Below are positions 1 through 64,000 of a DNA stretch of 64,000 nt, in pieces; the first letter of the stretch is position 1; each line of letters begins with the position of its first letter. A model generated the notes under the pieces. The model saw nothing but the letters and a program-made list of their open reading frames with translations, was not told the origin of the DNA and did not search any database. Made by a program: the position numbers and the translations under genes. Source of the stretch: Lachnospiraceae bacterium (lineage in GTDB: Bacteria; Bacillota; Clostridia; Lachnospirales; Lachnospiraceae); NCBI GenBank assembly GCA_024683645.1, contig JAIKYA010000075.1, positions 1 to 64,000 of the forward strand, written 5' to 3'.

Positions 1-427
1 CACTGTCGGCAAGGAATATCATTTCGTTGCTGCTGTAATCAACTCCTTCGGTAAGTTTGGCAAAGTTTTCAAGAAGACCATGGTCTCTTATTGCCTGTTT
101 TGCAGCATAATCCGCCTCGGTAAGCGCAAAACCTTCAGATGAATATTCCGTTTCATCTTCACCGGCTTCGACTGTCTCCTCCTCCGGAGTACTTACATCA
201 ACAGCTGTATCTTCCGATATTTCATCCGTTTCTTCTGCTGCATTACTGCTGACCTCTGTTTCCACAGTATCGGCTGATTCCACGGATGTCTCCTCTTCAT
301 CCGCAGATGCTTCTGCTACGATGTCTTCAGTCATCTCCCCTGCCATTGCAGTGATAGGCGACTGGGCTCCGACTGTGATGACGGTCATTATCATCGCGAT
401 CAGGCGCCTTACTCTCTTGTTGTGCAT
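1..427 (-). CDS. N-terminal part of a secreted protein (5' end of gene; continues past window start); possibly subtilase (S8) family
   Basis: Reverse-strand ATG at 427 after GGAGG RBS; translates MHNKRVRRLIAMIMTVITVGAQSPITAMAGEM... signal peptide, acidic linker, then ...TEGVDYSSNEMIFLADS, open to the window edge. S8 assignment is inference. Confidence 0.6.
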   Translation of the reverse strand, partial: MHNKRVRRLIAMIMTVITVGAQSPITAMAGEMTEDIVAEASADEEETSVESADTVETEVSSNAAEETDEISEDTAVDVSTPEEETVEAGEDETEYSSEGFALTEADYAAKQAIRDHGLLENFAKLTEGVDYSSNEMIFLADS

Positions 428-459
428 CCCCTATACCTCCTTCTCTTTTCAACACAATA

Positions 460-490
460 GGAAAAAAGTGTCCTGGTCTGACACTTTTCC
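460..490 (-). terminator. Hairpin/terminator downstream of the GH5 gene
   Basis: ggaaaaaagtgtc-ctggtct-gacacttttcc inverted repeat; on minus strand followed by T-run. Confidence 0.5.
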
Positions 491-551
491 CATCTTATAT
501 TTATATTCACTTTAACACAAATGGATAGTTATGTAAATAGAGTTTTGGGGC

Positions 552-2564
552 TCATTTTATCCCTTTTGCAGCATCCAAGCTCACACCGTTATCGCCCAGC
601 GCTATCTTATGATCCAGCCCGACAAACTTTCCGTTTTCCTGCCAGAGCACTTCTTTGACAAAGTCATATTTATCGGAATCCCAGGTAGTGAAGTCATCCA
701 GCAGCAGTCCGCCTGTATCTCCGGAGTTGGCATTCAGACACCAGAAGGTATGATTAAGATGGTATTTCCCTATCAGTGTACGCATATGCGTCATCCACGT
801 AAGATTGGGTTCACGCATGAAGCCGCCCCATTCACCGATCAGCAGCGGTGCCGTATCATTCTCATAGATATAGAACCAGTTGTCATGCCAGCAGTCCTTC
901 ATCAGCGAATCATAGTCATAGCCATCCTTAAACCAGGGCTGTTCATATACCGTCGGACCGTAATCATGGGGTGAATATACCAGCTTGTCCTGATACTTGC
1001 CCAGATCCACCGGATAATCAGCCACGCCGCGGAGATTCCCGCCCCACCAGTTGAAATCATAATCCGCGCTGTCCTGGGAATGATAATCTCCGTTGCTCTT
1101 AATGTCCTTCGGATATATCTCGGTACCTTCCACCATTATCAGTACGTTGGGATTCTTCTCAAGTACGGTCAGCGCAGCCTTCTCGGCTATATATTTCCAG
1201 TTATTGGCATCCTTGGAATCATTCCAGATAGCAGCCTTCTTACCTTCGTTGGGTTTGCCGTGAGGTTCGTTCTTCAAGTCAAAAGCTATCACGGTATCAT
1301 TATTCTTATACCTGTCAGCAGCCCAGGCCAGAGCCTTTAAGTAATCCGCTTCCGATACCTTGTCGGTGCACCACATATTTGTATTATGACCTGCTGCATC
1401 TGTCTCGGCGCTGTGGATATCGATCATGACCTTGATCCCGTTAGCTTCCGCAAGGGACAGGAAGTACTCAAAGATCTGCAGACTGTTCATCGAGTTAAGC
1501 TCGGGATTATAAGCATTATTGTAATTTGCCTTCGGATATGTCCCCGCAGCCCATTCGTTCAGCAGCTGGGCCGACATGGGAACTCTGATCAGATTGAAGC
1601 CGTGATCTGCTATAGCCTTCACCGTAGGTGCCAGCTGGCTGTTCCAGAGCCCATCAAAGGTATTCGTTCCCGTATTGTATCCGAACCAGTTAACGCCTGT
1701 CAGCCATACTTCCTTATTGTTCTTATCAAGTATCTTATGGCCGTCGGTATGCAGCCAGTCATCTCCCTGTACGGCATCATCACATCTGGTGAGCAGTTCT
1801 TCCACTTCTTCGGCGCTCATGCTGCCGTTATTATTGTTATTATTCTGCGCATTATTCTGAGCATTGGGGTCCACTTTGCCTGCGATCACCGTGCAGGCTT
1901 CGCCGTTAAGTGTAGCGGAACTTACTACCACTTTATCACCCTTTATGCCCATATTGCAGCCGCAGTTAACACTGCCGCCCCTGGCAACGGAAGCGTTGTA
2001 ATCCGCATTTGTTATGCTAAGTGTTTCTCCCGATATTTTGAAAGTGCCGTTCCAGCCGTCAACCTGCGAAAGACCTTCTATCTCCAATTTCAGTTCCCAG
2101 CCGTTTATATCAGCCCCGGAGTTGTTTGTAAGCTGAAAATCCACACCACTCATGGTCAGGCCGCTGTTTTCCCAGCTGTTATTGGTGCCGTAGATCAGGA
2201 TATAACCTTCTTCAGGCTGATCTTTTTCTTTTTCCTCTTCAGCTGCAGGCTTATCTTCTTTCTTATCTTCCTTCTTTTCTTCGGCCTTTTTATCACCGCC
2301 TACAGCCATTCCCGCAGCGGGCACTTCCTCTGTTTCTGCAGACTCTGTCTTTTCTTCAGCGTCCTTACTCTCAGTGGCATCATTTTCCGCGTCTTCATTC
2401 TCATCCGTCACTTTTACTGCTACGGAATTGCCAAGATCCGTCTTCTCGTTATCTTTGTCCTTAGCATTCTTCATGATCCCTTTAAATGCAAGGATCACTA
2501 CTATCATAAGACACATTGTTATTATGGATCCGATCGCTATGTATTTCAGTTTATTTATATTCAT
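552..2564 (-). CDS. Membrane-anchored GH5-type endoglucanase with CBM2-like domain
   Basis: N-terminal TM, acidic linker, CBM2-like segment (NSGLTMSGVDFQLTNNSGADINGWELKLEIEGL), GH5 motifs (GVNWFGYNTGT, DLKNEPHG, IGEWGG). Confidence 0.88.
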   Translation of the reverse strand: MNINKLKYIAIGSIITMCLMIVVILAFKGIMKNAKDKDNEKTDLGNSVAVKVTDENEDAENDATESKDAEEKTESAETEEVPAAGMAVGGDKKAEEKKEDKKEDKPAAEEEKEKDQPEEGYILIYGTNNSWENSGLTMSGVDFQLTNNSGADINGWELKLEIEGLSQVDGWNGTFKISGETLSITNADYNASVARGGSVNCGCNMGIKGDKVVVSSATLNGEACTVIAGKVDPNAQNNAQNNNNNNGSMSAEEVEELLTRCDDAVQGDDWLHTDGHKILDKNNKEVWLTGVNWFGYNTGTNTFDGLWNSQLAPTVKAIADHGFNLIRVPMSAQLLNEWAAGTYPKANYNNAYNPELNSMNSLQIFEYFLSLAEANGIKVMIDIHSAETDAAGHNTNMWCTDKVSEADYLKALAWAADRYKNNDTVIAFDLKNEPHGKPNEGKKAAIWNDSKDANNWKYIAEKAALTVLEKNPNVLIMVEGTEIYPKDIKSNGDYHSQDSADYDFNWWGGNLRGVADYPVDLGKYQDKLVYSPHDYGPTVYEQPWFKDGYDYDSLMKDCWHDNWFYIYENDTAPLLIGEWGGFMREPNLTWMTHMRTLIGKYHLNHTFWCLNANSGDTGGLLLDDFTTWDSDKYDFVKEVLWQENGKFVGLDHKIALGDNGVSLDAAKGIK

Positions 2565-2565
2565 C

Positions 2566-4197
2566 TCATTCCACCGTTATCACTGTTTTGTATTCCGCTC
2601 CGTCCAGTACAGCTTTAACAGTTGCCGTACCCACACTGTTTGTACTAAGTTTTACGATATTATTCTTCTTTGTGGGCGTAAGGCTTACTGCACTGCCCTC
2701 AACACTCCACTGTATCTTATCTTTGTTAAAGCTGCTTACATTCTTAAGGGTCAGCTTCTTGTTCTTGCCATTCTTTATAGTAATTGTTTCCTTAAGTTTG
2801 GGAATTTTGACTTTCAGTTCTGCGGTATACTTTGCTGCCTTGTCACCGGTACCGATATAAGCACTTATCTTTACGCTGCCGCTTTTATCTCCTGCAGTTA
2901 TCAGGCCGGTATTTTCATTTACCGTCATTATCTGCTGCTTGGATTCCGGGATCGTGAACCTGATACTCTTGCCTTCGGGAATATTAGTGATAAAGCTGCA
3001 TGCATCCAAGCTCATTCCGCTATGGGTAAGCTCAGCTTGAGTAAATTTGAAAACCGGCTTGTATACCGATACTTTTATCTTGCCGGCAAGTACCTGCCTT
3101 CCGCGTCCGTCCCTGACATATGCATAAACATAAGTGCTTTTCACTTCATCCTTCTTACTGTTCTTTCCGGTGATGATGCCGTCCTTGTTTATGGCTGCAA
3201 CGGATTTCTTATCTGTCTTATAACCGGCTATGGGAACCGCATTTCCCAGCTGTGCCCTGACCAATGCAGAGAGATCATATTTTTCCTTATTTACCAGAGA
3301 GATTTCCGTAACAGTCATCAGAGGATTATCTTCATCAGGCTTAGGATCGTCAGGATCATCCGGTTTCGGATCTTCAGGATCAGTACTGTCTGCCCCGGTG
3401 ATCGTCACTTTACCGTATTCGTCGATAACAGCCTTGTAATCACCGTCTGCAGCGGTATTCTCGGCTTCGCCCGTATTCACGGAACCGAAATCCTGTACCC
3501 AGTAATGTGTTCCTTTATATATCACATGGCCTATACCTATATATTTAAAGTTGCTGCTTAGCATGTTACGGCGGTGTCCCTGGCCGGCATATTTATCATC
3601 ATCTTCTCTCCAGCCGATGAATACCTCTTCCTCCGTAGAATAACCATACGCTATATTCTCGCCTCTCCAGCCTGTTGCCTCATATCCGAGTTCTGCCCAG
3701 GCGGAAAAGCAATTGCCTCCGTTAGGTCTTGTATGTGAAAATTTCTGAACTATTTCAACAGCCCTTAACATAGCGATCTTTTCAAGACCATAATCGTAGG
3801 TGTAATCCGCAAGACCTGCAGCTTTTACTTTTTCGCTGTCATCCTCGCTCCAATACCAGGCCTCATCTGATTTCCTGAAAGAGTTGATACGTGAGAGCAT
3901 CTTCCTTGCTTCAGTCTGTCCGTATTTGAATTCATAAGTATTTGATGCCGTATCGAAGCCATCATTTACAAGCTCAATGCTGTCTTCTTCATCGTAAAGG
4001 ATCTCGGCGATTTCCGTACCTGAGCCTTCACCGGCGATAACAGCCTCATACGAGACATCCTCACCGACATTATCTTCACAGTATGCCGCTTCTTCAGACA
4101 CCCCGGTTTCCGGCATATCTTCGCTGGCTCTTGCAGGCAGTACGCTGACTGCCATTACGATAGTCATCAATGCGGCCAATAATCTGCTCTTCTTCAT
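2566..4197 (-). CDS. Secreted CAP/SCP-domain protein with C-terminal Ig-like repeats
   Basis: Signal peptide; CAP motifs (FSHTRPNG, GENIAYGY, GHRRNMLSSNFKYIGIG). Confidence 0.85.
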   Translation of the reverse strand: MKKSRLLAALMTIVMAVSVLPARASEDMPETGVSEEAAYCEDNVGEDVSYEAVIAGEGSGTEIAEILYDEEDSIELVNDGFDTASNTYEFKYGQTEARKMLSRINSFRKSDEAWYWSEDDSEKVKAAGLADYTYDYGLEKIAMLRAVEIVQKFSHTRPNGGNCFSAWAELGYEATGWRGENIAYGYSTEEEVFIGWREDDDKYAGQGHRRNMLSSNFKYIGIGHVIYKGTHYWVQDFGSVNTGEAENTAADGDYKAVIDEYGKVTITGADSTDPEDPKPDDPDDPKPDEDNPLMTVTEISLVNKEKYDLSALVRAQLGNAVPIAGYKTDKKSVAAINKDGIITGKNSKKDEVKSTYVYAYVRDGRGRQVLAGKIKVSVYKPVFKFTQAELTHSGMSLDACSFITNIPEGKSIRFTIPESKQQIMTVNENTGLITAGDKSGSVKISAYIGTGDKAAKYTAELKVKIPKLKETITIKNGKNKKLTLKNVSSFNKDKIQWSVEGSAVSLTPTKKNNIVKLSTNSVGTATVKAVLDGAEYKTVITVE

Positions 4198-4207
4198 GTT
4201 CCTCTCC

Positions 4208-4735
4208 TTATTGAATGGTAGATAAATAGTTTATCTCTATGCTTTTCCAGCCGTTATCCTTTCCGCGCTGTACTACTGCAGCGGGGTCCTCGTCGGTCGT
4301 AAATGAGGCTATACCATATTCAAAATCCACAAAAGTGATACCGTACAACGCTGCTATAGCACGTGCTTCCTCTTCTGAATCAGCTGAGCAGAACAGTTCC
4401 CGTCCCTTTGCATAATCAGCGGCGTTACCGAGATCTATATTGATAGGATCATTCGTCTCATTACTTGGGATCACTTCCGTAATTTCCTTATCTCCCGGAG
4501 TCGGTGTAGGCCCGATCTCATCCGTTGCCTTACCGGCGTTATCTTCTTCTTTGACAGCAGTACCTGTACCGCTTACTTTTCCTTTATTATCGCTATTACC
4601 CGAAGCATCTTCTTTAGTGCCTTCATTCCCCGTATGAAGCTCTGTCGCTTCTTCGGTATTTCCCTTTTTTGTACCGGGAGCTTCACAGGCACAAAGAGCA
4701 GCCATGAGTACAAAGACAAATAAAAGCTTCTTCAT
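4208..4735 (-). CDS. Lipoprotein with C-terminal domain resembling an S8 peptidase propeptide
   Basis: Likely start MKKLLFVFVLMAALCAC (lipobox); C-terminus FCSADSEEEARAIAALYGITFVDFEYGIASFTTDEDPAAVV. Confidence 0.65.
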   Translation of the reverse strand: MKKLLFVFVLMAALCACEAPGTKKGNTEEATELHTGNEGTKEDASGNSDNKGKVSGTGTAVKEEDNAGKATDEIGPTPTPGDKEITEVIPSNETNDPINIDLGNAADYAKGRELFCSADSEEEARAIAALYGITFVDFEYGIASFTTDEDPAAVVQRGKDNGWKSIEINYLSTIQ

Positions 4736-4793
4736 AGAGTTCACCTTCCAATCTTTAATTCTACCACTTATCCGGAGATTTCTCAAATAAAAA

Positions 4794-4814
4794 GCCCCCG
4801 CGTACTGCGGGGGC
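4794..4814 (-). terminator. Rho-independent terminator for serC-serA
   Basis: GCCCCCGC-gtact-GCGGGGGC followed by T-run on minus strand. Confidence 0.9.
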
Positions 4815-4827
4815 CTGAATACTTAAC

Positions 4828-5994
4828 TTACTTTATTACCCTTACTCTGATAACGCCTTCAGCCTTCTCAAGCTTCTCAACTATATCAGCACTTACTTCG
4901 CTGTCCGTATCCATAAGAGTGTAAGCATATTCACCCTTGGACTTATTCATCATGTTGTCGATGTTGATACCTGCAGCACCCATAACAGCGGTGAACTGTG
5001 TGATCATATTTGCCTCGTTCCTGTGGCATACGGCAACCCTGCCCTTGGTCTGGCATACGCCCATGTCGGCATTGGGATAGTTAACACTGTTCTTGATATT
5101 TCCGTTCTCAAGGAAATCCTTAACCTGCTGTACAGCCATTACCGCACAGTTGTCTTCTGCTTCTTCTGTGGAAGCTCCGAGGTGAGGCATAAGGATAACG
5201 CCGTCCTGTCCTGCTGTGGTAGGGTTAGCAAAGTCGGAAACATACTTCCTGATCTTGCCTGCATTGATGCCTTCGATAACTGCGGGCTCATCAACAAGCA
5301 GATCTCTTGCGAAGTTGAGGATGATAACGCCTTCCTTCATGTTATCGATGGCTTCTTTGTTGATCATGCCCTTGGTTGCATCCATCAGAGGCACATGGAT
5401 GGTGATATAATCGCACTCTCTGTAGATATCGTTTACATCAAGCACATGCTTTACATCACGGCTTAAGTTCCATGCGGCATTAACGGATACGTAAGGGTCG
5501 TAGCCGTAAACTTCCATGCCCAGATGCTTAGCAGCATTTGCAACCTTTACACCTATAGCGCCAAGGCCGATGATACCCAGCTTCTTGCCTTCGATCTCGG
5601 TACCTGCGAATTTCTTCTTTTCCTTCTCGGCTGTCTTTGCGATGTTCTCATCATCAGCATCGCTCTTGGCCCACTGTACACCGCCGATTATATCTCTTGC
5701 TGCCAGCAGCATACCTGCGATAACCAGTTCCTTAACCGCATTTGCATTGGCACCGGGAGTATTGAATACCACGATACCTTTCTCTGCGCACTTATCAAGA
5801 GGGATGTTATTAACGCCTGCGCCTGCTCTTGCAACAGCCTTTAAAGACTCGGGCAGTTCCATCTCGTGCATTACCGCGCTTCTTACCAGTATGGCATCAG
5901 CCTCGTTAATATCCTCTGTCTTTGTATAATTATCATCAAAATTGTTAAGCCCTACAGCCGCAATGGGATTCAGGCAGTTATACTTAAATGCCAT
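4828..5994 (-). CDS. serA: D-3-phosphoglycerate dehydrogenase
   Basis: NAD-binding GLGAIGVKVANAAKHLGMEVYGYDP, RAGAGVNNIPLDKC, C-terminal ACT-like region; adjacent to serC. Confidence 0.92.
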   Translation of the reverse strand: MAFKYNCLNPIAAVGLNNFDDNYTKTEDINEADAILVRSAVMHEMELPESLKAVARAGAGVNNIPLDKCAEKGIVVFNTPGANANAVKELVIAGMLLAARDIIGGVQWAKSDADDENIAKTAEKEKKKFAGTEIEGKKLGIIGLGAIGVKVANAAKHLGMEVYGYDPYVSVNAAWNLSRDVKHVLDVNDIYRECDYITIHVPLMDATKGMINKEAIDNMKEGVIILNFARDLLVDEPAVIEGINAGKIRKYVSDFANPTTAGQDGVILMPHLGASTEEAEDNCAVMAVQQVKDFLENGNIKNSVNYPNADMGVCQTKGRVAVCHRNEANMITQFTAVMGAAGINIDNMMNKSKGEYAYTLMDTDSEVSADIVEKLEKAEGVIRVRVIK

Positions 5995-6006
5995 GATGAC
6001 ACCTCC

Positions 6007-7089
6007 TTATTTATTCTCAGTCTCAAACTTCTTCATGAACTCAACCAGAGCCTTAACACCCTCGATAGGCATAGCATTGTAGATACTTGCTCTCATGCCG
6101 CCCACGCTTCTGTGGCCCTTAAGGTTCTCAAAGCCTGCAGCTTTTGACTCCTTAACGAACTTGGCATCCAGTTCTTCATTACCGGTAACGAAAGGCACGT
6201 TCATGAGTGATCTGTCTTTTGCTACGACAGTTCCCTTGAAAAGTGAACTCTCATCAAGGAAATCATAGAGGATCTTGGCCTTCTCTTCGTTGCGCTGCTT
6301 CATTGCCTCAAGGCCGCCCATCTTCTGTATCCATTTGAATACCTTGCCGCAGATGTAAATACCGTATGCGGGAGGTGTATTGTAAAGAGACTGTGCATCT
6401 GCATGAGTCTTATACTTCAGCATGGTCGGTGTGCCGGGAAGCACATCTTCGGTGATCAGATCTTTTTTCATAATAACAATGACAACACCTGCAGGTCCGA
6501 TATTCTTCTGTACGCCGCCGTATACCACACCGTACTTTGTCACATCCATGGGCTCGCTTAAGAAGCAGGATGAAACATCGGATACAAGAGTCTTACCCTT
6601 CGTATTGGGCAGGGTCTTGAACTTGGTACCGTAAATAGTATTGTTCTCGCAGATGTAGACATAGTCAGCATCGGGAGATATGGGCAGATCCGAGCAGTCG
6701 GGGATATATGAGAAAGTCTTATCCTCGCTGGATGCGATCTTGTTTGCCTTACCGAAAAGCTGTGCTTCCTGGTATGCTTTCTTTGCCCACTGGCCGGTTA
6801 CGATGTAATCAGCCACTTTATTCTTCATAAGGTTCATGGGGATCATTGCGAACTGCTGGCTCGCACCGCCCTGCAGGAACATTACCTCATAGTCATCGGG
6901 TATGTTAAGAAGACTTCTCAGATCAGCCTCAGCTGTTTTGATGATATCATCATAAACCTTAGATCGATGACTCATCTCCATAACGGACATACCACATCCT
7001 CTGTAGTCCATCATTTCATCTGCTGCTTCCCTTAAGACCTCTTCCGGCAGTACGGCCGGACCTGCGGAAAAATTATAAACTCTTCCCAT
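6007..7089 (-). CDS. serC: Phosphoserine aminotransferase
   Basis: MGRVYNFSAGPAVLPEEVL..., MSVMEMSHRSK, GVQKNIGPAG; start likely at internal Met (ORF opens at 7104). Confidence 0.95.
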   Translation of the reverse strand: MGRVYNFSAGPAVLPEEVLREAADEMMDYRGCGMSVMEMSHRSKVYDDIIKTAEADLRSLLNIPDDYEVMFLQGGASQQFAMIPMNLMKNKVADYIVTGQWAKKAYQEAQLFGKANKIASSEDKTFSYIPDCSDLPISPDADYVYICENNTIYGTKFKTLPNTKGKTLVSDVSSCFLSEPMDVTKYGVVYGGVQKNIGPAGVVIVIMKKDLITEDVLPGTPTMLKYKTHADAQSLYNTPPAYGIYICGKVFKWIQKMGGLEAMKQRNEEKAKILYDFLDESSLFKGTVVAKDRSLMNVPFVTGNEELDAKFVKESKAAGFENLKGHRSVGGMRASIYNAMPIEGVKALVEFMKKFETENK

Positions 7090-7130
7090 TTCCTTATCCT
7101 CCAATTGTTATTCAGGGACTTTCCCCTTTT

Positions 7131-7146
7131 ATCTGTCAAAACAGAT
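7131..7146. promoter_or_regulatory. Perfect palindrome ATCTGT-CAAA-ACAGAT near the inferred serC start site (operator candidate)
   Basis: Sequence atctgtcaaaacagat directly downstream of the serC promoter. Confidence 0.45.
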
Positions 7147-7150
7147 ATTG

Positions 7151-7179
7151 ATTATATACATTTTTTAGGATAACGTCAA
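7151..7179 (-). promoter_or_regulatory. Sigma-A type promoter for serC-serA
   Basis: Minus strand TTGACG-17 nt-TATAAT. Confidence 0.8.
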
Positions 7180-7206
7180 GGAGGGAGAATAGATTATGCG
7201 GCTATG

Positions 7207-7368
7207 ATTTTTGGTATTAAAAGGTCAAATGGGCATACGATCTTCGATCGTATGAAATATGCTGCACAAAAAATCGTCGCGGCAAGCTGGCTTGCCAGAG
7301 CGATTTTTCGTGCAGCATATACAAGCAGCAAAGCTGCTTGGGCCCATTTGACCAGTGTTATTAAAAAT
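7207..7368. repeat. Multi-branched (cloverleaf-like) inverted-repeat element
   Basis: Outer stem ggtcaaatgggc/gcccatttgacc (7223-7234/7342-7353) enclosing hairpins at 7234-7254, 7257-7320 and 7322-7340. Confidence 0.85.
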
Positions 7369-7369
7369 C

Positions 7370-10300
7370 TCACTTCACCAGGCTTTTGATCTCCGCCGCT
7401 CTGATAGTAAATTTGGATATTATTACCCCCGCATACTTATCGTTCTTCGGGACAAGTATCATATACGCGGTTCCTTTTCGATCATTATCCGTATAGATGA
7501 TATTGAAGTTTCGCTCTATCTCGGCTTCATCATCTATTACGATCTCTTTGCTTACCTTGATCCTGAAATCCTTACCGGGGATAAGGGTGACGTCCTCATC
7601 ACGCCCCTCATAATCCTGCTTATCAGCGCCCTTATTGTAGACGATCTTTGCCTTATTAACATCAATCCCCTTTGAAACAATATTGTAGCTTGCGCTTATC
7701 TCGATCTTCTCGTAATTCTTTTCTTTCGAGCTCACAGATAGCTCCAGTCCCGCAACAGGACCTTCTATCTTATCCTTATAAGGGTAAACCATACGGTATT
7801 CTTTCACATCCACCAGCGAACTGCCCAAGGTCACAACTACCTTAGGCTTATATTTCCCGGGTTTTATATAAGCGATATCACCGGCATAGACTCTTGCGTT
7901 CTGCAGGCTTTGTTTGTTTATCTTATATTCAAGCACAGGATAAGACGAACCCTTATAATTTCCCTTAAAAGTAAGCTTTATCTTTGCAGTGCCGCATTTC
8001 TTATACTTACTGTAGCTGTATTTTATATCTTTCCCTTCCTTAAGGACTTCGCCGGTGGCCTTGCATTTAATGCTTATATCTTCCGGCTTAGCCCCGCCTC
8101 TCTGATAAGTCACCTCTCTTTTATAGCTGATATCAAAAGCATCTGTTCCTTTAACCTTACAGGGTTTTATTCTGAAACTCTTTTTCACCACGCCATGATA
8201 TTCACCTGTACCGCAGATTATCATTTTAACAGTACCTGCATTGATATTTGAAGAATAACTTACGGTATAAGAAGCATTTCTTCCGTTCTTATCACTGACT
8301 ATCAGCTCACTGCCGTTTTTGAGCTTTTTCTCCTTCCCGTCATAAACCAGTTCCGGAAGATCCAGCTTAACTTTTATCGTATTTGTTTTATAATCCCCGG
8401 CACTCTGTACTATCAGATTTCCGCTTATCTCACCGCAGTAATTTCCTATGCCCCTGAAGGATACGCTGCCTTCTTTAGCTTCACAGCTGTAATCATTGTT
8501 TTTCTTAAGCTTTCTGCCTTTATATACCAGTGTCGGATCTGCCTTGGCCTCATAGCCTTCTTTTACACAGAGATTTCCCACAGTCACATATTTCAGATCT
8601 GCGCGGTCGATGACAAAATCCAGCCTGTAGGATCCTATCATATTCCCTTTGCCCTTTATCACCGCGTAAGCCGTTCTTCCGCTCATTTCGAAAGCCTTTA
8701 GATTATTAACGTACTTCAGACTGTAATCAACGCCCTCCGTCAGAAGTTTACGGTTATCATATACCCTGACCTCCGGAGTAAGCTTCTCTCCGCTGTATAC
8801 CGCGTGCCACAGACCGTTAGCATCTTTATACATGCAGTCGGCATAGAAGCTTGCATAGAAGCCGTTTACACTTACGCTGTCTTTATCCTCAGGCTTGTCT
8901 GCCTCATTTCCGCTGGGAGTTGAAGGCTCGATATCAGGCGTAACGGGATCATTATCCGAATCAGGTACGACTTCCTTCAGTTTCCACTGTGCATAGAGTG
9001 TCACATCCCTTGTGATAGCCTGGGCTATGTCATATTCCTCCCCGCCTTCTTTAGCCGTAAACCAGCCAACAAAATCATAGCCGGCTCTAAGCGGGGTGTA
9101 TTTTGAAGGATCCTTCAGACGGCTCAAAGCATTGTAGGTAATGGCCTTTCCTTTAGTGGAACCGTCGGCAAACTCTCCGCCGTTAGGAAATAGTGTAAGT
9201 TTATATCGTTTTAATTTCCAGCCTGCATAGATATCACTGCCTTTTCCGGTATCAAACAGTTCCTCCTCTTCTATCAGTTGATTGGCACTACAGCTTTCAT
9301 TTTTATACCAGCCGGTGAAATCATAGTGTTCAAGTACAGGTATCTCAAAAGCCTCATAATAAGGCTGACCTTCATACATCTGCTCAGTCCTTGATACACT
9401 GCTATCAGCAAACGTCCCCTTTCCCGAATGGGCCGTTACCGGATATTTATCAAGTTCCCTCCATTTAGCGCAGAACACACAGCTGTTATCGCTGACTGTG
9501 ACATGAGAAAGATCTTCGAGATATACGCGGTTTTCACTCAGGGCATACCAGCCCTCAAATGCATAGCCTTTTCTTACCGGCGTCTCTGCCAGCAGCTTGG
9601 CTTTTGCGTCCTCATTCTGATATACGCTTATCAGCTTCTTTCCGCCTTCCGCATAATTCATCGATAAGGTCACGTTACAGGTGGTTCTCGCAGAAGAAAG
9701 ATCATAGGCCGAAGTATTATACACAAGTACGTCGTCGTCATAAAGCGACATAGTCAGATAATCATAATAGTAGTTGTATTCACAATAGTAAGAATATGTC
9801 GTATATGCAGGATCACCGTTACTCTTTTTCGGTATACTCAGAGATTTATCCGTTCTGTATTCGGCACCACCCATAAAATTCCGGGCATTATCAGCACGTG
9901 AGTTCGTTATATCCACCAGATATGATTTACCGTCCTCCATCAGCACGTTGTTCCACATATGTTGTCCGGAAGAACTTGTAAGAAAACCGCTTACCAGATA
10001 GCAGTTCACATCACCTGCAAAGGAACTTAAGTCGCAGAGGAACTTAAAGGCCTTGGAAAAGCCCTCACACACAACCTTCGTGGACGGATCGCCGTCAAAT
10101 ACATGTATCATCTGCCAGGGATCACCGTAAGGAGTCCCGGATGTCAGGGCTGCGTTGTTATACTGTGAATATCCCTGTATCAGTGTCTTATATGCATTTA
10201 ACTTGGCGTAATCACTTGAAACACTCTCTGCCACGCGCACAACATCCTCAGCTGCCCTGGCAGCGGATTCCCCGGCTTTTACGGCAAGTGTTGTATTAAA

Positions 10301-11029
10301 ATCATATGTTTCCTGTTTTCCGCTTACACTATAATTACTTGATACAAAAAAAGATATACGCCAACAGGGTTCATCAAAGTCACCCGGCTTGGAATAACTC
10401 AGGTATTCTACGCCATCTACGGATTTATACTTAATTTCTACATCTCTGAAGAATCCATAACCCTTTACTTTATCAAACCAGTACAGTTCATAGGGCATAT
10501 CCATCATCAGGCTGCGTACGACTTTTTTGTAATCAATAGTCAGGATATCATTCATGGCCGCTTTCGCTTCAGCCGTAACACTTCCGCTTTCATACAGACT
10601 GCTGACTCCCAGCATTTCAGCCGTGTATTCTATCCTCAGGCTGTCAGGCAGCGGTATATAAAAACGGGTATAAGATATTTTGCCGGCAACAACACGTTTG
10701 CATTTTTCTTTCAGGAAGTCATAACAGAGCTTATCATTACCCGCCAATAAGGCACCGCGTTCCACATATACGCCGCTTTCATCTTCCTGTATTTCTTCAT
10801 CGCTGTCATTTACTATAGCTTCGGCTTCCTTAAGCATATAGCCTTCAAAGAGATCTTCGTTACTGAACTCGTCTTCCGGAAAACTGTCCCATTCTTCTGC
10901 CGTATCAGCTTCAAATATCTCTTCTTCGCAATTATCCGTGTACGCAAAAACTGACGTGCATGGCGACGTCACAAACATCACCACACACATCAGCATTGAT
11001 AATAATCTTTTAAAGCGGTTATTTATCAT
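7370..11029 (-). CDS. Large secreted protein with transglutaminase-like core and InlB/Listeria-Bacteroides-type repeats
   Basis: Signal peptide; VVCEGFSKAFKFLCDL / GQHMWNNVLMEDGKSYLVDITNS triad-like motifs; GYAFEGWYA.., HYDFTGWYKN.., GYDFVGWFTAKEGG repeats; C-terminal repeated Ig-like modules. Confidence 0.82.
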   Translation of the reverse strand: MINNRFKRLLSMLMCVVMFVTSPCTSVFAYTDNCEEEIFEADTAEEWDSFPEDEFSNEDLFEGYMLKEAEAIVNDSDEEIQEDESGVYVERGALLAGNDKLCYDFLKEKCKRVVAGKISYTRFYIPLPDSLRIEYTAEMLGVSSLYESGSVTAEAKAAMNDILTIDYKKVVRSLMMDMPYELYWFDKVKGYGFFRDVEIKYKSVDGVEYLSYSKPGDFDEPCWRISFFVSSNYSVSGKQETYDFNTTLAVKAGESAARAAEDVVRVAESVSSDYAKLNAYKTLIQGYSQYNNAALTSGTPYGDPWQMIHVFDGDPSTKVVCEGFSKAFKFLCDLSSFAGDVNCYLVSGFLTSSSGQHMWNNVLMEDGKSYLVDITNSRADNARNFMGGAEYRTDKSLSIPKKSNGDPAYTTYSYYCEYNYYYDYLTMSLYDDDVLVYNTSAYDLSSARTTCNVTLSMNYAEGGKKLISVYQNEDAKAKLLAETPVRKGYAFEGWYALSENRVYLEDLSHVTVSDNSCVFCAKWRELDKYPVTAHSGKGTFADSSVSRTEQMYEGQPYYEAFEIPVLEHYDFTGWYKNESCSANQLIEEEELFDTGKGSDIYAGWKLKRYKLTLFPNGGEFADGSTKGKAITYNALSRLKDPSKYTPLRAGYDFVGWFTAKEGGEEYDIAQAITRDVTLYAQWKLKEVVPDSDNDPVTPDIEPSTPSGNEADKPEDKDSVSVNGFYASFYADCMYKDANGLWHAVYSGEKLTPEVRVYDNRKLLTEGVDYSLKYVNNLKAFEMSGRTAYAVIKGKGNMIGSYRLDFVIDRADLKYVTVGNLCVKEGYEAKADPTLVYKGRKLKKNNDYSCEAKEGSVSFRGIGNYCGEISGNLIVQSAGDYKTNTIKVKLDLPELVYDGKEKKLKNGSELIVSDKNGRNASYTVSYSSNINAGTVKMIICGTGEYHGVVKKSFRIKPCKVKGTDAFDISYKREVTYQRGGAKPEDISIKCKATGEVLKEGKDIKYSYSKYKKCGTAKIKLTFKGNYKGSSYPVLEYKINKQSLQNARVYAGDIAYIKPGKYKPKVVVTLGSSLVDVKEYRMVYPYKDKIEGPVAGLELSVSSKEKNYEKIEISASYNIVSKGIDVNKAKIVYNKGADKQDYEGRDEDVTLIPGKDFRIKVSKEIVIDDEAEIERNFNIIYTDNDRKGTAYMILVPKNDKYAGVIISKFTIRAAEIKSLVK

Positions 11030-12732
11030 TTTTTACCGTTTTTCATATCCTCGTCATCAAAGACGGCTTCCAGAGGCTGGCCGCCCGGAACCATGGGATA
11101 AACCTTGTCGTCTTCCTTTATCACACAGTCCAGAACTACCGGTCCTTTAGCTTTTAATGCTTTCTTAAGTATCGGCGCCAGTTCTTCTTTCTTGGTGATC
11201 CTGTATGCTTCGCAGCCAAGGCCCTCTGCTACCTTTACGTAATCAACCGAATCCTCCAGCACGGTCTGGGAATATCTCTGGCCGTAGAAGAGGTTCTGCC
11301 ACTGGCGTACCATACCGAGAACATGGTTGTTAATTATGATCTCTATGATGGGTACCTTATAGCGTGAAGCTGTTGCCAGCTCGTTCATGTTCATTCTAAA
11401 GCAGCCGTCACCCGCTATATTGATGACCGGCTTGTCGGGACGGCCGTACTTGGCTCCTATACAGGCACCGAGGCCGTAGCCCATGGTACCTAAGCCGCCG
11501 CTTGATAAGAAGGTACGGGGCTCAGTGTATTTATAGAACTGGGCTGCCCATATCTGATGCTGTCCCACATCGGTGGTGATGATAGCCTTCCCCTTAGTTA
11601 CTTCGTAAAGAGTTTCGATAATATAGGGGCAGGTCAGCCTTGAATGAGGATATTTTAAAGGCATCTCCTCTTTCATTTCCTTTATCTTGTCCAGCCATTC
11701 CTTGTGATGCTGTACAGGCAGCATCTTGTTGAGCTTGCCGAGCACTTCCTTTAGATCACCTACGACAGATGCCGTGGTCTTGATATTCTTATTGATCTCG
11801 GCTGCATCTATATCGATATGCAGTATCTTAGCCCTGGGAGCAAAAGTTTTGGGATTGCTTACCACACGGTCGGAAAATCTCGCTCCGAGAGCGATAAGCA
11901 GGTCGCACTTGCTGACACCTATATTGGTGGTCTTGGTACCGTGCATACCTATCATGCCCGTGTAGTTATCCGCAGTACCGTCATAAGCACCTTTACCCAT
12001 CAGGGAATCACATACGGGAGCATCTATCTTCTTGGCAAATTCTGCCACTTCTTTGGTAGCACCGCTCATGATGGCGCCGCCACCCACATAGATGAAAGGA
12101 CGTCTGCTCTCGAGTATCAGCTCTTTAGCGGTCTCAAGGTCATCCTGGGTATACTTTGTCTCCTGAGGCAGCATATAAGGCTTAGCCGGTGTATACATGC
12201 ATTTTGCCGCGGTCACATCCTTGGTGATGTCCACGAGCACGGGACCGGGACGTCCGCTCTTTGCTATCGCAAAGGCCTTCCTTATGGTATCTGCCAGTGT
12301 AGTCACGTCTTTAACCATGAAGCCGTGCTTGGTGATAGGCATCGTCACACCGGCGATATCCACTTCCTGGAAAGTATCCTTACCGAGCCAGGGCAGCACA
12401 ACGTTTGCCGTAATGGCTACTATAGGCACCGAATCCATATATGCCGTAGCTATACCGGTCACGAGATTGGTAGCGCCCGGGCCTGAAGTAGCCAGACATA
12501 CGCCGACTTTTCCCGTTGCTCTCGCATAACCGTCAGCAGCATGAGCCGCCCCCTGCTCATGACTCGTCAGCACATGATTGATCTCATTCTGATGCTTATA
12601 CAGTTCGTCATAGATGTTCAGTATGGTTCCTCCGGGATAACCGAATACCGTATCTACTCCCTGTTCCTTCAGACATTCGATCACTATCTGTGATCCGGTC
12701 ATTTCAATTGCTTCTGTCTTTTTTGCTGCCAT
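11026..12732 (-). CDS. ilvB: Acetolactate synthase large subunit
   Basis: TPP enzyme motifs: FGYPGGTILNIYDEL, GPGATNLVTGIATAYMDS, GDGCFRMNMNELATASRY. Confidence 0.95.
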   Translation of the reverse strand: MAAKKTEAIEMTGSQIVIECLKEQGVDTVFGYPGGTILNIYDELYKHQNEINHVLTSHEQGAAHAADGYARATGKVGVCLATSGPGATNLVTGIATAYMDSVPIVAITANVVLPWLGKDTFQEVDIAGVTMPITKHGFMVKDVTTLADTIRKAFAIAKSGRPGPVLVDITKDVTAAKCMYTPAKPYMLPQETKYTQDDLETAKELILESRRPFIYVGGGAIMSGATKEVAEFAKKIDAPVCDSLMGKGAYDGTADNYTGMIGMHGTKTTNIGVSKCDLLIALGARFSDRVVSNPKTFAPRAKILHIDIDAAEINKNIKTTASVVGDLKEVLGKLNKMLPVQHHKEWLDKIKEMKEEMPLKYPHSRLTCPYIIETLYEVTKGKAIITTDVGQHQIWAAQFYKYTEPRTFLSSGGLGTMGYGLGACIGAKYGRPDKPVINIAGDGCFRMNMNELATASRYKVPIIEIIINNHVLGMVRQWQNLFYGQRYSQTVLEDSVDYVKVAEGLGCEAYRITKKEELAPILKKALKAKGPVVLDCVIKEDDKVYPMVPGGQPLEAVFDDEDMKNGKK

Positions 12733-12735
12733 TTC

Positions 12736-14406
12736 TTATTCCTCCCCAGGCACTTTCAGTATTGCGCCTCTGTTTCCGCTGGTCACCAGTTCCCTGTATC
12801 TTGCAAGATAGCCGGTAAGTTTCTGCTCCTTCGGCCTCCACTCTGCTTTTCTCTTTGCCAGTTCTTCGTCGGATACTTTCATATCCAGCTTGTTGTTGGG
12901 GATATCGATGGAGATGATATCTCCTTCCTTAACAAGGGCAATAGGTCCGCCCACTGCTGCTTCGGGAGAAACATGTCCTATGGAAGCTCCGCGGCTTGCG
13001 CCGGAAAAACGTCCGTCAGTGATCAGAGCCACGCTGCTACCAAGTCCCATACCTGCTATAGCTGAGGTAGGATTCAGCATCTCTCTCATGCCGGGACCTC
13101 CCTTAGGTCCTTCATATCTGATTACTACAACGTCGCCGGCAACGATCTTGCCGCTCTTGATGGCATCGATCGCATCTTCTTCACAGTCAAATACCCTTGC
13201 AGGTCCCTCATGTACCATCATCTCGGGAACTACTGCGGAGCGCTTAACTACGCCGCTGTCCGGAGCCAGGTTACCCTTAAGCACTGCGATACCGCCTGTA
13301 GGGCTGTAAGGATTATCTATAGGTCTGATGACCTCGGGATCAAGGTTAACGCAGCCTTTGATATTCTCGGCAACAGTCTTGCCGCTTACTGTCATAAGGT
13401 CAGTGTAGAGCAGGTCCTTCTTGCACAGCTCGTTCATTACCGCATATACGCCGCCTGCTTCGTTCAGGTCTTCCATATAAGTAGGGCCTGCCGGAGCTAA
13501 GTGGCACAAGTTAGGTGTCTTTGCAGACAGTTCGTTTGCTATATCAAGGTTCAGGTCAACACCTGCTTCGTTAGCGATAGCGGGCAGATGCAGCATGGAG
13601 TTGGTTGAGCAGCCAAGAGCCATATCCACGGTAAGAGCATTCATGAATGCCTTCTCTGTCATGATATCCTTGGGTCTTATGTTCTTTTCCACCAGTTCCA
13701 TTATCTTCATGCCGGCATGCTTAGCCAGTCTGATCCTGTCAGAATATACCGCCGGGATGGTTCCGTTGCCCTTAAGTCCCATGCCCAGAGCCTCGGTCAG
13801 GCAGTTCATGGAGTTTGCGGTATACATACCGGAGCAGGATCCGCAGGTAGGACATACCTTTTCTTCGAATTCTTCCAGATCAGCCTCTGTGATCTTGCCT
13901 GCAGCCAGCTCACCTACCGCCTCAAACATTGAAGAAAGACTGCGCTTGCGGCCTTTTACATGACCTGCCAGCATAGGGCCGCCGGATACAAAGATCGTAG
14001 GTATGTTCACACGTGCTGCAGCCATCAGAAGACCGGGCACGTTCTTGTCGCAGTTGGGTATCATCACCAGTCCGTCAAAGCCGTGAGCCATAGCCATACA
14101 CTCGGTCGAATCGGCAATAAGATCACGGGTCACCAGTGAATACTTCATTCCGATATGTCCCATTGCGATACCGTCGCAGACAGCGATAGCCGGGAATACC
14201 ACCGGAGTACCACCTGCCATAGCCACGCCGAGCTTTACTGCTTCGGTGATCTTATCCAGGTTCATATGGCCGGGTACTATCTCATTATAGGAAGAAACGA
14301 TACCGATCATCGGCCTTTCTCTCTCTTCCTTTGTAAAACCAAGTGCATTGAACAGACTCCTGTGAGGCGCCTGCGCCGTTCCCTTCTTCACACTGTCGCT
14401 TCTCAT
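12736..14406 (-). CDS. ilvD: Dihydroxy-acid dehydratase
   Basis: [62 protein letters not shown]. Confidence 0.96.
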
Positions 14407-14519
14407 CTTAACCGTCTCCTTTTCTTTATATCTCGTTTGATCTCATGTATGACCGCCAAACTGAGTAATACCAGTTTCAGCAGGTCCCATTTGTTTTCTT
14501 TAAGGAAATCTTTCATCAT
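14403..14519 (-). CDS. Putative 38-aa basic small protein with hydrophobic stretch
   Basis: [38 protein letters not shown]; start overlaps leuB stop, stop overlaps ilvD start. Not in supplied ORF list. Confidence 0.55.
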
Positions 14520-15601
14520 TTGATACGTTCTGTTATCAGCTCTCCCATCCTGGTACAGCCGACCTTCTCGCAGCCCTCGCTGAAGATATCGCCGGTCCTG
14601 TATCCGTCTTTCAGCACGGTATCAACAGCCTTCTCGATGGCATCCGCTTCCTTATCAAGGTCAAAGGAGTACCTGAGCATCATTGCTGCCGAAAGTATGG
14701 TAGCTATGGGATTTGCAATATCCATGCCTGCTATATCGGGTGCTGAACCGTGGCTGGGCTCATAGAGACCGAATTTGGTATCATTGAGTGATGCGCTTGA
14801 AAGCATACCGATGGAACCGGTAACCATGCTGGCTTCATCCGAAAGTATGTCACCGAACATGTTCTCGGTAAGTATCACATCAAACTGGGAAGGATCTCTC
14901 ACAAGCTGCATTGCACAGTTATCAACCAGCATATGCTCAAGTTCCACTTCGGGATAATCCTTAGCCACTTCATTAACAACAGCTCTCCACAAACGTGATG
15001 AATCCAGCACATTGGCCTTATCGACGCTGGTCACCTTCTTGCGGCGCTTCATTGCTATCTCAAAGCCCTTGATGGCGATACGTCTGATCTCCGCCTCGGT
15101 ATAGGTCAGAGTATCAATGGCTTTCTTCATGCCGTTCTCTTCCACGGTCTTTCTCTCGCCGAAATAAAGGCCGCCGGTCAGCTCGCGCATGATCAGCATA
15201 TCAAAACCTTTTGCGGATATCTCTTCCTTCAGGGGACATGCGCCTCTGAGCTCGGGATAAAGAACAGCAGGTCTTAAGTTTGCAAACAGGTTCAGGGCCT
15301 TCCTTATCTTAAGAAGTCCTGCTTCAGGCCTCTTCTCGGGAGGCAGTTTATACCAGGGCGATGTGGATGTATTACCGCCGATGGAACCCATCAGCACCGC
15401 ATCTGCAGCCTTAGCTGTAGCGATCGCCTCATCCGTCAGGGGCTCACCGCAGGCATCTATGGAAGCTCCGCCCATAAGTATGTCGGTATACTTCATCTCA
15501 TGTCCGTATACTTCCGCCACCTTATCAAGTACCTTCTTGGCCTGAGCTACTATCTCAGGGCCTATCCCGTCTCCGGGTATGCATGTGATATTCAGTGTCA
15601 T
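14516..15601 (-). CDS. leuB: 3-isopropylmalate dehydrogenase
   Basis: [53 protein letters not shown]. Confidence 0.95.
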
Positions 15602-15602
15602 C

Positions 15603-15932
15603 TTATTTGTCCGCCTTTTCTACCTGTGCTATGGCGCTCTTCCTCATGGGAATGCGGCAGTTCTTATTGCTTCCGAACTCGACGATAACATCTTCTTCGG
15701 TTATATCTATAAGCACACCGTAGAAGCCGCTTGTGGTCACTACCACATCACCGACTTCCATATCAGCCAGCATGGCTTCAACTCTCTTCTGTTCCTTCTT
15801 CTGGGGTTTGATCATCAGAAAATAGAAAATCGCAAGCATAAGGACTATGGAAATGATATAGGAAAATCCGAGTCCGCCTGTCATGCCGGCATTTGTGCTT
15901 GCATCTCCGGTAAGTAAAATAAATAAATCCAT
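15603..15932 (-). CDS. yajC: Preprotein translocase subunit YajC
   Basis: Single TM then [37 protein letters not shown]. Confidence 0.92.
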
Positions 15933-16003
15933 TTTGTTTCTTCCCTTCTTTTAATTTATTACGGAGCCGGAACGGTATGCCGCCCTGATTCCGTCAAACT
16001 GCT

Positions 16004-16032
16004 ATTTTATCAGAAATCCCGCAAGCATGCAA
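16004..16032 (-). promoter_or_regulatory. Promoter candidate for yajC-leuB-ilvD-ilvB
   Basis: Minus strand TTGCAT-17 nt-TAAAAT. Confidence 0.6.
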
Positions 16033-16037
16033 GGATA

Positions 16038-17168
16038 TCATTCACCGGCAAGGTCCTTAAGTTTTTGGTTTTTAAACTCCTTATAACGCCCTTCATCTAT
16101 GGCATCCCTTATCTCTTCCATCAGATGGTTGTAGAAATAAAGGTTATGAAGCACCCCGAGCCGCATTCCCAGCATCTCTTTAGCTTTCAGCAGATGCCTT
16201 ATATATGCCCTGGAATATCTTCTGCAGGCAGGACAGCCGCAGCCCTCCTCTATGGGGCGGTCATCCTTCTCATATTTGGAATTCATCAGGTTCAGCTTGC
16301 CGTGATTCGTATACATATGGGCATGTCTGCCGTTTCTGGTGGGATAAACGCAGTCAAAGAAGTCCACACCGCGGTCCACGGCCTCGAGTATATTGGCCGG
16401 AGTACCAACACCCATCAGATATACAGGCTTATTCTCAGGCAGGTAGGGCACCGTTTCGTCCAGTATGTAATACATCTGCTCATGACTCTCACCTACTGCC
16501 AGTCCGCCTATGGCATAACCCGGCAGATCAAACTCGGAGATCCGCTTTGCATGCTCTATCCTTATATCAGCATAAATAGCGCCCTGGTTGATACCGAAAA
16601 GCAGCTGTTCTTTATTCACCGTATCGGGTCTGCCGTTAAGCTCCGCCATTTCCTTAATGCAGCGTTCCAGCCATCTGGTGGTACGCTCCACACTTGGTCT
16701 TACATATTCCCTCTCAGCCAGAGCCGGCGGGCACTCATCAAAAGCCATTGCAATGGTGGAACCGAGATTTGACTGTATCTGCATGCTCTCCTCGGGCCCC
16801 ATGAATATCTTCCTGCCGTCGATATGGGAATTGAAGGTCACACCCTCTTCCTTTATCTTCCTTAATCCTGCAAGTGAGAATACCTGAAAGCCGCCCGAAT
16901 CTGTAAGTATAGGCCTGTTCCAGCTCATGAACTTATGGAGACCGCCCATTTCTTTGATCAGCTCATCACCTGTCCTAACATGCAGATGATAGGTATTGGA
17001 AAGCTCCACCTGGGTACCTATCTCTTCAAGATCCGCAGTGGATACAGCGCCCTTTATGGCTCCTACCGTACCTACATTCATAAAGACCGGAGTCTGGATC
17101 GTGCCATGCACCGTCTCCATCTCCGCCCTTTTCGCTCTACCGTCTCTTTTTAATACCGTATACTTCAT
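16038..17168 (-). CDS. tgt: Queuine/preQ1 tRNA-guanine transglycosylase
   Basis: MNVGTVGAIKGAVSTADLEEIG, TDSGGFQVFSLAGLRKI, GVDFFDCVYPTRNGRHAHMYT, CGCPAC zinc site. Confidence 0.96.
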   Translation of the reverse strand: MKYTVLKRDGRAKRAEMETVHGTIQTPVFMNVGTVGAIKGAVSTADLEEIGTQVELSNTYHLHVRTGDELIKEMGGLHKFMSWNRPILTDSGGFQVFSLAGLRKIKEEGVTFNSHIDGRKIFMGPEESMQIQSNLGSTIAMAFDECPPALAEREYVRPSVERTTRWLERCIKEMAELNGRPDTVNKEQLLFGINQGAIYADIRIEHAKRISEFDLPGYAIGGLAVGESHEQMYYILDETVPYLPENKPVYLMGVGTPANILEAVDRGVDFFDCVYPTRNGRHAHMYTNHGKLNLMNSKYEKDDRPIEEGCGCPACRRYSRAYIRHLLKAKEMLGMRLGVLHNLYFYNHLMEEIRDAIDEGRYKEFKNQKLKDLAGE

Positions 17169-17186
17169 ACTATCCTTTCTCTAAGC

Positions 17187-18368
17187 CTATACCCTTGTAA
17201 TATACACCATAGTAATATCATCCGCCTGATCCGCTTCCCCCGCAAATTCATCTATTGCCTTATACAGCTTGTCCACCAAAGCTTCCGGCTCCGCAACAAG
17301 ACCCAGATTATCATTCAGAGCCTTCTCAAGTCTTTCATTCCCGAACATTTCCCACTTGCTGTTAGTCGCCTCGTTGACTCCGTCGGTATAGATATACATA
17401 CTGTCTCCCGGCTCCAGCGTCAGTTCCTGCACCCTGTACTTTATGCCCTCATATATGCCGAAAGCAATATTGGTCTTCACCTTCGGCGACGAGAACTCTC
17501 CTCCCGCTTTGCTTATAAAAGGACTTCCGTGAGCAGCATTGATAAACTTAAGTTCATTTGTCTTCAGATCCAGCACGCAGAGGAAGACGGTAACAAACAT
17601 CTCTTCTTCATTTTTATAACAGAGCTGGTCATTTGTCCTTATGGCGACCTCATCAAGGGGCAGCCCCAGGGTAGCATAATTCCTGATATGTATCTTAGCC
17701 ATGCTCATAAACATTGCAGCCGGAATGCCCTTACCGGAAACATCGGCGATAAGAAAACACAGATGATCGTCATCGATCATAAATACATCATAGAAGTCCC
17801 CGCCCATTTCTTTTGCGGGTCTTGTACAGGCATACATATTTATATTCTCAAGTGCATTGAAGGCCGAAAAATCATGTTCAAGTATGCCGTCCTGTATCCT
17901 TGCCGCCACGGACAGCTCTGCCCGCACCCTCTCCTGTTCTTTTACCAGATGGGTCGTTCTGTGATAAAGCATGGTCATAAAGGAACCGTAGATCTTCCTG
18001 TTCACGCTTCCCAGCTCTTCAAACAGTTCCTTTGATATATTTGCACAGACCACATCCGTAAGAGCCCTTACAGTCGCTCCCCTGGGCTGGTCGTTCATCA
18101 GTCCCAGTTCGCCTACTATATCACCCTTGGACAAAGTAGTATTGATCCTGCTACCGTCTTTAGACAATACATCACAGGTACCGGACAGTATGATATACAT
18201 TCCGTCCTCGCAGTCGGCTCCGTAGGTCACCACATCCTGCCCCTCGGGAATGCTTACTTCCTTCATTGAAGAAAGCAGGAGTCTCACACCTTCCGGTATT
18301 TCCTTGCCTTCCTCTATCTCAAAGAATTTCCGTATTGACGGCAGTTCATATAAACGTTCAATATCCAT
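17187..18368 (-). CDS. Cyclic nucleotide-binding domain plus SpoIIE/PP2C-type phosphatase
   Basis: cNMP-like GDIVGELGLMNDQPRGATVRAL; phosphatase motifs GGDFYDVFMIDDDHLCFLIADVSGKGIPAAMFM, TDGVNEA, DDITMVYI. Confidence 0.88.
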   Translation of the reverse strand: MDIERLYELPSIRKFFEIEEGKEIPEGVRLLLSSMKEVSIPEGQDVVTYGADCEDGMYIILSGTCDVLSKDGSRINTTLSKGDIVGELGLMNDQPRGATVRALTDVVCANISKELFEELGSVNRKIYGSFMTMLYHRTTHLVKEQERVRAELSVAARIQDGILEHDFSAFNALENINMYACTRPAKEMGGDFYDVFMIDDDHLCFLIADVSGKGIPAAMFMSMAKIHIRNYATLGLPLDEVAIRTNDQLCYKNEEEMFVTVFLCVLDLKTNELKFINAAHGSPFISKAGGEFSSPKVKTNIAFGIYEGIKYRVQELTLEPGDSMYIYTDGVNEATNSKWEMFGNERLEKALNDNLGLVAEPEALVDKLYKAIDEFAGEADQADDITMVYITRV

Positions 18369-18464
18369 GATCCATCAGCTCCTCAGACAGTTATTTGATC
18401 CTTTACATTTTACCTTATACGGAATAAATAGACAATATAAATTACGCTCTGCTTTAAGTAAAAA

Positions 18465-18488
18465 CGCCCCCGGTTTTACCCGGGAGCG
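18465..18488 (-). terminator. Rho-independent terminator
   Basis: CGCTCCCGG-gtaaaa-CCGGGGGCG followed by TTTTT on minus strand. Confidence 0.8.
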
Positions 18489-18502
18489 CTTTCAGGATTT
18501 TG

Positions 18503-19477
18503 TCAGTTTTTGACATTTACGGTTATTGTTATGGTCTTTCCGTTGAGCTTCGTTGTCAGCTTTGCTTTGCCCTTTCCGTTGGCAATAACGTTTCCTTCCT
18601 TGTCCACGTAGGCCACAACGCCCTTGCTGCTCTTGAAGACAACCGGCCGTGATACGTTGTTAAACTCAATCTTTGCCTTATCACCGGCCTTGTCAAGCGT
18701 AAGCTTGTACTTGTTCTGTCCCTTTGCAGCCTCGATCTTTCCGGTCTTTATCGCAATATCTTCAACAAACACATGGAAAGTAAATACCTTGTTGGCGATC
18801 GTACCTGTAACAGTAGTCTTACCCGCTGTGGACTCGGCTATAATCTTGCCCTTTTCAACTTTGGCAATAGTGTTATCGCTAACTGACCAGGTCATCTTGT
18901 TAACTTTATAGCCCTTGAGACTGATCTTCTTTTTCCCCCTAAGATTGAGATGGATCGTTCTTTCAGCAACCGCTGTCGTTTCCTTGATATTAACGGTACA
19001 ACTGTATGACTTACCGTTAACATATGCTTTTATTACAGCCTTACCCTTGGCAACTGCAGTAACGGCGCCATTCTGTGAAACGGTGGCAACATCGGGATCC
19101 GAGGTAGCCCACTGTACAGCCAGAGGAGCATCCAGCTTGAATCCGAGTGACTGATCCTTATCTCCTGCGTTAAATGTTACCTTTTTCTTTGCGAAGGAAG
19201 GCAATACTACGTATACCTTGATCTTTCTGTCCGAACCCTCAAGCGATATCTCTACCGGCCCGCTCTTGGTTTCCTTCTTAGCGCTAAGCACATTCTTCTT
19301 AATGGTGACATACTTTTTGTTTGCAGTCTTCCAAGTCCCTTCGGGAAGAGGGAATGACTGGCCTTTTACAAGATAGAGCTCTTTTGTATCATCGGTGATC
19401 TCGGGTATGGGGTTCATAGCTGAAGCAGCCCACTTAGCATAAAGATTGATATCCGCAGTTACCTTTGATGCTTTCAA
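18503..19477 (-). pseudogene. 5'-truncated surface-protein gene: InlB repeat remnant plus BIG2 Ig-like domains
   Basis: ORF opens at TTG with an in-frame TGA just upstream; no signal peptide; begins KASKVTADINLYAKWA (end of an InlB B-repeat) then BIG2-like repeats. Confidence 0.65.
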
Positions 19478-19688
19478 TCAATCAGGGGGACGGTTCTGTG
19501 ATCGGCAGAATAAGCAGGCAATGTAAGAGATTCAGAGCTTGCACCATTAGTGGAGCACTTGATGAGAACGAGCAGCAAGTCCGGGCTTCTTAACATTGAC
19601 TGCGTATTATTTCGAAACCGACCGGAGAACCGTCCCCCTGGTTGAAGGTTAACAATCACGGAACCGTCCCCCTGATTGACCTGATTGA
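19474..19688. mobile_element. Small inverted-repeat (MITE/REP-like) element with GGGGGACGGTTC ends
   Basis: tcaatcagggggacggttctgtgat (19478-19502) inverted at 19655-19679 with 24/25 match; third copy of core at 19627-19645. Confidence 0.7.
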
Positions 19689-19713
19689 TGCAATACTTAA
19701 ATTATGATAAAAT
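19685..19713 (+). promoter_or_regulatory. aroC promoter candidate
   Basis: TTGATG-17 nt-TAAAAT. Confidence 0.5.
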
Positions 19714-19747
19714 GAATCCGTTAGTCGATAAATTGGAGGTAACGATC

Positions 19748-20848
19748 ATGGCAGGTTCGATATTCGGTGATATGTTCAGAGTGAGCACCTGGGGTGAGTC
19801 CCACGGTCCGGCACTGGGCTGTGTTATAGATGGCTGTCCGGCAGGTCTTGAATTATCAGAGGAAGATATACAGCCTTATATGGACAGGCGTAAGCCGGGT
19901 AAATCGAAACTTGAGACTGCCAGGGCCGAGGCCGATAAGGTAGAGATACTGTCAGGTGTTTTTGAGGGTAAGACTACCGGCACTCCGATATCGATGATCA
20001 TCAGGAATGCTTCCCAGCACAGCAGTGACTATGATGAACTCAAGGATGTTTATCGTCCGGGACATGCCGATATGACCTTTGATGCGAAATACGGTTTCCG
20101 CGACTACAGAGGAGGCGGAAGGTCTTCGGGACGTGAGACAGCTGCCAGGGTTGCTGCCGGTGCAGTGGCAATGAAGATATTGAAGGAAATGGGTATCGAT
20201 GTCAGTGCTTATACTGCTTCCATCGGAAACATAAAGATTGAAAAGAATAATGATATGCTGGAGCGGCTCAGTAATCCGGTGGCAATGCCCGATAAGATCG
20301 CCGCTTCGGAAGTTTTTAAGTTTATGGATGAATGCCGTGCAAAGTTGGATTCCGCAGGCGGTACTGCCGAATGCCTGATCAAAGGCGTTCCGGCGGGTCT
20401 CGGAGAGCCTGTATTTGATAAGCTTGATGCCCTGCTCGGTCATGCCATGATGTCGATAGGTGCCGTAAAAGCCGTGGAGATAGGCGACGGCATAAACGTC
20501 ACTTCCAGCTATGGCAGCGAGAATAATGACGAGATGCATATGGAGAACGGCCATATCGCTTTCGGCAGCAATCATGCCGGCGGCATGCTCGGCGGTATCT
20601 CCAACGGCAATGATATCTTTATGAGGGTGCATTTTAAACCCACCCCTTCTATATTCAGCGAGCAGAAAACAGTAAATAAAAAAGGCGAGGATGTTAATCT
20701 CGCCATTAAAGGTCGTCATGATCCTGTCATAGTCCCGCGTGCCGTGGTGGTCGTGGAATGTATGGCAGCTCTCGTGATCACCGATCTGCTGCTGAAGAAT
20801 ATGTCCTCGCGCATGGATCATATCCATAAGATTTACGACAACTTATAA
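19748..20848 (+). CDS. aroC: Chorismate synthase
   Basis: MAGSIFGDMFRVSTWGESHGPALGCVIDGCPAG, RPGHADMTFDAKYGFRDYRGGGRSSGRETAARVAAGAVA; start after GGAGG RBS. Confidence 0.96.
   Translation: MAGSIFGDMFRVSTWGESHGPALGCVIDGCPAGLELSEEDIQPYMDRRKPGKSKLETARAEADKVEILSGVFEGKTTGTPISMIIRNASQHSSDYDELKDVYRPGHADMTFDAKYGFRDYRGGGRSSGRETAARVAAGAVAMKILKEMGIDVSAYTASIGNIKIEKNNDMLERLSNPVAMPDKIAASEVFKFMDECRAKLDSAGGTAECLIKGVPAGLGEPVFDKLDALLGHAMMSIGAVKAVEIGDGINVTSSYGSENNDEMHMENGHIAFGSNHAGGMLGGISNGNDIFMRVHFKPTPSIFSEQKTVNKKGEDVNLAIKGRHDPVIVPRAVVVVECMAALVITDLLLKNMSSRMDHIHKIYDNL
20684..20704 (-). terminator. Intrinsic terminator for the minus-strand lactonase gene, inside aroC
   Basis: GGCGAG-attaacatc-CTCGCC-TTTTTT on minus strand. 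Confidence 0.7.
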
Positions 20849-21879
20849 AATACAACACAGTTTGGCATCGGTATTTTGATCTCTTTTGCGCACATGACAA
20901 GCGTCTTCTTTTCGGGATCTACTCCGAAGAAGGTCATGGTGTTGTTTTCGTGGTTTAAGCTGACCAGATGTCTGTTGTCCGGGAACAGGGCCGCATCCTT
21001 GGGATAAAGGCCGCTGATGGGCAGACAGAATATCTTGTCCAGTTTGCCGCTTATATCGTCTATATTATAAAGAGTCACCGAATTATCACCGGCATTTGAG
21101 CACAAGAGATACTTGAAATCATCCGAGAGATTGATGGCACTGGCCGCGGAGTCCCCGGCATGATAATCGTTTACCGTGGATATGGACTGTATCTTCTCGA
21201 ATTCCGGATTGTTATTCTCTTCTATATAACGGTATACATCTACCATGCAGGTTGCTTCATGTATGATGTAGATGTACATACCGTCTTTTGATATCTTGAT
21301 GTGCCTGGGACCGGAATACTGCTCGGAATGGATGATATCAACCATCGCAAGCTTCCCTGTGGCATGATCGAGGCGGTATACCTTTACATGGTCCAGGCCC
21401 AGATCGGCTGCCAGCAGATACTTGTTGTCCCTGGTCATCTTTACACAGTTTACGTGAGGCCTGAAGTTTCTGTCCGCTACAGATCCTATACCCTTGTGAT
21501 AGACTTCGTCAACGATGTCTCCGAGACTGCCGTCTTCTGCAAGGCTTAAAACCGTGATCTTGCCGTCATGATATCCTGCAACAAAGAGATATTTGTCTTC
21601 ATAATCGGTGGACAGATAACAGCCGCGCATACCGTTTATGGAAGCCTGGGAGATTGTCCTGATGCGTCCGTCAGCTTCTATGTCATAAGCTTCCACACCG
21701 TAATCGGTGATGGAATACAGATGCTTACGGTTATGCGAGATGGTCATGTATGAGGAATTGGATATCTGCACTTCATCTTTTTCAGTGAAGGTGCCGGCTT
21801 CCATATCCACATCATAAACACGTATACCTATCTTGCTTCCCTGTGTGTAGCAGGAAACATATGCGACATACTTCTCCAT
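20833..21879 (-). CDS. Lactonase/6-phosphogluconolactonase-like beta-propeller protein
   Basis: Repeated propeller blades (HNRKHLYSITDYGVEAYDI, DNKYLLAADLGLDHVKVYRLD, RPHVNCVKMT). Confidence 0.8.
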   Translation of the reverse strand: MEKYVAYVSCYTQGSKIGIRVYDVDMEAGTFTEKDEVQISNSSYMTISHNRKHLYSITDYGVEAYDIEADGRIRTISQASINGMRGCYLSTDYEDKYLFVAGYHDGKITVLSLAEDGSLGDIVDEVYHKGIGSVADRNFRPHVNCVKMTRDNKYLLAADLGLDHVKVYRLDHATGKLAMVDIIHSEQYSGPRHIKISKDGMYIYIIHEATCMVDVYRYIEENNNPEFEKIQSISTVNDYHAGDSAASAINLSDDFKYLLCSNAGDNSVTLYNIDDISGKLDKIFCLPISGLYPKDAALFPDNRHLVSLNHENNTMTFFGVDPEKKTLVMCAKEIKIPMPNCVVFYKLS

Positions 21880-23255
21880 TATCTGTCTCCGATCTCTGTA
21901 TATTCCCTGTGATGTCCAACATACTTATATGCGGGACGTATTATCTTTCCGTGGTTGACAAGCTCTTCAAGGCGGTGTGCACTCCAGCCGGAGATACGCG
22001 CAATCGCAAACATGGGTGTGAAGAGTTCTTCGGGTATCTCAAGCATTGAATACAGGAAACCGCTGTAAAAATCTACGTTTGCACATACCGGCTTAAATAC
22101 TCTTCTGCTCTTGGTGATCAGTTCCGCACTTATCCTCTCTACCCTGTCGTAAAGCATGAACTCGTCCATGCGTCCCTTCTCTTCCGCCAGCTTCCTTGCG
22201 CCTTCTTTAAGGATTACCTTTCTGGGATCAGACAAAGTGTAGATGGCATGTCCCATACCATAGATAAGCCCCGACTTGTCAAAAGCTTCTTTTTTCAATA
22301 CTTTATCGAGATATTCGGAAAGTGCCTTTTCATCTTCCCAATTCCTTACCTTATCCTTAATGTCAGCGAACATGCGCTGAACTTTAAGATTTGCACCGCC
22401 GTGCTTGGGACCTTTAAGGGATGCTATTGCAGCTGCCATTGCCGAATAGGAATCGGTACCCGAACTGGTGACCACATGGGTGGTAAAGGTGGAGTTATTA
22501 CCGCCGCCATGCTCCGCATGGAGAACAAGAGCCATATCAAGGACTTCTGCTTCAAGCTTGGTAAACTTGCCGTCGGGCCTTAACATGTTCAGTATGTTTT
22601 CCGCAGTCGAATACTCCTTCTTGGGAGTACGGATCACAAGATTCTGGTTAAGCGAAAAGTGTCTGTATCCGTGATAACCGTAAACAGCTATCAGCGGCAG
22701 TTTTCCTATCATCTGCAGACACTGTCTCAAAACGTTGGGCACATTGGTATCTTCCGGATCATCATCAAAGGAATAAAGCGAAAGAATGGCCTTCTGCAGC
22801 GAATTCATGATATTGCCGCTGGGATTATGAAGGATCACATCCCTTACAAAATCTCCCGAAAGTTCCTGCAGATCCGTAAGTATGGTCTTGAAGCTCTCCA
22901 GCTGTGCCTTCGTGGGAAGTGCGCCGAAAAGCAGCAGATACGTTATCTCTTCAAAAACATAACGTCTGCCGTGAGCCCCTCCGATAAGGTCTTTCACATC
23001 ATAGCCCTGGTAAAAGAGCTGGCCTTCCGCTGGCATCTTTACTCCGTCAACCACCTCTGTACCGTTTACATCCGATATCTCGGTAAGGCCTGTAAGCACA
23101 CCTTTACCGTTGGAGTCACGCAGCCCCCTCTTTACGTCATATTCGGTATAGAGGCTCTGGTCTATGGCGCCGCTGGTCATGCAGTAATTTACCAGTTCAT
23201 CAAACAGCGAATCATGGTCTTTGCCAAGCTGCATCATTGAATATCTGTTCATCAT
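21879..23255 (-). CDS. Citrate synthase
   Basis: RGLRDSNGKGVLTGLTEISDV, LHAEHGGGNNSTFTTHVVTSSGTDSYSAMAAAIASLKGPKHGGAN, YGMGHAIYTLSDPR. Confidence 0.93.
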   Translation of the reverse strand: MMNRYSMMQLGKDHDSLFDELVNYCMTSGAIDQSLYTEYDVKRGLRDSNGKGVLTGLTEISDVNGTEVVDGVKMPAEGQLFYQGYDVKDLIGGAHGRRYVFEEITYLLLFGALPTKAQLESFKTILTDLQELSGDFVRDVILHNPSGNIMNSLQKAILSLYSFDDDPEDTNVPNVLRQCLQMIGKLPLIAVYGYHGYRHFSLNQNLVIRTPKKEYSTAENILNMLRPDGKFTKLEAEVLDMALVLHAEHGGGNNSTFTTHVVTSSGTDSYSAMAAAIASLKGPKHGGANLKVQRMFADIKDKVRNWEDEKALSEYLDKVLKKEAFDKSGLIYGMGHAIYTLSDPRKVILKEGARKLAEEKGRMDEFMLYDRVERISAELITKSRRVFKPVCANVDFYSGFLYSMLEIPEELFTPMFAIARISGWSAHRLEELVNHGKIIRPAYKYVGHHREYTEIGDR

Positions 23256-24256
23256 CTTATTCTCTCAGAAAACCCGACCTTTTTCTGAACCTTTCTAAGT
23301 GTTTTATTTGCTGTATAAGCAGCCTTCTCGGCATTATTCTTGATACAGTTGTCTATATACTCCTTATCCTTTGACAGTTCCTCAAATCTCTTCTGCAGGG
23401 GCTCGAGTACGGAAACTACCGCTTCGCCTGCAGCTTCTTTGAATACACCATATCCCTGTCCTTCAAAGTCTTTTACTATCTCTTCGGGAGTCTTTCCGGT
23501 GCAGGCGCTGTAAATATCGATGAGGTTCATAATACCCGGCTGGCTCTCGCTGTATCTGACTGCCCCTTCCGAGTCGGTTACCGCTCTTTTGAACTTACGT
23601 CTTATGGTATCCGGATCATCCATCAGATAGATCGAACCGTTGACATTTTCATCTGATTTTGACATCTTCTTCGCCGGATCCTGAAGGCTCATGATACGCG
23701 CTCCGGCCTTTCCGAGATAGGCTTCGGGTATGGTAAATACATCCCCGTAGATCGCGTTGAAACGGCCTGCTATATCCCTGGTCAGCTCAAGGTGCTGCAT
23801 CTGGTCTTTCCCTACAGGTACCACATCAGCCTGATACAGCAGTATGTCAGCCGCCATCAGTGCCGGATAGGTAAAGAGGCCTGCGTTTATATTGTCTGCA
23901 TGTTTGGCTGATTTATCCTTGAACTGCGTCATGCGGCTCAGCTCGCCCATATAGGTAAAGCAGTTAAGTATCCATGCCAGTTCTGCATGTGCCGATACCT
24001 GTGACTGGTAGTATATGCAGTTCTTCTCGGGATCTATTCCCGCTGCGATGAACAGGGTCAGCAGTTTTCTCGCATTTTTACGGAACTCCGCAGGATCCTG
24101 TCTTACGGTTATCGAGTGCAGATCGGCTACAGCAAAAAAGCATTCATATTCATCACTGAGTGTAGTCCAGTTTTTCAGGGCTCCCAGATAATTCCCGAGT
24201 GTCAGGTTTCCTGTAGCCTGCATAGCCGAAAACAAAACTTTTTTATCATTTATCAT
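23252..24256 (-). CDS. trpS: Tryptophanyl-tRNA synthetase
   Basis: MQATGNLTLGNYLGALKNW; KMSKSDEN; PVGKDQMQHLELTRDIAGRFN. Confidence 0.95.
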   Translation of the reverse strand: MINDKKVLFSAMQATGNLTLGNYLGALKNWTTLSDEYECFFAVADLHSITVRQDPAEFRKNARKLLTLFIAAGIDPEKNCIYYQSQVSAHAELAWILNCFTYMGELSRMTQFKDKSAKHADNINAGLFTYPALMAADILLYQADVVPVGKDQMQHLELTRDIAGRFNAIYGDVFTIPEAYLGKAGARIMSLQDPAKKMSKSDENVNGSIYLMDDPDTIRRKFKRAVTDSEGAVRYSESQPGIMNLIDIYSACTGKTPEEIVKDFEGQGYGVFKEAAGEAVVSVLEPLQKRFEELSKDKEYIDNCIKNNAEKAAYTANKTLRKVQKKVGFSERIR

Positions 24257-24809
24257 TTTTTATCCTCGCATTCTTTAATATCTTTACCCGGATATACTTT
24301 ATCGTATATTCCTCCCCTTTGACCGCATTCATCTTAAGAAGTCTCTCTAAGAGCTCCTTGGTATGCGGATGCAGGAATCTGCTTATATCTCCCTGTCTGT
24401 AATAGTTCCAGGGTGACAGATCGGTATATTTGTCTTTCTGGTATATCTTGCAGGCGGCAAGCCTGTCCATGAACATCTCAACAATATATCTGTCCGGCAT
24501 CGGCGCGGGCTGGGCTTTTACCTTTCCCGTTTCCGTATCCCTTATAGGATAGTCGATCCAGTATTCAAAATGATGTTTATTGCGTCCCTTATGATGGAGC
24601 CAGGCGGACGAATAGCCTATGTCCTCTCGTTCCGCATTATTCGGACTGCGGTATCCCTGGAAATACTTAACACCCGGAATAAATTCGCTCGGTGAGTATT
24701 TTGAGAGGTCATGAGTCAGTCCCTGATAATATAGCCCGGCCTTAAAGCAGCCCTTCATCACTTCAATGCGGTGTTCCGTTATGGTTTTTAAATGTCCCCA
24801 GAAATCCAT
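24246..24809 (-). CDS. DUF5662-family protein
   Basis: HLKTITEHRIEVMKGCFKAGLYYQGLTHDLSKYSPSEF, WLHHKGRNKHHFEYWIDY. Confidence 0.75.
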   Translation of the reverse strand: MDFWGHLKTITEHRIEVMKGCFKAGLYYQGLTHDLSKYSPSEFIPGVKYFQGYRSPNNAEREDIGYSSAWLHHKGRNKHHFEYWIDYPIRDTETGKVKAQPAPMPDRYIVEMFMDRLAACKIYQKDKYTDLSPWNYYRQGDISRFLHPHTKELLERLLKMNAVKGEEYTIKYIRVKILKNARIKNDK

Positions 24810-24812
24810 AGC

Positions 24813-25106
24813 CTACACCAGTTCATCAAATTCCTGTCCGTCCAGGAATTCATCAAAAGCATCGGAAGCCGCCTCATACTCATCCTCATCCTCTATATAT
24901 CTGAGATGCGGTGTGCCGTCCTCATCCTCACTGTGACCGTAGATCCAGACCTCGCCGTCTTCATTCTCATCGTTCTCATCCAGAGGAAGCAGCGCGATAT
25001 AGTCCTTATCCCCAACCGAAAAGATGGTAACGATGGCGCATTTCACATCGCCCTCATCAAGGTTTAAGGTCACATACATTTCATCATCATCGTCAAACTT
25101 TGCCAT
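24813..25106 (-). CDS. DUF1292 family small acidic protein
   Basis: MAKFDDDDEMYVTLNLDEGDVKCAIVTIFSVGDKDYIALLPLDENDENEDGEVWIYGHSEDE. Confidence 0.8.
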   Translation of the reverse strand: MAKFDDDDEMYVTLNLDEGDVKCAIVTIFSVGDKDYIALLPLDENDENEDGEVWIYGHSEDEDGTPHLRYIEDEDEYEAASDAFDEFLDGQEFDELV

Positions 25107-25116
25107 ATGTATCACC

Positions 25117-25836
25117 TTAAAAATGAATATTTACAAGAGTTCCGGGAACGATCATGCTATAAAGCACGATAGCCACATCATGAGGCAGATTCACGCAGCC
25201 GTGGGAACCGTTGGTCATATAAACGTTACCGCCGAAAGCGCCGCGCCAGCTTGCATCATGAAGACCGCAATGCGTATCGCCGAGTCTCATCCATCTGTCA
25301 ACCCACACGTTCCAGGTAGGCCCCACCAGTTTGGTGCCCGCCACCATATTAGTGATGGGATATATGCCTATGGGAGTGCTCTTTCCGCGATTGCCCGTAA
25401 CGACAGGCGATGCCAGAGCCACTTTTCCGTCAACTATATAGGTCAGGGTCTGTGTGGTGATATTTACATCTATATAGGTCTTGCCGAGTACAGATGTATC
25501 AATGGCCGGAACAGCCGGGGCTGCGGGAACCGCGGGAGCTGCGGCCTGTACCGGAGCCGAGGGAGCAGCCGCCTGTTCTTCAGCCAGATTCTTAAATCTC
25601 TTCTCCGCTTTTCCGAAAAGAAGATAATGATTGTAAAGAAGCTGTGCATCCGTACCGAATACCGCCTTCACATCCGCATATTTATTGGCATAATATACGG
25701 GATCAAAACCATCCGGATATACAACCGCCGTCGGATTTGCTGCAGGCTCTTCGGCTCTTACGACATCCGCATTTGCAAAAAATACGGTAAAGCCGATCAA
25801 TAAAGCTGCCAAAATCATTTTCATCATTTTTTTCAT
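25117..25836 (-). CDS. L,D-transpeptidase (YkuD domain), secreted
   Basis: Signal peptide; DVNITTQTLTYIVDGKVALASPVVTGNRGKSTPIGIYPI ... GSHGCVNLPHDVA. Confidence 0.92.
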   Translation of the reverse strand: MKKMMKMILAALLIGFTVFFANADVVRAEEPAANPTAVVYPDGFDPVYYANKYADVKAVFGTDAQLLYNHYLLFGKAEKRFKNLAEEQAAAPSAPVQAAAPAVPAAPAVPAIDTSVLGKTYIDVNITTQTLTYIVDGKVALASPVVTGNRGKSTPIGIYPITNMVAGTKLVGPTWNVWVDRWMRLGDTHCGLHDASWRGAFGGNVYMTNGSHGCVNLPHDVAIVLYSMIVPGTLVNIHF

Positions 25837-25961
25837 ATCTTTCCTCCCAATAAGATCCCGTACTTAGCGTCCGGATCTATTTTAAAAAAGGTCCAATCTT
25901 TATATTAACATAATAATCACGATTTGCAAGCAATTATTGATATCAGGCTCTTTCATCCGTA

Positions 25962-28010
25962 TCACATGGTCACACCGGCTGCATTGATCTCGCCGACAAG
26001 TTTTATGATCCTCTCCCTGAAAGCCTCATCTTTATTTAATAGTCTTTCGATCAGATTGCTGCAGCGCTTTATCAGTTCACTGTCTTCATAGATATCGGCC
26101 ATCTTAAATAGCGGCATGCCGGACTGTCTGAGCCCGAACAGATCTCCGGGTCCGCGCTGTTTCAGATCCTCTTCGGCTATCTTAAAACCGTCGTTGGTCT
26201 TAGACATGATCTCCAGTCTCTTCTGCGCCTTTTTACTCTTCTCGCCTTCCCCGCCGGCCACAAAGATGCAGTAAGACTGTTCACTGCCTCTGCCAACCCG
26301 GCCACGCAGCTGATGCAGCTGTGACAGGCCGAAGCGTTCCGCATTCTCGATCATCATTACCGTAGCATTCGGAACATTGACCCCCACTTCCACAACTGTC
26401 GTGGAAACCAGTATATCAGTCTGTCCCTTTGCAAAACCTTCCATAACCCTGCGTTTATCCTCATCCTTCATACGTCCGTGAAGGATATCTATACGTATGT
26501 TTGAAGGCATTTTTTCGCGGAGCATCTCTCCGTAGCTCTCAACATCTTCCACGCCGCAGAGTTCATCATTTTCCTCGACCATCGGACAGATAATATAGGC
26601 CTGTCTGCCTTCGCTTATCCTCTTTTGTATAAAGCTGTAGAGTTTGGGCCTCCAGTCTGTACCCAGCACCGTATTCTTTATCGGCAGGCGCTTTGCCGGC
26701 AGCTCATCTATGATACTTACATCAAGATCCCCGTAAAGTATCAGGCCGAGCGTTCTCGGTATGGGCGTTGCCGACATTACCAGTACATGCGGATGCTGTC
26801 CCTTTTCCCCGAAAGTGAGTCGTTGCCGCACTCCGAAACGGTGCTGTTCGTCAGTTACGACAAGACCAAGTTTTTTATATTCTGCTTTTTCCTGTATGAG
26901 CGCATGGGTTCCTATTATGATATCCGCCTTTCCCTCTGCGGCCATCCTGCAGGCTTCACGCTTTTGTGCGGCCTTAAGAGCCCCGCTGATCAGCACGGGC
27001 CGTATATCAAGGCCGTATTTTTCATTCATCTCACAGATGTCATTATAATGCTGCCTTGCAAGCACTTCCGTCGGTGCCATGACTGCAGCCTGATAGCCTG
27101 CATCGATGATCTTCATGGCTGCAAGGAAAGCAACAGCAGTTTTTCCGCAGCCCACATCTCCCTGCAAAAGCCTGTTCATGCAGTTTTCGCCCGACATATC
27201 ACGGCATATGTCATCCAGCGCGCGCTTCTGCGCTCCGGTGAGTTCATAGGGAAGACCGTTTAGCAGCTTTTCATAGCGTATGCTTTCACCCGTATGTACT
27301 TCCGTCTTTTCTTTTTCCGTTTTGCTTTTCAGCAGCTGTATCCTTGCAAGGAACATGAATATCTCGTCAAAAGCAAGACGCTTTCTTGCTCTTTCGATAT
27401 CCTCCCTGTCTTTGGGCTGATGGATCTTTCTTATCGCCTCAGCCCTGCCTATGAGTCCTTCCGCAATCAGCACATCCTCCGGCAGAAATTCCTCATATCT
27501 TTCGCACAGCCCTATCACTTCTGATATTGCTTTTGAAAGCTTTGACGCAGTCAGCCCGCCATGCAGCGGATAGACAGCCTTTAGTCTCCCGGCCTCTTCT
27601 TTGTACTCTTCTTCTGTCAAAAAGCGTGGCTGGCTCATCTGCCATTCGCCTTTTTTGAATGTACAGATACCGTTTAATACACTGCTGCGTCCGGGTAATA
27701 TACTGTTTTTCAGATAAGGCATGTTAAAGATCGAAACCTGCAGGCTTCCGCTGTCATCACAGACCCTGAACCTGAGTATGCTTTTCCCGCCAACGCGAAA
27801 GAGTGCAGCTTTAGTCTGCACTCTTACATTTACGGTCACGCGGCCGTCACTTTTTATCTCAATTATCTTTTTTACCGGGCTTAGATTCGTATAAGATCCC
27901 GGGAAATACTCAAGCAGGTCGGATACGGTATATATGCCGGCTTTATAAAATGCGGCAGCGCTCTTTTCACCTATACCCTTTACGTTTATTATCCCGCTTG
28001 ACAGATCCAA
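25962..28010 (-). CDS. recG: ATP-dependent DNA helicase RecG
   Basis: Helicase motifs NRLLQGDVGCGKTAVAFLAA, DEQHRFGVRQR, MSATPIPRTL, GRVGRGSEQSYCI. Confidence 0.96.
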   Translation of the reverse strand: MDLSSGIINVKGIGEKSAAAFYKAGIYTVSDLLEYFPGSYTNLSPVKKIIEIKSDGRVTVNVRVQTKAALFRVGGKSILRFRVCDDSGSLQVSIFNMPYLKNSILPGRSSVLNGICTFKKGEWQMSQPRFLTEEEYKEEAGRLKAVYPLHGGLTASKLSKAISEVIGLCERYEEFLPEDVLIAEGLIGRAEAIRKIHQPKDREDIERARKRLAFDEIFMFLARIQLLKSKTEKEKTEVHTGESIRYEKLLNGLPYELTGAQKRALDDICRDMSGENCMNRLLQGDVGCGKTAVAFLAAMKIIDAGYQAAVMAPTEVLARQHYNDICEMNEKYGLDIRPVLISGALKAAQKREACRMAAEGKADIIIGTHALIQEKAEYKKLGLVVTDEQHRFGVRQRLTFGEKGQHPHVLVMSATPIPRTLGLILYGDLDVSIIDELPAKRLPIKNTVLGTDWRPKLYSFIQKRISEGRQAYIICPMVEENDELCGVEDVESYGEMLREKMPSNIRIDILHGRMKDEDKRRVMEGFAKGQTDILVSTTVVEVGVNVPNATVMMIENAERFGLSQLHQLRGRVGRGSEQSYCIFVAGGEGEKSKKAQKRLEIMSKTNDGFKIAEEDLKQRGPGDLFGLRQSGMPLFKMADIYEDSELIKRCSNLIERLLNKDEAFRERIIKLVGEINAAGVTM

Positions 28011-28014
28011 GATT

Positions 28015-29673
28015 TTATTCCACCGAAACGATGTAGTAATATACCGGCTGTGCTCCCACGGTCATCTCAATGTCCACCTTAGGGAAATGCTCTGCCACTT
28101 TTGCTTTCATGGCCTGTGCATCCGCCTCGCTGACATCGGCACCGTAATATATGCTTATCAGTTCCGAAGTATCCTCACACATCTTATCGAGCATGGAGAG
28201 CATTACTTCCTGAATGTCCGCACCGTTTGAGAGTATGCCGCCGTCACCGATACCCATGAAATCATGCTCATGGATCTCCACGCCATCAATCGAAGTATCC
28301 CTTACCGCATATGTAAGAGATCCGCTCTTTACCATTCCCGCAGCTTCATTCATGGACGCTTCATTCTCCTCTGCGGATGCGTCCGGCATATAGGCTATCA
28401 TGGCCGAGATACACTGGGGCACGGTCTTGGTCGGGATCACTATTATCTTCTTATCCTTGGTCAGGTCTCTGGCCTGGTTTGCAGCAAGGATGATGTTCTT
28501 GTTATTGGGGAAGATGAACACGGTATCCGCATTTACGGTCTTGACCGCGTTCAGCATGTCTTCGGTACTGGGATTCATGGTCTGGCCGCCTTCTATGAGA
28601 CAGTCAACACCAAGTCCTTTAAATATTTCCCCTATGCCGCTGCCTGCACTCACAGCCACAAAACCGACTGCCTTTCTGGGAGCCTCAGGGACCGGTGCTT
28701 CCTTACTTTCGGCAGGGAGCTTTCCGCTGTCAGCCATCCTTCTGTTCAGTATCTTTACATCGACCAGTTCACCGTACTGCAGGGCTTTCTGGAGCACCAT
28801 ACCGGGATCGGAGGTATTTAAGCCCACATTTACGATACCCTCATCAACGGAAACCGTAACTTCATCACCGACTTCATTTAAATACTTCTTTACTTCCGAT
28901 TCTCTCTGATTATGGAAAGCCTTGTCCAGCATGATAGAGAGAGTTGTATGGTAAAGATATTTATATTCCTTTACCTTCTTCTCCTCAGCACCGAAAAGCC
29001 TTACTTCGCCGGCAGCCTGTGAAGTCTCCTCATCCATGGTGAACTCTATGCCCTTGCCGAGGAAACCGTCATAGATACCTTCCACGACAGCCATAAGACC
29101 GGCACCGCCGGAATCCACCACACCCGCTTCCTTCAGTACGGGGAGCAGTTCGGGTGTATATGCAAGTACTTCGTTGCCTTTTTCTATCACTTCCCTGAAA
29201 AATACGTCGAGATCTTCCTCGCCTCTTTCATAGATCTCATTTATCTTTTCGGCTATACCCTTTGCAACGGTAAGTATGGTACCTTCTTTAGGCTGCATTA
29301 CAGCCTTGTATGCCATCTCCACCGCTTTGTCACAGGCTGCCGAGATGATACCTATATCTACGGTATCATGTCCTTTTATCACCTTGGCCATACCTCTGAA
29401 CAGCTGGCTCAGGATAACACCGGAGTTACCTCTTGCTCCTCTTAATGTACCCGAGCTGATGCTCTTGCATACCGTATCCATATCCGGATCCTTGAGAGCA
29501 TATACTTCCTTGGCTGCCGACATAACGGTAAGCGTCATATTTGTTCCTGTATCACCATCAGGCACGGGGAACACGTTCAGTTCATTTATCTCTTCCTTTT
29601 TTGACTCAAGCTTCTTAGCACCTGCAAGAAACATTTTTGCAAGCATCGAAGCATCTAAGGTATTAATCGCCAC
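28015..29673 (-). CDS. DAK2/FakA-type fatty acid kinase-like protein (YloV)
   Basis: FPVPDGDTGTNMTLT, SSGTLRGARGNSGVILSQLFRG, VDSGGAGLMAVVEGI. Confidence 0.92.
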   Translation of the reverse strand: MAINTLDASMLAKMFLAGAKKLESKKEEINELNVFPVPDGDTGTNMTLTVMSAAKEVYALKDPDMDTVCKSISSGTLRGARGNSGVILSQLFRGMAKVIKGHDTVDIGIISAACDKAVEMAYKAVMQPKEGTILTVAKGIAEKINEIYERGEEDLDVFFREVIEKGNEVLAYTPELLPVLKEAGVVDSGGAGLMAVVEGIYDGFLGKGIEFTMDEETSQAAGEVRLFGAEEKKVKEYKYLYHTTLSIMLDKAFHNQRESEVKKYLNEVGDEVTVSVDEGIVNVGLNTSDPGMVLQKALQYGELVDVKILNRRMADSGKLPAESKEAPVPEAPRKAVGFVAVSAGSGIGEIFKGLGVDCLIEGGQTMNPSTEDMLNAVKTVNADTVFIFPNNKNIILAANQARDLTKDKKIIVIPTKTVPQCISAMIAYMPDASAEENEASMNEAAGMVKSGSLTYAVRDTSIDGVEIHEHDFMGIGDGGILSNGADIQEVMLSMLDKMCEDTSELISIYYGADVSEADAQAMKAKVAEHFPKVDIEMTVGAQPVYYYIVSVE

Positions 29674-29691
29674 CTTGGGTATCCTCCTGAA

Positions 29692-30054
29692 TTAGTCTAT
29701 TACGCGTACGCCTTCTACAAAGACGTTAACCTTCTCAACCTCCAGACCGCTGAAGGCTTCCACCTTGTACTTAACAGTCTCAACGAGATTCTCGGTAACA
29801 GCCCTGATGCTGACGCCATAGGCTATTATGATATGAAAATCTATTGTAAGCTTGCCTGCGTTGCTTCTGACCTGAATGCCATGCTCTACGCTTTCTTTCT
29901 TCAGTATACGTACCAGACCTTCTTTAACGTTTACGGATGCCATTCCCACGATGCCGTAGCACTCGTTAGCGACATTACCTGCATACTGTGCTATCACGGT
30001 ATTGTCGATGGAAATGCTTCCCATATGAGTATCCAGCGAATTCTTCATACACAC
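29692..30054 (-). CDS. Asp23/Gls24 family protein (YloU)
   Basis: GSISIDNTVIAQYAGNVANECYGIVGMASVNVKEGLVRIL; adjacent to the YloV homolog. Confidence 0.9.
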   Translation of the reverse strand: MCMKNSLDTHMGSISIDNTVIAQYAGNVANECYGIVGMASVNVKEGLVRILKKESVEHGIQVRSNAGKLTIDFHIIIAYGVSIRAVTENLVETVKYKVEAFSGLEVEKVNVFVEGVRVID

Positions 30055-30096
30055 ACCTCCGGTTGTACTTGTCTGCGCTTTTGCGCATGCCCGTTT

Positions 30097-30125
30097 ATTA
30101 TATATTAATGACTTTTAAATGTCAA
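30097..30125 (-). promoter_or_regulatory. Consensus sigma-A promoter for the Asp23/FakA/recG operon
   Basis: Minus strand TTGACA-17 nt-TATAAT, both hexamers perfect. Confidence 0.9.
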
Positions 30126-30154
30126 AAAATCTGCTGTTTGTATTTCCGTGGAGC

Positions 30155-30291
30155 AAAGCGTTCCGCTTGCGGAACGCTAGCGCCGAGCGCGGTTGCCGAA
30201 GGCAACATTTTCCTCTCGCGCGAGTGCGCATCCCGCCCGGAGGGCTTTTTGCTTTATGGAAATTCCAGAGGAATTTCCTATAAAGCAAAAA
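30155..30291. repeat. Structured intergenic repeat element, copy 1
   Basis: Hairpins agcgttccgc/gcggaacgct, gttgcc-gaa-ggcaac, gccc-gga-gggc, and gctttatggaaattcc/ggaatttcctataaagc; about 105 nt nearly identical to 60411-60517. Confidence 0.88.
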
Positions 30292-30297
30292 CAGCTT

Positions 30298-31500
30298 TCA
30301 GTTTTTCTTCATCAGTACTTCCATTCCCTCGTTAAGCCCTTCTACCGTAAGCGGCAGCATGGGAAAGATCTCTTTTATGGCCGTCTCGGCTTCACGCCAG
30401 GGTGCCGCTCCCGGGGCCATCTTCGGATTCATCCAGACTATCCTCTTATATTTCTGTTTAAGCCTTATCAGCCATTCATAACCGGAATAACCGCCGTTGG
30501 GGCCGCGATAGTTACCGTCCTTGGCATACAGTTCCTCCGGCGCCATGGCCGCATCTCCTACTATTATTACTTTAAAATCCTTATCCAGGTTTTTGAACAT
30601 CCACTCGGTTTCCACCCAGTTACCGTTCTCGCAGCCGGGATCGTTATATACATGGGAATATATGCAGTTATGGAAGTAATAAGTCTTTACTTCCTTATAA
30701 TGATTTGATTTATGTACCGACTGGAACAGCTCGTTTAAAAGATCACAGTAGGGTATCATGGTACCGCCGGAATCCATGAGAAGCAGCAGCTTAACCGTGT
30801 TTTTCCTGGGCTTGTCCATGACTATCTTCAGCACGCCGCCCTGTTCGCAGGTATCGTGCACCGTCCCGTCTATATCCAGTTCGGTCTTCGGTATATCGAG
30901 TTTTGTGGAAAACTGTCTGAGTTTTCTTAGTGCCGCCATAAACTGCCTGCCGGTAAGCACCCTGTCATCCCTGAAATCCCTGTATTTTCTGGCGCCTATG
31001 ACCTGGAAGGCACTCTGGTAGCCTGTCCCTCCGCCTACTCTTATCCCGCCGATATTACCGCCGGTATTGCCGAAAGAGGTCTTGCCCATCGTACCTATCC
31101 AGTAAGCTCCTCCGTTGTGCTCACTGTCCTGATCCTTTAGGCGCTGCTTGAACTTTTTCTCCACGTCATCCTTATCTATCTCAAAAGTCTCAACGGAGTT
31201 CAGATAATCCTTGTCCTCTTCGTGCAGCATATCGTTCATCTCAGGTTTGTCCAGCCATTTCAGCATCCGTTCCGTTACCCCCGGTTCATGCTGCATGGCC
31301 TTGAAGCACTCTTCAAAAGCCTGATCGTATTTATCATAATCGGTCTCGGAATGGACTACTATCGATCTGGCTATATAGTAAAACTTAGTGAGCGACGACT
31401 CGCACAGCCCCATATCAAGGGCGTTCTGCAATGTCAGCCACTCACTTAAGGTAACGCTTATCCCGTATTTGTTTAAGGCATTAAAGAAATTATTGAACAT
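30298..31500 (-). CDS. VWA-containing CoxE-like protein
   Basis: VKLLLLMDSGGTMIPYCDLLNELFQ, TYYFHNCIYSHVY; adjacent to MoxR ATPase. Confidence 0.85.
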   Translation of the reverse strand: MFNNFFNALNKYGISVTLSEWLTLQNALDMGLCESSLTKFYYIARSIVVHSETDYDKYDQAFEECFKAMQHEPGVTERMLKWLDKPEMNDMLHEEDKDYLNSVETFEIDKDDVEKKFKQRLKDQDSEHNGGAYWIGTMGKTSFGNTGGNIGGIRVGGGTGYQSAFQVIGARKYRDFRDDRVLTGRQFMAALRKLRQFSTKLDIPKTELDIDGTVHDTCEQGGVLKIVMDKPRKNTVKLLLLMDSGGTMIPYCDLLNELFQSVHKSNHYKEVKTYYFHNCIYSHVYNDPGCENGNWVETEWMFKNLDKDFKVIIVGDAAMAPEELYAKDGNYRGPNGGYSGYEWLIRLKQKYKRIVWMNPKMAPGAAPWREAETAIKEIFPMLPLTVEGLNEGMEVLMKKN

Positions 31501-32302
31501 AATGCTTTACGGTTTCCAGATCCTCATCCTTTTTGACTATCACACCTATGAACGGAAGCTTCTCTTTCAGGGTATCGGTGGGTATACCGCCCATCTGCAG
31601 CGCATTGACCCAGTCAATGAGCTCCGAAGTGGATGGCTTCTTTCTCACATCCCTTATACCTCTTATCCAATAGAACACCTCCATGGCATTCTTCAGCAGA
31701 TTTTCTTCGATATCCGGGAAATGAACCTTTACGATCTCTTCCATAAGAGCCTCATCGGGGAAATCGATATAGTGGAATATGCATCTGCGCAGGAATGCAT
31801 CAGGCAGTTCCTTTTCAGCATTCGAGGTAATGATAACTATCGGACGATGCTTTGCCTTTACCGTCCTCTTCGTTTCGTGGATATAGAATTCCATCTGGTC
31901 AAGCTCCCACAGCAGGTCGTTGGGAAATTCGAGATCGGCCTTATCTATCTCATCGATAAGCAGCACCACCTGCTCATCACTCTCAAAAGCCTCACCGAGC
32001 TTTCCAAGCTTTATATATCTTGCGATATCATCAACACCCTCTTCACCGAACTGCCCGTCATAAAGACGCTGTATCGTATCATACATATACAGTCCGTCCT
32101 GGGCCTTGGTCGTGGATTTGATGTTCCATATGATCAGCTTTTTACCGAGACTTTTTGCAACAGCCTCTGCCAGCATCGTCTTGCCGGTTCCCGGCTCTCC
32201 CTTTATCAGCAGCGGCTTTTTAAGTGCTATGGCCACATTCACACTGCCCATAAGCGCCTCGCTCGCCACATATTCCTTTGTACTCTTAAATTCCTCTGTC
32301 AT
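31490..32302 (-). CDS. MoxR-type AAA+ ATPase
   Basis: LLIKGEPGTGKTMLAEAVA (Walker A), VVLLIDEIDKAD (Walker B), FLRRCIFHYIDFPD. Confidence 0.92.
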   Translation of the reverse strand: MTEEFKSTKEYVASEALMGSVNVAIALKKPLLIKGEPGTGKTMLAEAVAKSLGKKLIIWNIKSTTKAQDGLYMYDTIQRLYDGQFGEEGVDDIARYIKLGKLGEAFESDEQVVLLIDEIDKADLEFPNDLLWELDQMEFYIHETKRTVKAKHRPIVIITSNAEKELPDAFLRRCIFHYIDFPDEALMEEIVKVHFPDIEENLLKNAMEVFYWIRGIRDVRKKPSTSELIDWVNALQMGGIPTDTLKEKLPFIGVIVKKDEDLETVKHYVQ

Positions 32303-32327
32303 ACACTGTCCTTTCGATCAGATGCCA

Positions 32328-33338
32328 TTATTCCTCCCAGGGAAGTTCATGTTCGGCCTTCAGTTCTCTTATCATCAGTTCGTTTACGGCCTCTTTAACC
32401 GGTTTATCTTCAAAGAGGATCTTGTTGACCTGTTCGATGATAGGCATCTGTACATTGTATTTTTTTGCTAGTTCCAGACCTGCTTTGGCGGAATATACTC
32501 CTTCCACCACCATCTTTACCTCGTCCATGGCTTCTTTCATCTTTTTACCCTGGCCGATCAGTATGCCTGCTCTTCTGTTTCTTGAATGCATGGACGCACA
32601 GGTGACTATAAGATCTCCCATGCCGGTAAGACCTGCAAAAGTCTCGGGTGCGCCGCCCATCACTGTTCCCAGCTTCGATATCTCATTAAGTCCTCTGGTA
32701 ATGAGTGCGGCTTTCGTATTATCACCGTAGCCCAGCCCGTCGGCCATACCTGCGGCTAAAGCCACCACATTCTTAAGAGCTGCTCCCAGCTCAACGCCCA
32801 TCACATCGGGTGAGGTATATACTCTGAAAACCGGTGAAGAGAATATGCTCTGCACATATTCCGCTGTTTTTTTCTTTCTGGCAGCTGCAACTATCGTAGT
32901 CGGCAGCCCGCGTCCAACCTCTTCGGCGTGGGTAGGGCCCGAAAGCACCGCCACATCGGCCTGCGGTACTTCCTCGGATATCTGTATATCCAGAGTCTTC
33001 AGGCTATCTTCTTCTATACCCTTTGCAACATTGACAATGATCTGCCCTTCGGAAACATAAGGCTTCATCTGGGCTGCTGTCTTGCGTGTAAAAATAGAGG
33101 GAACAGCCAGGACCAGCAGGTCCATATCTTTAACAGCCTCTTCAAGCTGTTTAGTGAACTGCATCTTCTCACTGAGCTTTACTCCCGGAAGCTTGTCTTT
33201 ATGTTCATGCTCTGCCTTCAGCATATCTATCTCTTCAGGCAGAGCCGACCATACGCTCACCTCATGTCCGTTATTGTTCAACAGCCACGCCAGTGCTATA
33301 CCCCAGCTGCCTGCACCTATCATTCCTACTTTGGCCAT
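32328..33338 (-). CDS. gpsA: NAD(P)-dependent glycerol-3-phosphate dehydrogenase
   Basis: MAKVGMIGAGSWGIALAWLLNNNGHEVSVW; SGPTHAEEV; ALKNVVALAAGMADGLGYGDNTKAALITRGL; GLTGMGDLIVTC. Start trimmed from the ORF at 33419. Confidence 0.95.
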   Translation of the reverse strand: MAKVGMIGAGSWGIALAWLLNNNGHEVSVWSALPEEIDMLKAEHEHKDKLPGVKLSEKMQFTKQLEEAVKDMDLLVLAVPSIFTRKTAAQMKPYVSEGQIIVNVAKGIEEDSLKTLDIQISEEVPQADVAVLSGPTHAEEVGRGLPTTIVAAARKKKTAEYVQSIFSSPVFRVYTSPDVMGVELGAALKNVVALAAGMADGLGYGDNTKAALITRGLNEISKLGTVMGGAPETFAGLTGMGDLIVTCASMHSRNRRAGILIGQGKKMKEAMDEVKMVVEGVYSAKAGLELAKKYNVQMPIIEQVNKILFEDKPVKEAVNELMIRELKAEHELPWEE

Positions 33339-33357
33339 TACCCTTGTCTCCTCGTAC

Positions 33358-36300
33358 TTATTTGATCTTATAGCTTCCCTTTGCAGCACCTGCATAAGCA
33401 GAACCCTTACCATAGGCAATGACCACTGCCTTGCCCTTTGTCAGGTTGTTATAGCATTTAACCGTAACATTGACTTTCTGCCCTTTCAGCATAACATCTG
33501 TCCTGCCGGGGAATACACGCTCGCCTGTAAATGCAAGCGATTTTGCAGGCTTCAGATCGGTACTCTTTGCATATACCTTTACCTTAGCAGCAGCGATATC
33601 TATCGTCTTGGTATCCTTCGGATAGATAGTCACTTCTTTTTCGATGACACCGCCCTTGTAATTATTTCTTCCGGTCACTCTTATAACTGCCTTCAGTTTT
33701 TCGGATTTGACCATAGTGACGGTATTCTTTTCGAGCACCTTGCCGTCAAGCAGCACCTCAACTGTATAGTCTTTCGCATTCAGAAGCGTTCTGCCTTCAT
33801 CAACATATACCCTGGGCACTACTTTGTTCTTCTTGTTCACGACCATATCCGCAGCATTTATGCTGATAACGCCTTCGACGAATTCACCTTCCGTCACGGT
33901 ATAAGCCTGATTCTTTATTGCTTTCTGTCCCTTATAGTTTCCGGCAAACTTGATGGAATAAGCCGCACTGCCCTTTTTGTTCTTCGGGAAGCTTACTTTA
34001 AAGTCACGGCCTGCAACGAGGCTTCTTGAGCCGCAGTTTACGCTGATAACGGGTCTTGATCCGTTGATGCTGTAGGTAACCGTCGTCTTATCAGCCTTCG
34101 CATTCACCATGCCTTCCTTATCGGCCTTTATCTTGAATGTCTTGGTAACCACACCGGTAAATCCGCCGTAGCCTGCAACGGTAACCTTAGCTTTGCCTGC
34201 GTTAAGATTATTGCTGTAGTATACCTTATAATCATTACCCTCTTTCAGGACATTGCCGTCTCCATCCTTAACGATAAGCTCTTCCGCTGAAAGCTCCACT
34301 GCCTTGCCGTTATAGACTTTGCTGATACCCTTGCCCAGTGAAGCCCTGATGCTGAGTTTCTTCTTATCAGCTACACGGCTTACAACAACGCTGATGGTAT
34401 CCTTGTAATTTCCTTCACCCTTGATCGTTACCTTATCTTTACCGTTGGCTGTTGCCGTAAAGTCTTTACCGTTCTTGAGCATTATGCCGTTATAAGCAAG
34501 CACTACCTTGGGATCCTTATCCCCGTCTGCTATAAAGTAAGCGGGGCAGGCTATCTTGCTGCTCTTTAAGCTCTTCTGGACAATGGTGAACTCAAGAGTC
34601 TTACTGCACTTGTACATTCCCTTGCCTGTGATGATCGCCTGTGCGGTTCCGACATTCTTGTTATTCTTGTATTTTACGGTAAAATCGGTTCCTTCATACA
34701 GTTCATGTCCCTTATACCATACCTTTACCAACGGCTTGAGCGCGGTACCCGTATATGTCATAGAGTATTTGCCCGAGCTGTTCTTTGATACGGTATCGTA
34801 GGTCGTATCTGCATTTCTTACAAATCTGAAATCCATACCGTTTAAGTTAAACGGCTCTTCCACATCGGCTTTTGTTATCTTAAAGCTTCCCTTCAGTTCT
34901 CCGGTATATTTTCCTATACCGTAAGCAACCACATGTCCGGTACCGGCCTCTGCATTATCGCTGTAGACACATACATAGTCTGTGAACGGAACGAGTACGT
35001 AGTCACCATCCTTAATGGTCACCTTGGGAGTCTTTCTCTCCTCACTTACAACTGTCGTGGTATATTCCAGCTCCATCTTAAGCTTTGAGATATTCTTACC
35101 TGCAGGCTGCTCAAAGCCGTTGGCGCTGACTGAGGTGATCTCCAGTTCTTCAATGATAAGACCGTTTTCTGCATTTAATACCAGAGCCTCTTTTCCTGTT
35201 CCTTTACCATTAATGGTCACATCATTTGCAGGATCCTTCAGCCTCTCCTCCAGTTTCTGACCCTTCTTAAGCTTCAGCTTAAGCTCATTGATCTTTTCCC
35301 TGCTGTCAAGTCTTGTCTCAGCCTTCTTGCCTTCGGTGATGACCTTCTGCATATAGCCATCATCCACAGCTGTGAATCTGAGTCCTTCATTTGCGGAAAC
35401 TGTCTTTCTTCCGACAGGACTGTAGAAGCCCTGCACGCCTTCTTTCTTTGCACCCTTGCTGATCGCGTTATCCACGGGAGTAAAGACCGTATCCTGCATA
35501 GCCTCTGCGATCCGGGCATCACCGTTTACTGTCTCGATCAGCTTGTCACCGTTTTCGTTCAGTACGGTATATGAGCTGTTCTCCACAGCCATCATCTTGC
35601 AGCGTACTTTGCATCTCACCTTGCAGCGTACTTTACAACGTACCTTGCAGCGTACTTTGCATCTTACCTTGCAACGCACCTTGCAGCGTACCTTACAGCG
35701 TACGTTTGCCGACTTCAGATCGTTTTTGTTCTTCTCATATTCTGCCTGATCCGCTGCTGTCCAGTCCTCGGACAGAAGGCTTGCGTCAGCGGCGATCGCA
35801 GCCTGTTCATCTGCAGTCCATGCCATATTATCGATAAAGCTGCTGTAGAGATTTTCATCATCCTCAGTCCAGTCAAGGCCGTCCATATCCGGCTCCCAGT
35901 TTTCGTCAAAGACTCCTCCATCCTTCCAGGGAGCACTGTAGATATCATAGGGTACCATGGTTATATCGCAGTCCGCATATTCCGAACCCCAGCTAAGGCC
36001 CTGGGGAAATACCGTGCTCTCACCCTTGTCTATCAGCGTATATTTCCAGTAATTCTTATAAAAGCCGTCATCGCCGTCTTTTTTGATCTCTATATATCTG
36101 TTTTTTCCGGGCCAGTTACTGTCATAGATCGCTATAGCTGAACCGGAAGCAGCTCTGCCTTCGATCACATCATAAGCCAGAACAGCATGGCCGCCCTCGG
36201 GTCCGAAGAGTCCGAGCACCACGGGCTTACCGCTGCTCTTTATCTCTTCCGCTATCTCTGTAGCTGTTGCCGGTATAGAATAGCAATACTGCACCCTGTC

Positions 36301-37914
36301 GTCGTACTGGGATATCTGAAGTCCTTCAAGAAGCTTCCTCAGATCACTGTTCATATCTTCTCTCTTGTCATCGGAAGGATCACGGTCCACTTCATATCCA
36401 AGCATCAGATCAGACGAAGCATATGCACCCTTTTTATAGTTATCGGACAGCAGATCCCTTGCAAAGAACATGGCGCCACCTGCAGACATGCCGTAACAGC
36501 TGCCGCCCCATTCATCATCAAAAACCTCAAATACAACATCTCCCTTTTCACCAAAGATTTCGTTATAACGCTCTTTCGGAATGTGATAATGCCATTCTTC
36601 TTTATATCCGAGTGTGTTTATGTCAGGTATCCAGTAAGTGTTCTCAAAAGAAAAGCTCAGGTCCGGGAAATCAGGATCGCTCGGCAGGGGTATTTCCCTG
36701 GGAAGCCCGTACTCATAAACTATATTATCGCAGCCATAATCATAGTGATTAAGATTCCAGTCATTCTTATCTCCGGCATAATATATCCTTTTAAGACCAT
36801 TGATCGAAACCGGCTCGGTCCATGCCGCAGCTGCAGCCCGGACAGGTAAACCAAGTCTTTCCACACTTGTTCCGTCAAACATGGATCCTTCAAAATCATC
36901 CATGTTAAAGCTTCTTATATCGAGTCGTTTAAGGGCTTTGCAGTCTTTGAAAGCATCTTTGACAGTAATATGACCGCTTACGGGAAAGCTATGCAGATCA
37001 AGGTCCTCAAGCGCGGAGCAGCCTTCAAACATATGTGAAATACCTTCATCACCATCGGCTCCGCTGAGCTTTACCTTATTGAATGAAACGATATCCAGAG
37101 ATTTCAGTTTTGAACAGCCATCGAACATATGGCTCATATTCTCTACCTCGCCGGTATCAAACTTAAGGACCAGTTTTTCGAGAGATGAACAGCCTTGAAA
37201 CATATAAGCCATATTGGTAACAGCTGAGGTATCGAAAGTACCGAAGTTTATCTCTTTCAGACTGCTGCAGCCTGCGAACCAGTAGCTCACATCCGTCATT
37301 CCCGAAATATCCAATGCACTGACATCTATATATTCCAGATTCTTACAATCCTGAAACATCCATGAATATAAACCGTTTGGTGAGACTATGCCATCCTCAA
37401 ACTTTATACCCTTTGTTTTAGTGCTCTGAAAACCGTTAAACAGTCCCACTGAGGGAACAACAGGTTTGGCGTTTATCATCGCCGGTATAAGAAGATATTC
37501 CGGAAACTCCTCCGCCTTATCCCCTTTAAAATTTAGTAACCAGTTTTTACTTCCGTCATCGTTTATATCAAAATGCTCGGCATACCACTGATCCGTCATT
37601 TTTGTAAACAGCTCGTCCGTCAGCGCATCCGCCTTCTCTTCCGAAGCATCAAAAACATCTTTGGCATCAAAAACTGTCTCTCCTGCCGCTTCGGTCTGCA
37701 AAGCCATATCTTCCTTTTTACCGTTAATCAGGTCCAAGACCTCTGCGGAAGTGTCTTCAACAAATACTTCTTCCGAAGCTTCATCCTCATCTGCGGTAAT
37801 GACCTCCTCATATGACGACTCATCTCCGGCCGCATATGCATAGGCGTCGAGACTTCCCGTCAGCATCACCGTACACATCAGAGCAGCTAAAAATCTTTTT
37901 CCTTTCATGATCAT
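33358..37914 (-). CDS. 1518-aa secreted surface protein: BspA/DUF285-type LRR, papain-like cysteine protease-like domain, VRCK array, repeated Ig-like C-terminal modules
   Basis: Signal peptide; ADSWFAGCSSLKEINFGTFDTSAVTNMAYMFQGCSSL-type repeats; GGSCYGMSAGGAMFFARDLL / GGHAVLAYDV / IYDSNWPG; RCKV repeats; YKGHELYEGTDFTVKYKNNKNVGTAQAIITGKGMY modules. Confidence 0.85.
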   Translation of the reverse strand: MIMKGKRFLAALMCTVMLTGSLDAYAYAAGDESSYEEVITADEDEASEEVFVEDTSAEVLDLINGKKEDMALQTEAAGETVFDAKDVFDASEEKADALTDELFTKMTDQWYAEHFDINDDGSKNWLLNFKGDKAEEFPEYLLIPAMINAKPVVPSVGLFNGFQSTKTKGIKFEDGIVSPNGLYSWMFQDCKNLEYIDVSALDISGMTDVSYWFAGCSSLKEINFGTFDTSAVTNMAYMFQGCSSLEKLVLKFDTGEVENMSHMFDGCSKLKSLDIVSFNKVKLSGADGDEGISHMFEGCSALEDLDLHSFPVSGHITVKDAFKDCKALKRLDIRSFNMDDFEGSMFDGTSVERLGLPVRAAAAAWTEPVSINGLKRIYYAGDKNDWNLNHYDYGCDNIVYEYGLPREIPLPSDPDFPDLSFSFENTYWIPDINTLGYKEEWHYHIPKERYNEIFGEKGDVVFEVFDDEWGGSCYGMSAGGAMFFARDLLSDNYKKGAYASSDLMLGYEVDRDPSDDKREDMNSDLRKLLEGLQISQYDDRVQYCYSIPATATEIAEEIKSSGKPVVLGLFGPEGGHAVLAYDVIEGRAASGSAIAIYDSNWPGKNRYIEIKKDGDDGFYKNYWKYTLIDKGESTVFPQGLSWGSEYADCDITMVPYDIYSAPWKDGGVFDENWEPDMDGLDWTEDDENLYSSFIDNMAWTADEQAAIAADASLLSEDWTAADQAEYEKNKNDLKSANVRCKVRCKVRCKVRCKVRCKVRCKVRCKVRCKVRCKMMAVENSSYTVLNENGDKLIETVNGDARIAEAMQDTVFTPVDNAISKGAKKEGVQGFYSPVGRKTVSANEGLRFTAVDDGYMQKVITEGKKAETRLDSREKINELKLKLKKGQKLEERLKDPANDVTINGKGTGKEALVLNAENGLIIEELEITSVSANGFEQPAGKNISKLKMELEYTTTVVSEERKTPKVTIKDGDYVLVPFTDYVCVYSDNAEAGTGHVVAYGIGKYTGELKGSFKITKADVEEPFNLNGMDFRFVRNADTTYDTVSKNSSGKYSMTYTGTALKPLVKVWYKGHELYEGTDFTVKYKNNKNVGTAQAIITGKGMYKCSKTLEFTIVQKSLKSSKIACPAYFIADGDKDPKVVLAYNGIMLKNGKDFTATANGKDKVTIKGEGNYKDTISVVVSRVADKKKLSIRASLGKGISKVYNGKAVELSAEELIVKDGDGNVLKEGNDYKVYYSNNLNAGKAKVTVAGYGGFTGVVTKTFKIKADKEGMVNAKADKTTVTYSINGSRPVISVNCGSRSLVAGRDFKVSFPKNKKGSAAYSIKFAGNYKGQKAIKNQAYTVTEGEFVEGVISINAADMVVNKKNKVVPRVYVDEGRTLLNAKDYTVEVLLDGKVLEKNTVTMVKSEKLKAVIRVTGRNNYKGGVIEKEVTIYPKDTKTIDIAAAKVKVYAKSTDLKPAKSLAFTGERVFPGRTDVMLKGQKVNVTVKCYNNLTKGKAVVIAYGKGSAYAGAAKGSYKIK
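35596..35703 (-). repeat. Nine tandem 12-bp units encoding (VRCK)9
   Basis: Units GTACGCTGTAAG, GTACGCTGCAAG, GTGCGTTGCAAG, GTAAGATGCAAA, GTACGCTGCAAG, GTACGTTGTAAA, GTACGCTGCAAG, GTGAGATGCAAA, GTACGCTGCAAG (minus strand). Confidence 0.98.
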
Positions 37915-37976
37915 CTTCCTTTCTGCACAAACTGCTTATTCCCTGTGGTCTCCTGGTCAATGGTTTAACTCTTATA

Positions 37977-38936
37977 CTATTTCACACACTCATTGCACAG
38001 TTTTGATATAGTGCCGTACAGCACATCATTATCACCTGCGCCCATGACAACGATTATATACGGATCTCCCGCTGCCGAATCAACCGAGAGTATCATGCAC
38101 CTTCCCGCAGACGCGGTGCTTCCTGTCTTTCCGCCGATCACGGTGACTTCTCCGGGCTTTTTATATGCACCTGTCAGATAAGAGTTCGTGGAAGTGATAT
38201 CCTTCGATTGCGGCTCTCCTTCGGCATTACGGTAGTCAACGGTGTATTTGACCGTCTGTATCATCCTCACAAATTCCTCATGTTTTAGAGCTTCGTTAAA
38301 CATAAGATAAAGGTCATACGCGCTGGTATAATGATCCTCATTCGGAAGGCCGTGGGGATTTACAAAATGCGTATGTGTACAGCCAAGCTGAAGGGCTCGT
38401 GTATTCATCATGTCAACAAAATGCTCAACATTGTCGCCGAAACGTATGGCAAGCGCAAGAGCTGCATCATTTGAAGAATTGACGAGAGTCGCATAAAGCA
38501 GCTGGCTGACTGTGAGGCTGTCTCCCTCCTTGAGCCCGAATAGCTGCACACCCTGTTCGCGTATGTTCACATCGCCTACGATCACTTCCTCGCTCAGATC
38601 CTGACAGTTCTCAAGAACGATCAGAGCTGTCATTATCTTGGTAAGCGATGCGGGGTAAAGCCTGTCATTCGCCTTATATGAGTATACTACCTTCCGCTCA
38701 CTTACATTATATACGCAGGCAGCTTTCAGTTCAGAAGTATCAACGGAAGCGCTGTCCGTGATATCTTCGGCCGTGGCACAGAGTTCTTCTGCAAAAAAAG
38801 GCAGTTTTCCGGCTTCTGTCTGTGTATCAATGGAAAAATTGGAATTTCCGTCAAGTGAACCGTAAGGAAGGTCCGGCTTGCTGCCGCCGCAGCCCGTAAG
38901 CAGGAGCATAACGGCAAGCGCGCAGCCGCTGATCAT
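37977..38936 (-). CDS. D-alanyl-D-alanine carboxypeptidase (PBP5/DacA-like), lipoprotein
   Basis: Lipobox LLLTGC; RLYPASLTKIMTALIVLEN (SxxK), LVNSSNDAALALA (SxN), VIGGKTGSTASAGRCM (KTG). Confidence 0.93.
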   Translation of the reverse strand: MISGCALAVMLLLTGCGGSKPDLPYGSLDGNSNFSIDTQTEAGKLPFFAEELCATAEDITDSASVDTSELKAACVYNVSERKVVYSYKANDRLYPASLTKIMTALIVLENCQDLSEEVIVGDVNIREQGVQLFGLKEGDSLTVSQLLYATLVNSSNDAALALAIRFGDNVEHFVDMMNTRALQLGCTHTHFVNPHGLPNEDHYTSAYDLYLMFNEALKHEEFVRMIQTVKYTVDYRNAEGEPQSKDITSTNSYLTGAYKKPGEVTVIGGKTGSTASAGRCMILSVDSAAGDPYIIVVMGAGDNDVLYGTISKLCNECVK

Positions 38937-38940
38937 TTTT

Positions 38941-39339
38941 TCAGTCTTTATATATTTCACGCCACTCCAGATCCCCTCTGTCAAGTGCTTTTATCATCAG
39001 CTCCGCACTGGCCAGATTGGTCGCCAGCGGGATATTATGCATATCGCAGAGCCTTAAAAGGTTGAGAGCATCCAGTTCATGAGTCATGGGACTCAGCGGA
39101 TCTCTCAGAAGTATCATAAGGTCTATCTCGTTATGCTCTATCTGTATTCCCAGCTGCTGCTCGCCGCCCAGCTGGCCGGACAGAAACTTATGAACGTTTA
39201 AGTTCGTCACTTCTTCGATAAGCCGTCCTGTCGTGCCCGTGGCATAAAGTTCATGCCGCGCAAGGATCCCCCTGTAAGCTATACAGAGATCCTGCATGAG
39301 ACGTTTCTTTGCATCATGTGCGATCAGTGCGATTTTCAT
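38941..39339 (-). CDS. mgsA: Methylglyoxal synthase
   Basis: IALIAHDAKKRLMQDLCIAYRGILARHELYATGTTG, SGQLGGEQQLG. Confidence 0.95.
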   Translation of the reverse strand: MKIALIAHDAKKRLMQDLCIAYRGILARHELYATGTTGRLIEEVTNLNVHKFLSGQLGGEQQLGIQIEHNEIDLMILLRDPLSPMTHELDALNLLRLCDMHNIPLATNLASAELMIKALDRGDLEWREIYKD

Positions 39340-39354
39340 TCTGTAACCCCTTTA

Positions 39355-40515
39355 TCATAATTGATTAAAATCCGGTTCCGGCATTGCTACATACTGAACG
39401 GTCTTTCTCTCCTGGGTCTTCTTCCTCAGGCTTACGCTCAGCACAAATCCCATCCCGGCATAGAGACTTACCAGACTGGTCAGCCCGTAGCTCACGAAAG
39501 GCAGCGGCAGACCGGTATTCGGCAGCAGGCCGGTGGTAACTCCCACGTTTATAAAACTCTGGAAACATATTATCGAGCCCATGCCGAAACAGATTATCTG
39601 TCCGGACAGGTCTGCCGCGTTCATTCCCGTCCTGAAACACTCCGCGGCTATCAGCATCAGCAATACTATCACGGCGGCGGATCCCACAAAACCGGTCTCC
39701 TCGCCTATTATGGCAAATATAAAGTCCGTCTGGGGTTCCGAAATGTAATTGCCGTTCTTAACTGAGCCTATCTCGTTATTATTCAGCCCCTTGCCCCACA
39801 GCTGTCCGCTGCCTATTGCAGTAATGGAATTCTGCTGCTGATAGGCTGTGGTAAGTGCATATTTATCAGGCTGCAGCCAGGCAAGCACACGTTCCTGCTG
39901 ATAAGGCTTGACCAGAGTCTGATCCGGCTGCAGTATAAGGAATATCACAACAACTACTGCCGGCACCACAACCGCAAGCGTACCTATTATTATCTTGTGG
40001 CTCAGTCCGCCAACATAGAGAATCATGCAGAATATGATCACCAGCATGATAGTGGTTGACAGATCCGGCTGCTTGTATACAAGATATAGTGGCGGCAGTA
40101 TCAGCCCGATCATGATCCCGATGATCCTTATGTCATTTATACGCTCTCTGTTCTTCATTATAAACTGAGCATAAAAAAGTATCAACAGGATTTTTGCCGT
40201 CTCGGAAGGCTGGAATCTTATGCCTGCTATCTCTATCCAGCGCTGCGCATTGTGCGAACTGTCACCGAAACGGTCCACCAGTATAAGCAGCCCCATATTA
40301 AAGAAATATATGAGCCAGTAAAACTTCAGCGTGAAATGATAATCAAAGAAGGCTATCACCAGCATCACAAATACTCCGAATACCACACCGAAAGCCTGTT
40401 TGGTCTGCACGGAGGCCTTGGCACTCCCTATAGCCACCAGCCCCATGACCGAGATAGTTATCAGCAGGATCACAAGGCGAAGATTAAAATTTCTGATCTC
40501 CAGTTTCTGTTTCAT
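39355..40515 (-). CDS. rodA: RodA/FtsW-type SEDS protein
   Basis: Multi-TM; ERVLAWLQPDKYALTTAYQQQNSITAIGSGQLWGKG, PEPQTDFIFAIIGEETGF-like segment, NTGLPLPFVSYGLTSL. Confidence 0.93.
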   Translation of the reverse strand: MKQKLEIRNFNLRLVILLITISVMGLVAIGSAKASVQTKQAFGVVFGVFVMLVIAFFDYHFTLKFYWLIYFFNMGLLILVDRFGDSSHNAQRWIEIAGIRFQPSETAKILLILFYAQFIMKNRERINDIRIIGIMIGLILPPLYLVYKQPDLSTTIMLVIIFCMILYVGGLSHKIIIGTLAVVVPAVVVVIFLILQPDQTLVKPYQQERVLAWLQPDKYALTTAYQQQNSITAIGSGQLWGKGLNNNEIGSVKNGNYISEPQTDFIFAIIGEETGFVGSAAVIVLLMLIAAECFRTGMNAADLSGQIICFGMGSIICFQSFINVGVTTGLLPNTGLPLPFVSYGLTSLVSLYAGMGFVLSVSLRKKTQERKTVQYVAMPEPDFNQL

Positions 40516-40516
40516 A

Positions 40517-43375
40517 TCAGTCTCCTCCGCTCACAGCAGTTGCATCGCTGGCCTCACCGGTAATGAGTTCTTCCTCACTCTCAAGGTTAAAGCGGTATTT
40601 GAATATATCGGCAGCGACCTGGGCCGCAAAATCCGACGAATAACCGTTAGCGATACGTACGGCAATGGCTATCTCGGGATGATCATAAGGTGCATAACCG
40701 ACAAAAAGCGCGTGGTTAGCCTTGTTGGTCTGTTCCTGCGCCGTACCGGTCTTGCCGGCCGCAGTGAAGCCCGGCAGATCAAAGTACGATTTGGATTCCA
40801 CCACCTTCCTCATTCCCATGTGTATGGCATTCCATAACGAACGTTCTATTATGATCTCGTTCCTGACGTCCTGCCTGTAATAATACTCATTCTGTCCCGA
40901 AGGATTCTTGATCTCATGGATCAGGCTCAGCTTGTATACTGTCCCGCTGTTTGCCACAGCCGTCACATATCTTGCCAGACCGACAGTTGTGTAGTTGTGG
41001 GTACCCTGACCGATAGCCGAAGGCACGGCATACTTATCACTCATCATGGGTTCCGACTCGGCTATCTCCACACCGGTCTTTTCGCTGAGTCCGAACATGT
41101 CGGCATATTTCCTGAGCTTTTCGATACCGTAGGCATCGTTATAGCCTTCCCCGTCGCCTGAAAGTCTGTATCCGACCTCGTAAAAATAGCAGTTGCAGGA
41201 GTTCTCTATAGCACCGGTCAGGTTCAGTTCCCCGTGATTACCGGGATTTATCCAGCACTGGGGCGGCGTGCCGGCCAGCTTTGTAAAAATACCCTCGCAC
41301 TCTATTATGGACCCTTCCGAGATCACGCCTTCCTCAACGCCCGCCACACTCGATACCATCTTAAAGGTGGAACCGGGTGCTGTTCTCTGCTGTGTCGCAT
41401 AATTCCACAAGGGGTTGGAATGGTCCTGCGAAAGCTTGGCCAGATAAGCCGAATCCGCGGTATTGGCCAGTCTGTTCGTATCGTAGCCGGGATAGGATAC
41501 CAGTGCCAGCACTTCTCCGTTATCAGGTGCCGTTATCACGACTGATCCGGAACAGGGCTCCAGTCCCAGCTGCGCCGGTGTGATATAGATATTTCTGATA
41601 AGATATGAAACAAAATGAAAACTGTCCGTCTCACCGTTTTTCAGCTTTTCTATCCTTGAAAAATCTACAGGTATCAGGTCCTGCTCCCAGAGTATCATGC
41701 ATGCATCACGTCCCGAGATCATATCCGAATGCAGCAGATATTTGTACAGCTTCTTCGAAAAATCAAGGTTGGTGGACAGATGACTGACAACGTAAGCGGT
41801 TATGGCCTTATATATCTCTCCGGAATCCGCATAACGGTTATCAAGCGTAAGTTTGCTGATATCTATCCACTGCATTGATATGCAGTACATCAGATATTCC
41901 TTCATGCTTATGGTCTCGTTGATCCTCCAGTTTTTATAGGTCTCATCTTCCGTATCCACCACATCACTCTTTATGATGCCGTAGTTTGCATTGGAAAGCA
42001 TGGCTATGATAAAGCTTTCATATTCCTTATCCTCGTCTTCCAGTTCGTTATACGGCGTATCCGAAGTCATAAGATCATATTCTATATGTCTTAAGGCATC
42101 TGCCTGCTTTATGGCAAACTGTGAATACACCTTCTTTTCGTAATCCCCCGCATAACTTTTTGCCATATGCTTCAGATTGATCACATTGTTGTCAAAAAAA
42201 GCATTATATACATCGTAGACAGGAATAAGCCGGTTACGTCCGTGCTGTTCCACTTTTTTCTCATTTACCAGGCGGCTGACCAGTATACCCGCTATCTTCT
42301 GTTCCAGCAGGTTGTAAGCGGCCATCTGCAGCTCCGCATCAAGCGTCAGATATATGTCATTTCCCGGCAGAGGCAGTTTTACGTTGTTTCTCTCTATGAT
42401 CCGTCCCACATTATCAACGAAGAGCTGTTCGCTTCCGCTGCTCCCTTTCAGCTCGCTCTCCATGGACAGTTCTATGCCGGTCTTGCCTATATAGTCATTG
42501 GTAGTGTAGTCGGGATTTTTCAGCGAATACTCTTCATATTCGCTCTGTGATATCCTTCCGGTATATCCGGTCACCTGAGAAAAATAGACCGAATGGTTGT
42601 AGCGTCTCACCGTATCCTGTGCCACCGACACTCCCTGAAGCGCATCGGAATTTTCCATGATCACGGCTACCGTCTTATCACTGACATCGGTAGCAACGGT
42701 AGTAGCGATATATTTGGTAAAGCTGTTCATGCTGAGGTGATATCTGATGATGGCTATCTTCAGCATCTCCTCTTTGCTGTAACCCATCTGCGGAAAGAAG
42801 GTGACCTTATTCCCCGTCTTGGTATAAGAGCCTATACCATAGACCTGTGAAGAGCAGAGATACTCCATGACTTCATCGGGATTAGAGGTCTTTTCGGCAT
42901 ATTTCAGATCCCCGATCACAGCATGTCCGTAAATATCAGCAAGAAATCTCAGATGCTGGTTGCCTTCGTGTGAAAAGCAGAAATTGTCCCCCTCATCCAG
43001 ATACAGTCCGAAATCATTGATGATATGGTCTCCGTTCTTTTCTATGATCCTTATCATCTTAAGTATTATACCGTTCAGTGTCTCGTTCTTGCGCTTTCCG
43101 GACTCTATGGTATCTGTCAGCGTTATGGAATAGGCCAGCTCATTATAAGCAAGGAGCTGGCCGTTTCTGTCATATATGTTTCCTCTGGCTCCCGGTATAT
43201 TGACTTCCTTCTCGATATTCAGGGCAAAGTTGTTCATATATTCCCTGCCGTGAACGATCTGCAGCGAAAAGACCCTTGCGATAAGCGTCCCCGTAACGAT
43301 CCCCAGCAGGATATAAGGGAGCAGAAATCTCGAATGTATGAAAGCTGATATTTTTTCTCGTATTGCTTCAAGCAT
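40517..43375 (-). CDS. mrdA: Penicillin-binding protein 2 (transpeptidase), with large internal insertion
   Basis: NIPGARGNIYDRNGQLLAYNE, APGSTFKMVSSVAGVEEG (SxxK), ENSCNCYFYEVG (SxN), AAGKTGTAQ (KTG). Confidence 0.92.
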   Translation of the reverse strand: MLEAIREKISAFIHSRFLLPYILLGIVTGTLIARVFSLQIVHGREYMNNFALNIEKEVNIPGARGNIYDRNGQLLAYNELAYSITLTDTIESGKRKNETLNGIILKMIRIIEKNGDHIINDFGLYLDEGDNFCFSHEGNQHLRFLADIYGHAVIGDLKYAEKTSNPDEVMEYLCSSQVYGIGSYTKTGNKVTFFPQMGYSKEEMLKIAIIRYHLSMNSFTKYIATTVATDVSDKTVAVIMENSDALQGVSVAQDTVRRYNHSVYFSQVTGYTGRISQSEYEEYSLKNPDYTTNDYIGKTGIELSMESELKGSSGSEQLFVDNVGRIIERNNVKLPLPGNDIYLTLDAELQMAAYNLLEQKIAGILVSRLVNEKKVEQHGRNRLIPVYDVYNAFFDNNVINLKHMAKSYAGDYEKKVYSQFAIKQADALRHIEYDLMTSDTPYNELEDEDKEYESFIIAMLSNANYGIIKSDVVDTEDETYKNWRINETISMKEYLMYCISMQWIDISKLTLDNRYADSGEIYKAITAYVVSHLSTNLDFSKKLYKYLLHSDMISGRDACMILWEQDLIPVDFSRIEKLKNGETDSFHFVSYLIRNIYITPAQLGLEPCSGSVVITAPDNGEVLALVSYPGYDTNRLANTADSAYLAKLSQDHSNPLWNYATQQRTAPGSTFKMVSSVAGVEEGVISEGSIIECEGIFTKLAGTPPQCWINPGNHGELNLTGAIENSCNCYFYEVGYRLSGDGEGYNDAYGIEKLRKYADMFGLSEKTGVEIAESEPMMSDKYAVPSAIGQGTHNYTTVGLARYVTAVANSGTVYKLSLIHEIKNPSGQNEYYYRQDVRNEIIIERSLWNAIHMGMRKVVESKSYFDLPGFTAAGKTGTAQEQTNKANHALFVGYAPYDHPEIAIAVRIANGYSSDFAAQVAADIFKYRFNLESEEELITGEASDATAVSGGD

Positions 43376-43376
43376 C

Positions 43377-43937
43377 TTAGCCCTTCACCTCCCGTTCCAC
43401 GGACTGTGCAAGGTTCTGTCTGTTCCTTTCTTCTTCACCGGGATCGTAATTGATCACCCTCACCTCAAGAAACAAAAGCAGCGGGTAAATGATGACTGCC
43501 GAAACACAGGTCAGTAAAAGTTCCGGAAGCATGCGCCTTGACACATAATCCGAGAAATTAAAGTTATTGCTGAACACATAGAACAGCAGGAAGTACAGCA
43601 GCAGATAGGCCAGTTCGCTTGAGAAAATGAGGGCCAGCGGCATCTTAAAGTCTTTTTCCTCGAAAAATCTGTTACACAGGCCGTTAAGATAACCGACATA
43701 AAGATAAATGAGCGTATAAAGCCCCAGCCCGCCGGAGTAAAAGATATCCATCGTCAGGCCGCAGAGTATTCCGCTTATCATACCCGCATATTCTCCCCGC
43801 ATAAAGCCGAATATACAGGTGATAAGGAGCAAAAGATCCACCGTTGCCCTGCCGGTCGGAAGATATCTCAACAGACAGGTCTGCATGAGAAAAGCAACTG
43901 CTATGCTGATGAGTGTACTAATGATTCGTTTGATCAT
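43377..43937 (-). CDS. mreD: Rod-shape determining protein MreD
   Basis: Small multi-TM protein between mreC and PBP2. Confidence 0.85.
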   Translation of the reverse strand: MIKRIISTLISIAVAFLMQTCLLRYLPTGRATVDLLLLITCIFGFMRGEYAGMISGILCGLTMDIFYSGGLGLYTLIYLYVGYLNGLCNRFFEEKDFKMPLALIFSSELAYLLLYFLLFYVFSNNFNFSDYVSRRMLPELLLTCVSAVIIYPLLLFLEVRVINYDPGEEERNRQNLAQSVEREVKG

Positions 43938-44796
43938 AGCTTTCTTTCAACCTGGTAATTATCAGAACCTGCGATAAATGTTCAAAATCAGCCACAGGCG
44001 TTAAAAGTCCGGATTTGGTCAGCTGGTTGGAATCGGTATTTATCGATGAGATATAGCCTATCAGTATACCCGGCAGATACTTGTCGCTTATATTCGAGGT
44101 AACGACTTTATCACCCTTCTGTACCTGCGAATCATCATCGATAAGCTGTGAATATGATATACGTCCCTGTTCTATCAGCTGCATGCTTCCGCTCACGATC
44201 AGATGATCCTGGGTATGAAGTACCGTCGCGCTTACGTTGGAATTGTCGGCTATTATCGTATTGACTCTTGACCAGTTGGGTCCGGTACTGCTGACTATCC
44301 CTACCAGTCCGGCTCCGGCCATAACATTCATGTTTACTTCGATCCCGTCATCCGTTCCCTTATCAATGATAAAGGAATCGAACCAGCTTCCGGAATCGGC
44401 CCCTATCACTCTGGCGCCTACGGTGTCATATTCCTCGTATACCTGATCGAGTTCATAAAGAGCTCTCAGCTCGGTAAGCTCGTATCTGTCCTGTACCAGT
44501 CTCGCATTCTCGACCTGCAGCGAATCTATCTCTTCCTGAAGCTTTTTGTTCTCATCGATCAGCTCATCCAGCCTGCGCCTGCGCCCCGCCTGTTCGACCA
44601 GATCGTTGCATACGGAAGTAAGCCCCTTCTGCAGCGGAACGAGTACGGTCCCGGCCAGTGCTCCGCCGGGTCCCACACTTATCTTTCCGTTATAAGTCAG
44701 GGCCATTAAAATGATACAAAGTACGGTCACTGCGAGCAGCGCGTACTTTGGAGGTATTTTCTTCTTTTCGGCTTTCTTTTTTACTACAGGACTCAT
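43918..44796 (-). CDS. mreC: Rod-shape determining protein MreC
   Basis: TM, coiled coil, then GARVIGADSGSWFDSFIIDKGTDDGIEVNMNVMAGAGLVGIV. Confidence 0.93.
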   Translation of the reverse strand: MSPVVKKKAEKKKIPPKYALLAVTVLCIILMALTYNGKISVGPGGALAGTVLVPLQKGLTSVCNDLVEQAGRRRRLDELIDENKKLQEEIDSLQVENARLVQDRYELTELRALYELDQVYEEYDTVGARVIGADSGSWFDSFIIDKGTDDGIEVNMNVMAGAGLVGIVSSTGPNWSRVNTIIADNSNVSATVLHTQDHLIVSGSMQLIEQGRISYSQLIDDDSQVQKGDKVVTSNISDKYLPGILIGYISSINTDSNQLTKSGLLTPVADFEHLSQVLIITRLKESYDQTNH

Positions 44797-44807
44797 GTGA
44801 TATATAT

Positions 44808-45815
44808 TTACTTTCCGTTATCAACCGGAAAAGCAAGACTTGCAAATCTGTTCTCTCTTATTATCGTTGACAGGCCCACGATCACGGAACCAATGGGCTC
44901 GTCTATCATGTTTACCCTTAAGCCCGTACTCGCCGATAACAGGTGCGAGAGATGCCCGACCTGTGAAGCACCGCCGGACAGATATATGCCACGGTGATGG
45001 ATATCAACTCCCAGTTCGGGAGGAGTACGTTCAAGGATCTGTCTGACGTTATCGACTATCGTATCAAAATGCTCCTTTAAGCATTCGTATACCAGTCTTG
45101 TGGATATCTCCTTTTCAACGGGAAGGCCTGTCACTATATCCCTTCCGTATACAACGGCATTCTTGCCCTGCGACTCCACTTCGCGTATGGCTATCTTTAA
45201 CTTTTCGGAAGTCTTCGAGCCTATAACAAGGTTATATTCTCTCCTTACCGCAGCCTTGATCGCCTCATCAAATTTCAGTCCCCCGGTCTTTATCAGTCTC
45301 GACAGGACTATGCCGCCCAGTGACAGTACCGATATCTCCGTAGTATCAAAACCGACATTTACCACAAGTATACCCTGACTGGTCTTGACATCTATATCCA
45401 TGCCCAGGCCGTCCGCAACCGCTTTTTCAACCACATAAACCCTTCTTGCCTTTACATTGGAATCCCTTACCAGATCATAGAAGGCACGCTTTTCCACCTC
45501 GGTAACATCCGTGGGTACGGCGATGTAATAATCTGCCGGTCTTATATTGCCTCTGGACAGATCATTGATAAAATAATGTACCAGGGTGTTCATGTTCCTG
45601 ATATCCGCGATCACTCCGTTAACAACAGGATAGGATATGTTGATGTTATCGGGCGCTTTCTCATACATGTCAAAAGCCGAATTCCCGTATGCCAGCAGTG
45701 TATCTCTTCCTTCTATGGCTATCATGTTCTTTTCCATAAAGAAGGTGTCGTTATTGGCATTATATATCTTTATATTACTGGATCCCAGATCGATCCCGAA
45801 TGCAGCGATTCCCAT
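44808..45815 (-). CDS. mreB: MreB/Mbl actin-like protein
   Basis: FGIDLGSSNIKIYN, VVNVGFDTTEISVLSLGGIVLSRLIKTGG, GIYLSGGASQVGHL. Confidence 0.92.
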   Translation of the reverse strand: MGIAAFGIDLGSSNIKIYNANNDTFFMEKNMIAIEGRDTLLAYGNSAFDMYEKAPDNINISYPVVNGVIADIRNMNTLVHYFINDLSRGNIRPADYYIAVPTDVTEVEKRAFYDLVRDSNVKARRVYVVEKAVADGLGMDIDVKTSQGILVVNVGFDTTEISVLSLGGIVLSRLIKTGGLKFDEAIKAAVRREYNLVIGSKTSEKLKIAIREVESQGKNAVVYGRDIVTGLPVEKEISTRLVYECLKEHFDTIVDNVRQILERTPPELGVDIHHRGIYLSGGASQVGHLSHLLSASTGLRVNMIDEPIGSVIVGLSTIIRENRFASLAFPVDNGK

Positions 45816-45948
45816 ATTTTGTTTTCTCCCGCTATATAGTCAGTCCGGTTTTGATCCGCCGGACCTGTGTTATAGTAAGCATCCTTGCGTAAACATTTTA
45901 GTCAGCACTATCCGATCGTGTTTACTATAATCCGCAAAAAGCGTAAAT

Positions 45949-45977
45949 ATTATATCACGTAGGCGCACTCAAAACAA
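45949..45977 (-). promoter_or_regulatory. Promoter candidate for the mre cluster
   Basis: Minus strand TTGTTT-17 nt-TATAAT, -35 inside the 3' end of the upstream gene. Confidence 0.5.
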
Positions 45978-47246
45978 GCCGTTATTTACCCGTTTAAGCT
46001 CTTCCACACTTCTCATTATACCGTATTTGCCATGCACCCAGGTAAGTCCGCCCTGGAAATACACGTTATACGGCTCCTTCAGCGGGCCGTCAGCAGAAAG
46101 CTCTATGGATGAGCCGCTCACAAAAGCTCCGGCTGCCATTATCACTTTCGCGTCATATCCCGGCATATCCCAGGCTTCTGGAGTCACAAATGAATCTATT
46201 GGCGCGGCCGCCTGTATCCCCTTGCAGAACGCATTCAGATTATCCTCCGTATTAAGGGTCACGGCCTGTATGATATCATGACGCGCTTCGGCTGCAGGCG
46301 GGTATACTCCAAAGCCCAGCTTTTCATATACGGCGGCCGCAAAAACAGCGGTCTTTAATGCAGCCGCAGTTACCGTCGGTGCCAGGAAGAAGCCCTGGTA
46401 AAAATCCTTCATTATTCCCAGCGAAGCTCCCACTTCCTTTGCCAGCCCGGGAGAAGTCAGTCTCCTTGCCGCATTTTCCACATACTCCTTTTTACCTGCT
46501 ATATAACCGCCCGTGGGACACAGTCCGCCTCCGGGATTCTTTATCAGCGATCCGACTATCAGATCAGCACCTGCCTCAGACGGCTCCCTTACATCAACGA
46601 ATTCACCGTAGCAGTTATCCACCTGGACTATCACATCGGGTTTTATGCCTTTTATAAAGCTTATCAGCTCGCCTATGCGTTCGACGGACAGGGTCGGTCT
46701 CGTCTGGTAGCCCTTGGAACGCTGTATCGTGACCATTTTTGTCTTATCATTTATCGCAGCCTTAATGGCCTCGTAGTCAAAGCTGCCGTCATCCTTAAGG
46801 TCTGCCTGGCGGTAGCTCACGCCGTATTCGGCAAGAGAACCGGGTGCTTTTCTGATACCTATGACCTCCTCCAGTGTATCATAAGGCTTTCCCACCGGAC
46901 TTAAGAGTTCATCTCCGGGGCGCAGGTTTCCGGACAGCGATACAGCCAGCGCATGTGTTCCGCAGGTTATCTGTGGCCGCACCAGTGCGTCCTCTGTCTT
47001 AAATACCCTCGAATACACTCTCTCTAGTGTATCCCGGCCTATATCCCCGTAACCGTAGCCCGTTGTGCCCATCAGGCAGGCTTCCCCGACCTGCTCGTCA
47101 TGAAAAGCCTTTAGTACCTTCAGCTGGTTGTATTCAGCCCGCTTATCTATAACTTCAAATCTTTCCTTCAGACTCTCTGCCACTCCTGAACAGAAATCAT
47201 ATACTTCCCCGCTTATCCCCAGTTCTTCATACATTTGCTCTGTCAT
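45969..47246 (-). CDS. Methionine gamma-lyase/aluminum-resistance family PLP enzyme
   Basis: VLKAFHDEQVGEACLMGTTGYGYGDIGRDTLE, ITCGTHALAVSLSGNLRPGDELL, TIQRSKGYQTRPTL, NPGGGLCPTGGYIAG. Confidence 0.88.
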   Translation of the reverse strand: MTEQMYEELGISGEVYDFCSGVAESLKERFEVIDKRAEYNQLKVLKAFHDEQVGEACLMGTTGYGYGDIGRDTLERVYSRVFKTEDALVRPQITCGTHALAVSLSGNLRPGDELLSPVGKPYDTLEEVIGIRKAPGSLAEYGVSYRQADLKDDGSFDYEAIKAAINDKTKMVTIQRSKGYQTRPTLSVERIGELISFIKGIKPDVIVQVDNCYGEFVDVREPSEAGADLIVGSLIKNPGGGLCPTGGYIAGKKEYVENAARRLTSPGLAKEVGASLGIMKDFYQGFFLAPTVTAAALKTAVFAAAVYEKLGFGVYPPAAEARHDIIQAVTLNTEDNLNAFCKGIQAAAPIDSFVTPEAWDMPGYDAKVIMAAGAFVSGSSIELSADGPLKEPYNVYFQGGLTWVHGKYGIMRSVEELKRVNNGLF

Positions 47247-47335
47247 TTTATTCCATCCTTTTCATTGTAATGATCTTTGGTGATTTTATCTCAAATATCC
47301 TCCGATGGCAAATAATATCTGCCGTCCCTCTTCAT

Positions 47336-47364
47336 TTGCACTAAATTGCGTTTTATTGTATAAT
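47336..47364 (+). promoter_or_regulatory. Promoter for the activase gene
   Basis: TTGCAC-17 nt-TATAAT 39 bp before the start codon. Confidence 0.82.
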
Positions 47365-47402
47365 ACCTCTTCGTGTTATGAAAGTTTACTCTGAGGTGTT
47401 AT

Positions 47403-50400
47403 ATGAAAGAAGGAATATTCAGACTCGGCATCGACATAGGTTCCACTACCGTTAAGATAGCCGTTATCGATAAAGACAACAATCTGCTCTTTTCGGATTA
47501 CGAGAGACATTTTGCCAACATAAGGGAGACTCTTAAAAATCTGCTTGATAAAGCATATAAAGAGCTTGGTGATATGACTGTCTGGCCCGTGATCACAGGT
47601 TCCGGCGGCCTTACCCTTGCCAAACATCTTGAAGTCGATTTTGTACAGGAAGTGATAGCGGTAAGTACCGCGCTTGAAACCTTTGCGCCCAAGACCGATG
47701 TGGCTATCGAACTTGGCGGTGAAGATGCCAAGATCATCTACTTTGAAAACGGTAACGTAGAGCAGCGCATGAACGGTATCTGTGCCGGAGGCACCGGCTC
47801 CTTTATCGACCAGATGGCGGCTCTTATCCAGACCGATGCTTCAGGGCTTAATGAATATGCAAAAGACTATAAGTCACTCTACACCATAGCCGCAAGATGC
47901 GGAGTTTTTGCAAAAACGGATATACAGCCGCTCATCAATGACGGTGCCACGAGAGAAGACCTTTCGGCTTCCATCTTCCAGGCTGTTGTAAACCAGACCA
48001 TTTCCGGTCTGGCCTGCGGTAAACCCATACGCGGTCATGTAGCCTTCCTCGGCGGTCCGCTCCACTTTCTTTCCGAGCTGAAGGCAGCCTTCATCCGTAC
48101 ACTTAAACTGGATGAAGAACATATCATAGATACAACGAATTCCCATCTTTTCGCTGCCATGGGTTCTGCGCTCAATGCGACTGAGCACGGCGGTCTTATG
48201 CTTTCGGCAATGTGCGACAAGTTGAATGGCGACATCCATATGGAATTTGAAGTGGAACGTATGGAGCCGCTCTTTGCGGATGAAAACGCTTATGCAGAAT
48301 TCACCAAACGCCATGATTCTCACTGTGTAGGCACCGGTGATCTAAAAAAATACTCCGGCAATTACTTCCTCGGGATCGATGCCGGCTCCACCACTACCAA
48401 GATGGCACTCATAGGCGATAAGGGCGAGCTCTTATGGTCTTTCTACAGCAACAATAACGGTTCCCCCATGGAGACAGCCATTAAAGCCTTCAGGGAACTG
48501 CGTGCCCTGCTTCCCGTTGATTCGCATATCTCCGGCAGCTGTTCTACCGGTTATGGCGAACAGCTTATGAAAGCGGCGTTTTTACTGGACCACGGTCAGG
48601 TGGAAACAGTAGCCCATTACTATGCCGCCGCATTTTTTGAGCCGCAGGTTGACTGCATACTCGATATCGGCGGACAGGATATGAAATGCATAAAGATAAA
48701 GAACGGTACCGTTGATTCCGTTCAGCTCAACGAAGCCTGCTCCTCTGGCTGCGGTTCTTTTATAGAGACCTTTGCCAGATCACTGAACCTTGATGTTCGT
48801 GATTTTGCTAAAGAGGCTCTCTTTGCACCTCACCCCATCGATCTGGGTACCAGATGCACAGTCTTTATGAATTCAAAAGTAAAACAGGCCCAGAAAGAAG
48901 GTGCATCCGTCGCCGATATCTCCGCAGGTCTGGCATATTCCGTTATAAAAAATGCACTCTTCAAGGTCATAAAGGTTTCTGATGCTTCGGAGCTCGGCGA
49001 ACGTATTGTCGTGCAGGGCGGCACCTTCTATAACGATGCCGTACTCCGCTCTTTTGAAAAGATCGCGAACTGCGAAGCCATACGTCCGGACATAGCCGGT
49101 ATAATGGGCGCGTTCGGTGCAGCCCTTATAGCGCGTGAGCGTTTCGACGGCAAAAATGCCTCGGGTATGCTTTCCTTTGATGAGATCGAGCATCTGGAGT
49201 TTTCAACGACCATGGCCAAATGCCGCGGCTGTCTCAACACCTGCCGCCTGACCATTAATCATTTTTCCGGCGGCCGTAAGTACATTTCCGGCAACCGCTG
49301 TGAGCGCGGTCTCGGAAAGGCAAAGAATGAGAATAACATTCCCAATCTGTTCGAATATAAGCTGAAACGTTTCTTTGACTATGAACCGCTTGCTCCCGAC
49401 AAGGCTTTCAGAGGCACTGTCGGCATACCGCGTGTTCTTAATATGTATGAAAACTATCCTTTCTGGGCAACTTTCTTTAAGGAACTGGGTTACAGAGTTG
49501 TCCTCTCCCCGCTTTCCACCAGAAAGATCTATGAACTCGGTATAGAATCCATTCCCAGCGAATCGGAGTGTTATCCGGCCAAGCTGGCTCACGGACATGT
49601 ACAATGGCTTATAGAACAGCAGGTTGATTTCATCTTCTATCCTTCACTTTTTTACGAGCGTGATGAGACTGAAGGTGCCACAAATCATTATAACTGCCCC
49701 ATAGTCACTTCCTATCCCGAAAATATTAAGAACAATATCGAGGAGATAGGCCGGGGTGATGTTGTATTCAGACATCCTTTCATGTCCTTTAAGGATCTTG
49801 ATACCATCGTGCCGCCCCTTGTTGAGGAGTTTTCCGAAATAGACAAAAACCTCATTGCCTCAGCTGCTCAAAAAGCCTGGGCTGAGCTCGAGTGCGCACA
49901 TAAGGACATGCAGAAAAAAGGTGAAGAGGTCCTTAAGTATATCGAGGATACAAAAACCCGCGGCATAGTGCTTGCGGGACGCCCCTACCATATCGATCCG
50001 GAGATCAATCACGGCATACCCGAGCTCATCACTTCCTACAATATAGCCGTGCTTACGGAAGATTCGGTCTCACATCTGGCCAAGCCTGACAGGCCGCTCA
50101 TCGTGTCCGACCAGTGGATGTATCACTCAAGGTTATATGCTGCAGCGACCTATGTTCGTACCAGAGACGATCTGGACCTTATCCAGCTCAATTCCTTCGG
50201 TTGCGGACTTGACGCCGTCACCACCGACCAGGTGGCCGATATACTTACAGGCTCAGATAAGATATATACCTGTTTAAAGATAGACGAAGTCAATAACCTG
50301 GGCGCCGCCCGCATACGTGTACGTTCACTGATAGCCGCTCTTGAAGTAAAGGAAAAGAAGAAGGAAAAGCGAACGATAAACAAAACCTCCTATGAGAGGG

Positions 50401-51635
50401 TGATCTTTACCGAAGAAATGCGTGATCAGGGATATACCATTCTGGCCCCCCAGATGTCCCCTCTTCATTTCGATATGTTCGCACCGGCTCTGAAAGCCTG
50501 CGGTTATACATTGAAAGTGCTGGATAACGACAACAGGCATTCCGTTGATGTCGGTCTGAAGTACGTAAACAACGATGCCTGCTACCCTTCACTCTGCGTG
50601 GTCGGTCAGCTTATGGATGCCGTACTTTCCGGGGAATATGATACGAACAGACTCGCCCTTATGATGACCCAGACCGGAGGCGGCTGTCGTGCGACCAACT
50701 ACGTCGGTTTCATCAGAAGAGCCTTAAGAAAAGCCGGACTCGAGCACATCCCCGTGATATCGCTCAACTTAAACGGCTTCGAGCCCAACCCCGGCTTTAA
50801 GATAGATCTGAAACTCGCGATCAAGCTGCTCTATGCCGCGCTTTTCGGTGATATCTTCATGCGCTGCATTTACCGCATGCGTCCTTATGAGCTTACACCC
50901 GGAAGTGTTGAGGAAGTACATCAGAAATGGCTTAAGATATGTACTGATTTCATTGTTTCGCCCCATCCACGCTTCTCACAGTATAAAAAGATATGCCGTG
51001 ATATGATCGCGGACTTTGACAATATCCCCATCAATGAGGAAAGAAAGCCCCGTGTCGGTATCGTCGGAGAGATCCTGGTGAAATTTGCACCGGCAGCAAA
51101 CAATCATCTTGTGGATCTGCTTGAAAGTGAAGGCGCCGAGGCCGTAGTACCCGATCTGCTGGATTTCATGTACTACTGCTTATACAACCAGATATACAAA
51201 GCAGAACATCTGGGCACAAGCAAAAAGACGGCAAGGAATTCCAGGCTCGGTATCAGCGGCATGAATTTCATACGTTCCTTCCCTGCCAAAGCCCTGAAAA
51301 AAAGCAGGCACTTCGATGCGCCCGCTGATATTAATGATCTGGTAAAGTATGCCAGGGATATCGTTTCTATCGGTAACCAGACCGGTGAAGGCTGGTTCCT
51401 TACAGGCGAGATGCTGGAGCTCATACACTCCGGCACACCCAATATAGTCTGCACACAGCCCTTCGGCTGCCTGCCAAACCATGTAGTCGGCAAGGGTGTG
51501 ATAAAGGCCTTGAGAAAACAGCATCCGGAATCAAATATAGTTGCTATCGACTACGATCCCGGTGCCAGCGAAGTCAACCAGTTAAACCGCATCAAGCTGA
51601 TGCTCAGTGCGGCAAGAAAGAAACAGCACGGGTGA
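47403..51635 (+). CDS. 2-hydroxyacyl-CoA dehydratase activase-type fusion protein (two ASKHA domains plus DUF2229)
   Basis: [17 protein letters not shown] and [17 protein letters not shown] duplicated domains; [20 protein letters not shown]-like [29 protein letters not shown]. Confidence 0.9.
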
Positions 51636-51657
51636 TCATACACCCATGCTGTTTTTT
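51623..51657. terminator. Intrinsic terminator spanning both stop codons of a convergent pair
   Basis: acagcacgggtg-atcata-cacccatgctgt-tttttt. Confidence 0.8.
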
Positions 51658-52007
51658 ATTGCTTCTATCTCTGCTTCCTTTGCTGCTTCATCTGAAGCAA
51701 GTTCTGCCTGAATACGGTTATATATCTCCATGGCTTCAGCCGTTATATCCTCCGTTCCATCGGGAATACCGATATCATCCTCAAAGTATTTATCCCCGAG
51801 CGCATCCGCCAGCAGTTCTTCGGCGGCAGCATCCGGATCATATTCCGCTTTTTCCGGTGCCGTATCGCTGATGTTCACATTCCACCATTTCACCATATTA
51901 CTGTGGAGACTGCTGTAAAACTTGTCTCGGTCCAGTCTCTCCATGCGGTCTATACGTGTCAGCGGCTTCTTTTCGACGAAATACTCGGGCTCTTTATTCT
52001 TCTGCAT
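51636..52007 (-). CDS. Conserved hypothetical protein
   Basis: MQKNKEPEYFVEKKPLTRIDRMERLDRDKFYSS..., preceded by AAGGAG RBS. Confidence 0.6.
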   Translation of the reverse strand: MQKNKEPEYFVEKKPLTRIDRMERLDRDKFYSSLHSNMVKWWNVNISDTAPEKAEYDPDAAAEELLADALGDKYFEDDIGIPDGTEDITAEAMEIYNRIQAELASDEAAKEAEIEAIKNSMGV

Positions 52008-52008
52008 C

Positions 52009-52881
52009 TTATGCTCCTTTAATATTTCTTTCAAGTTCAGCCATTGCCCGGTTTCTCACATCGGAAGTCCTAAAATCATTTTCGGCATATGCACCGCCCC
52101 AGACCAGTCTGCAGGAAAAGCTGTCACTTGCGCGGTTCAGTCTGCCCACACGTTCAACCCACTTTTCTATCAGACTTCTCGATTCCTTTTCATTATACTC
52201 GGTGAATACCAGCAGGAAGTTTTCTCCGGATAGCCTGTAAGCATGTACATTGTCACCGGCCAGCCTGCGCATTTCTCTTGCTACTTTCTGCAGCATGCAT
52301 TCTTCCGCTTCGGCACCCAGGTTTTCTTTCAGCTCATCCGTATTGATCACTTTGAGACAGGCAACAAAAATATGTTTCAGCTCGGGATAGACCTCTCTTA
52401 CACGCTTCTCATACAGCTCATTGTTGTCGAGCATGGTCATATAATCATGCTGTTCTATCCAGTTATCGCTCTCCGCATTTTTTATCCTGTCATCCGTTAC
52501 CTCTTTGTATTTCACTATACTGCGGTAAAGTTCCTCTACCTCATCCCCGCTCTTTATGTTCAGCTCCTGCAGACCGTCATTGTCACTGTTTTCCGTGCTA
52601 AGTATATCAACGACCGCAGTGATGGATCTGATGGGCTTTGTAATAAGATAATCAATATACAGGGCCGCTATCACCGCAAGTACCAGTGCAACCATAGCTT
52701 CTGCAGTGATCAGTATCACAAAGAAAGATTTTTTTGCATATGCAAGTTCATCGGGCGTATACTTGAAAAGCAGCGCATCTGAATAAAAAACATATGCGAT
52801 AAACGTGGAAAAAGCTACCAGTACTATAAGTATACACAGAGTCAGTATAAGCACCCTGCGGCTCAGTGATGTTCCTCTCAT
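52009..52881 (-). CDS. Membrane protein with two TM segments, HAMP-like linker and degenerate GGDEF-like domain
   Basis: DYLITKPIRSITAVVDIL; ...ECMLQKVAREMRRLAGDNVHAYRLSGENFLLVF. Confidence 0.6.
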   Translation of the reverse strand: MRGTSLSRRVLILTLCILIVLVAFSTFIAYVFYSDALLFKYTPDELAYAKKSFFVILITAEAMVALVLAVIAALYIDYLITKPIRSITAVVDILSTENSDNDGLQELNIKSGDEVEELYRSIVKYKEVTDDRIKNAESDNWIEQHDYMTMLDNNELYEKRVREVYPELKHIFVACLKVINTDELKENLGAEAEECMLQKVAREMRRLAGDNVHAYRLSGENFLLVFTEYNEKESRSLIEKWVERVGRLNRASDSFSCRLVWGGAYAENDFRTSDVRNRAMAELERNIKGA

Positions 52882-52906
52882 TCCTTCTCCTCCATAAGCT
52901 TAAAAC

Positions 52907-53194
52907 TCAGCTTTCGCTGTCATTACATACACTCATTATATGATCCAGCGCAGCGGACAGTCCTTCTTCGTCAAAAGGAAACTTACGAAAATGCTTTTCT
53001 TCATCGGGCGTACATTCAAAGGAGTACGGCTCGCTCCAGATGCAGGTTTCTATCATATCCGCACCTTCTTCTCCTTCAGGCGGTTTTACCTTTTGTATAT
53101 AATATCTGAGTCCCCCGCCGCTCCCGGTATATCTTTCTTTTTTTACATATCCGAGAGTGACCATATGAAGTCCCGCTTTCAGATCAACTGTCAT
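52907..53194 (-). CDS. Hypothetical protein
   Basis: ORF of 95 aa, 4-bp overlap with upstream DnaJ-like gene. Confidence 0.5.
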   Translation of the reverse strand: MTVDLKAGLHMVTLGYVKKERYTGSGGGLRYYIQKVKPPEGEEGADMIETCIWSEPYSFECTPDEEKHFRKFPFDEEGLSAALDHIMSVCNDSES

Positions 53195-53685
53195 TTTTCT
53201 GCCTCCGATGTCAGGAGCGCTTCTATCGCATGCGCCAGTCTTATCATCTTTATCTCATTCAGTATATCTTTTTCTTTCTTTCGCTGTGCCTTTTCTTCCT
53301 GCAGCTTCTCCCTGCGTTCTTCCAGTTCCTGTCTGGCTTTTTGTTTCTTACGCTCATCCTCGGCTTTGGCCTTCATCTCAAAGCTGCGCCGTCTGTCCCT
53401 TACCTCCTGGCTGCCCGGATGCGAGGTGACCGCTCCGCCTATCACTTTGGACTGTCTGACGCTCTGCGACATGGTCGTCTTACTGACAGCCGCATATACG
53501 CTGCCGTCATACAGCTTCTCCAGAAAGCTGTACGCTTCACTGACTGCAGTAAAACGCTCCGCATCACCGCTGTCGGCATTATCCGGATGGAACCGCTTAC
53601 TGAGCTTTCTGTATGCGTTTTTGATCTGTGTCATGTCCGCCCCCGGTGCAACACCGAGTGCGGAACAGGCCATATAATAATCCAT
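53191..53685 (-). CDS. DnaJ (J-domain) protein
   Basis: YYMACSALGVAPGADMTQIKNAYRKLSKRFHPDNADSGDAERFTAVSEAYSFL. Confidence 0.82.
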   Translation of the reverse strand: MDYYMACSALGVAPGADMTQIKNAYRKLSKRFHPDNADSGDAERFTAVSEAYSFLEKLYDGSVYAAVSKTTMSQSVRQSKVIGGAVTSHPGSQEVRDRRRSFEMKAKAEDERKKQKARQELEERREKLQEEKAQRKKEKDILNEIKMIRLAHAIEALLTSEAEK

Positions 53686-53826
53686 TTATTTCCCTGTGCG
53701 TCATTCCCGGGAACCAAGTCCCTGAGGATATTATTCCATTAAAGTACAAAAAGCTGGTTTAATGGCAAATGGCTCTGAAACCGGCATTGAGCAGCTACTT
53801 ACTGATCCTGTTGGTTAAGCGCAGTA

Positions 53827-54870
53827 TCAGTATTCAGATTCTTCCTCATAATCATCGTATATATCCGGGTCATACTGATAATTATATGATCCGGTGCTTC
53901 CGCCGTTATATTGTCTCGGATTGGCCACACCGGTATAGTTCGGATCCAGCTCTCCGAAGATCCAGTGCGCATATATGGCATATTCTTCCTCATACCACGG
54001 CAGCTGGGTATCTTCCAGGAACTCGACTGCGATCATATCGCCGTTATTTATATCTCCGACCAGCATATAATAGCGGTAATTCCAATCTCCCCAGCTCTGA
54101 TAATCCGTTGCATAACCTATATAGATCTCTCCGAGCCCCTGTACGGCATAACCTGTCGGCTCATAATAGAAATTATAATTCGGATCGGTCTGTACTCCGC
54201 TGCCCCAGATATAATCATACATCTTGGGAGGAAGGTCGGAAAATACCGTATAGAATTCATTCGGATCGTTTACGTTGGTATAATACAGATAATCGGGATC
54301 TCCGTTTTTCGCCAGTTCAAATCCGTCCAGAGCATATACATCTATCTGCTGGCCGTTAACGGTCAGTCTGTCCGGTTTTAAGCTGCCTCTGTTAGGCTTA
54401 TCAAAAGGACTGGGCTTGGGTGTCGGCGTGGGAACACCTACTCTTATACGTACCTTTGTGTCCTCATATCCCTTTGCACTGAGCACTACGACAGCGCTGC
54501 CGGGCTGCTTCGCCTCCACCGAAAAAGAACCGCTGTTGTCTGATTTTACAGTCGCAACATTGCTGTGCTTGGCATTGTATGAAAAATCCTCAAGTGCATC
54601 TGCATTACTGACTTTAAACGAAGCTTTATCTCCCGGCATCACCGTTAAGGATCTGGTACTTACCGGTATCTCAGGAAGAATCTCGCTTATGACCTCGGTT
54701 TCTATAAGATCGTCATCATTTTCGACAGCGATCTCCTTCTCCTCATATTCCTGATTCTTCTTAGTGTTTTTGACCAGAAATACTATGATCACTCCAATAA
54801 CAGCCAAAAAGACTATTGCCATTAGAGCAAGCAGTATCACCAGCGCTTTATTACCATGCTTTTCTTCCAT
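53827..54870 (-). CDS. Membrane-anchored hypothetical protein with BIG2-like domain
   Basis: Single N-terminal TM; SLTVMPGDKASFKVSNADALEDFSYNAKHSNVATVKSDNSGSFSVEAKQPGSAVVVL. Confidence 0.65.
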   Translation of the reverse strand: MEEKHGNKALVILLALMAIVFLAVIGVIIVFLVKNTKKNQEYEEKEIAVENDDDLIETEVISEILPEIPVSTRSLTVMPGDKASFKVSNADALEDFSYNAKHSNVATVKSDNSGSFSVEAKQPGSAVVVLSAKGYEDTKVRIRVGVPTPTPKPSPFDKPNRGSLKPDRLTVNGQQIDVYALDGFELAKNGDPDYLYYTNVNDPNEFYTVFSDLPPKMYDYIWGSGVQTDPNYNFYYEPTGYAVQGLGEIYIGYATDYQSWGDWNYRYYMLVGDINNGDMIAVEFLEDTQLPWYEEEYAIYAHWIFGELDPNYTGVANPRQYNGGSTGSYNYQYDPDIYDDYEEESEY

Positions 54871-54936
54871 ACCTCTAAGCCTTCCCTTCCGTGATCTTAA
54901 ACATATCGTTATCTTTACGGATGACCTGACAAACGT

Positions 54937-55845
54937 CTAATCAAATTCGTACGGTGTCACCTGATATACGTAATAATTCAGCCAGTTGCTGTAGAGTATA
55001 TTGCAATGACTCCTCCACTGCAGATCCGGTTTGTTATCCGGATTATCATCCGGGTAATAGTTCACCGGTATATGTATCGGCAGCCCCTTTGACATATCTC
55101 TTTTATACTCGGCATCAAGTGTATAACGGTCATACTCGGGATGTCCCATAAGGAAGATCTGTCTTCCATCTTTTGCCATACAAAGAAGCACTCCGGCTTC
55201 CTCCGATTCGGCCAGCACCGTTATCTCACTGCAGGCATGTATTACTTCCGATGCTATCGTCGTATGCCTTGAATGCGGAGTATAGAAATAATCATCAAAT
55301 CCACGGACAAGCGGTGTTTTCCTGTGCATCACCCTGTGACGGTAGATACCGAAGAGCTTCCCTGGAAGCTGTATCTTATTGAGTCCGTAATGATAATAAA
55401 GCGCAGCCTGAGCCCCCCAGCAGATATGGAAGGTTGAGGTCACATGTTCTTTTGACCATTCCATGATCTCCTTCATTTCTTCCCAGTAATCCACTTCTTC
55501 AAATGGCATCTGTTCCACGGGTGCTCCGGTGATGATCATTCCGTCGAAACGCTTGGACTTTATCTTATCAAAAGTCTGATAAAAACTGTTAAGGTGGTTC
55601 GCGGAAGTATTCTGCGAAATATGATTTCTAACCATCAGAAAGGTAACGTCCACCTGCAGCGGCGTATTCGAAAAAGCTCGTAAAAGCTGCAGTTCCGTAT
55701 CCTGCTTGACCGGCATGAGATTAAGGATCGCAACCTTCAGGGGTCTTATGTCCTGATGCATTGCCCTGTTCTCATCCATTACGAATATGTTTTCATTCTC
55801 CAGCTGCTCTTTCGCCGGAAGCTCGTTTTTAACTCTTATAGGCAT
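54937..55845 (-). CDS. metA: Homoserine O-acyltransferase (MetA family)
   Basis: [69 protein letters not shown]. Confidence 0.95.
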
Positions 55846-55849
55846 GTCT

Positions 55850-57823
55850 CTACTCCAGATATTGTTTTATAAAATCCTCTTCCGAAATGATCTCCACTCC
55901 GAGTGCTTTAGCCTCTTTGTTTTTGGAAGAGCTTGAATTTACATCGTTGTTTATAAGGCATTTTGTTTTTCCGGTCACTTTTCCGGTCACTTTTCCGCCC
56001 TTTGCCTCTATCGCTTCCTTCAGTTCAGCTCTCGAAGCATATTTATTCAGACTTCCGGTTACAACAAATACAAGTCCGGCCAGACTGCTGTCACCGCTGT
56101 TTACGCGCTTGCTGATGCTAAGCCGGTCAAGCAGCTTCTCCATGACTGCCAGGAAGTTCTCATCATGCATGCAGCGGTATATATCGGAAGCCATGACCGG
56201 CCCGACCTTGTCTATAGCCGAGAGCTCATCCTCCGAAGCCGCACGTATCGCACTTATATCGTCATCAAAATGTGCAGCCACCATCTTTGCATTGGCCGCT
56301 CCCACGCCCGGTATCCCGAGCGCATAGAGCACTCTGGGCAGTGTTGTCTCTCTGCTCTTATCGATCGCATCAAGCAGGTTGTCACAGGACTTTTCTTTAA
56401 AGCCTTCCAGCTTAAGTACCTCTTCCCTGGATTCCCTCAGTCTGTATATGTCCGCGAACTCCTTTATAAGTCCTGCCTGTATCAGCTTATCCAGAGTCAT
56501 TTCGGAAAGCCCTTCAATGTTCATCGCATCTCTTTCAACGAAGTGCACAAAACTCTTCAGCTTCCTTGCAGGACATTCCTCATTGGTACATTTGAGTACC
56601 TCAGAATCCGCCGCCTTTTCGATCACTGCCTCCGCTCCGCATACGGGGCACTTATCCGGTATTATCAGATCATCACTCTTATCATGATTTTCCGCGATCT
56701 GCGGGATGATCATGTTGGCCTTATATACGCTTATCCTGTCTCCGATCCCCAGCTTCAGTTCCTTAATGATACTGATATTGTGAATGCTGGCTCTGGATAC
56801 GCTGGTTCCCTCGAGCTCCACGCTGTCAAATATCGCTACGGGATTTATAAGCCCCGTTCTGGAAGTATTCCATTCCACTTCACGCAGCACCGTATCAGCG
56901 GTCTCGTCAGACCACTTAAATGCTATGGCGCCCCTGGGAAACTTGGCCGTACGTCCAAGCGATTCCGCATATGCCTTATCATCATATGCAAGCACCAGAC
57001 CGTCGGAAGGGATATCGTTGCTTATGATCTTCTTCTCAAAATCCCCTATCTTTTCCACTACGTTGCCTGCATTTACCTTTTCATACTCTACCACGGTAAA
57101 GCCCTGCTGCTTAAGAAATTCAAACTCTGCAGACATTGAATGCGCCAGATCGTGCGCCTTCCCGTCCTTATCCACAGCCGACACCAGAGCAAAGGCGATC
57201 ACCCTCACACTCCTTGCTGCAGTCACCGCACTGTCAAGCTGTCTTACAGAACCGCTGGCAAGATTTCTCGGGTTTTTATACTTTGCATCAGCATCATCTA
57301 TCTCTGCATTTATACGTTCAAAATCGCTGTAAGTGATAACAGCCTCGCCTCTGATCACCAGCTCGCCGTCATAAGGTATCTTTACCGGAAGATTTACAAA
57401 TGTCTTCGCATTTGCCGTTACTACCTCTCCGGTCTCACCGTTCCCACGTGTTACGCACTTTAACAGTTCACCGTTCTGATATGTCAGCACAACAGTAAGA
57501 CCGTCCTCTTTCCAGGAAAGCAGCCCCTCTTTGTCTCCGAGCCATTCAGCCAGTTCCTCACGGCTTTTTGTCTTTCCCAGAGACAGCATCGGCGAAGCAT
57601 GCCTTTCTTTCGGCAGACTGTCCACAGCTTCATAGCCTACGCTAATCGTAGGACTTCCCGCACGTACTATACCCGTTTCTTTTTCGAGAGCCGCCAGTTC
57701 ATCATAGAGCTTATCGTACTCAAAATTGCTCATGATCTCCCGATCCTCAGCATAATAAGCCCTCGAAGCCTCGGAAAGCAATGCGGTCAGTTCATCTATT
57801 CTCTTTATCTTTTCATTATCCAA
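55850..57823 (-). CDS. ligA: NAD-dependent DNA ligase
   Basis: [12 protein letters not shown] nucleotidyl-transferase motif, CPVCGAEAV...CTNEECPA zinc finger, HhH region, C-terminal BRCT. Confidence 0.9.
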
Positions 57824-58000
57824 GCTGCTCTTCCCCCTGCAATTTCAACCAGTATATTTTACCACAAAATCCCCCCACACACAACCAAATATGCTATAAT
57901 TGCCATTAAGACGACTGCGTTAGCTGCGGCCAGCGCCAGCAGGCGGCTTTACCGGTTTGAAGGATGATCATAAGCCGTATTGTTAACGAGGAAACATTAT

Positions 58001-59767
58001 ATGAAAAAAAAATATGCCAATATCCTGCTGTTTATGATCCTGATACTGACTTTGGCTAATTCTCTGTACTGGGGAAACCGCAAGGAAGGCTATCACGTCG
58101 ATGAGATGTATATGTACGGTACCGCTAACAGTGAATACCTTCCGTTTATGCATATGGGGCCGCAGGAATACAGCGTACGGGAATGGATGCACGAATACGG
58201 AGCTGCATCGGATCCGGTATCCTTTCTTAAAAACATACGAAAAGACATTGGAATACTTAAAGCCTGCAACTGGAACATTAAGGCTTCTCCTATATATACC
58301 GCATATCAGCATGCCAGGGAATGCAGCAATGATACCTATACCAGCGGCTGGATGAACGGCAGTGATTACAGGGATTATCTTACGGCATCGGAAGATTCAC
58401 GTTTCAACTACTTCTCGGTGTATTATAATTTCCGCGGCGATAATCATCCCCCGCTGTATGCTGTGCTGCTGCACACGGTATGTTCGTTTTTCCCTGGCAG
58501 GTTCAGCAAATGGTTTGGCATAGGTCTCAACAGCGCTATAGTATCATTAACGGTTCTTCTGTTATATACGGTCGTAAACAGGCATCTGGGCGGTCCCGTG
58601 CCTGCTCTTATGATAAGCTGCCTCTACGGACTCAGTACCGCTGCGGCTCTCGGCACTGTATTTATCAGGATGTACGGTCTGCTGACTTTAAGCGTACTCG
58701 GCTTCATTTATGCACATCTGAGAATGACGGACAAAAACTTCAAATGGAATAAAAAAGACAGAAGAATACTTGTTTTGTTTACGCTTCTGGGCTATCTCAC
58801 CCAGTATTACTTTCTTATATTTGCATTCTTTACAGCAATCACGTTTTCACTGATATTGATCAGGAATAAAAGAGCCTCCTTCCTTTTCAGATATATCAGA
58901 ACTCTTATCATCACCGGCATCACAGGCCTTATCCTCTGGCCTTTTACCTTAAAGGCGATATTCTCCGGAACCAGAAGTGCCGAGAGTTTCGGAAGCATTT
59001 TTAACTTAAGCGATCTGACTGTCAGGATTAAAACCATGCTGGGAGTACTTTCCGACAGCACTGTGGGGCTGCCTTATCCTCTGTTTCTGCTGCTTCTGCT
59101 GTTTCTTCCGCTTGCAGCCTGTATGACGGCAAAGTTCAAAAAAGATCTGCGTCTCATAGCTGTCAGTGAAAAAGGCTTTATACTTATCGTGCCCTTTACT
59201 TTCTATTTTCTCATCGTATCAAAGATAATCCCCTACCTTGTGGACCGTTATATCATGTGTCTGTTCCCTCTTTGTTTCATACTGCTGTTTTGTCCGTTTG
59301 CATATCTGACAAAACAGCTTGTTTCAAAAAAGGCCGGATGCAGCCTTGTCCTCACAGCCGGCTTTGTACTGTTCCTTATCACTTCTTCCGCCTTCAGACA
59401 TTACAATCCCTATCTTTTTGAAGGCGGCCAGGAAACTGATCCTGTTGCAGCCGGGACGGATTGCATATATATACTTCCTGCAAACTGGTGGAACCAGAGT
59501 GCCGAAGATACCCTGCTTCTGTCACAATGCGAAAGAAGCGCTGTTGTTGCCGAGGATAAGCTGGACTGCCTAAACAAAAGCTATGCTCCTGATCCCGGTG
59601 ATAAGCTGATGATCGTTATAAGAGAAGGTCTCGATACTGATGCTGACCTTGCATATCTTAAGGATAATCTCATTAAGCCCGGCAGCAATCTCTCTTTCAA
59701 AGAAAAAAGCCGCGACATAAGCCGCGGCCGGACAGTCATAACTTTTGATCTATCCGAGGCACTCTGA
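58001..59767 (+). CDS. Multi-TM glycosyltransferase (GT39/ArnT-like)
   Basis: YHVDEMYMYGTANS, RGDNHPPLYAVLLHTVCSFFPGRFSKWFGI, many TM segments. Confidence 0.75.
   Translation: MKKKYANILLFMILILTLANSLYWGNRKEGYHVDEMYMYGTANSEYLPFMHMGPQEYSVREWMHEYGAASDPVSFLKNIRKDIGILKACNWNIKASPIYTAYQHARECSNDTYTSGWMNGSDYRDYLTASEDSRFNYFSVYYNFRGDNHPPLYAVLLHTVCSFFPGRFSKWFGIGLNSAIVSLTVLLLYTVVNRHLGGPVPALMISCLYGLSTAAALGTVFIRMYGLLTLSVLGFIYAHLRMTDKNFKWNKKDRRILVLFTLLGYLTQYYFLIFAFFTAITFSLILIRNKRASFLFRYIRTLIITGITGLILWPFTLKAIFSGTRSAESFGSIFNLSDLTVRIKTMLGVLSDSTVGLPYPLFLLLLLFLPLAACMTAKFKKDLRLIAVSEKGFILIVPFTFYFLIVSKIIPYLVDRYIMCLFPLCFILLFCPFAYLTKQLVSKKAGCSLVLTAGFVLFLITSSAFRHYNPYLFEGGQETDPVAAGTDCIYILPANWWNQSAEDTLLLSQCERSAVVAEDKLDCLNKSYAPDPGDKLMIVIREGLDTDADLAYLKDNLIKPGSNLSFKEKSRDISRGRTVITFDLSEAL
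59709..59728 (-). terminator. Intrinsic terminator for the CarD-like gene, inside the GT coding sequence
   Basis: Minus strand GCCGCG-gcttatgt-CGCGGC-TTTTTT. Confidence 0.75.
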
Positions 59768-60238
59768 CAATTCCTCGACTGCCTGATCCATAGTCCACCC
59801 CATTGCTATCGCCATCTCCGAAAACAGCATACGTTCGGCATATGTGAGCATCTTTGCATCGGCGATATTTAAACTCTTATGGTTCTTTTTATTCTCGTGC
59901 TTAACTTCCCTGAGCTGGCGTATAAGATTGGTCACATTGTCCATGTCACCGCTCTTAAGTATCACGTCGCACTCTTCCCTTGCAGGCATTTTTCCTTTTC
60001 TCTTACTCTTTTTGATGGTGGGAAGACGCTTCTCAGCTTCTTTCTTTTCGATGACCTTACGTATTATCTCCGCCTCGCGGTCAACAGGAACGTAGATCTT
60101 ATCCCTGCTGTCATAGTAAGGCTGAAGGGTATAATAAATTTTGTCATTACTGCCGAATTCGAGCTTTCCTATGTCCACAACTTCGCAAGCCCCTGATACA
60201 CCGTAAAGAACATAATCTCCGATCTTAAATTTGTACAT
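59750..60238 (-). CDS. CarD family transcriptional regulator
   Basis: MYKFKIGDYVLYGVSGACEVVDIGKLEFGSNDKIYYTLQPYYDSRDKIYVPVD. Confidence 0.88.
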   Translation of the reverse strand: MYKFKIGDYVLYGVSGACEVVDIGKLEFGSNDKIYYTLQPYYDSRDKIYVPVDREAEIIRKVIEKKEAEKRLPTIKKSKRKGKMPAREECDVILKSGDMDNVTNLIRQLREVKHENKKNHKSLNIADAKMLTYAERMLFSEMAIAMGWTMDQAVEELSECLG

Positions 60239-60378
60239 GATAACCTCACTTCCGGCCACGCGTCACTTTTGACAAAACTTCGATTTCTCCCCTCATGTTA
60301 TATTATTATACACTACTATGCAAAAATTTCCAGTGTTATTTTTCTTTTATAAGCAATTTTTCCGGTATTACCATAAGA

Positions 60379-60517
60379 ATAGCATGTCGCTTGCGACATG
60401 CGAGCGCCTCGCGCGGTTGCCGCAGGCAACATTTTCCTCTCGCGCGAGTGCGCATCCCGCCCGGAGGGCTTTTTTGCTTTAAGGAAATTCCAGAGGAATT
60501 TCCTATAAAGAAAAAAT
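60379..60517. repeat. Structured intergenic repeat element, copy 2
   Basis: gcatgtcgc/gcgacatgc hairpin, gttgcc-gca-ggcaac, gccc-gga-gggc, ggaaattcc-aga-ggaatttcc; matches copy 1. Confidence 0.88.
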
Positions 60518-60520
60518 AAA

Positions 60521-60542
60521 AAGGCCGGAGTGATCCGGCCTT
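60521..60542 (-). terminator. Terminator of the HU gene
   Basis: aaggccgga-gtga-tccggcctt with A/T runs on both sides. Confidence 0.85.
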
Positions 60543-60563
60543 TTCTACACGGTCAAAAAATTC

Positions 60564-60860
60564 TTACTTTTTCTTAGCGCCGTTTACAGCATCCTTAAGA
60601 GCCTTGCCGGCTTTGAACTTAGGAGACTTGGAAGCCTTGATCTTGATGGTAGCGCCTGTCTGAGGGTTACGTCCTGTGCGGGCTTTTCTCTCAGAAACTT
60701 CGAATGTACCGAAGCCTACCAGTGAAACCTTCTTGTCGCCCTTCTTGTTGCTGAGTTCTTTCTTAACCACATCGATAAATGCGTTTAAGCCGGCCTCAGC
60801 GTCCTTCTTGGACAGACTAGCCTTCTTTGCCATAGCTTCAACTAATTCTGCTTTGTTCAT
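60564..60860 (-). CDS. hup: HU family DNA-binding protein
   Basis: [32 protein letters not shown] ... [30 protein letters not shown]. Confidence 0.97.
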
Positions 60861-60914
60861 GATTTTCTCCTCTCAAAAGCAATTATTTAGTGACCCTGTG
60901 CCACTTATGAAAAT

Positions 60915-60943
60915 ACAATACCACTAAAAACAAGCTTTTGCAA
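60915..60943 (-). promoter_or_regulatory. Promoter for hup
   Basis: Minus strand TTGCAA-17 nt-TATTGT. Confidence 0.65.
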
Positions 60944-60988
60944 TACATTTTGTTAAAAAATCTAATAAAATACTACATTTTGTGGCCA

Positions 60989-61714
60989 TCATATCCCGCC
61001 GCGTTTTTTCAGACGCTGTCTTTCAACTTCAAAAATAAATCTCACGAATTCCTCCCTGGCTTCCTGCTTCATATCGACAAACTGCATGCGGTGATCAAAC
61101 ATATCCCTTACATCCGCATGTTTTTCACTCTTTATTATCTTGCCGAGAAAAACATAATTCTTCTTTTCCCCTGAAGGAGTTGTGGCTATCATATGTGTTA
61201 TCACCATTCCTGCTTCGGGAAGCTGTCTTCCTGAAACAAATCTGACACCCCCGCCGCTTATATCGACGGTAGTGCCTTTTTCAAAGCCGTCCATGGTAAG
61301 CAGTGTACCGTTTTTTGTAGCTTCCTTAAAGGCCATGGCATTTTCCGCAGTCAGCAGGAGATACCTTACATCAAGGTTTGCATCAAGTCTGAAAAACTTA
61401 CGCCGTTCATACTTTTCAAGCTCGCCCGTCAGGCGCATTTCCACTACCCTGAATTTGCCGTCTGTTACATTTCTGACAACGGTAACGGGAGCGGTATATA
61501 TCTTGTTCAGAAAGAAATACGCATTAAAACGTTCCCCCGAATGCAGCGGGATCATCCTCGACTGCTGCGTGGGATTGGTTATACGGAATACTGATCCTTC
61601 CAGGGAATCATGTACCGAACACATATACTTTTTGTCCATGGCCTCAGGCTGGTCCAGCGTGATCGGATTCTTGATCAGTTCCACCGGTATGCCGGGCTTT
61701 ATGACTTTTTCCAT
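60989..61714 (-). CDS. PilZ-domain (YcgR-type) protein
   Basis: Flagellar-brake-like N-terminus; YERRKFFRLDANLDVRYL (RxxxR) and VDISGGGVRF (D/NxSxxG). Confidence 0.85.
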   Translation of the reverse strand: MEKVIKPGIPVELIKNPITLDQPEAMDKKYMCSVHDSLEGSVFRITNPTQQSRMIPLHSGERFNAYFFLNKIYTAPVTVVRNVTDGKFRVVEMRLTGELEKYERRKFFRLDANLDVRYLLLTAENAMAFKEATKNGTLLTMDGFEKGTTVDISGGGVRFVSGRQLPEAGMVITHMIATTPSGEKKNYVFLGKIIKSEKHADVRDMFDHRMQFVDMKQEAREEFVRFIFEVERQRLKKRGGI

Positions 61715-61987
61715 TTACATGATATCTCCGTACTGGTTCATATTGCCTACCGTTGTCTGGAATTTTCTCTCCAGCTCCACACTGCGCTCACTGGCAAGAT
61801 CCATATATCTGATAAATACAGACTCCACACTCTCTCCGCTCTCCGCCGCTATCTCTTCCATCACCGGCTTAAGCTGCTGAAGCTGGTATCCTACTCTTGT
61901 ATTCTGTCCGTCCACATCTTTAAGTGCCTGATCCGCAAAAGCATTTATCCTTTCCAGAAAGGCTGCATCTTCCTTAGTCATCCTCAT
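61715..61987 (-). CDS. Small conserved hypothetical protein
   Basis: 90-aa ORF adjoining the PilZ gene; 4-bp overlap with pepP. Confidence 0.6.
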   Translation of the reverse strand: MRMTKEDAAFLERINAFADQALKDVDGQNTRVGYQLQQLKPVMEEIAAESGESVESVFIRYMDLASERSVELERKFQTTVGNMNQYGDIM

Positions 61988-63780
61988 ACCTCCCGTGTAA
62001 CATTTTCAAGCCATATTTTTTCTTCTTCATTCATAAAGGGTGAGAGTTTTTCCCTGACAGCCCTGTGATATTCATTAAGCTGCCTTCTCTCTTTGTCCTC
62101 AAGATAAGCCGTATCTATGCCGTCCAGATCTATCGGAACATAAGTCAGCGGTTCAAAACTGAGAAACTCACCGTCCGCATTTTTCATGCTGCTTACACAG
62201 AGCAGTATATTCTCGGTTCTGATACCGTACTTACCCTCTATATATACTCCGGGTTCATCGGAGATCACGACTCCGGCTTCCATTTCTGCCTCTTTAACAT
62301 TACGAAGACATTTGGGTCTTATACTCTGCGGTCCTTCGTGTACATTAAGCATATATCCCACGCCGTGTCCCGTTCCGCATTTATAATCTGTCCCCAGCTC
62401 CCACAGGGGTTTTCTTGCGATCACATCAAGATTTCTGCCTGTGACGCCTTTTAAGAATATCACATTCTGAAGTGCGAGCGTACCCGCACATACTTTAGTA
62501 AAATGCTTCTTAAGTTCGGCAGATGCCCCCACGGGTATCAGTGTCCTGGTAACATCCGTTGTACCGCCCGTATACTGTCCCCCGCTGTCTACCAGGTATA
62601 CTTCATCCTCGGCTGTAACGGCGCAGTTATCTTTCTCCGCTTCATAATGCATCATTGCCGCATTTGCTCCGCAGGCACTGATGGTAGTAAATGAGAGATC
62701 ATAGCATTCATCATCTTCAAGACGCATCTTATCCAGCTTCATCGCAGCTTCATATTCGCTGATCCCTGCCTTTAATCCCTCTTCTTTCATGTATTTCAAA
62801 AATCTGGTAAGTATCAGAGAATCTTTAAGATAAACCCTTCTTATGTTCTCACACTCTGTCCTGTTTTTGACAGCCTTAAAACCTGCTGACGGATTCCTTT
62901 CAAATACCGGGACCGCCCCCTGTTTTTCAAGCAGGCGCAGGAGCAGATAATTTGTGTATGCCGGATCCACGAGTACACGGCCGGCTCCCACGTCATTCAG
63001 ATCACCGTAAAAATCATGATACGAAAGAAGTACTATGCCTTTGTCTTCGGCATAACTGATCAGTTCATCCGTTACGGATTCCTCTTTTACATACAGTCTT
63101 ACTTCCTTTTCACTTATAACTGTATAAGCATAGCATACGGGATTGTATCTTATATCGCCGCCTCTTATGTTAAAAAGCCACATCTGATCATCAAGAGCCG
63201 ATATTATATGCGTACCGCAGCCCGTCTCTTTCATCTTTTTGCGGATCCTGCATAGCTTTGCCTCATATTCCTCGCCGTATAAAGCACTGGGCAGTATCCA
63301 TATCTTCTCACTGCTGTCTGCGGGTCTGTCCTTCCATACCTCATCTGCCGGGTCCGCTCCCGCCAGCAGGAAAGCTCCCTTTTCTTTCAGTATATCCCTT
63401 ATCTCCGCACCGGTTGCAGCTCCCATGAGTTTACCGTTGAACATGAGCACATCACCTTCCAGAATATGCTCTTTCAGAAAATCATTCAGCTCGGGAACTC
63501 CTTCCATTCCCATACGCATAAGTACCGTGCCGCTGCCTTCAAGTTCTTTTGCTGCCTGCACAAAATACCTTCCGTCAGTCCACAGCCAGGCTCCTTCCGG
63601 TCCTATCAGCAGGTCTCCGTTTGAACCCGTAAAACCAGAGAGAAATTCCCTGATCTTATAATGATCGCTTATATATTCCGAACCATGCGGATCCGAGGTG
63701 GTACACAGATACCAGTTCGCATCATTCTTATCAAGTCCTTTTCTTAATGCTTCTATCCTGTCAGCAAATATATTACTCAT
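61984..63780 (-). CDS. pepP: Xaa-Pro aminopeptidase (M24B)
   Basis: VDSGGQYTGGTTDVTRTL, CGTGHGVGYMLNVHEGPQSI, VISDEPGVYIEGKYGIRTEN. Confidence 0.93.
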   Translation of the reverse strand: MSNIFADRIEALRKGLDKNDANWYLCTTSDPHGSEYISDHYKIREFLSGFTGSNGDLLIGPEGAWLWTDGRYFVQAAKELEGSGTVLMRMGMEGVPELNDFLKEHILEGDVLMFNGKLMGAATGAEIRDILKEKGAFLLAGADPADEVWKDRPADSSEKIWILPSALYGEEYEAKLCRIRKKMKETGCGTHIISALDDQMWLFNIRGGDIRYNPVCYAYTVISEKEVRLYVKEESVTDELISYAEDKGIVLLSYHDFYGDLNDVGAGRVLVDPAYTNYLLLRLLEKQGAVPVFERNPSAGFKAVKNRTECENIRRVYLKDSLILTRFLKYMKEEGLKAGISEYEAAMKLDKMRLEDDECYDLSFTTISACGANAAMMHYEAEKDNCAVTAEDEVYLVDSGGQYTGGTTDVTRTLIPVGASAELKKHFTKVCAGTLALQNVIFLKGVTGRNLDVIARKPLWELGTDYKCGTGHGVGYMLNVHEGPQSIRPKCLRNVKEAEMEAGVVISDEPGVYIEGKYGIRTENILLCVSSMKNADGEFLSFEPLTYVPIDLDGIDTAYLEDKERRQLNEYHRAVREKLSPFMNEEEKIWLENVTREV

Positions 63781-63784
63781 CTTT

Positions 63785-64000
63785 TTAGTTCTCCGATGCA
63801 GCTTCTTTGGCAAAATCCGCCGTTGCGGATGCCCCGACTCTTTCGCAGCCGAGTTCCAGAAATTCCCTGAGGGCAGAAAGAGTCCTGATCCCTCCCGCGG
63901 CTTTCATCTTAACACCCGGATCGATATTGGCCTTAAACAGCCTGATATCATCCGCAGTTGCGCCAGCTGTGCCGAAACCCGTAGACGTTTTGATATAGTC
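63785..64000 (-). CDS. deoC: Deoxyribose-phosphate aldolase, C-terminal part (gene runs off window)
   Basis: Minus strand ...DYIKTSTGFGTAGATADDIRLFKANIDPGVKMKAAGGIRTLSALREFLELGCERVGASATADFAKEAASEN*. Confidence 0.88.
   Translation of the reverse strand, partial: DYIKTSTGFGTAGATADDIRLFKANIDPGVKMKAAGGIRTLSALREFLELGCERVGASATADFAKEAASEN

Follow-up and report, generated by a model that had tools for sequence, protein, structure and literature searches.

A cloverleaf-folding intergenic repeat of Lachnospiraceae, best read as a new MITE-type family

Next to a surface-protein gene of a Lachnospiraceae bacterium, a first-pass annotation described a cloverleaf-like element of about 160 bp. Is the fold real, and how did it come to lie between the surface-protein gene and serC? 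We examined it within the window, which is the whole 64,000-nucleotide stretch of DNA analysed.

The cloverleaf is real and goes beyond chance. The annotated 12-bp outer stem (7223-7234 / 7342-7353) and its three arms are present at these coordinates. The four-way junction proposed for them is strongly supported; both the MFE and the centroid structure show it. More precisely, the RNA MFE of positions 7207-7368 is -82.7 kcal/mol, against -39.2 +/- 3.9 kcal/mol for 200 dinucleotide shuffles (z -11.3), none of which folds equally well. DNA energy parameters give the same branching as RNA for the window copy, on either strand.

The boundaries had to be redrawn. The unit common to other copies spans 7221-7355 (AAGGTCAAATGGGC...GCCCATTTGACC) instead of about 160 bp, and BLAST homology between copies ends at 7221 and 7355. 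The attttt/aaaaat extension of the outer stem is present, but it is flank and not common to the family. The open reading frame of the neighbouring surface-protein gene ends at 7370, 14 bp from the end of the shared core. The serC promoter (TTGACG-17-TATAAT, 7179-7151, minus strand) lies outside. The parts of the window copy are listed below; + orientation means that the CATACGATC arm comes first.

7221..7355, + strand: whole repeat copy (cloverleaf core); covariance-model match of 140.7 bits, model positions 1-133
7223..7234, + strand: outer stem, 5' side (GGTCAAATGGGC); MFE, helix 1 covaries in 17 copies
7235..7253, + strand: arm 1, ATACGATC-TTC-GATCGTAT; MFE, helix 2, cells paired 99.3%
7257..7320, + strand: long arm ATATGCTGCAC...GTGCAGCATAT with tip CAAGCTGGCTTG; MFE, helices 3 and 4
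7322..7340, + strand: arm 3, CAAGCAGC-AAA-GCTGCTTG; MFE, helix 5
7342..7353, + strand: outer stem, 3' side (GCCCATTTGACC); MFE, helix 1 covaries in 17 copies

A stable stem just past a stop codon, with TTTT after the outer stem on the minus strand, would suit a transcription terminator of the surface-protein gene, perhaps a bidirectional one as the first-pass annotation suggested. However, a scan of window positions 6900-7700 for a GC-rich stem with a T-run gave 0 sites. Other copies are without T-tracts, and the orthologous gene pair in a sister species is without the element. Copies sit between tandem, divergent and convergent genes, and these mixed contexts are a poor fit to a dedicated terminator or leader role. 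We consider a terminator most improbable. A tRNA or tRNA-derived cloverleaf was rejected, with no ARAGORN or Rfam tRNA match. Likewise, Rfam at gathering and relaxed thresholds gave no family in the window, the best relaxed match being far under the cut-off.

The window fold belongs to an old repeat family of about 133 bp that is scattered through gut and rumen Lachnospiraceae. The search for other copies that had been proposed gave BLAST matches elsewhere in the window's own genome (G000) and many in a sister species of the same genus, the rumen MAG Lachnospiraceae bacterium Tb.RUG.144 (G013). With a covariance model built from 17 copies (alignment A1), we counted about 11 loci in G000 and about 18 in G013, relics included. 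These copies are interspersed, non-coding (no protein) and under ~500 bp. No cloverleaf came up in the 33 other genomes of the genus that were searched, only four of which have weak, unrelated-looking hairpins. When GTDB species genomes were scanned by pattern, possibly without the window genome's own records, only Tb.RUG.144 and the rumen MAG RUI374 (G051), which has four copies, matched. No copies were found in the viral contigs and plasmids searched.

Strong covariance-model matches occur in three further genera (G106, G226 and G184) of a 200-genome family sample. Sequence-only homology is strong for G106 and G051 and moderate for G226. The G184 cloverleaf falls just outside the inclusion threshold of that search, so its membership rests on the structure model. 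Members other than G184 have a common signature: CAAA(A/T)GG lies at the centre of the outer-stem motif, and the long arm has base TGCACA and tip GG.AAGC..GCTT.CC. The long arm is the most conserved portion across genera.

The site of the window copy is empty in the orthologous serC/surface-protein intergenic region of the sister species (G013:C120), and also on a second serC contig of the window genome (G000:C67). Likewise, the copy at G013:C127 is absent at G000:C166:96907-96940 and in five further aligned species. The junctions of the empty sites are not base-exact, because the flanks have diverged. A site that is empty in the sister species makes the window element an inserted interspersed repeat. 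The second contig deserves a separate remark. Its positions 15772-17847 hold a second serC and surface-protein locus in the same assembly, with a serC 89% identical to that of the window. The window MAG (5.75% contamination) may be a mixture of two strains or species.

Two cloverleaf sites are common to G000 and G013. At one (C111/C59), a deletion of about 80 bp, from the arm 1 loop to the arm 3 loop, has shortened the G000 copy. At the other (C32/C56), the side arms are swapped and the orientation of the long arm is unchanged. Relics with one or two arms are found at G000:C19, G013:C32 (position 23255) and G013:C132. The empty sites and the rearranged shared sites together indicate a family that moves, or once moved, and then decays by hairpin-directed rearrangement.

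The fold is conserved while the sequence changes. In the 17-copy alignment A1, 95.7% of cells are paired, and 22 of the 50 pairs show changes on both sides; none of 500 shuffles and no slid control came close to these double changes. With 53 copies, two or more Watson-Crick types are seen at 47 of the 50 pairs, and three or more at 45; these copies were aligned by fitting them to the model, so the count leans toward structure. Unconstrained MFE folding is independent of the model and gives a three-branched junction on both strands in 49 of the 53 copies. The first-pass annotation would have given up the element if structured homologues were absent or the fold unbranched; the homologues number in the dozens, and these 49 are three-armed. 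The length is 129-135 bp in 50 of the 53, and the median fold z is -11.

Such strong covariation could point to an RNA or UTR module with a function, one that is transcribed as a 5' leader, as a 3' end or between cistrons and that stabilises or processes mRNA, with selection on the RNA fold and mobility as a secondary matter. Several G013 copies do lie directly 5' of ribosome-binding sites or just past stop codons, and in Bacillus cereus the bcr repeats often form part of mRNAs (PMC3446304). However, a single selected RNA strand predicts G-U pairs greatly above A-C mismatches. We counted 69 against 52 in the 53 copies, and 44 against 49-52 without two G-U-rich columns. G-U is thus not clearly in excess, as opposed to what a single-strand RNA fold should leave, which argues for a constraint at the DNA level or one that is strand-neutral. 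The fold seems to be kept at the DNA level or without strand preference, although a fold used equally as RNA from either strand would give the same picture. Orientation and gene context are also variable, and sites are empty in close relatives. An RNA module is unlikely on these grounds.

The pairing might also be mutational. Template switching in hairpins during replication would keep the arms palindromic and flip or swap them, with no selection. Loops are indeed found in either orientation, as GAA and as TTC, some copies carry the long arm in reverse, the orthologous site described above has swapped side arms, and deletions are arm-sized. These inversions and exchanges mean that palindrome correction by template switching could give part of the covariation. 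Nevertheless, the three-armed layout and the 129-135 bp length hold across genera, and neutral correction alone should keep neither the outer stem around three arms nor the length. As a full explanation, it appears doubtful.

The clearest evidence on mobility comes from the relative G226. There the repeat reaches past the cloverleaf to the ends TTGAGTTTCC...GGAAACTCAA and measures 192-194 bp overall. The 12-base terminus occurs 54 times exactly in G226, against 0 for a reversed control pattern. We examined 19 TIR-bounded elements, 18 in G226 and one in G106, for target duplications. Flanking direct repeats with at least 8 of 9 matching bases border 16 of the 19, compared with 5 of 342 mismatched flank pairs; the duplications of the G226 MITE are 8-9 bp. 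A 1570-bp insertion sequence of G226 has these same ends, carries an open DDE_Tnp_1 reading frame and is flanked by its own duplication. Shared termini, duplications and a matching insertion sequence make the cloverleaf the body of a G226 MITE, and we infer that the 1570-bp element mobilises it in trans. Deletion derivatives of 168 bp and 124 bp have perfect target duplications too. Either the full cloverleaf is not strictly needed for transposition, or the arms were lost later.

The G226 transposase resembles IS4-clade insertion sequences (PF01609) in its DDE_Tnp_1 domain and in the duplication of about 9 bp. It belongs to that clade, yet it scores under every curated NCBIfam IS4/IS701 cut-off, so the exact family is unsettled.

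Two further elements were seen among these relatives. L275 534-594 (G226:C1) is a TIR-to-TIR mini-element of about 60 bp of the G226 MITE, without the cloverleaf. L268 770-1274 (G106:C16) is a 505-bp TIR-bounded element with ends as in the G226 insertion sequence and an 8/9 target duplication; it contains a very large nested inverted repeat, with an MFE of -233 kcal/mol.

The window lineage is less explicit. The suspicion of mobility is borne out here by the empty sites, and in G226 also by TIRs, target duplications and the matching insertion sequence. The target-site duplication looked for at the window copy did not hold up, as the 8-bp TATTAAAA repeat beside it is within chance. Among the G000 and G013 copies, duplications are not above the control and ends of the TTGAGTTTCC type are lacking; an autonomous partner for the lineage was not seen. 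The inverted ends of the window copy are the 12-bp outer stem, whereas G226 relatives carry separate TTGAGTTTCC termini. The G000 and G013 copies do show weak conservation for about 14 bases beyond the stem, with a weak consensus TATGNTGYTAAGG on both sides that may be a decayed terminus. A perfect TATAAT stands 6-8 nt beyond three element boundaries, and we make no promoter claim from it because of this possible decayed terminus. Copies of the window lineage look ancient.

Copies without duplications and strand-symmetric palindromes, which fit single-strand DNA folding, might instead suggest a REP/REPIN-type element moved as folded single-stranded DNA by a Y1 (RAYT) transposase. Y1_Tnp genes are present in both carrier genomes, G000 and G013, and absent from G006. 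However, these Y1 genes are bordered by different repeats and have no cloverleaf ends, so RAYT was rejected as the mobiliser. The G226 relatives use a DDE route, and REPs are only 20-40 bp (PMC3733652). This route is very unlikely. The Y1 loci themselves are RAYT-like transposase genes, lying between near-identical TATTGCGCGTGAGTGAATCTCACGCGCAAT palindromes at L032 1450-2184 (G000:C46) and bordered by GGGGACGGTTC-type repeats at L033 1450-2220 (G013:C2).

The best reading is a new repeat family of MITE type whose conserved cloverleaf core is unusual. We consider it probable that this is an old non-autonomous repeat with a cloverleaf body of ~131-135 bp, shared by several Lachnospiraceae genera, and that its copies were placed between genes by a transposase that recognised the element ends in trans. 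The relatives in G226 and the empty sites point to such an origin for the window copy, and its lineage would likewise have been dispersed by a DDE transposase since lost or unrecognised. Interspersion, inverted ends and empty sites speak for counting the window lineage among the MITEs; duplications do not. The copy at this locus would be a fossil that is tolerated and serves no dedicated purpose. Its fold would be maintained mainly as a palindromic property of the DNA, alike on both strands, and decay would proceed by deletions that take out whole arms while the outer stem stays.

A further point goes against the MITE reading: plain DDE transposition should not need a conserved internal cloverleaf. 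The cloverleaf might be a selfish or functional module, older than any one transposase and carried by different systems because the folded DNA itself acts. The four-way junction would have persisted through several genera even as a large share of the stem sequence turned over. The carriers would be IS4-clade ends in G226, and other or no ends elsewhere. The folded DNA would be recognised, for example, by a junction-binding or replication-linked enzyme. We view such a module as a tentative and rather unlikely alternative.

Compared with bacterial MITEs (Correia/NEMIS, RUP, ERIC; PMC2229807), the cloverleaf repeats are similarly under 200 bp, non-coding, intergenic and strongly base-paired, and the G226 copies also have the TIRs, target duplications and matching insertion sequence. 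However, most of those MITEs are a single, armless stem-loop formed by pairing of the 5' and 3' ends (PMC2229807), whereas this family keeps three arms on an outer stem across genera. The repeats bcr1-bcr18 of the Bacillus cereus group, compared by description only, are likewise dispersed between genes and measure 100-400 bp; some have a conserved structure and resemble MITEs, and some are transcribed. They differ in being confined to another bacterial group, and bcr mobility is linked to TTTAT motifs. The Caulobacter CIR elements are likewise structured intergenic repeats with arms in the fold, but they consist of two arms and a linker with a GANTC motif, with no closed cloverleaf. REP/REPIN-RAYT systems also have palindromic intergenic repeats with complementary stem changes. 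Nevertheless, they are much shorter, and they are linked to Y1 transposases bordered by the same repeats, unlike the cloverleaf. Finally, the double-hairpin elements of fungal and algal mitochondria are very short, mobile and palindromic, and are defined by fold over sequence. They are organellar and usually have two hairpins; the likeness to the cloverleaf is a lead only and implies no kinship.

In the open-access literature, no description was found of a cloverleaf together with a MITE. The usual description of a miniature mobile element in bacteria is a single long hairpin, whereas the conserved feature here is a three-armed junction. Strong covariation keeps this branched fold over several genera despite sequence change. 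It raises the question of what selects for a branched fold in such elements, and whether it acts in its DNA or its RNA form. The full, two-arm, one-arm and inverted-arm copies offer a natural series for studying how cells handle large palindromes. The family also flags intergenic insertions in rumen and gut bacteria that annotation has overlooked.

Other structured repeats were observed along the way. At L229 ~1043-1176 (G051:C13), a cloverleaf has an outer stem lengthened by additional, imperfect copies of the end and arm motifs of that same element (CCATTTGGCCGTATGACCATTTGAC), which suggests growth by duplication. Weak model matches in G002, G040, G020, G001, G061, G080, G146, G230, G158 and G180 were excluded from the count. 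These uncounted matches (G002, G040 and others) resemble different hairpin repeats with CAAGC..GCTTG in common. Very stable other hairpin repeats of the genus lie at L084 2798-2947 (G002:C15), L085 3022-3146 (G040:C3), L086 317-466 (G020:C71) and L087 1598-1756 (G001:C58), and some of them have the same CAAGC..GCTTG tip as the long arm of the cloverleaf.

The window itself holds a second structured repeat family, at 30141-30300 and 60376-60520. The first-pass annotation saw no similarity between the cloverleaf and these elements, and we saw none either. A core, GGTTGCCG.AGGCAACATTTTCCTCTCGCGCGAGTGCGCATCCCGCCCGGAGGGC, is common to the two copies, as is a strong AGGAAATTCCAGAGGAATTTCC hairpin. 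The sequence of their first hairpin differs between the copies, and it pairs in both.
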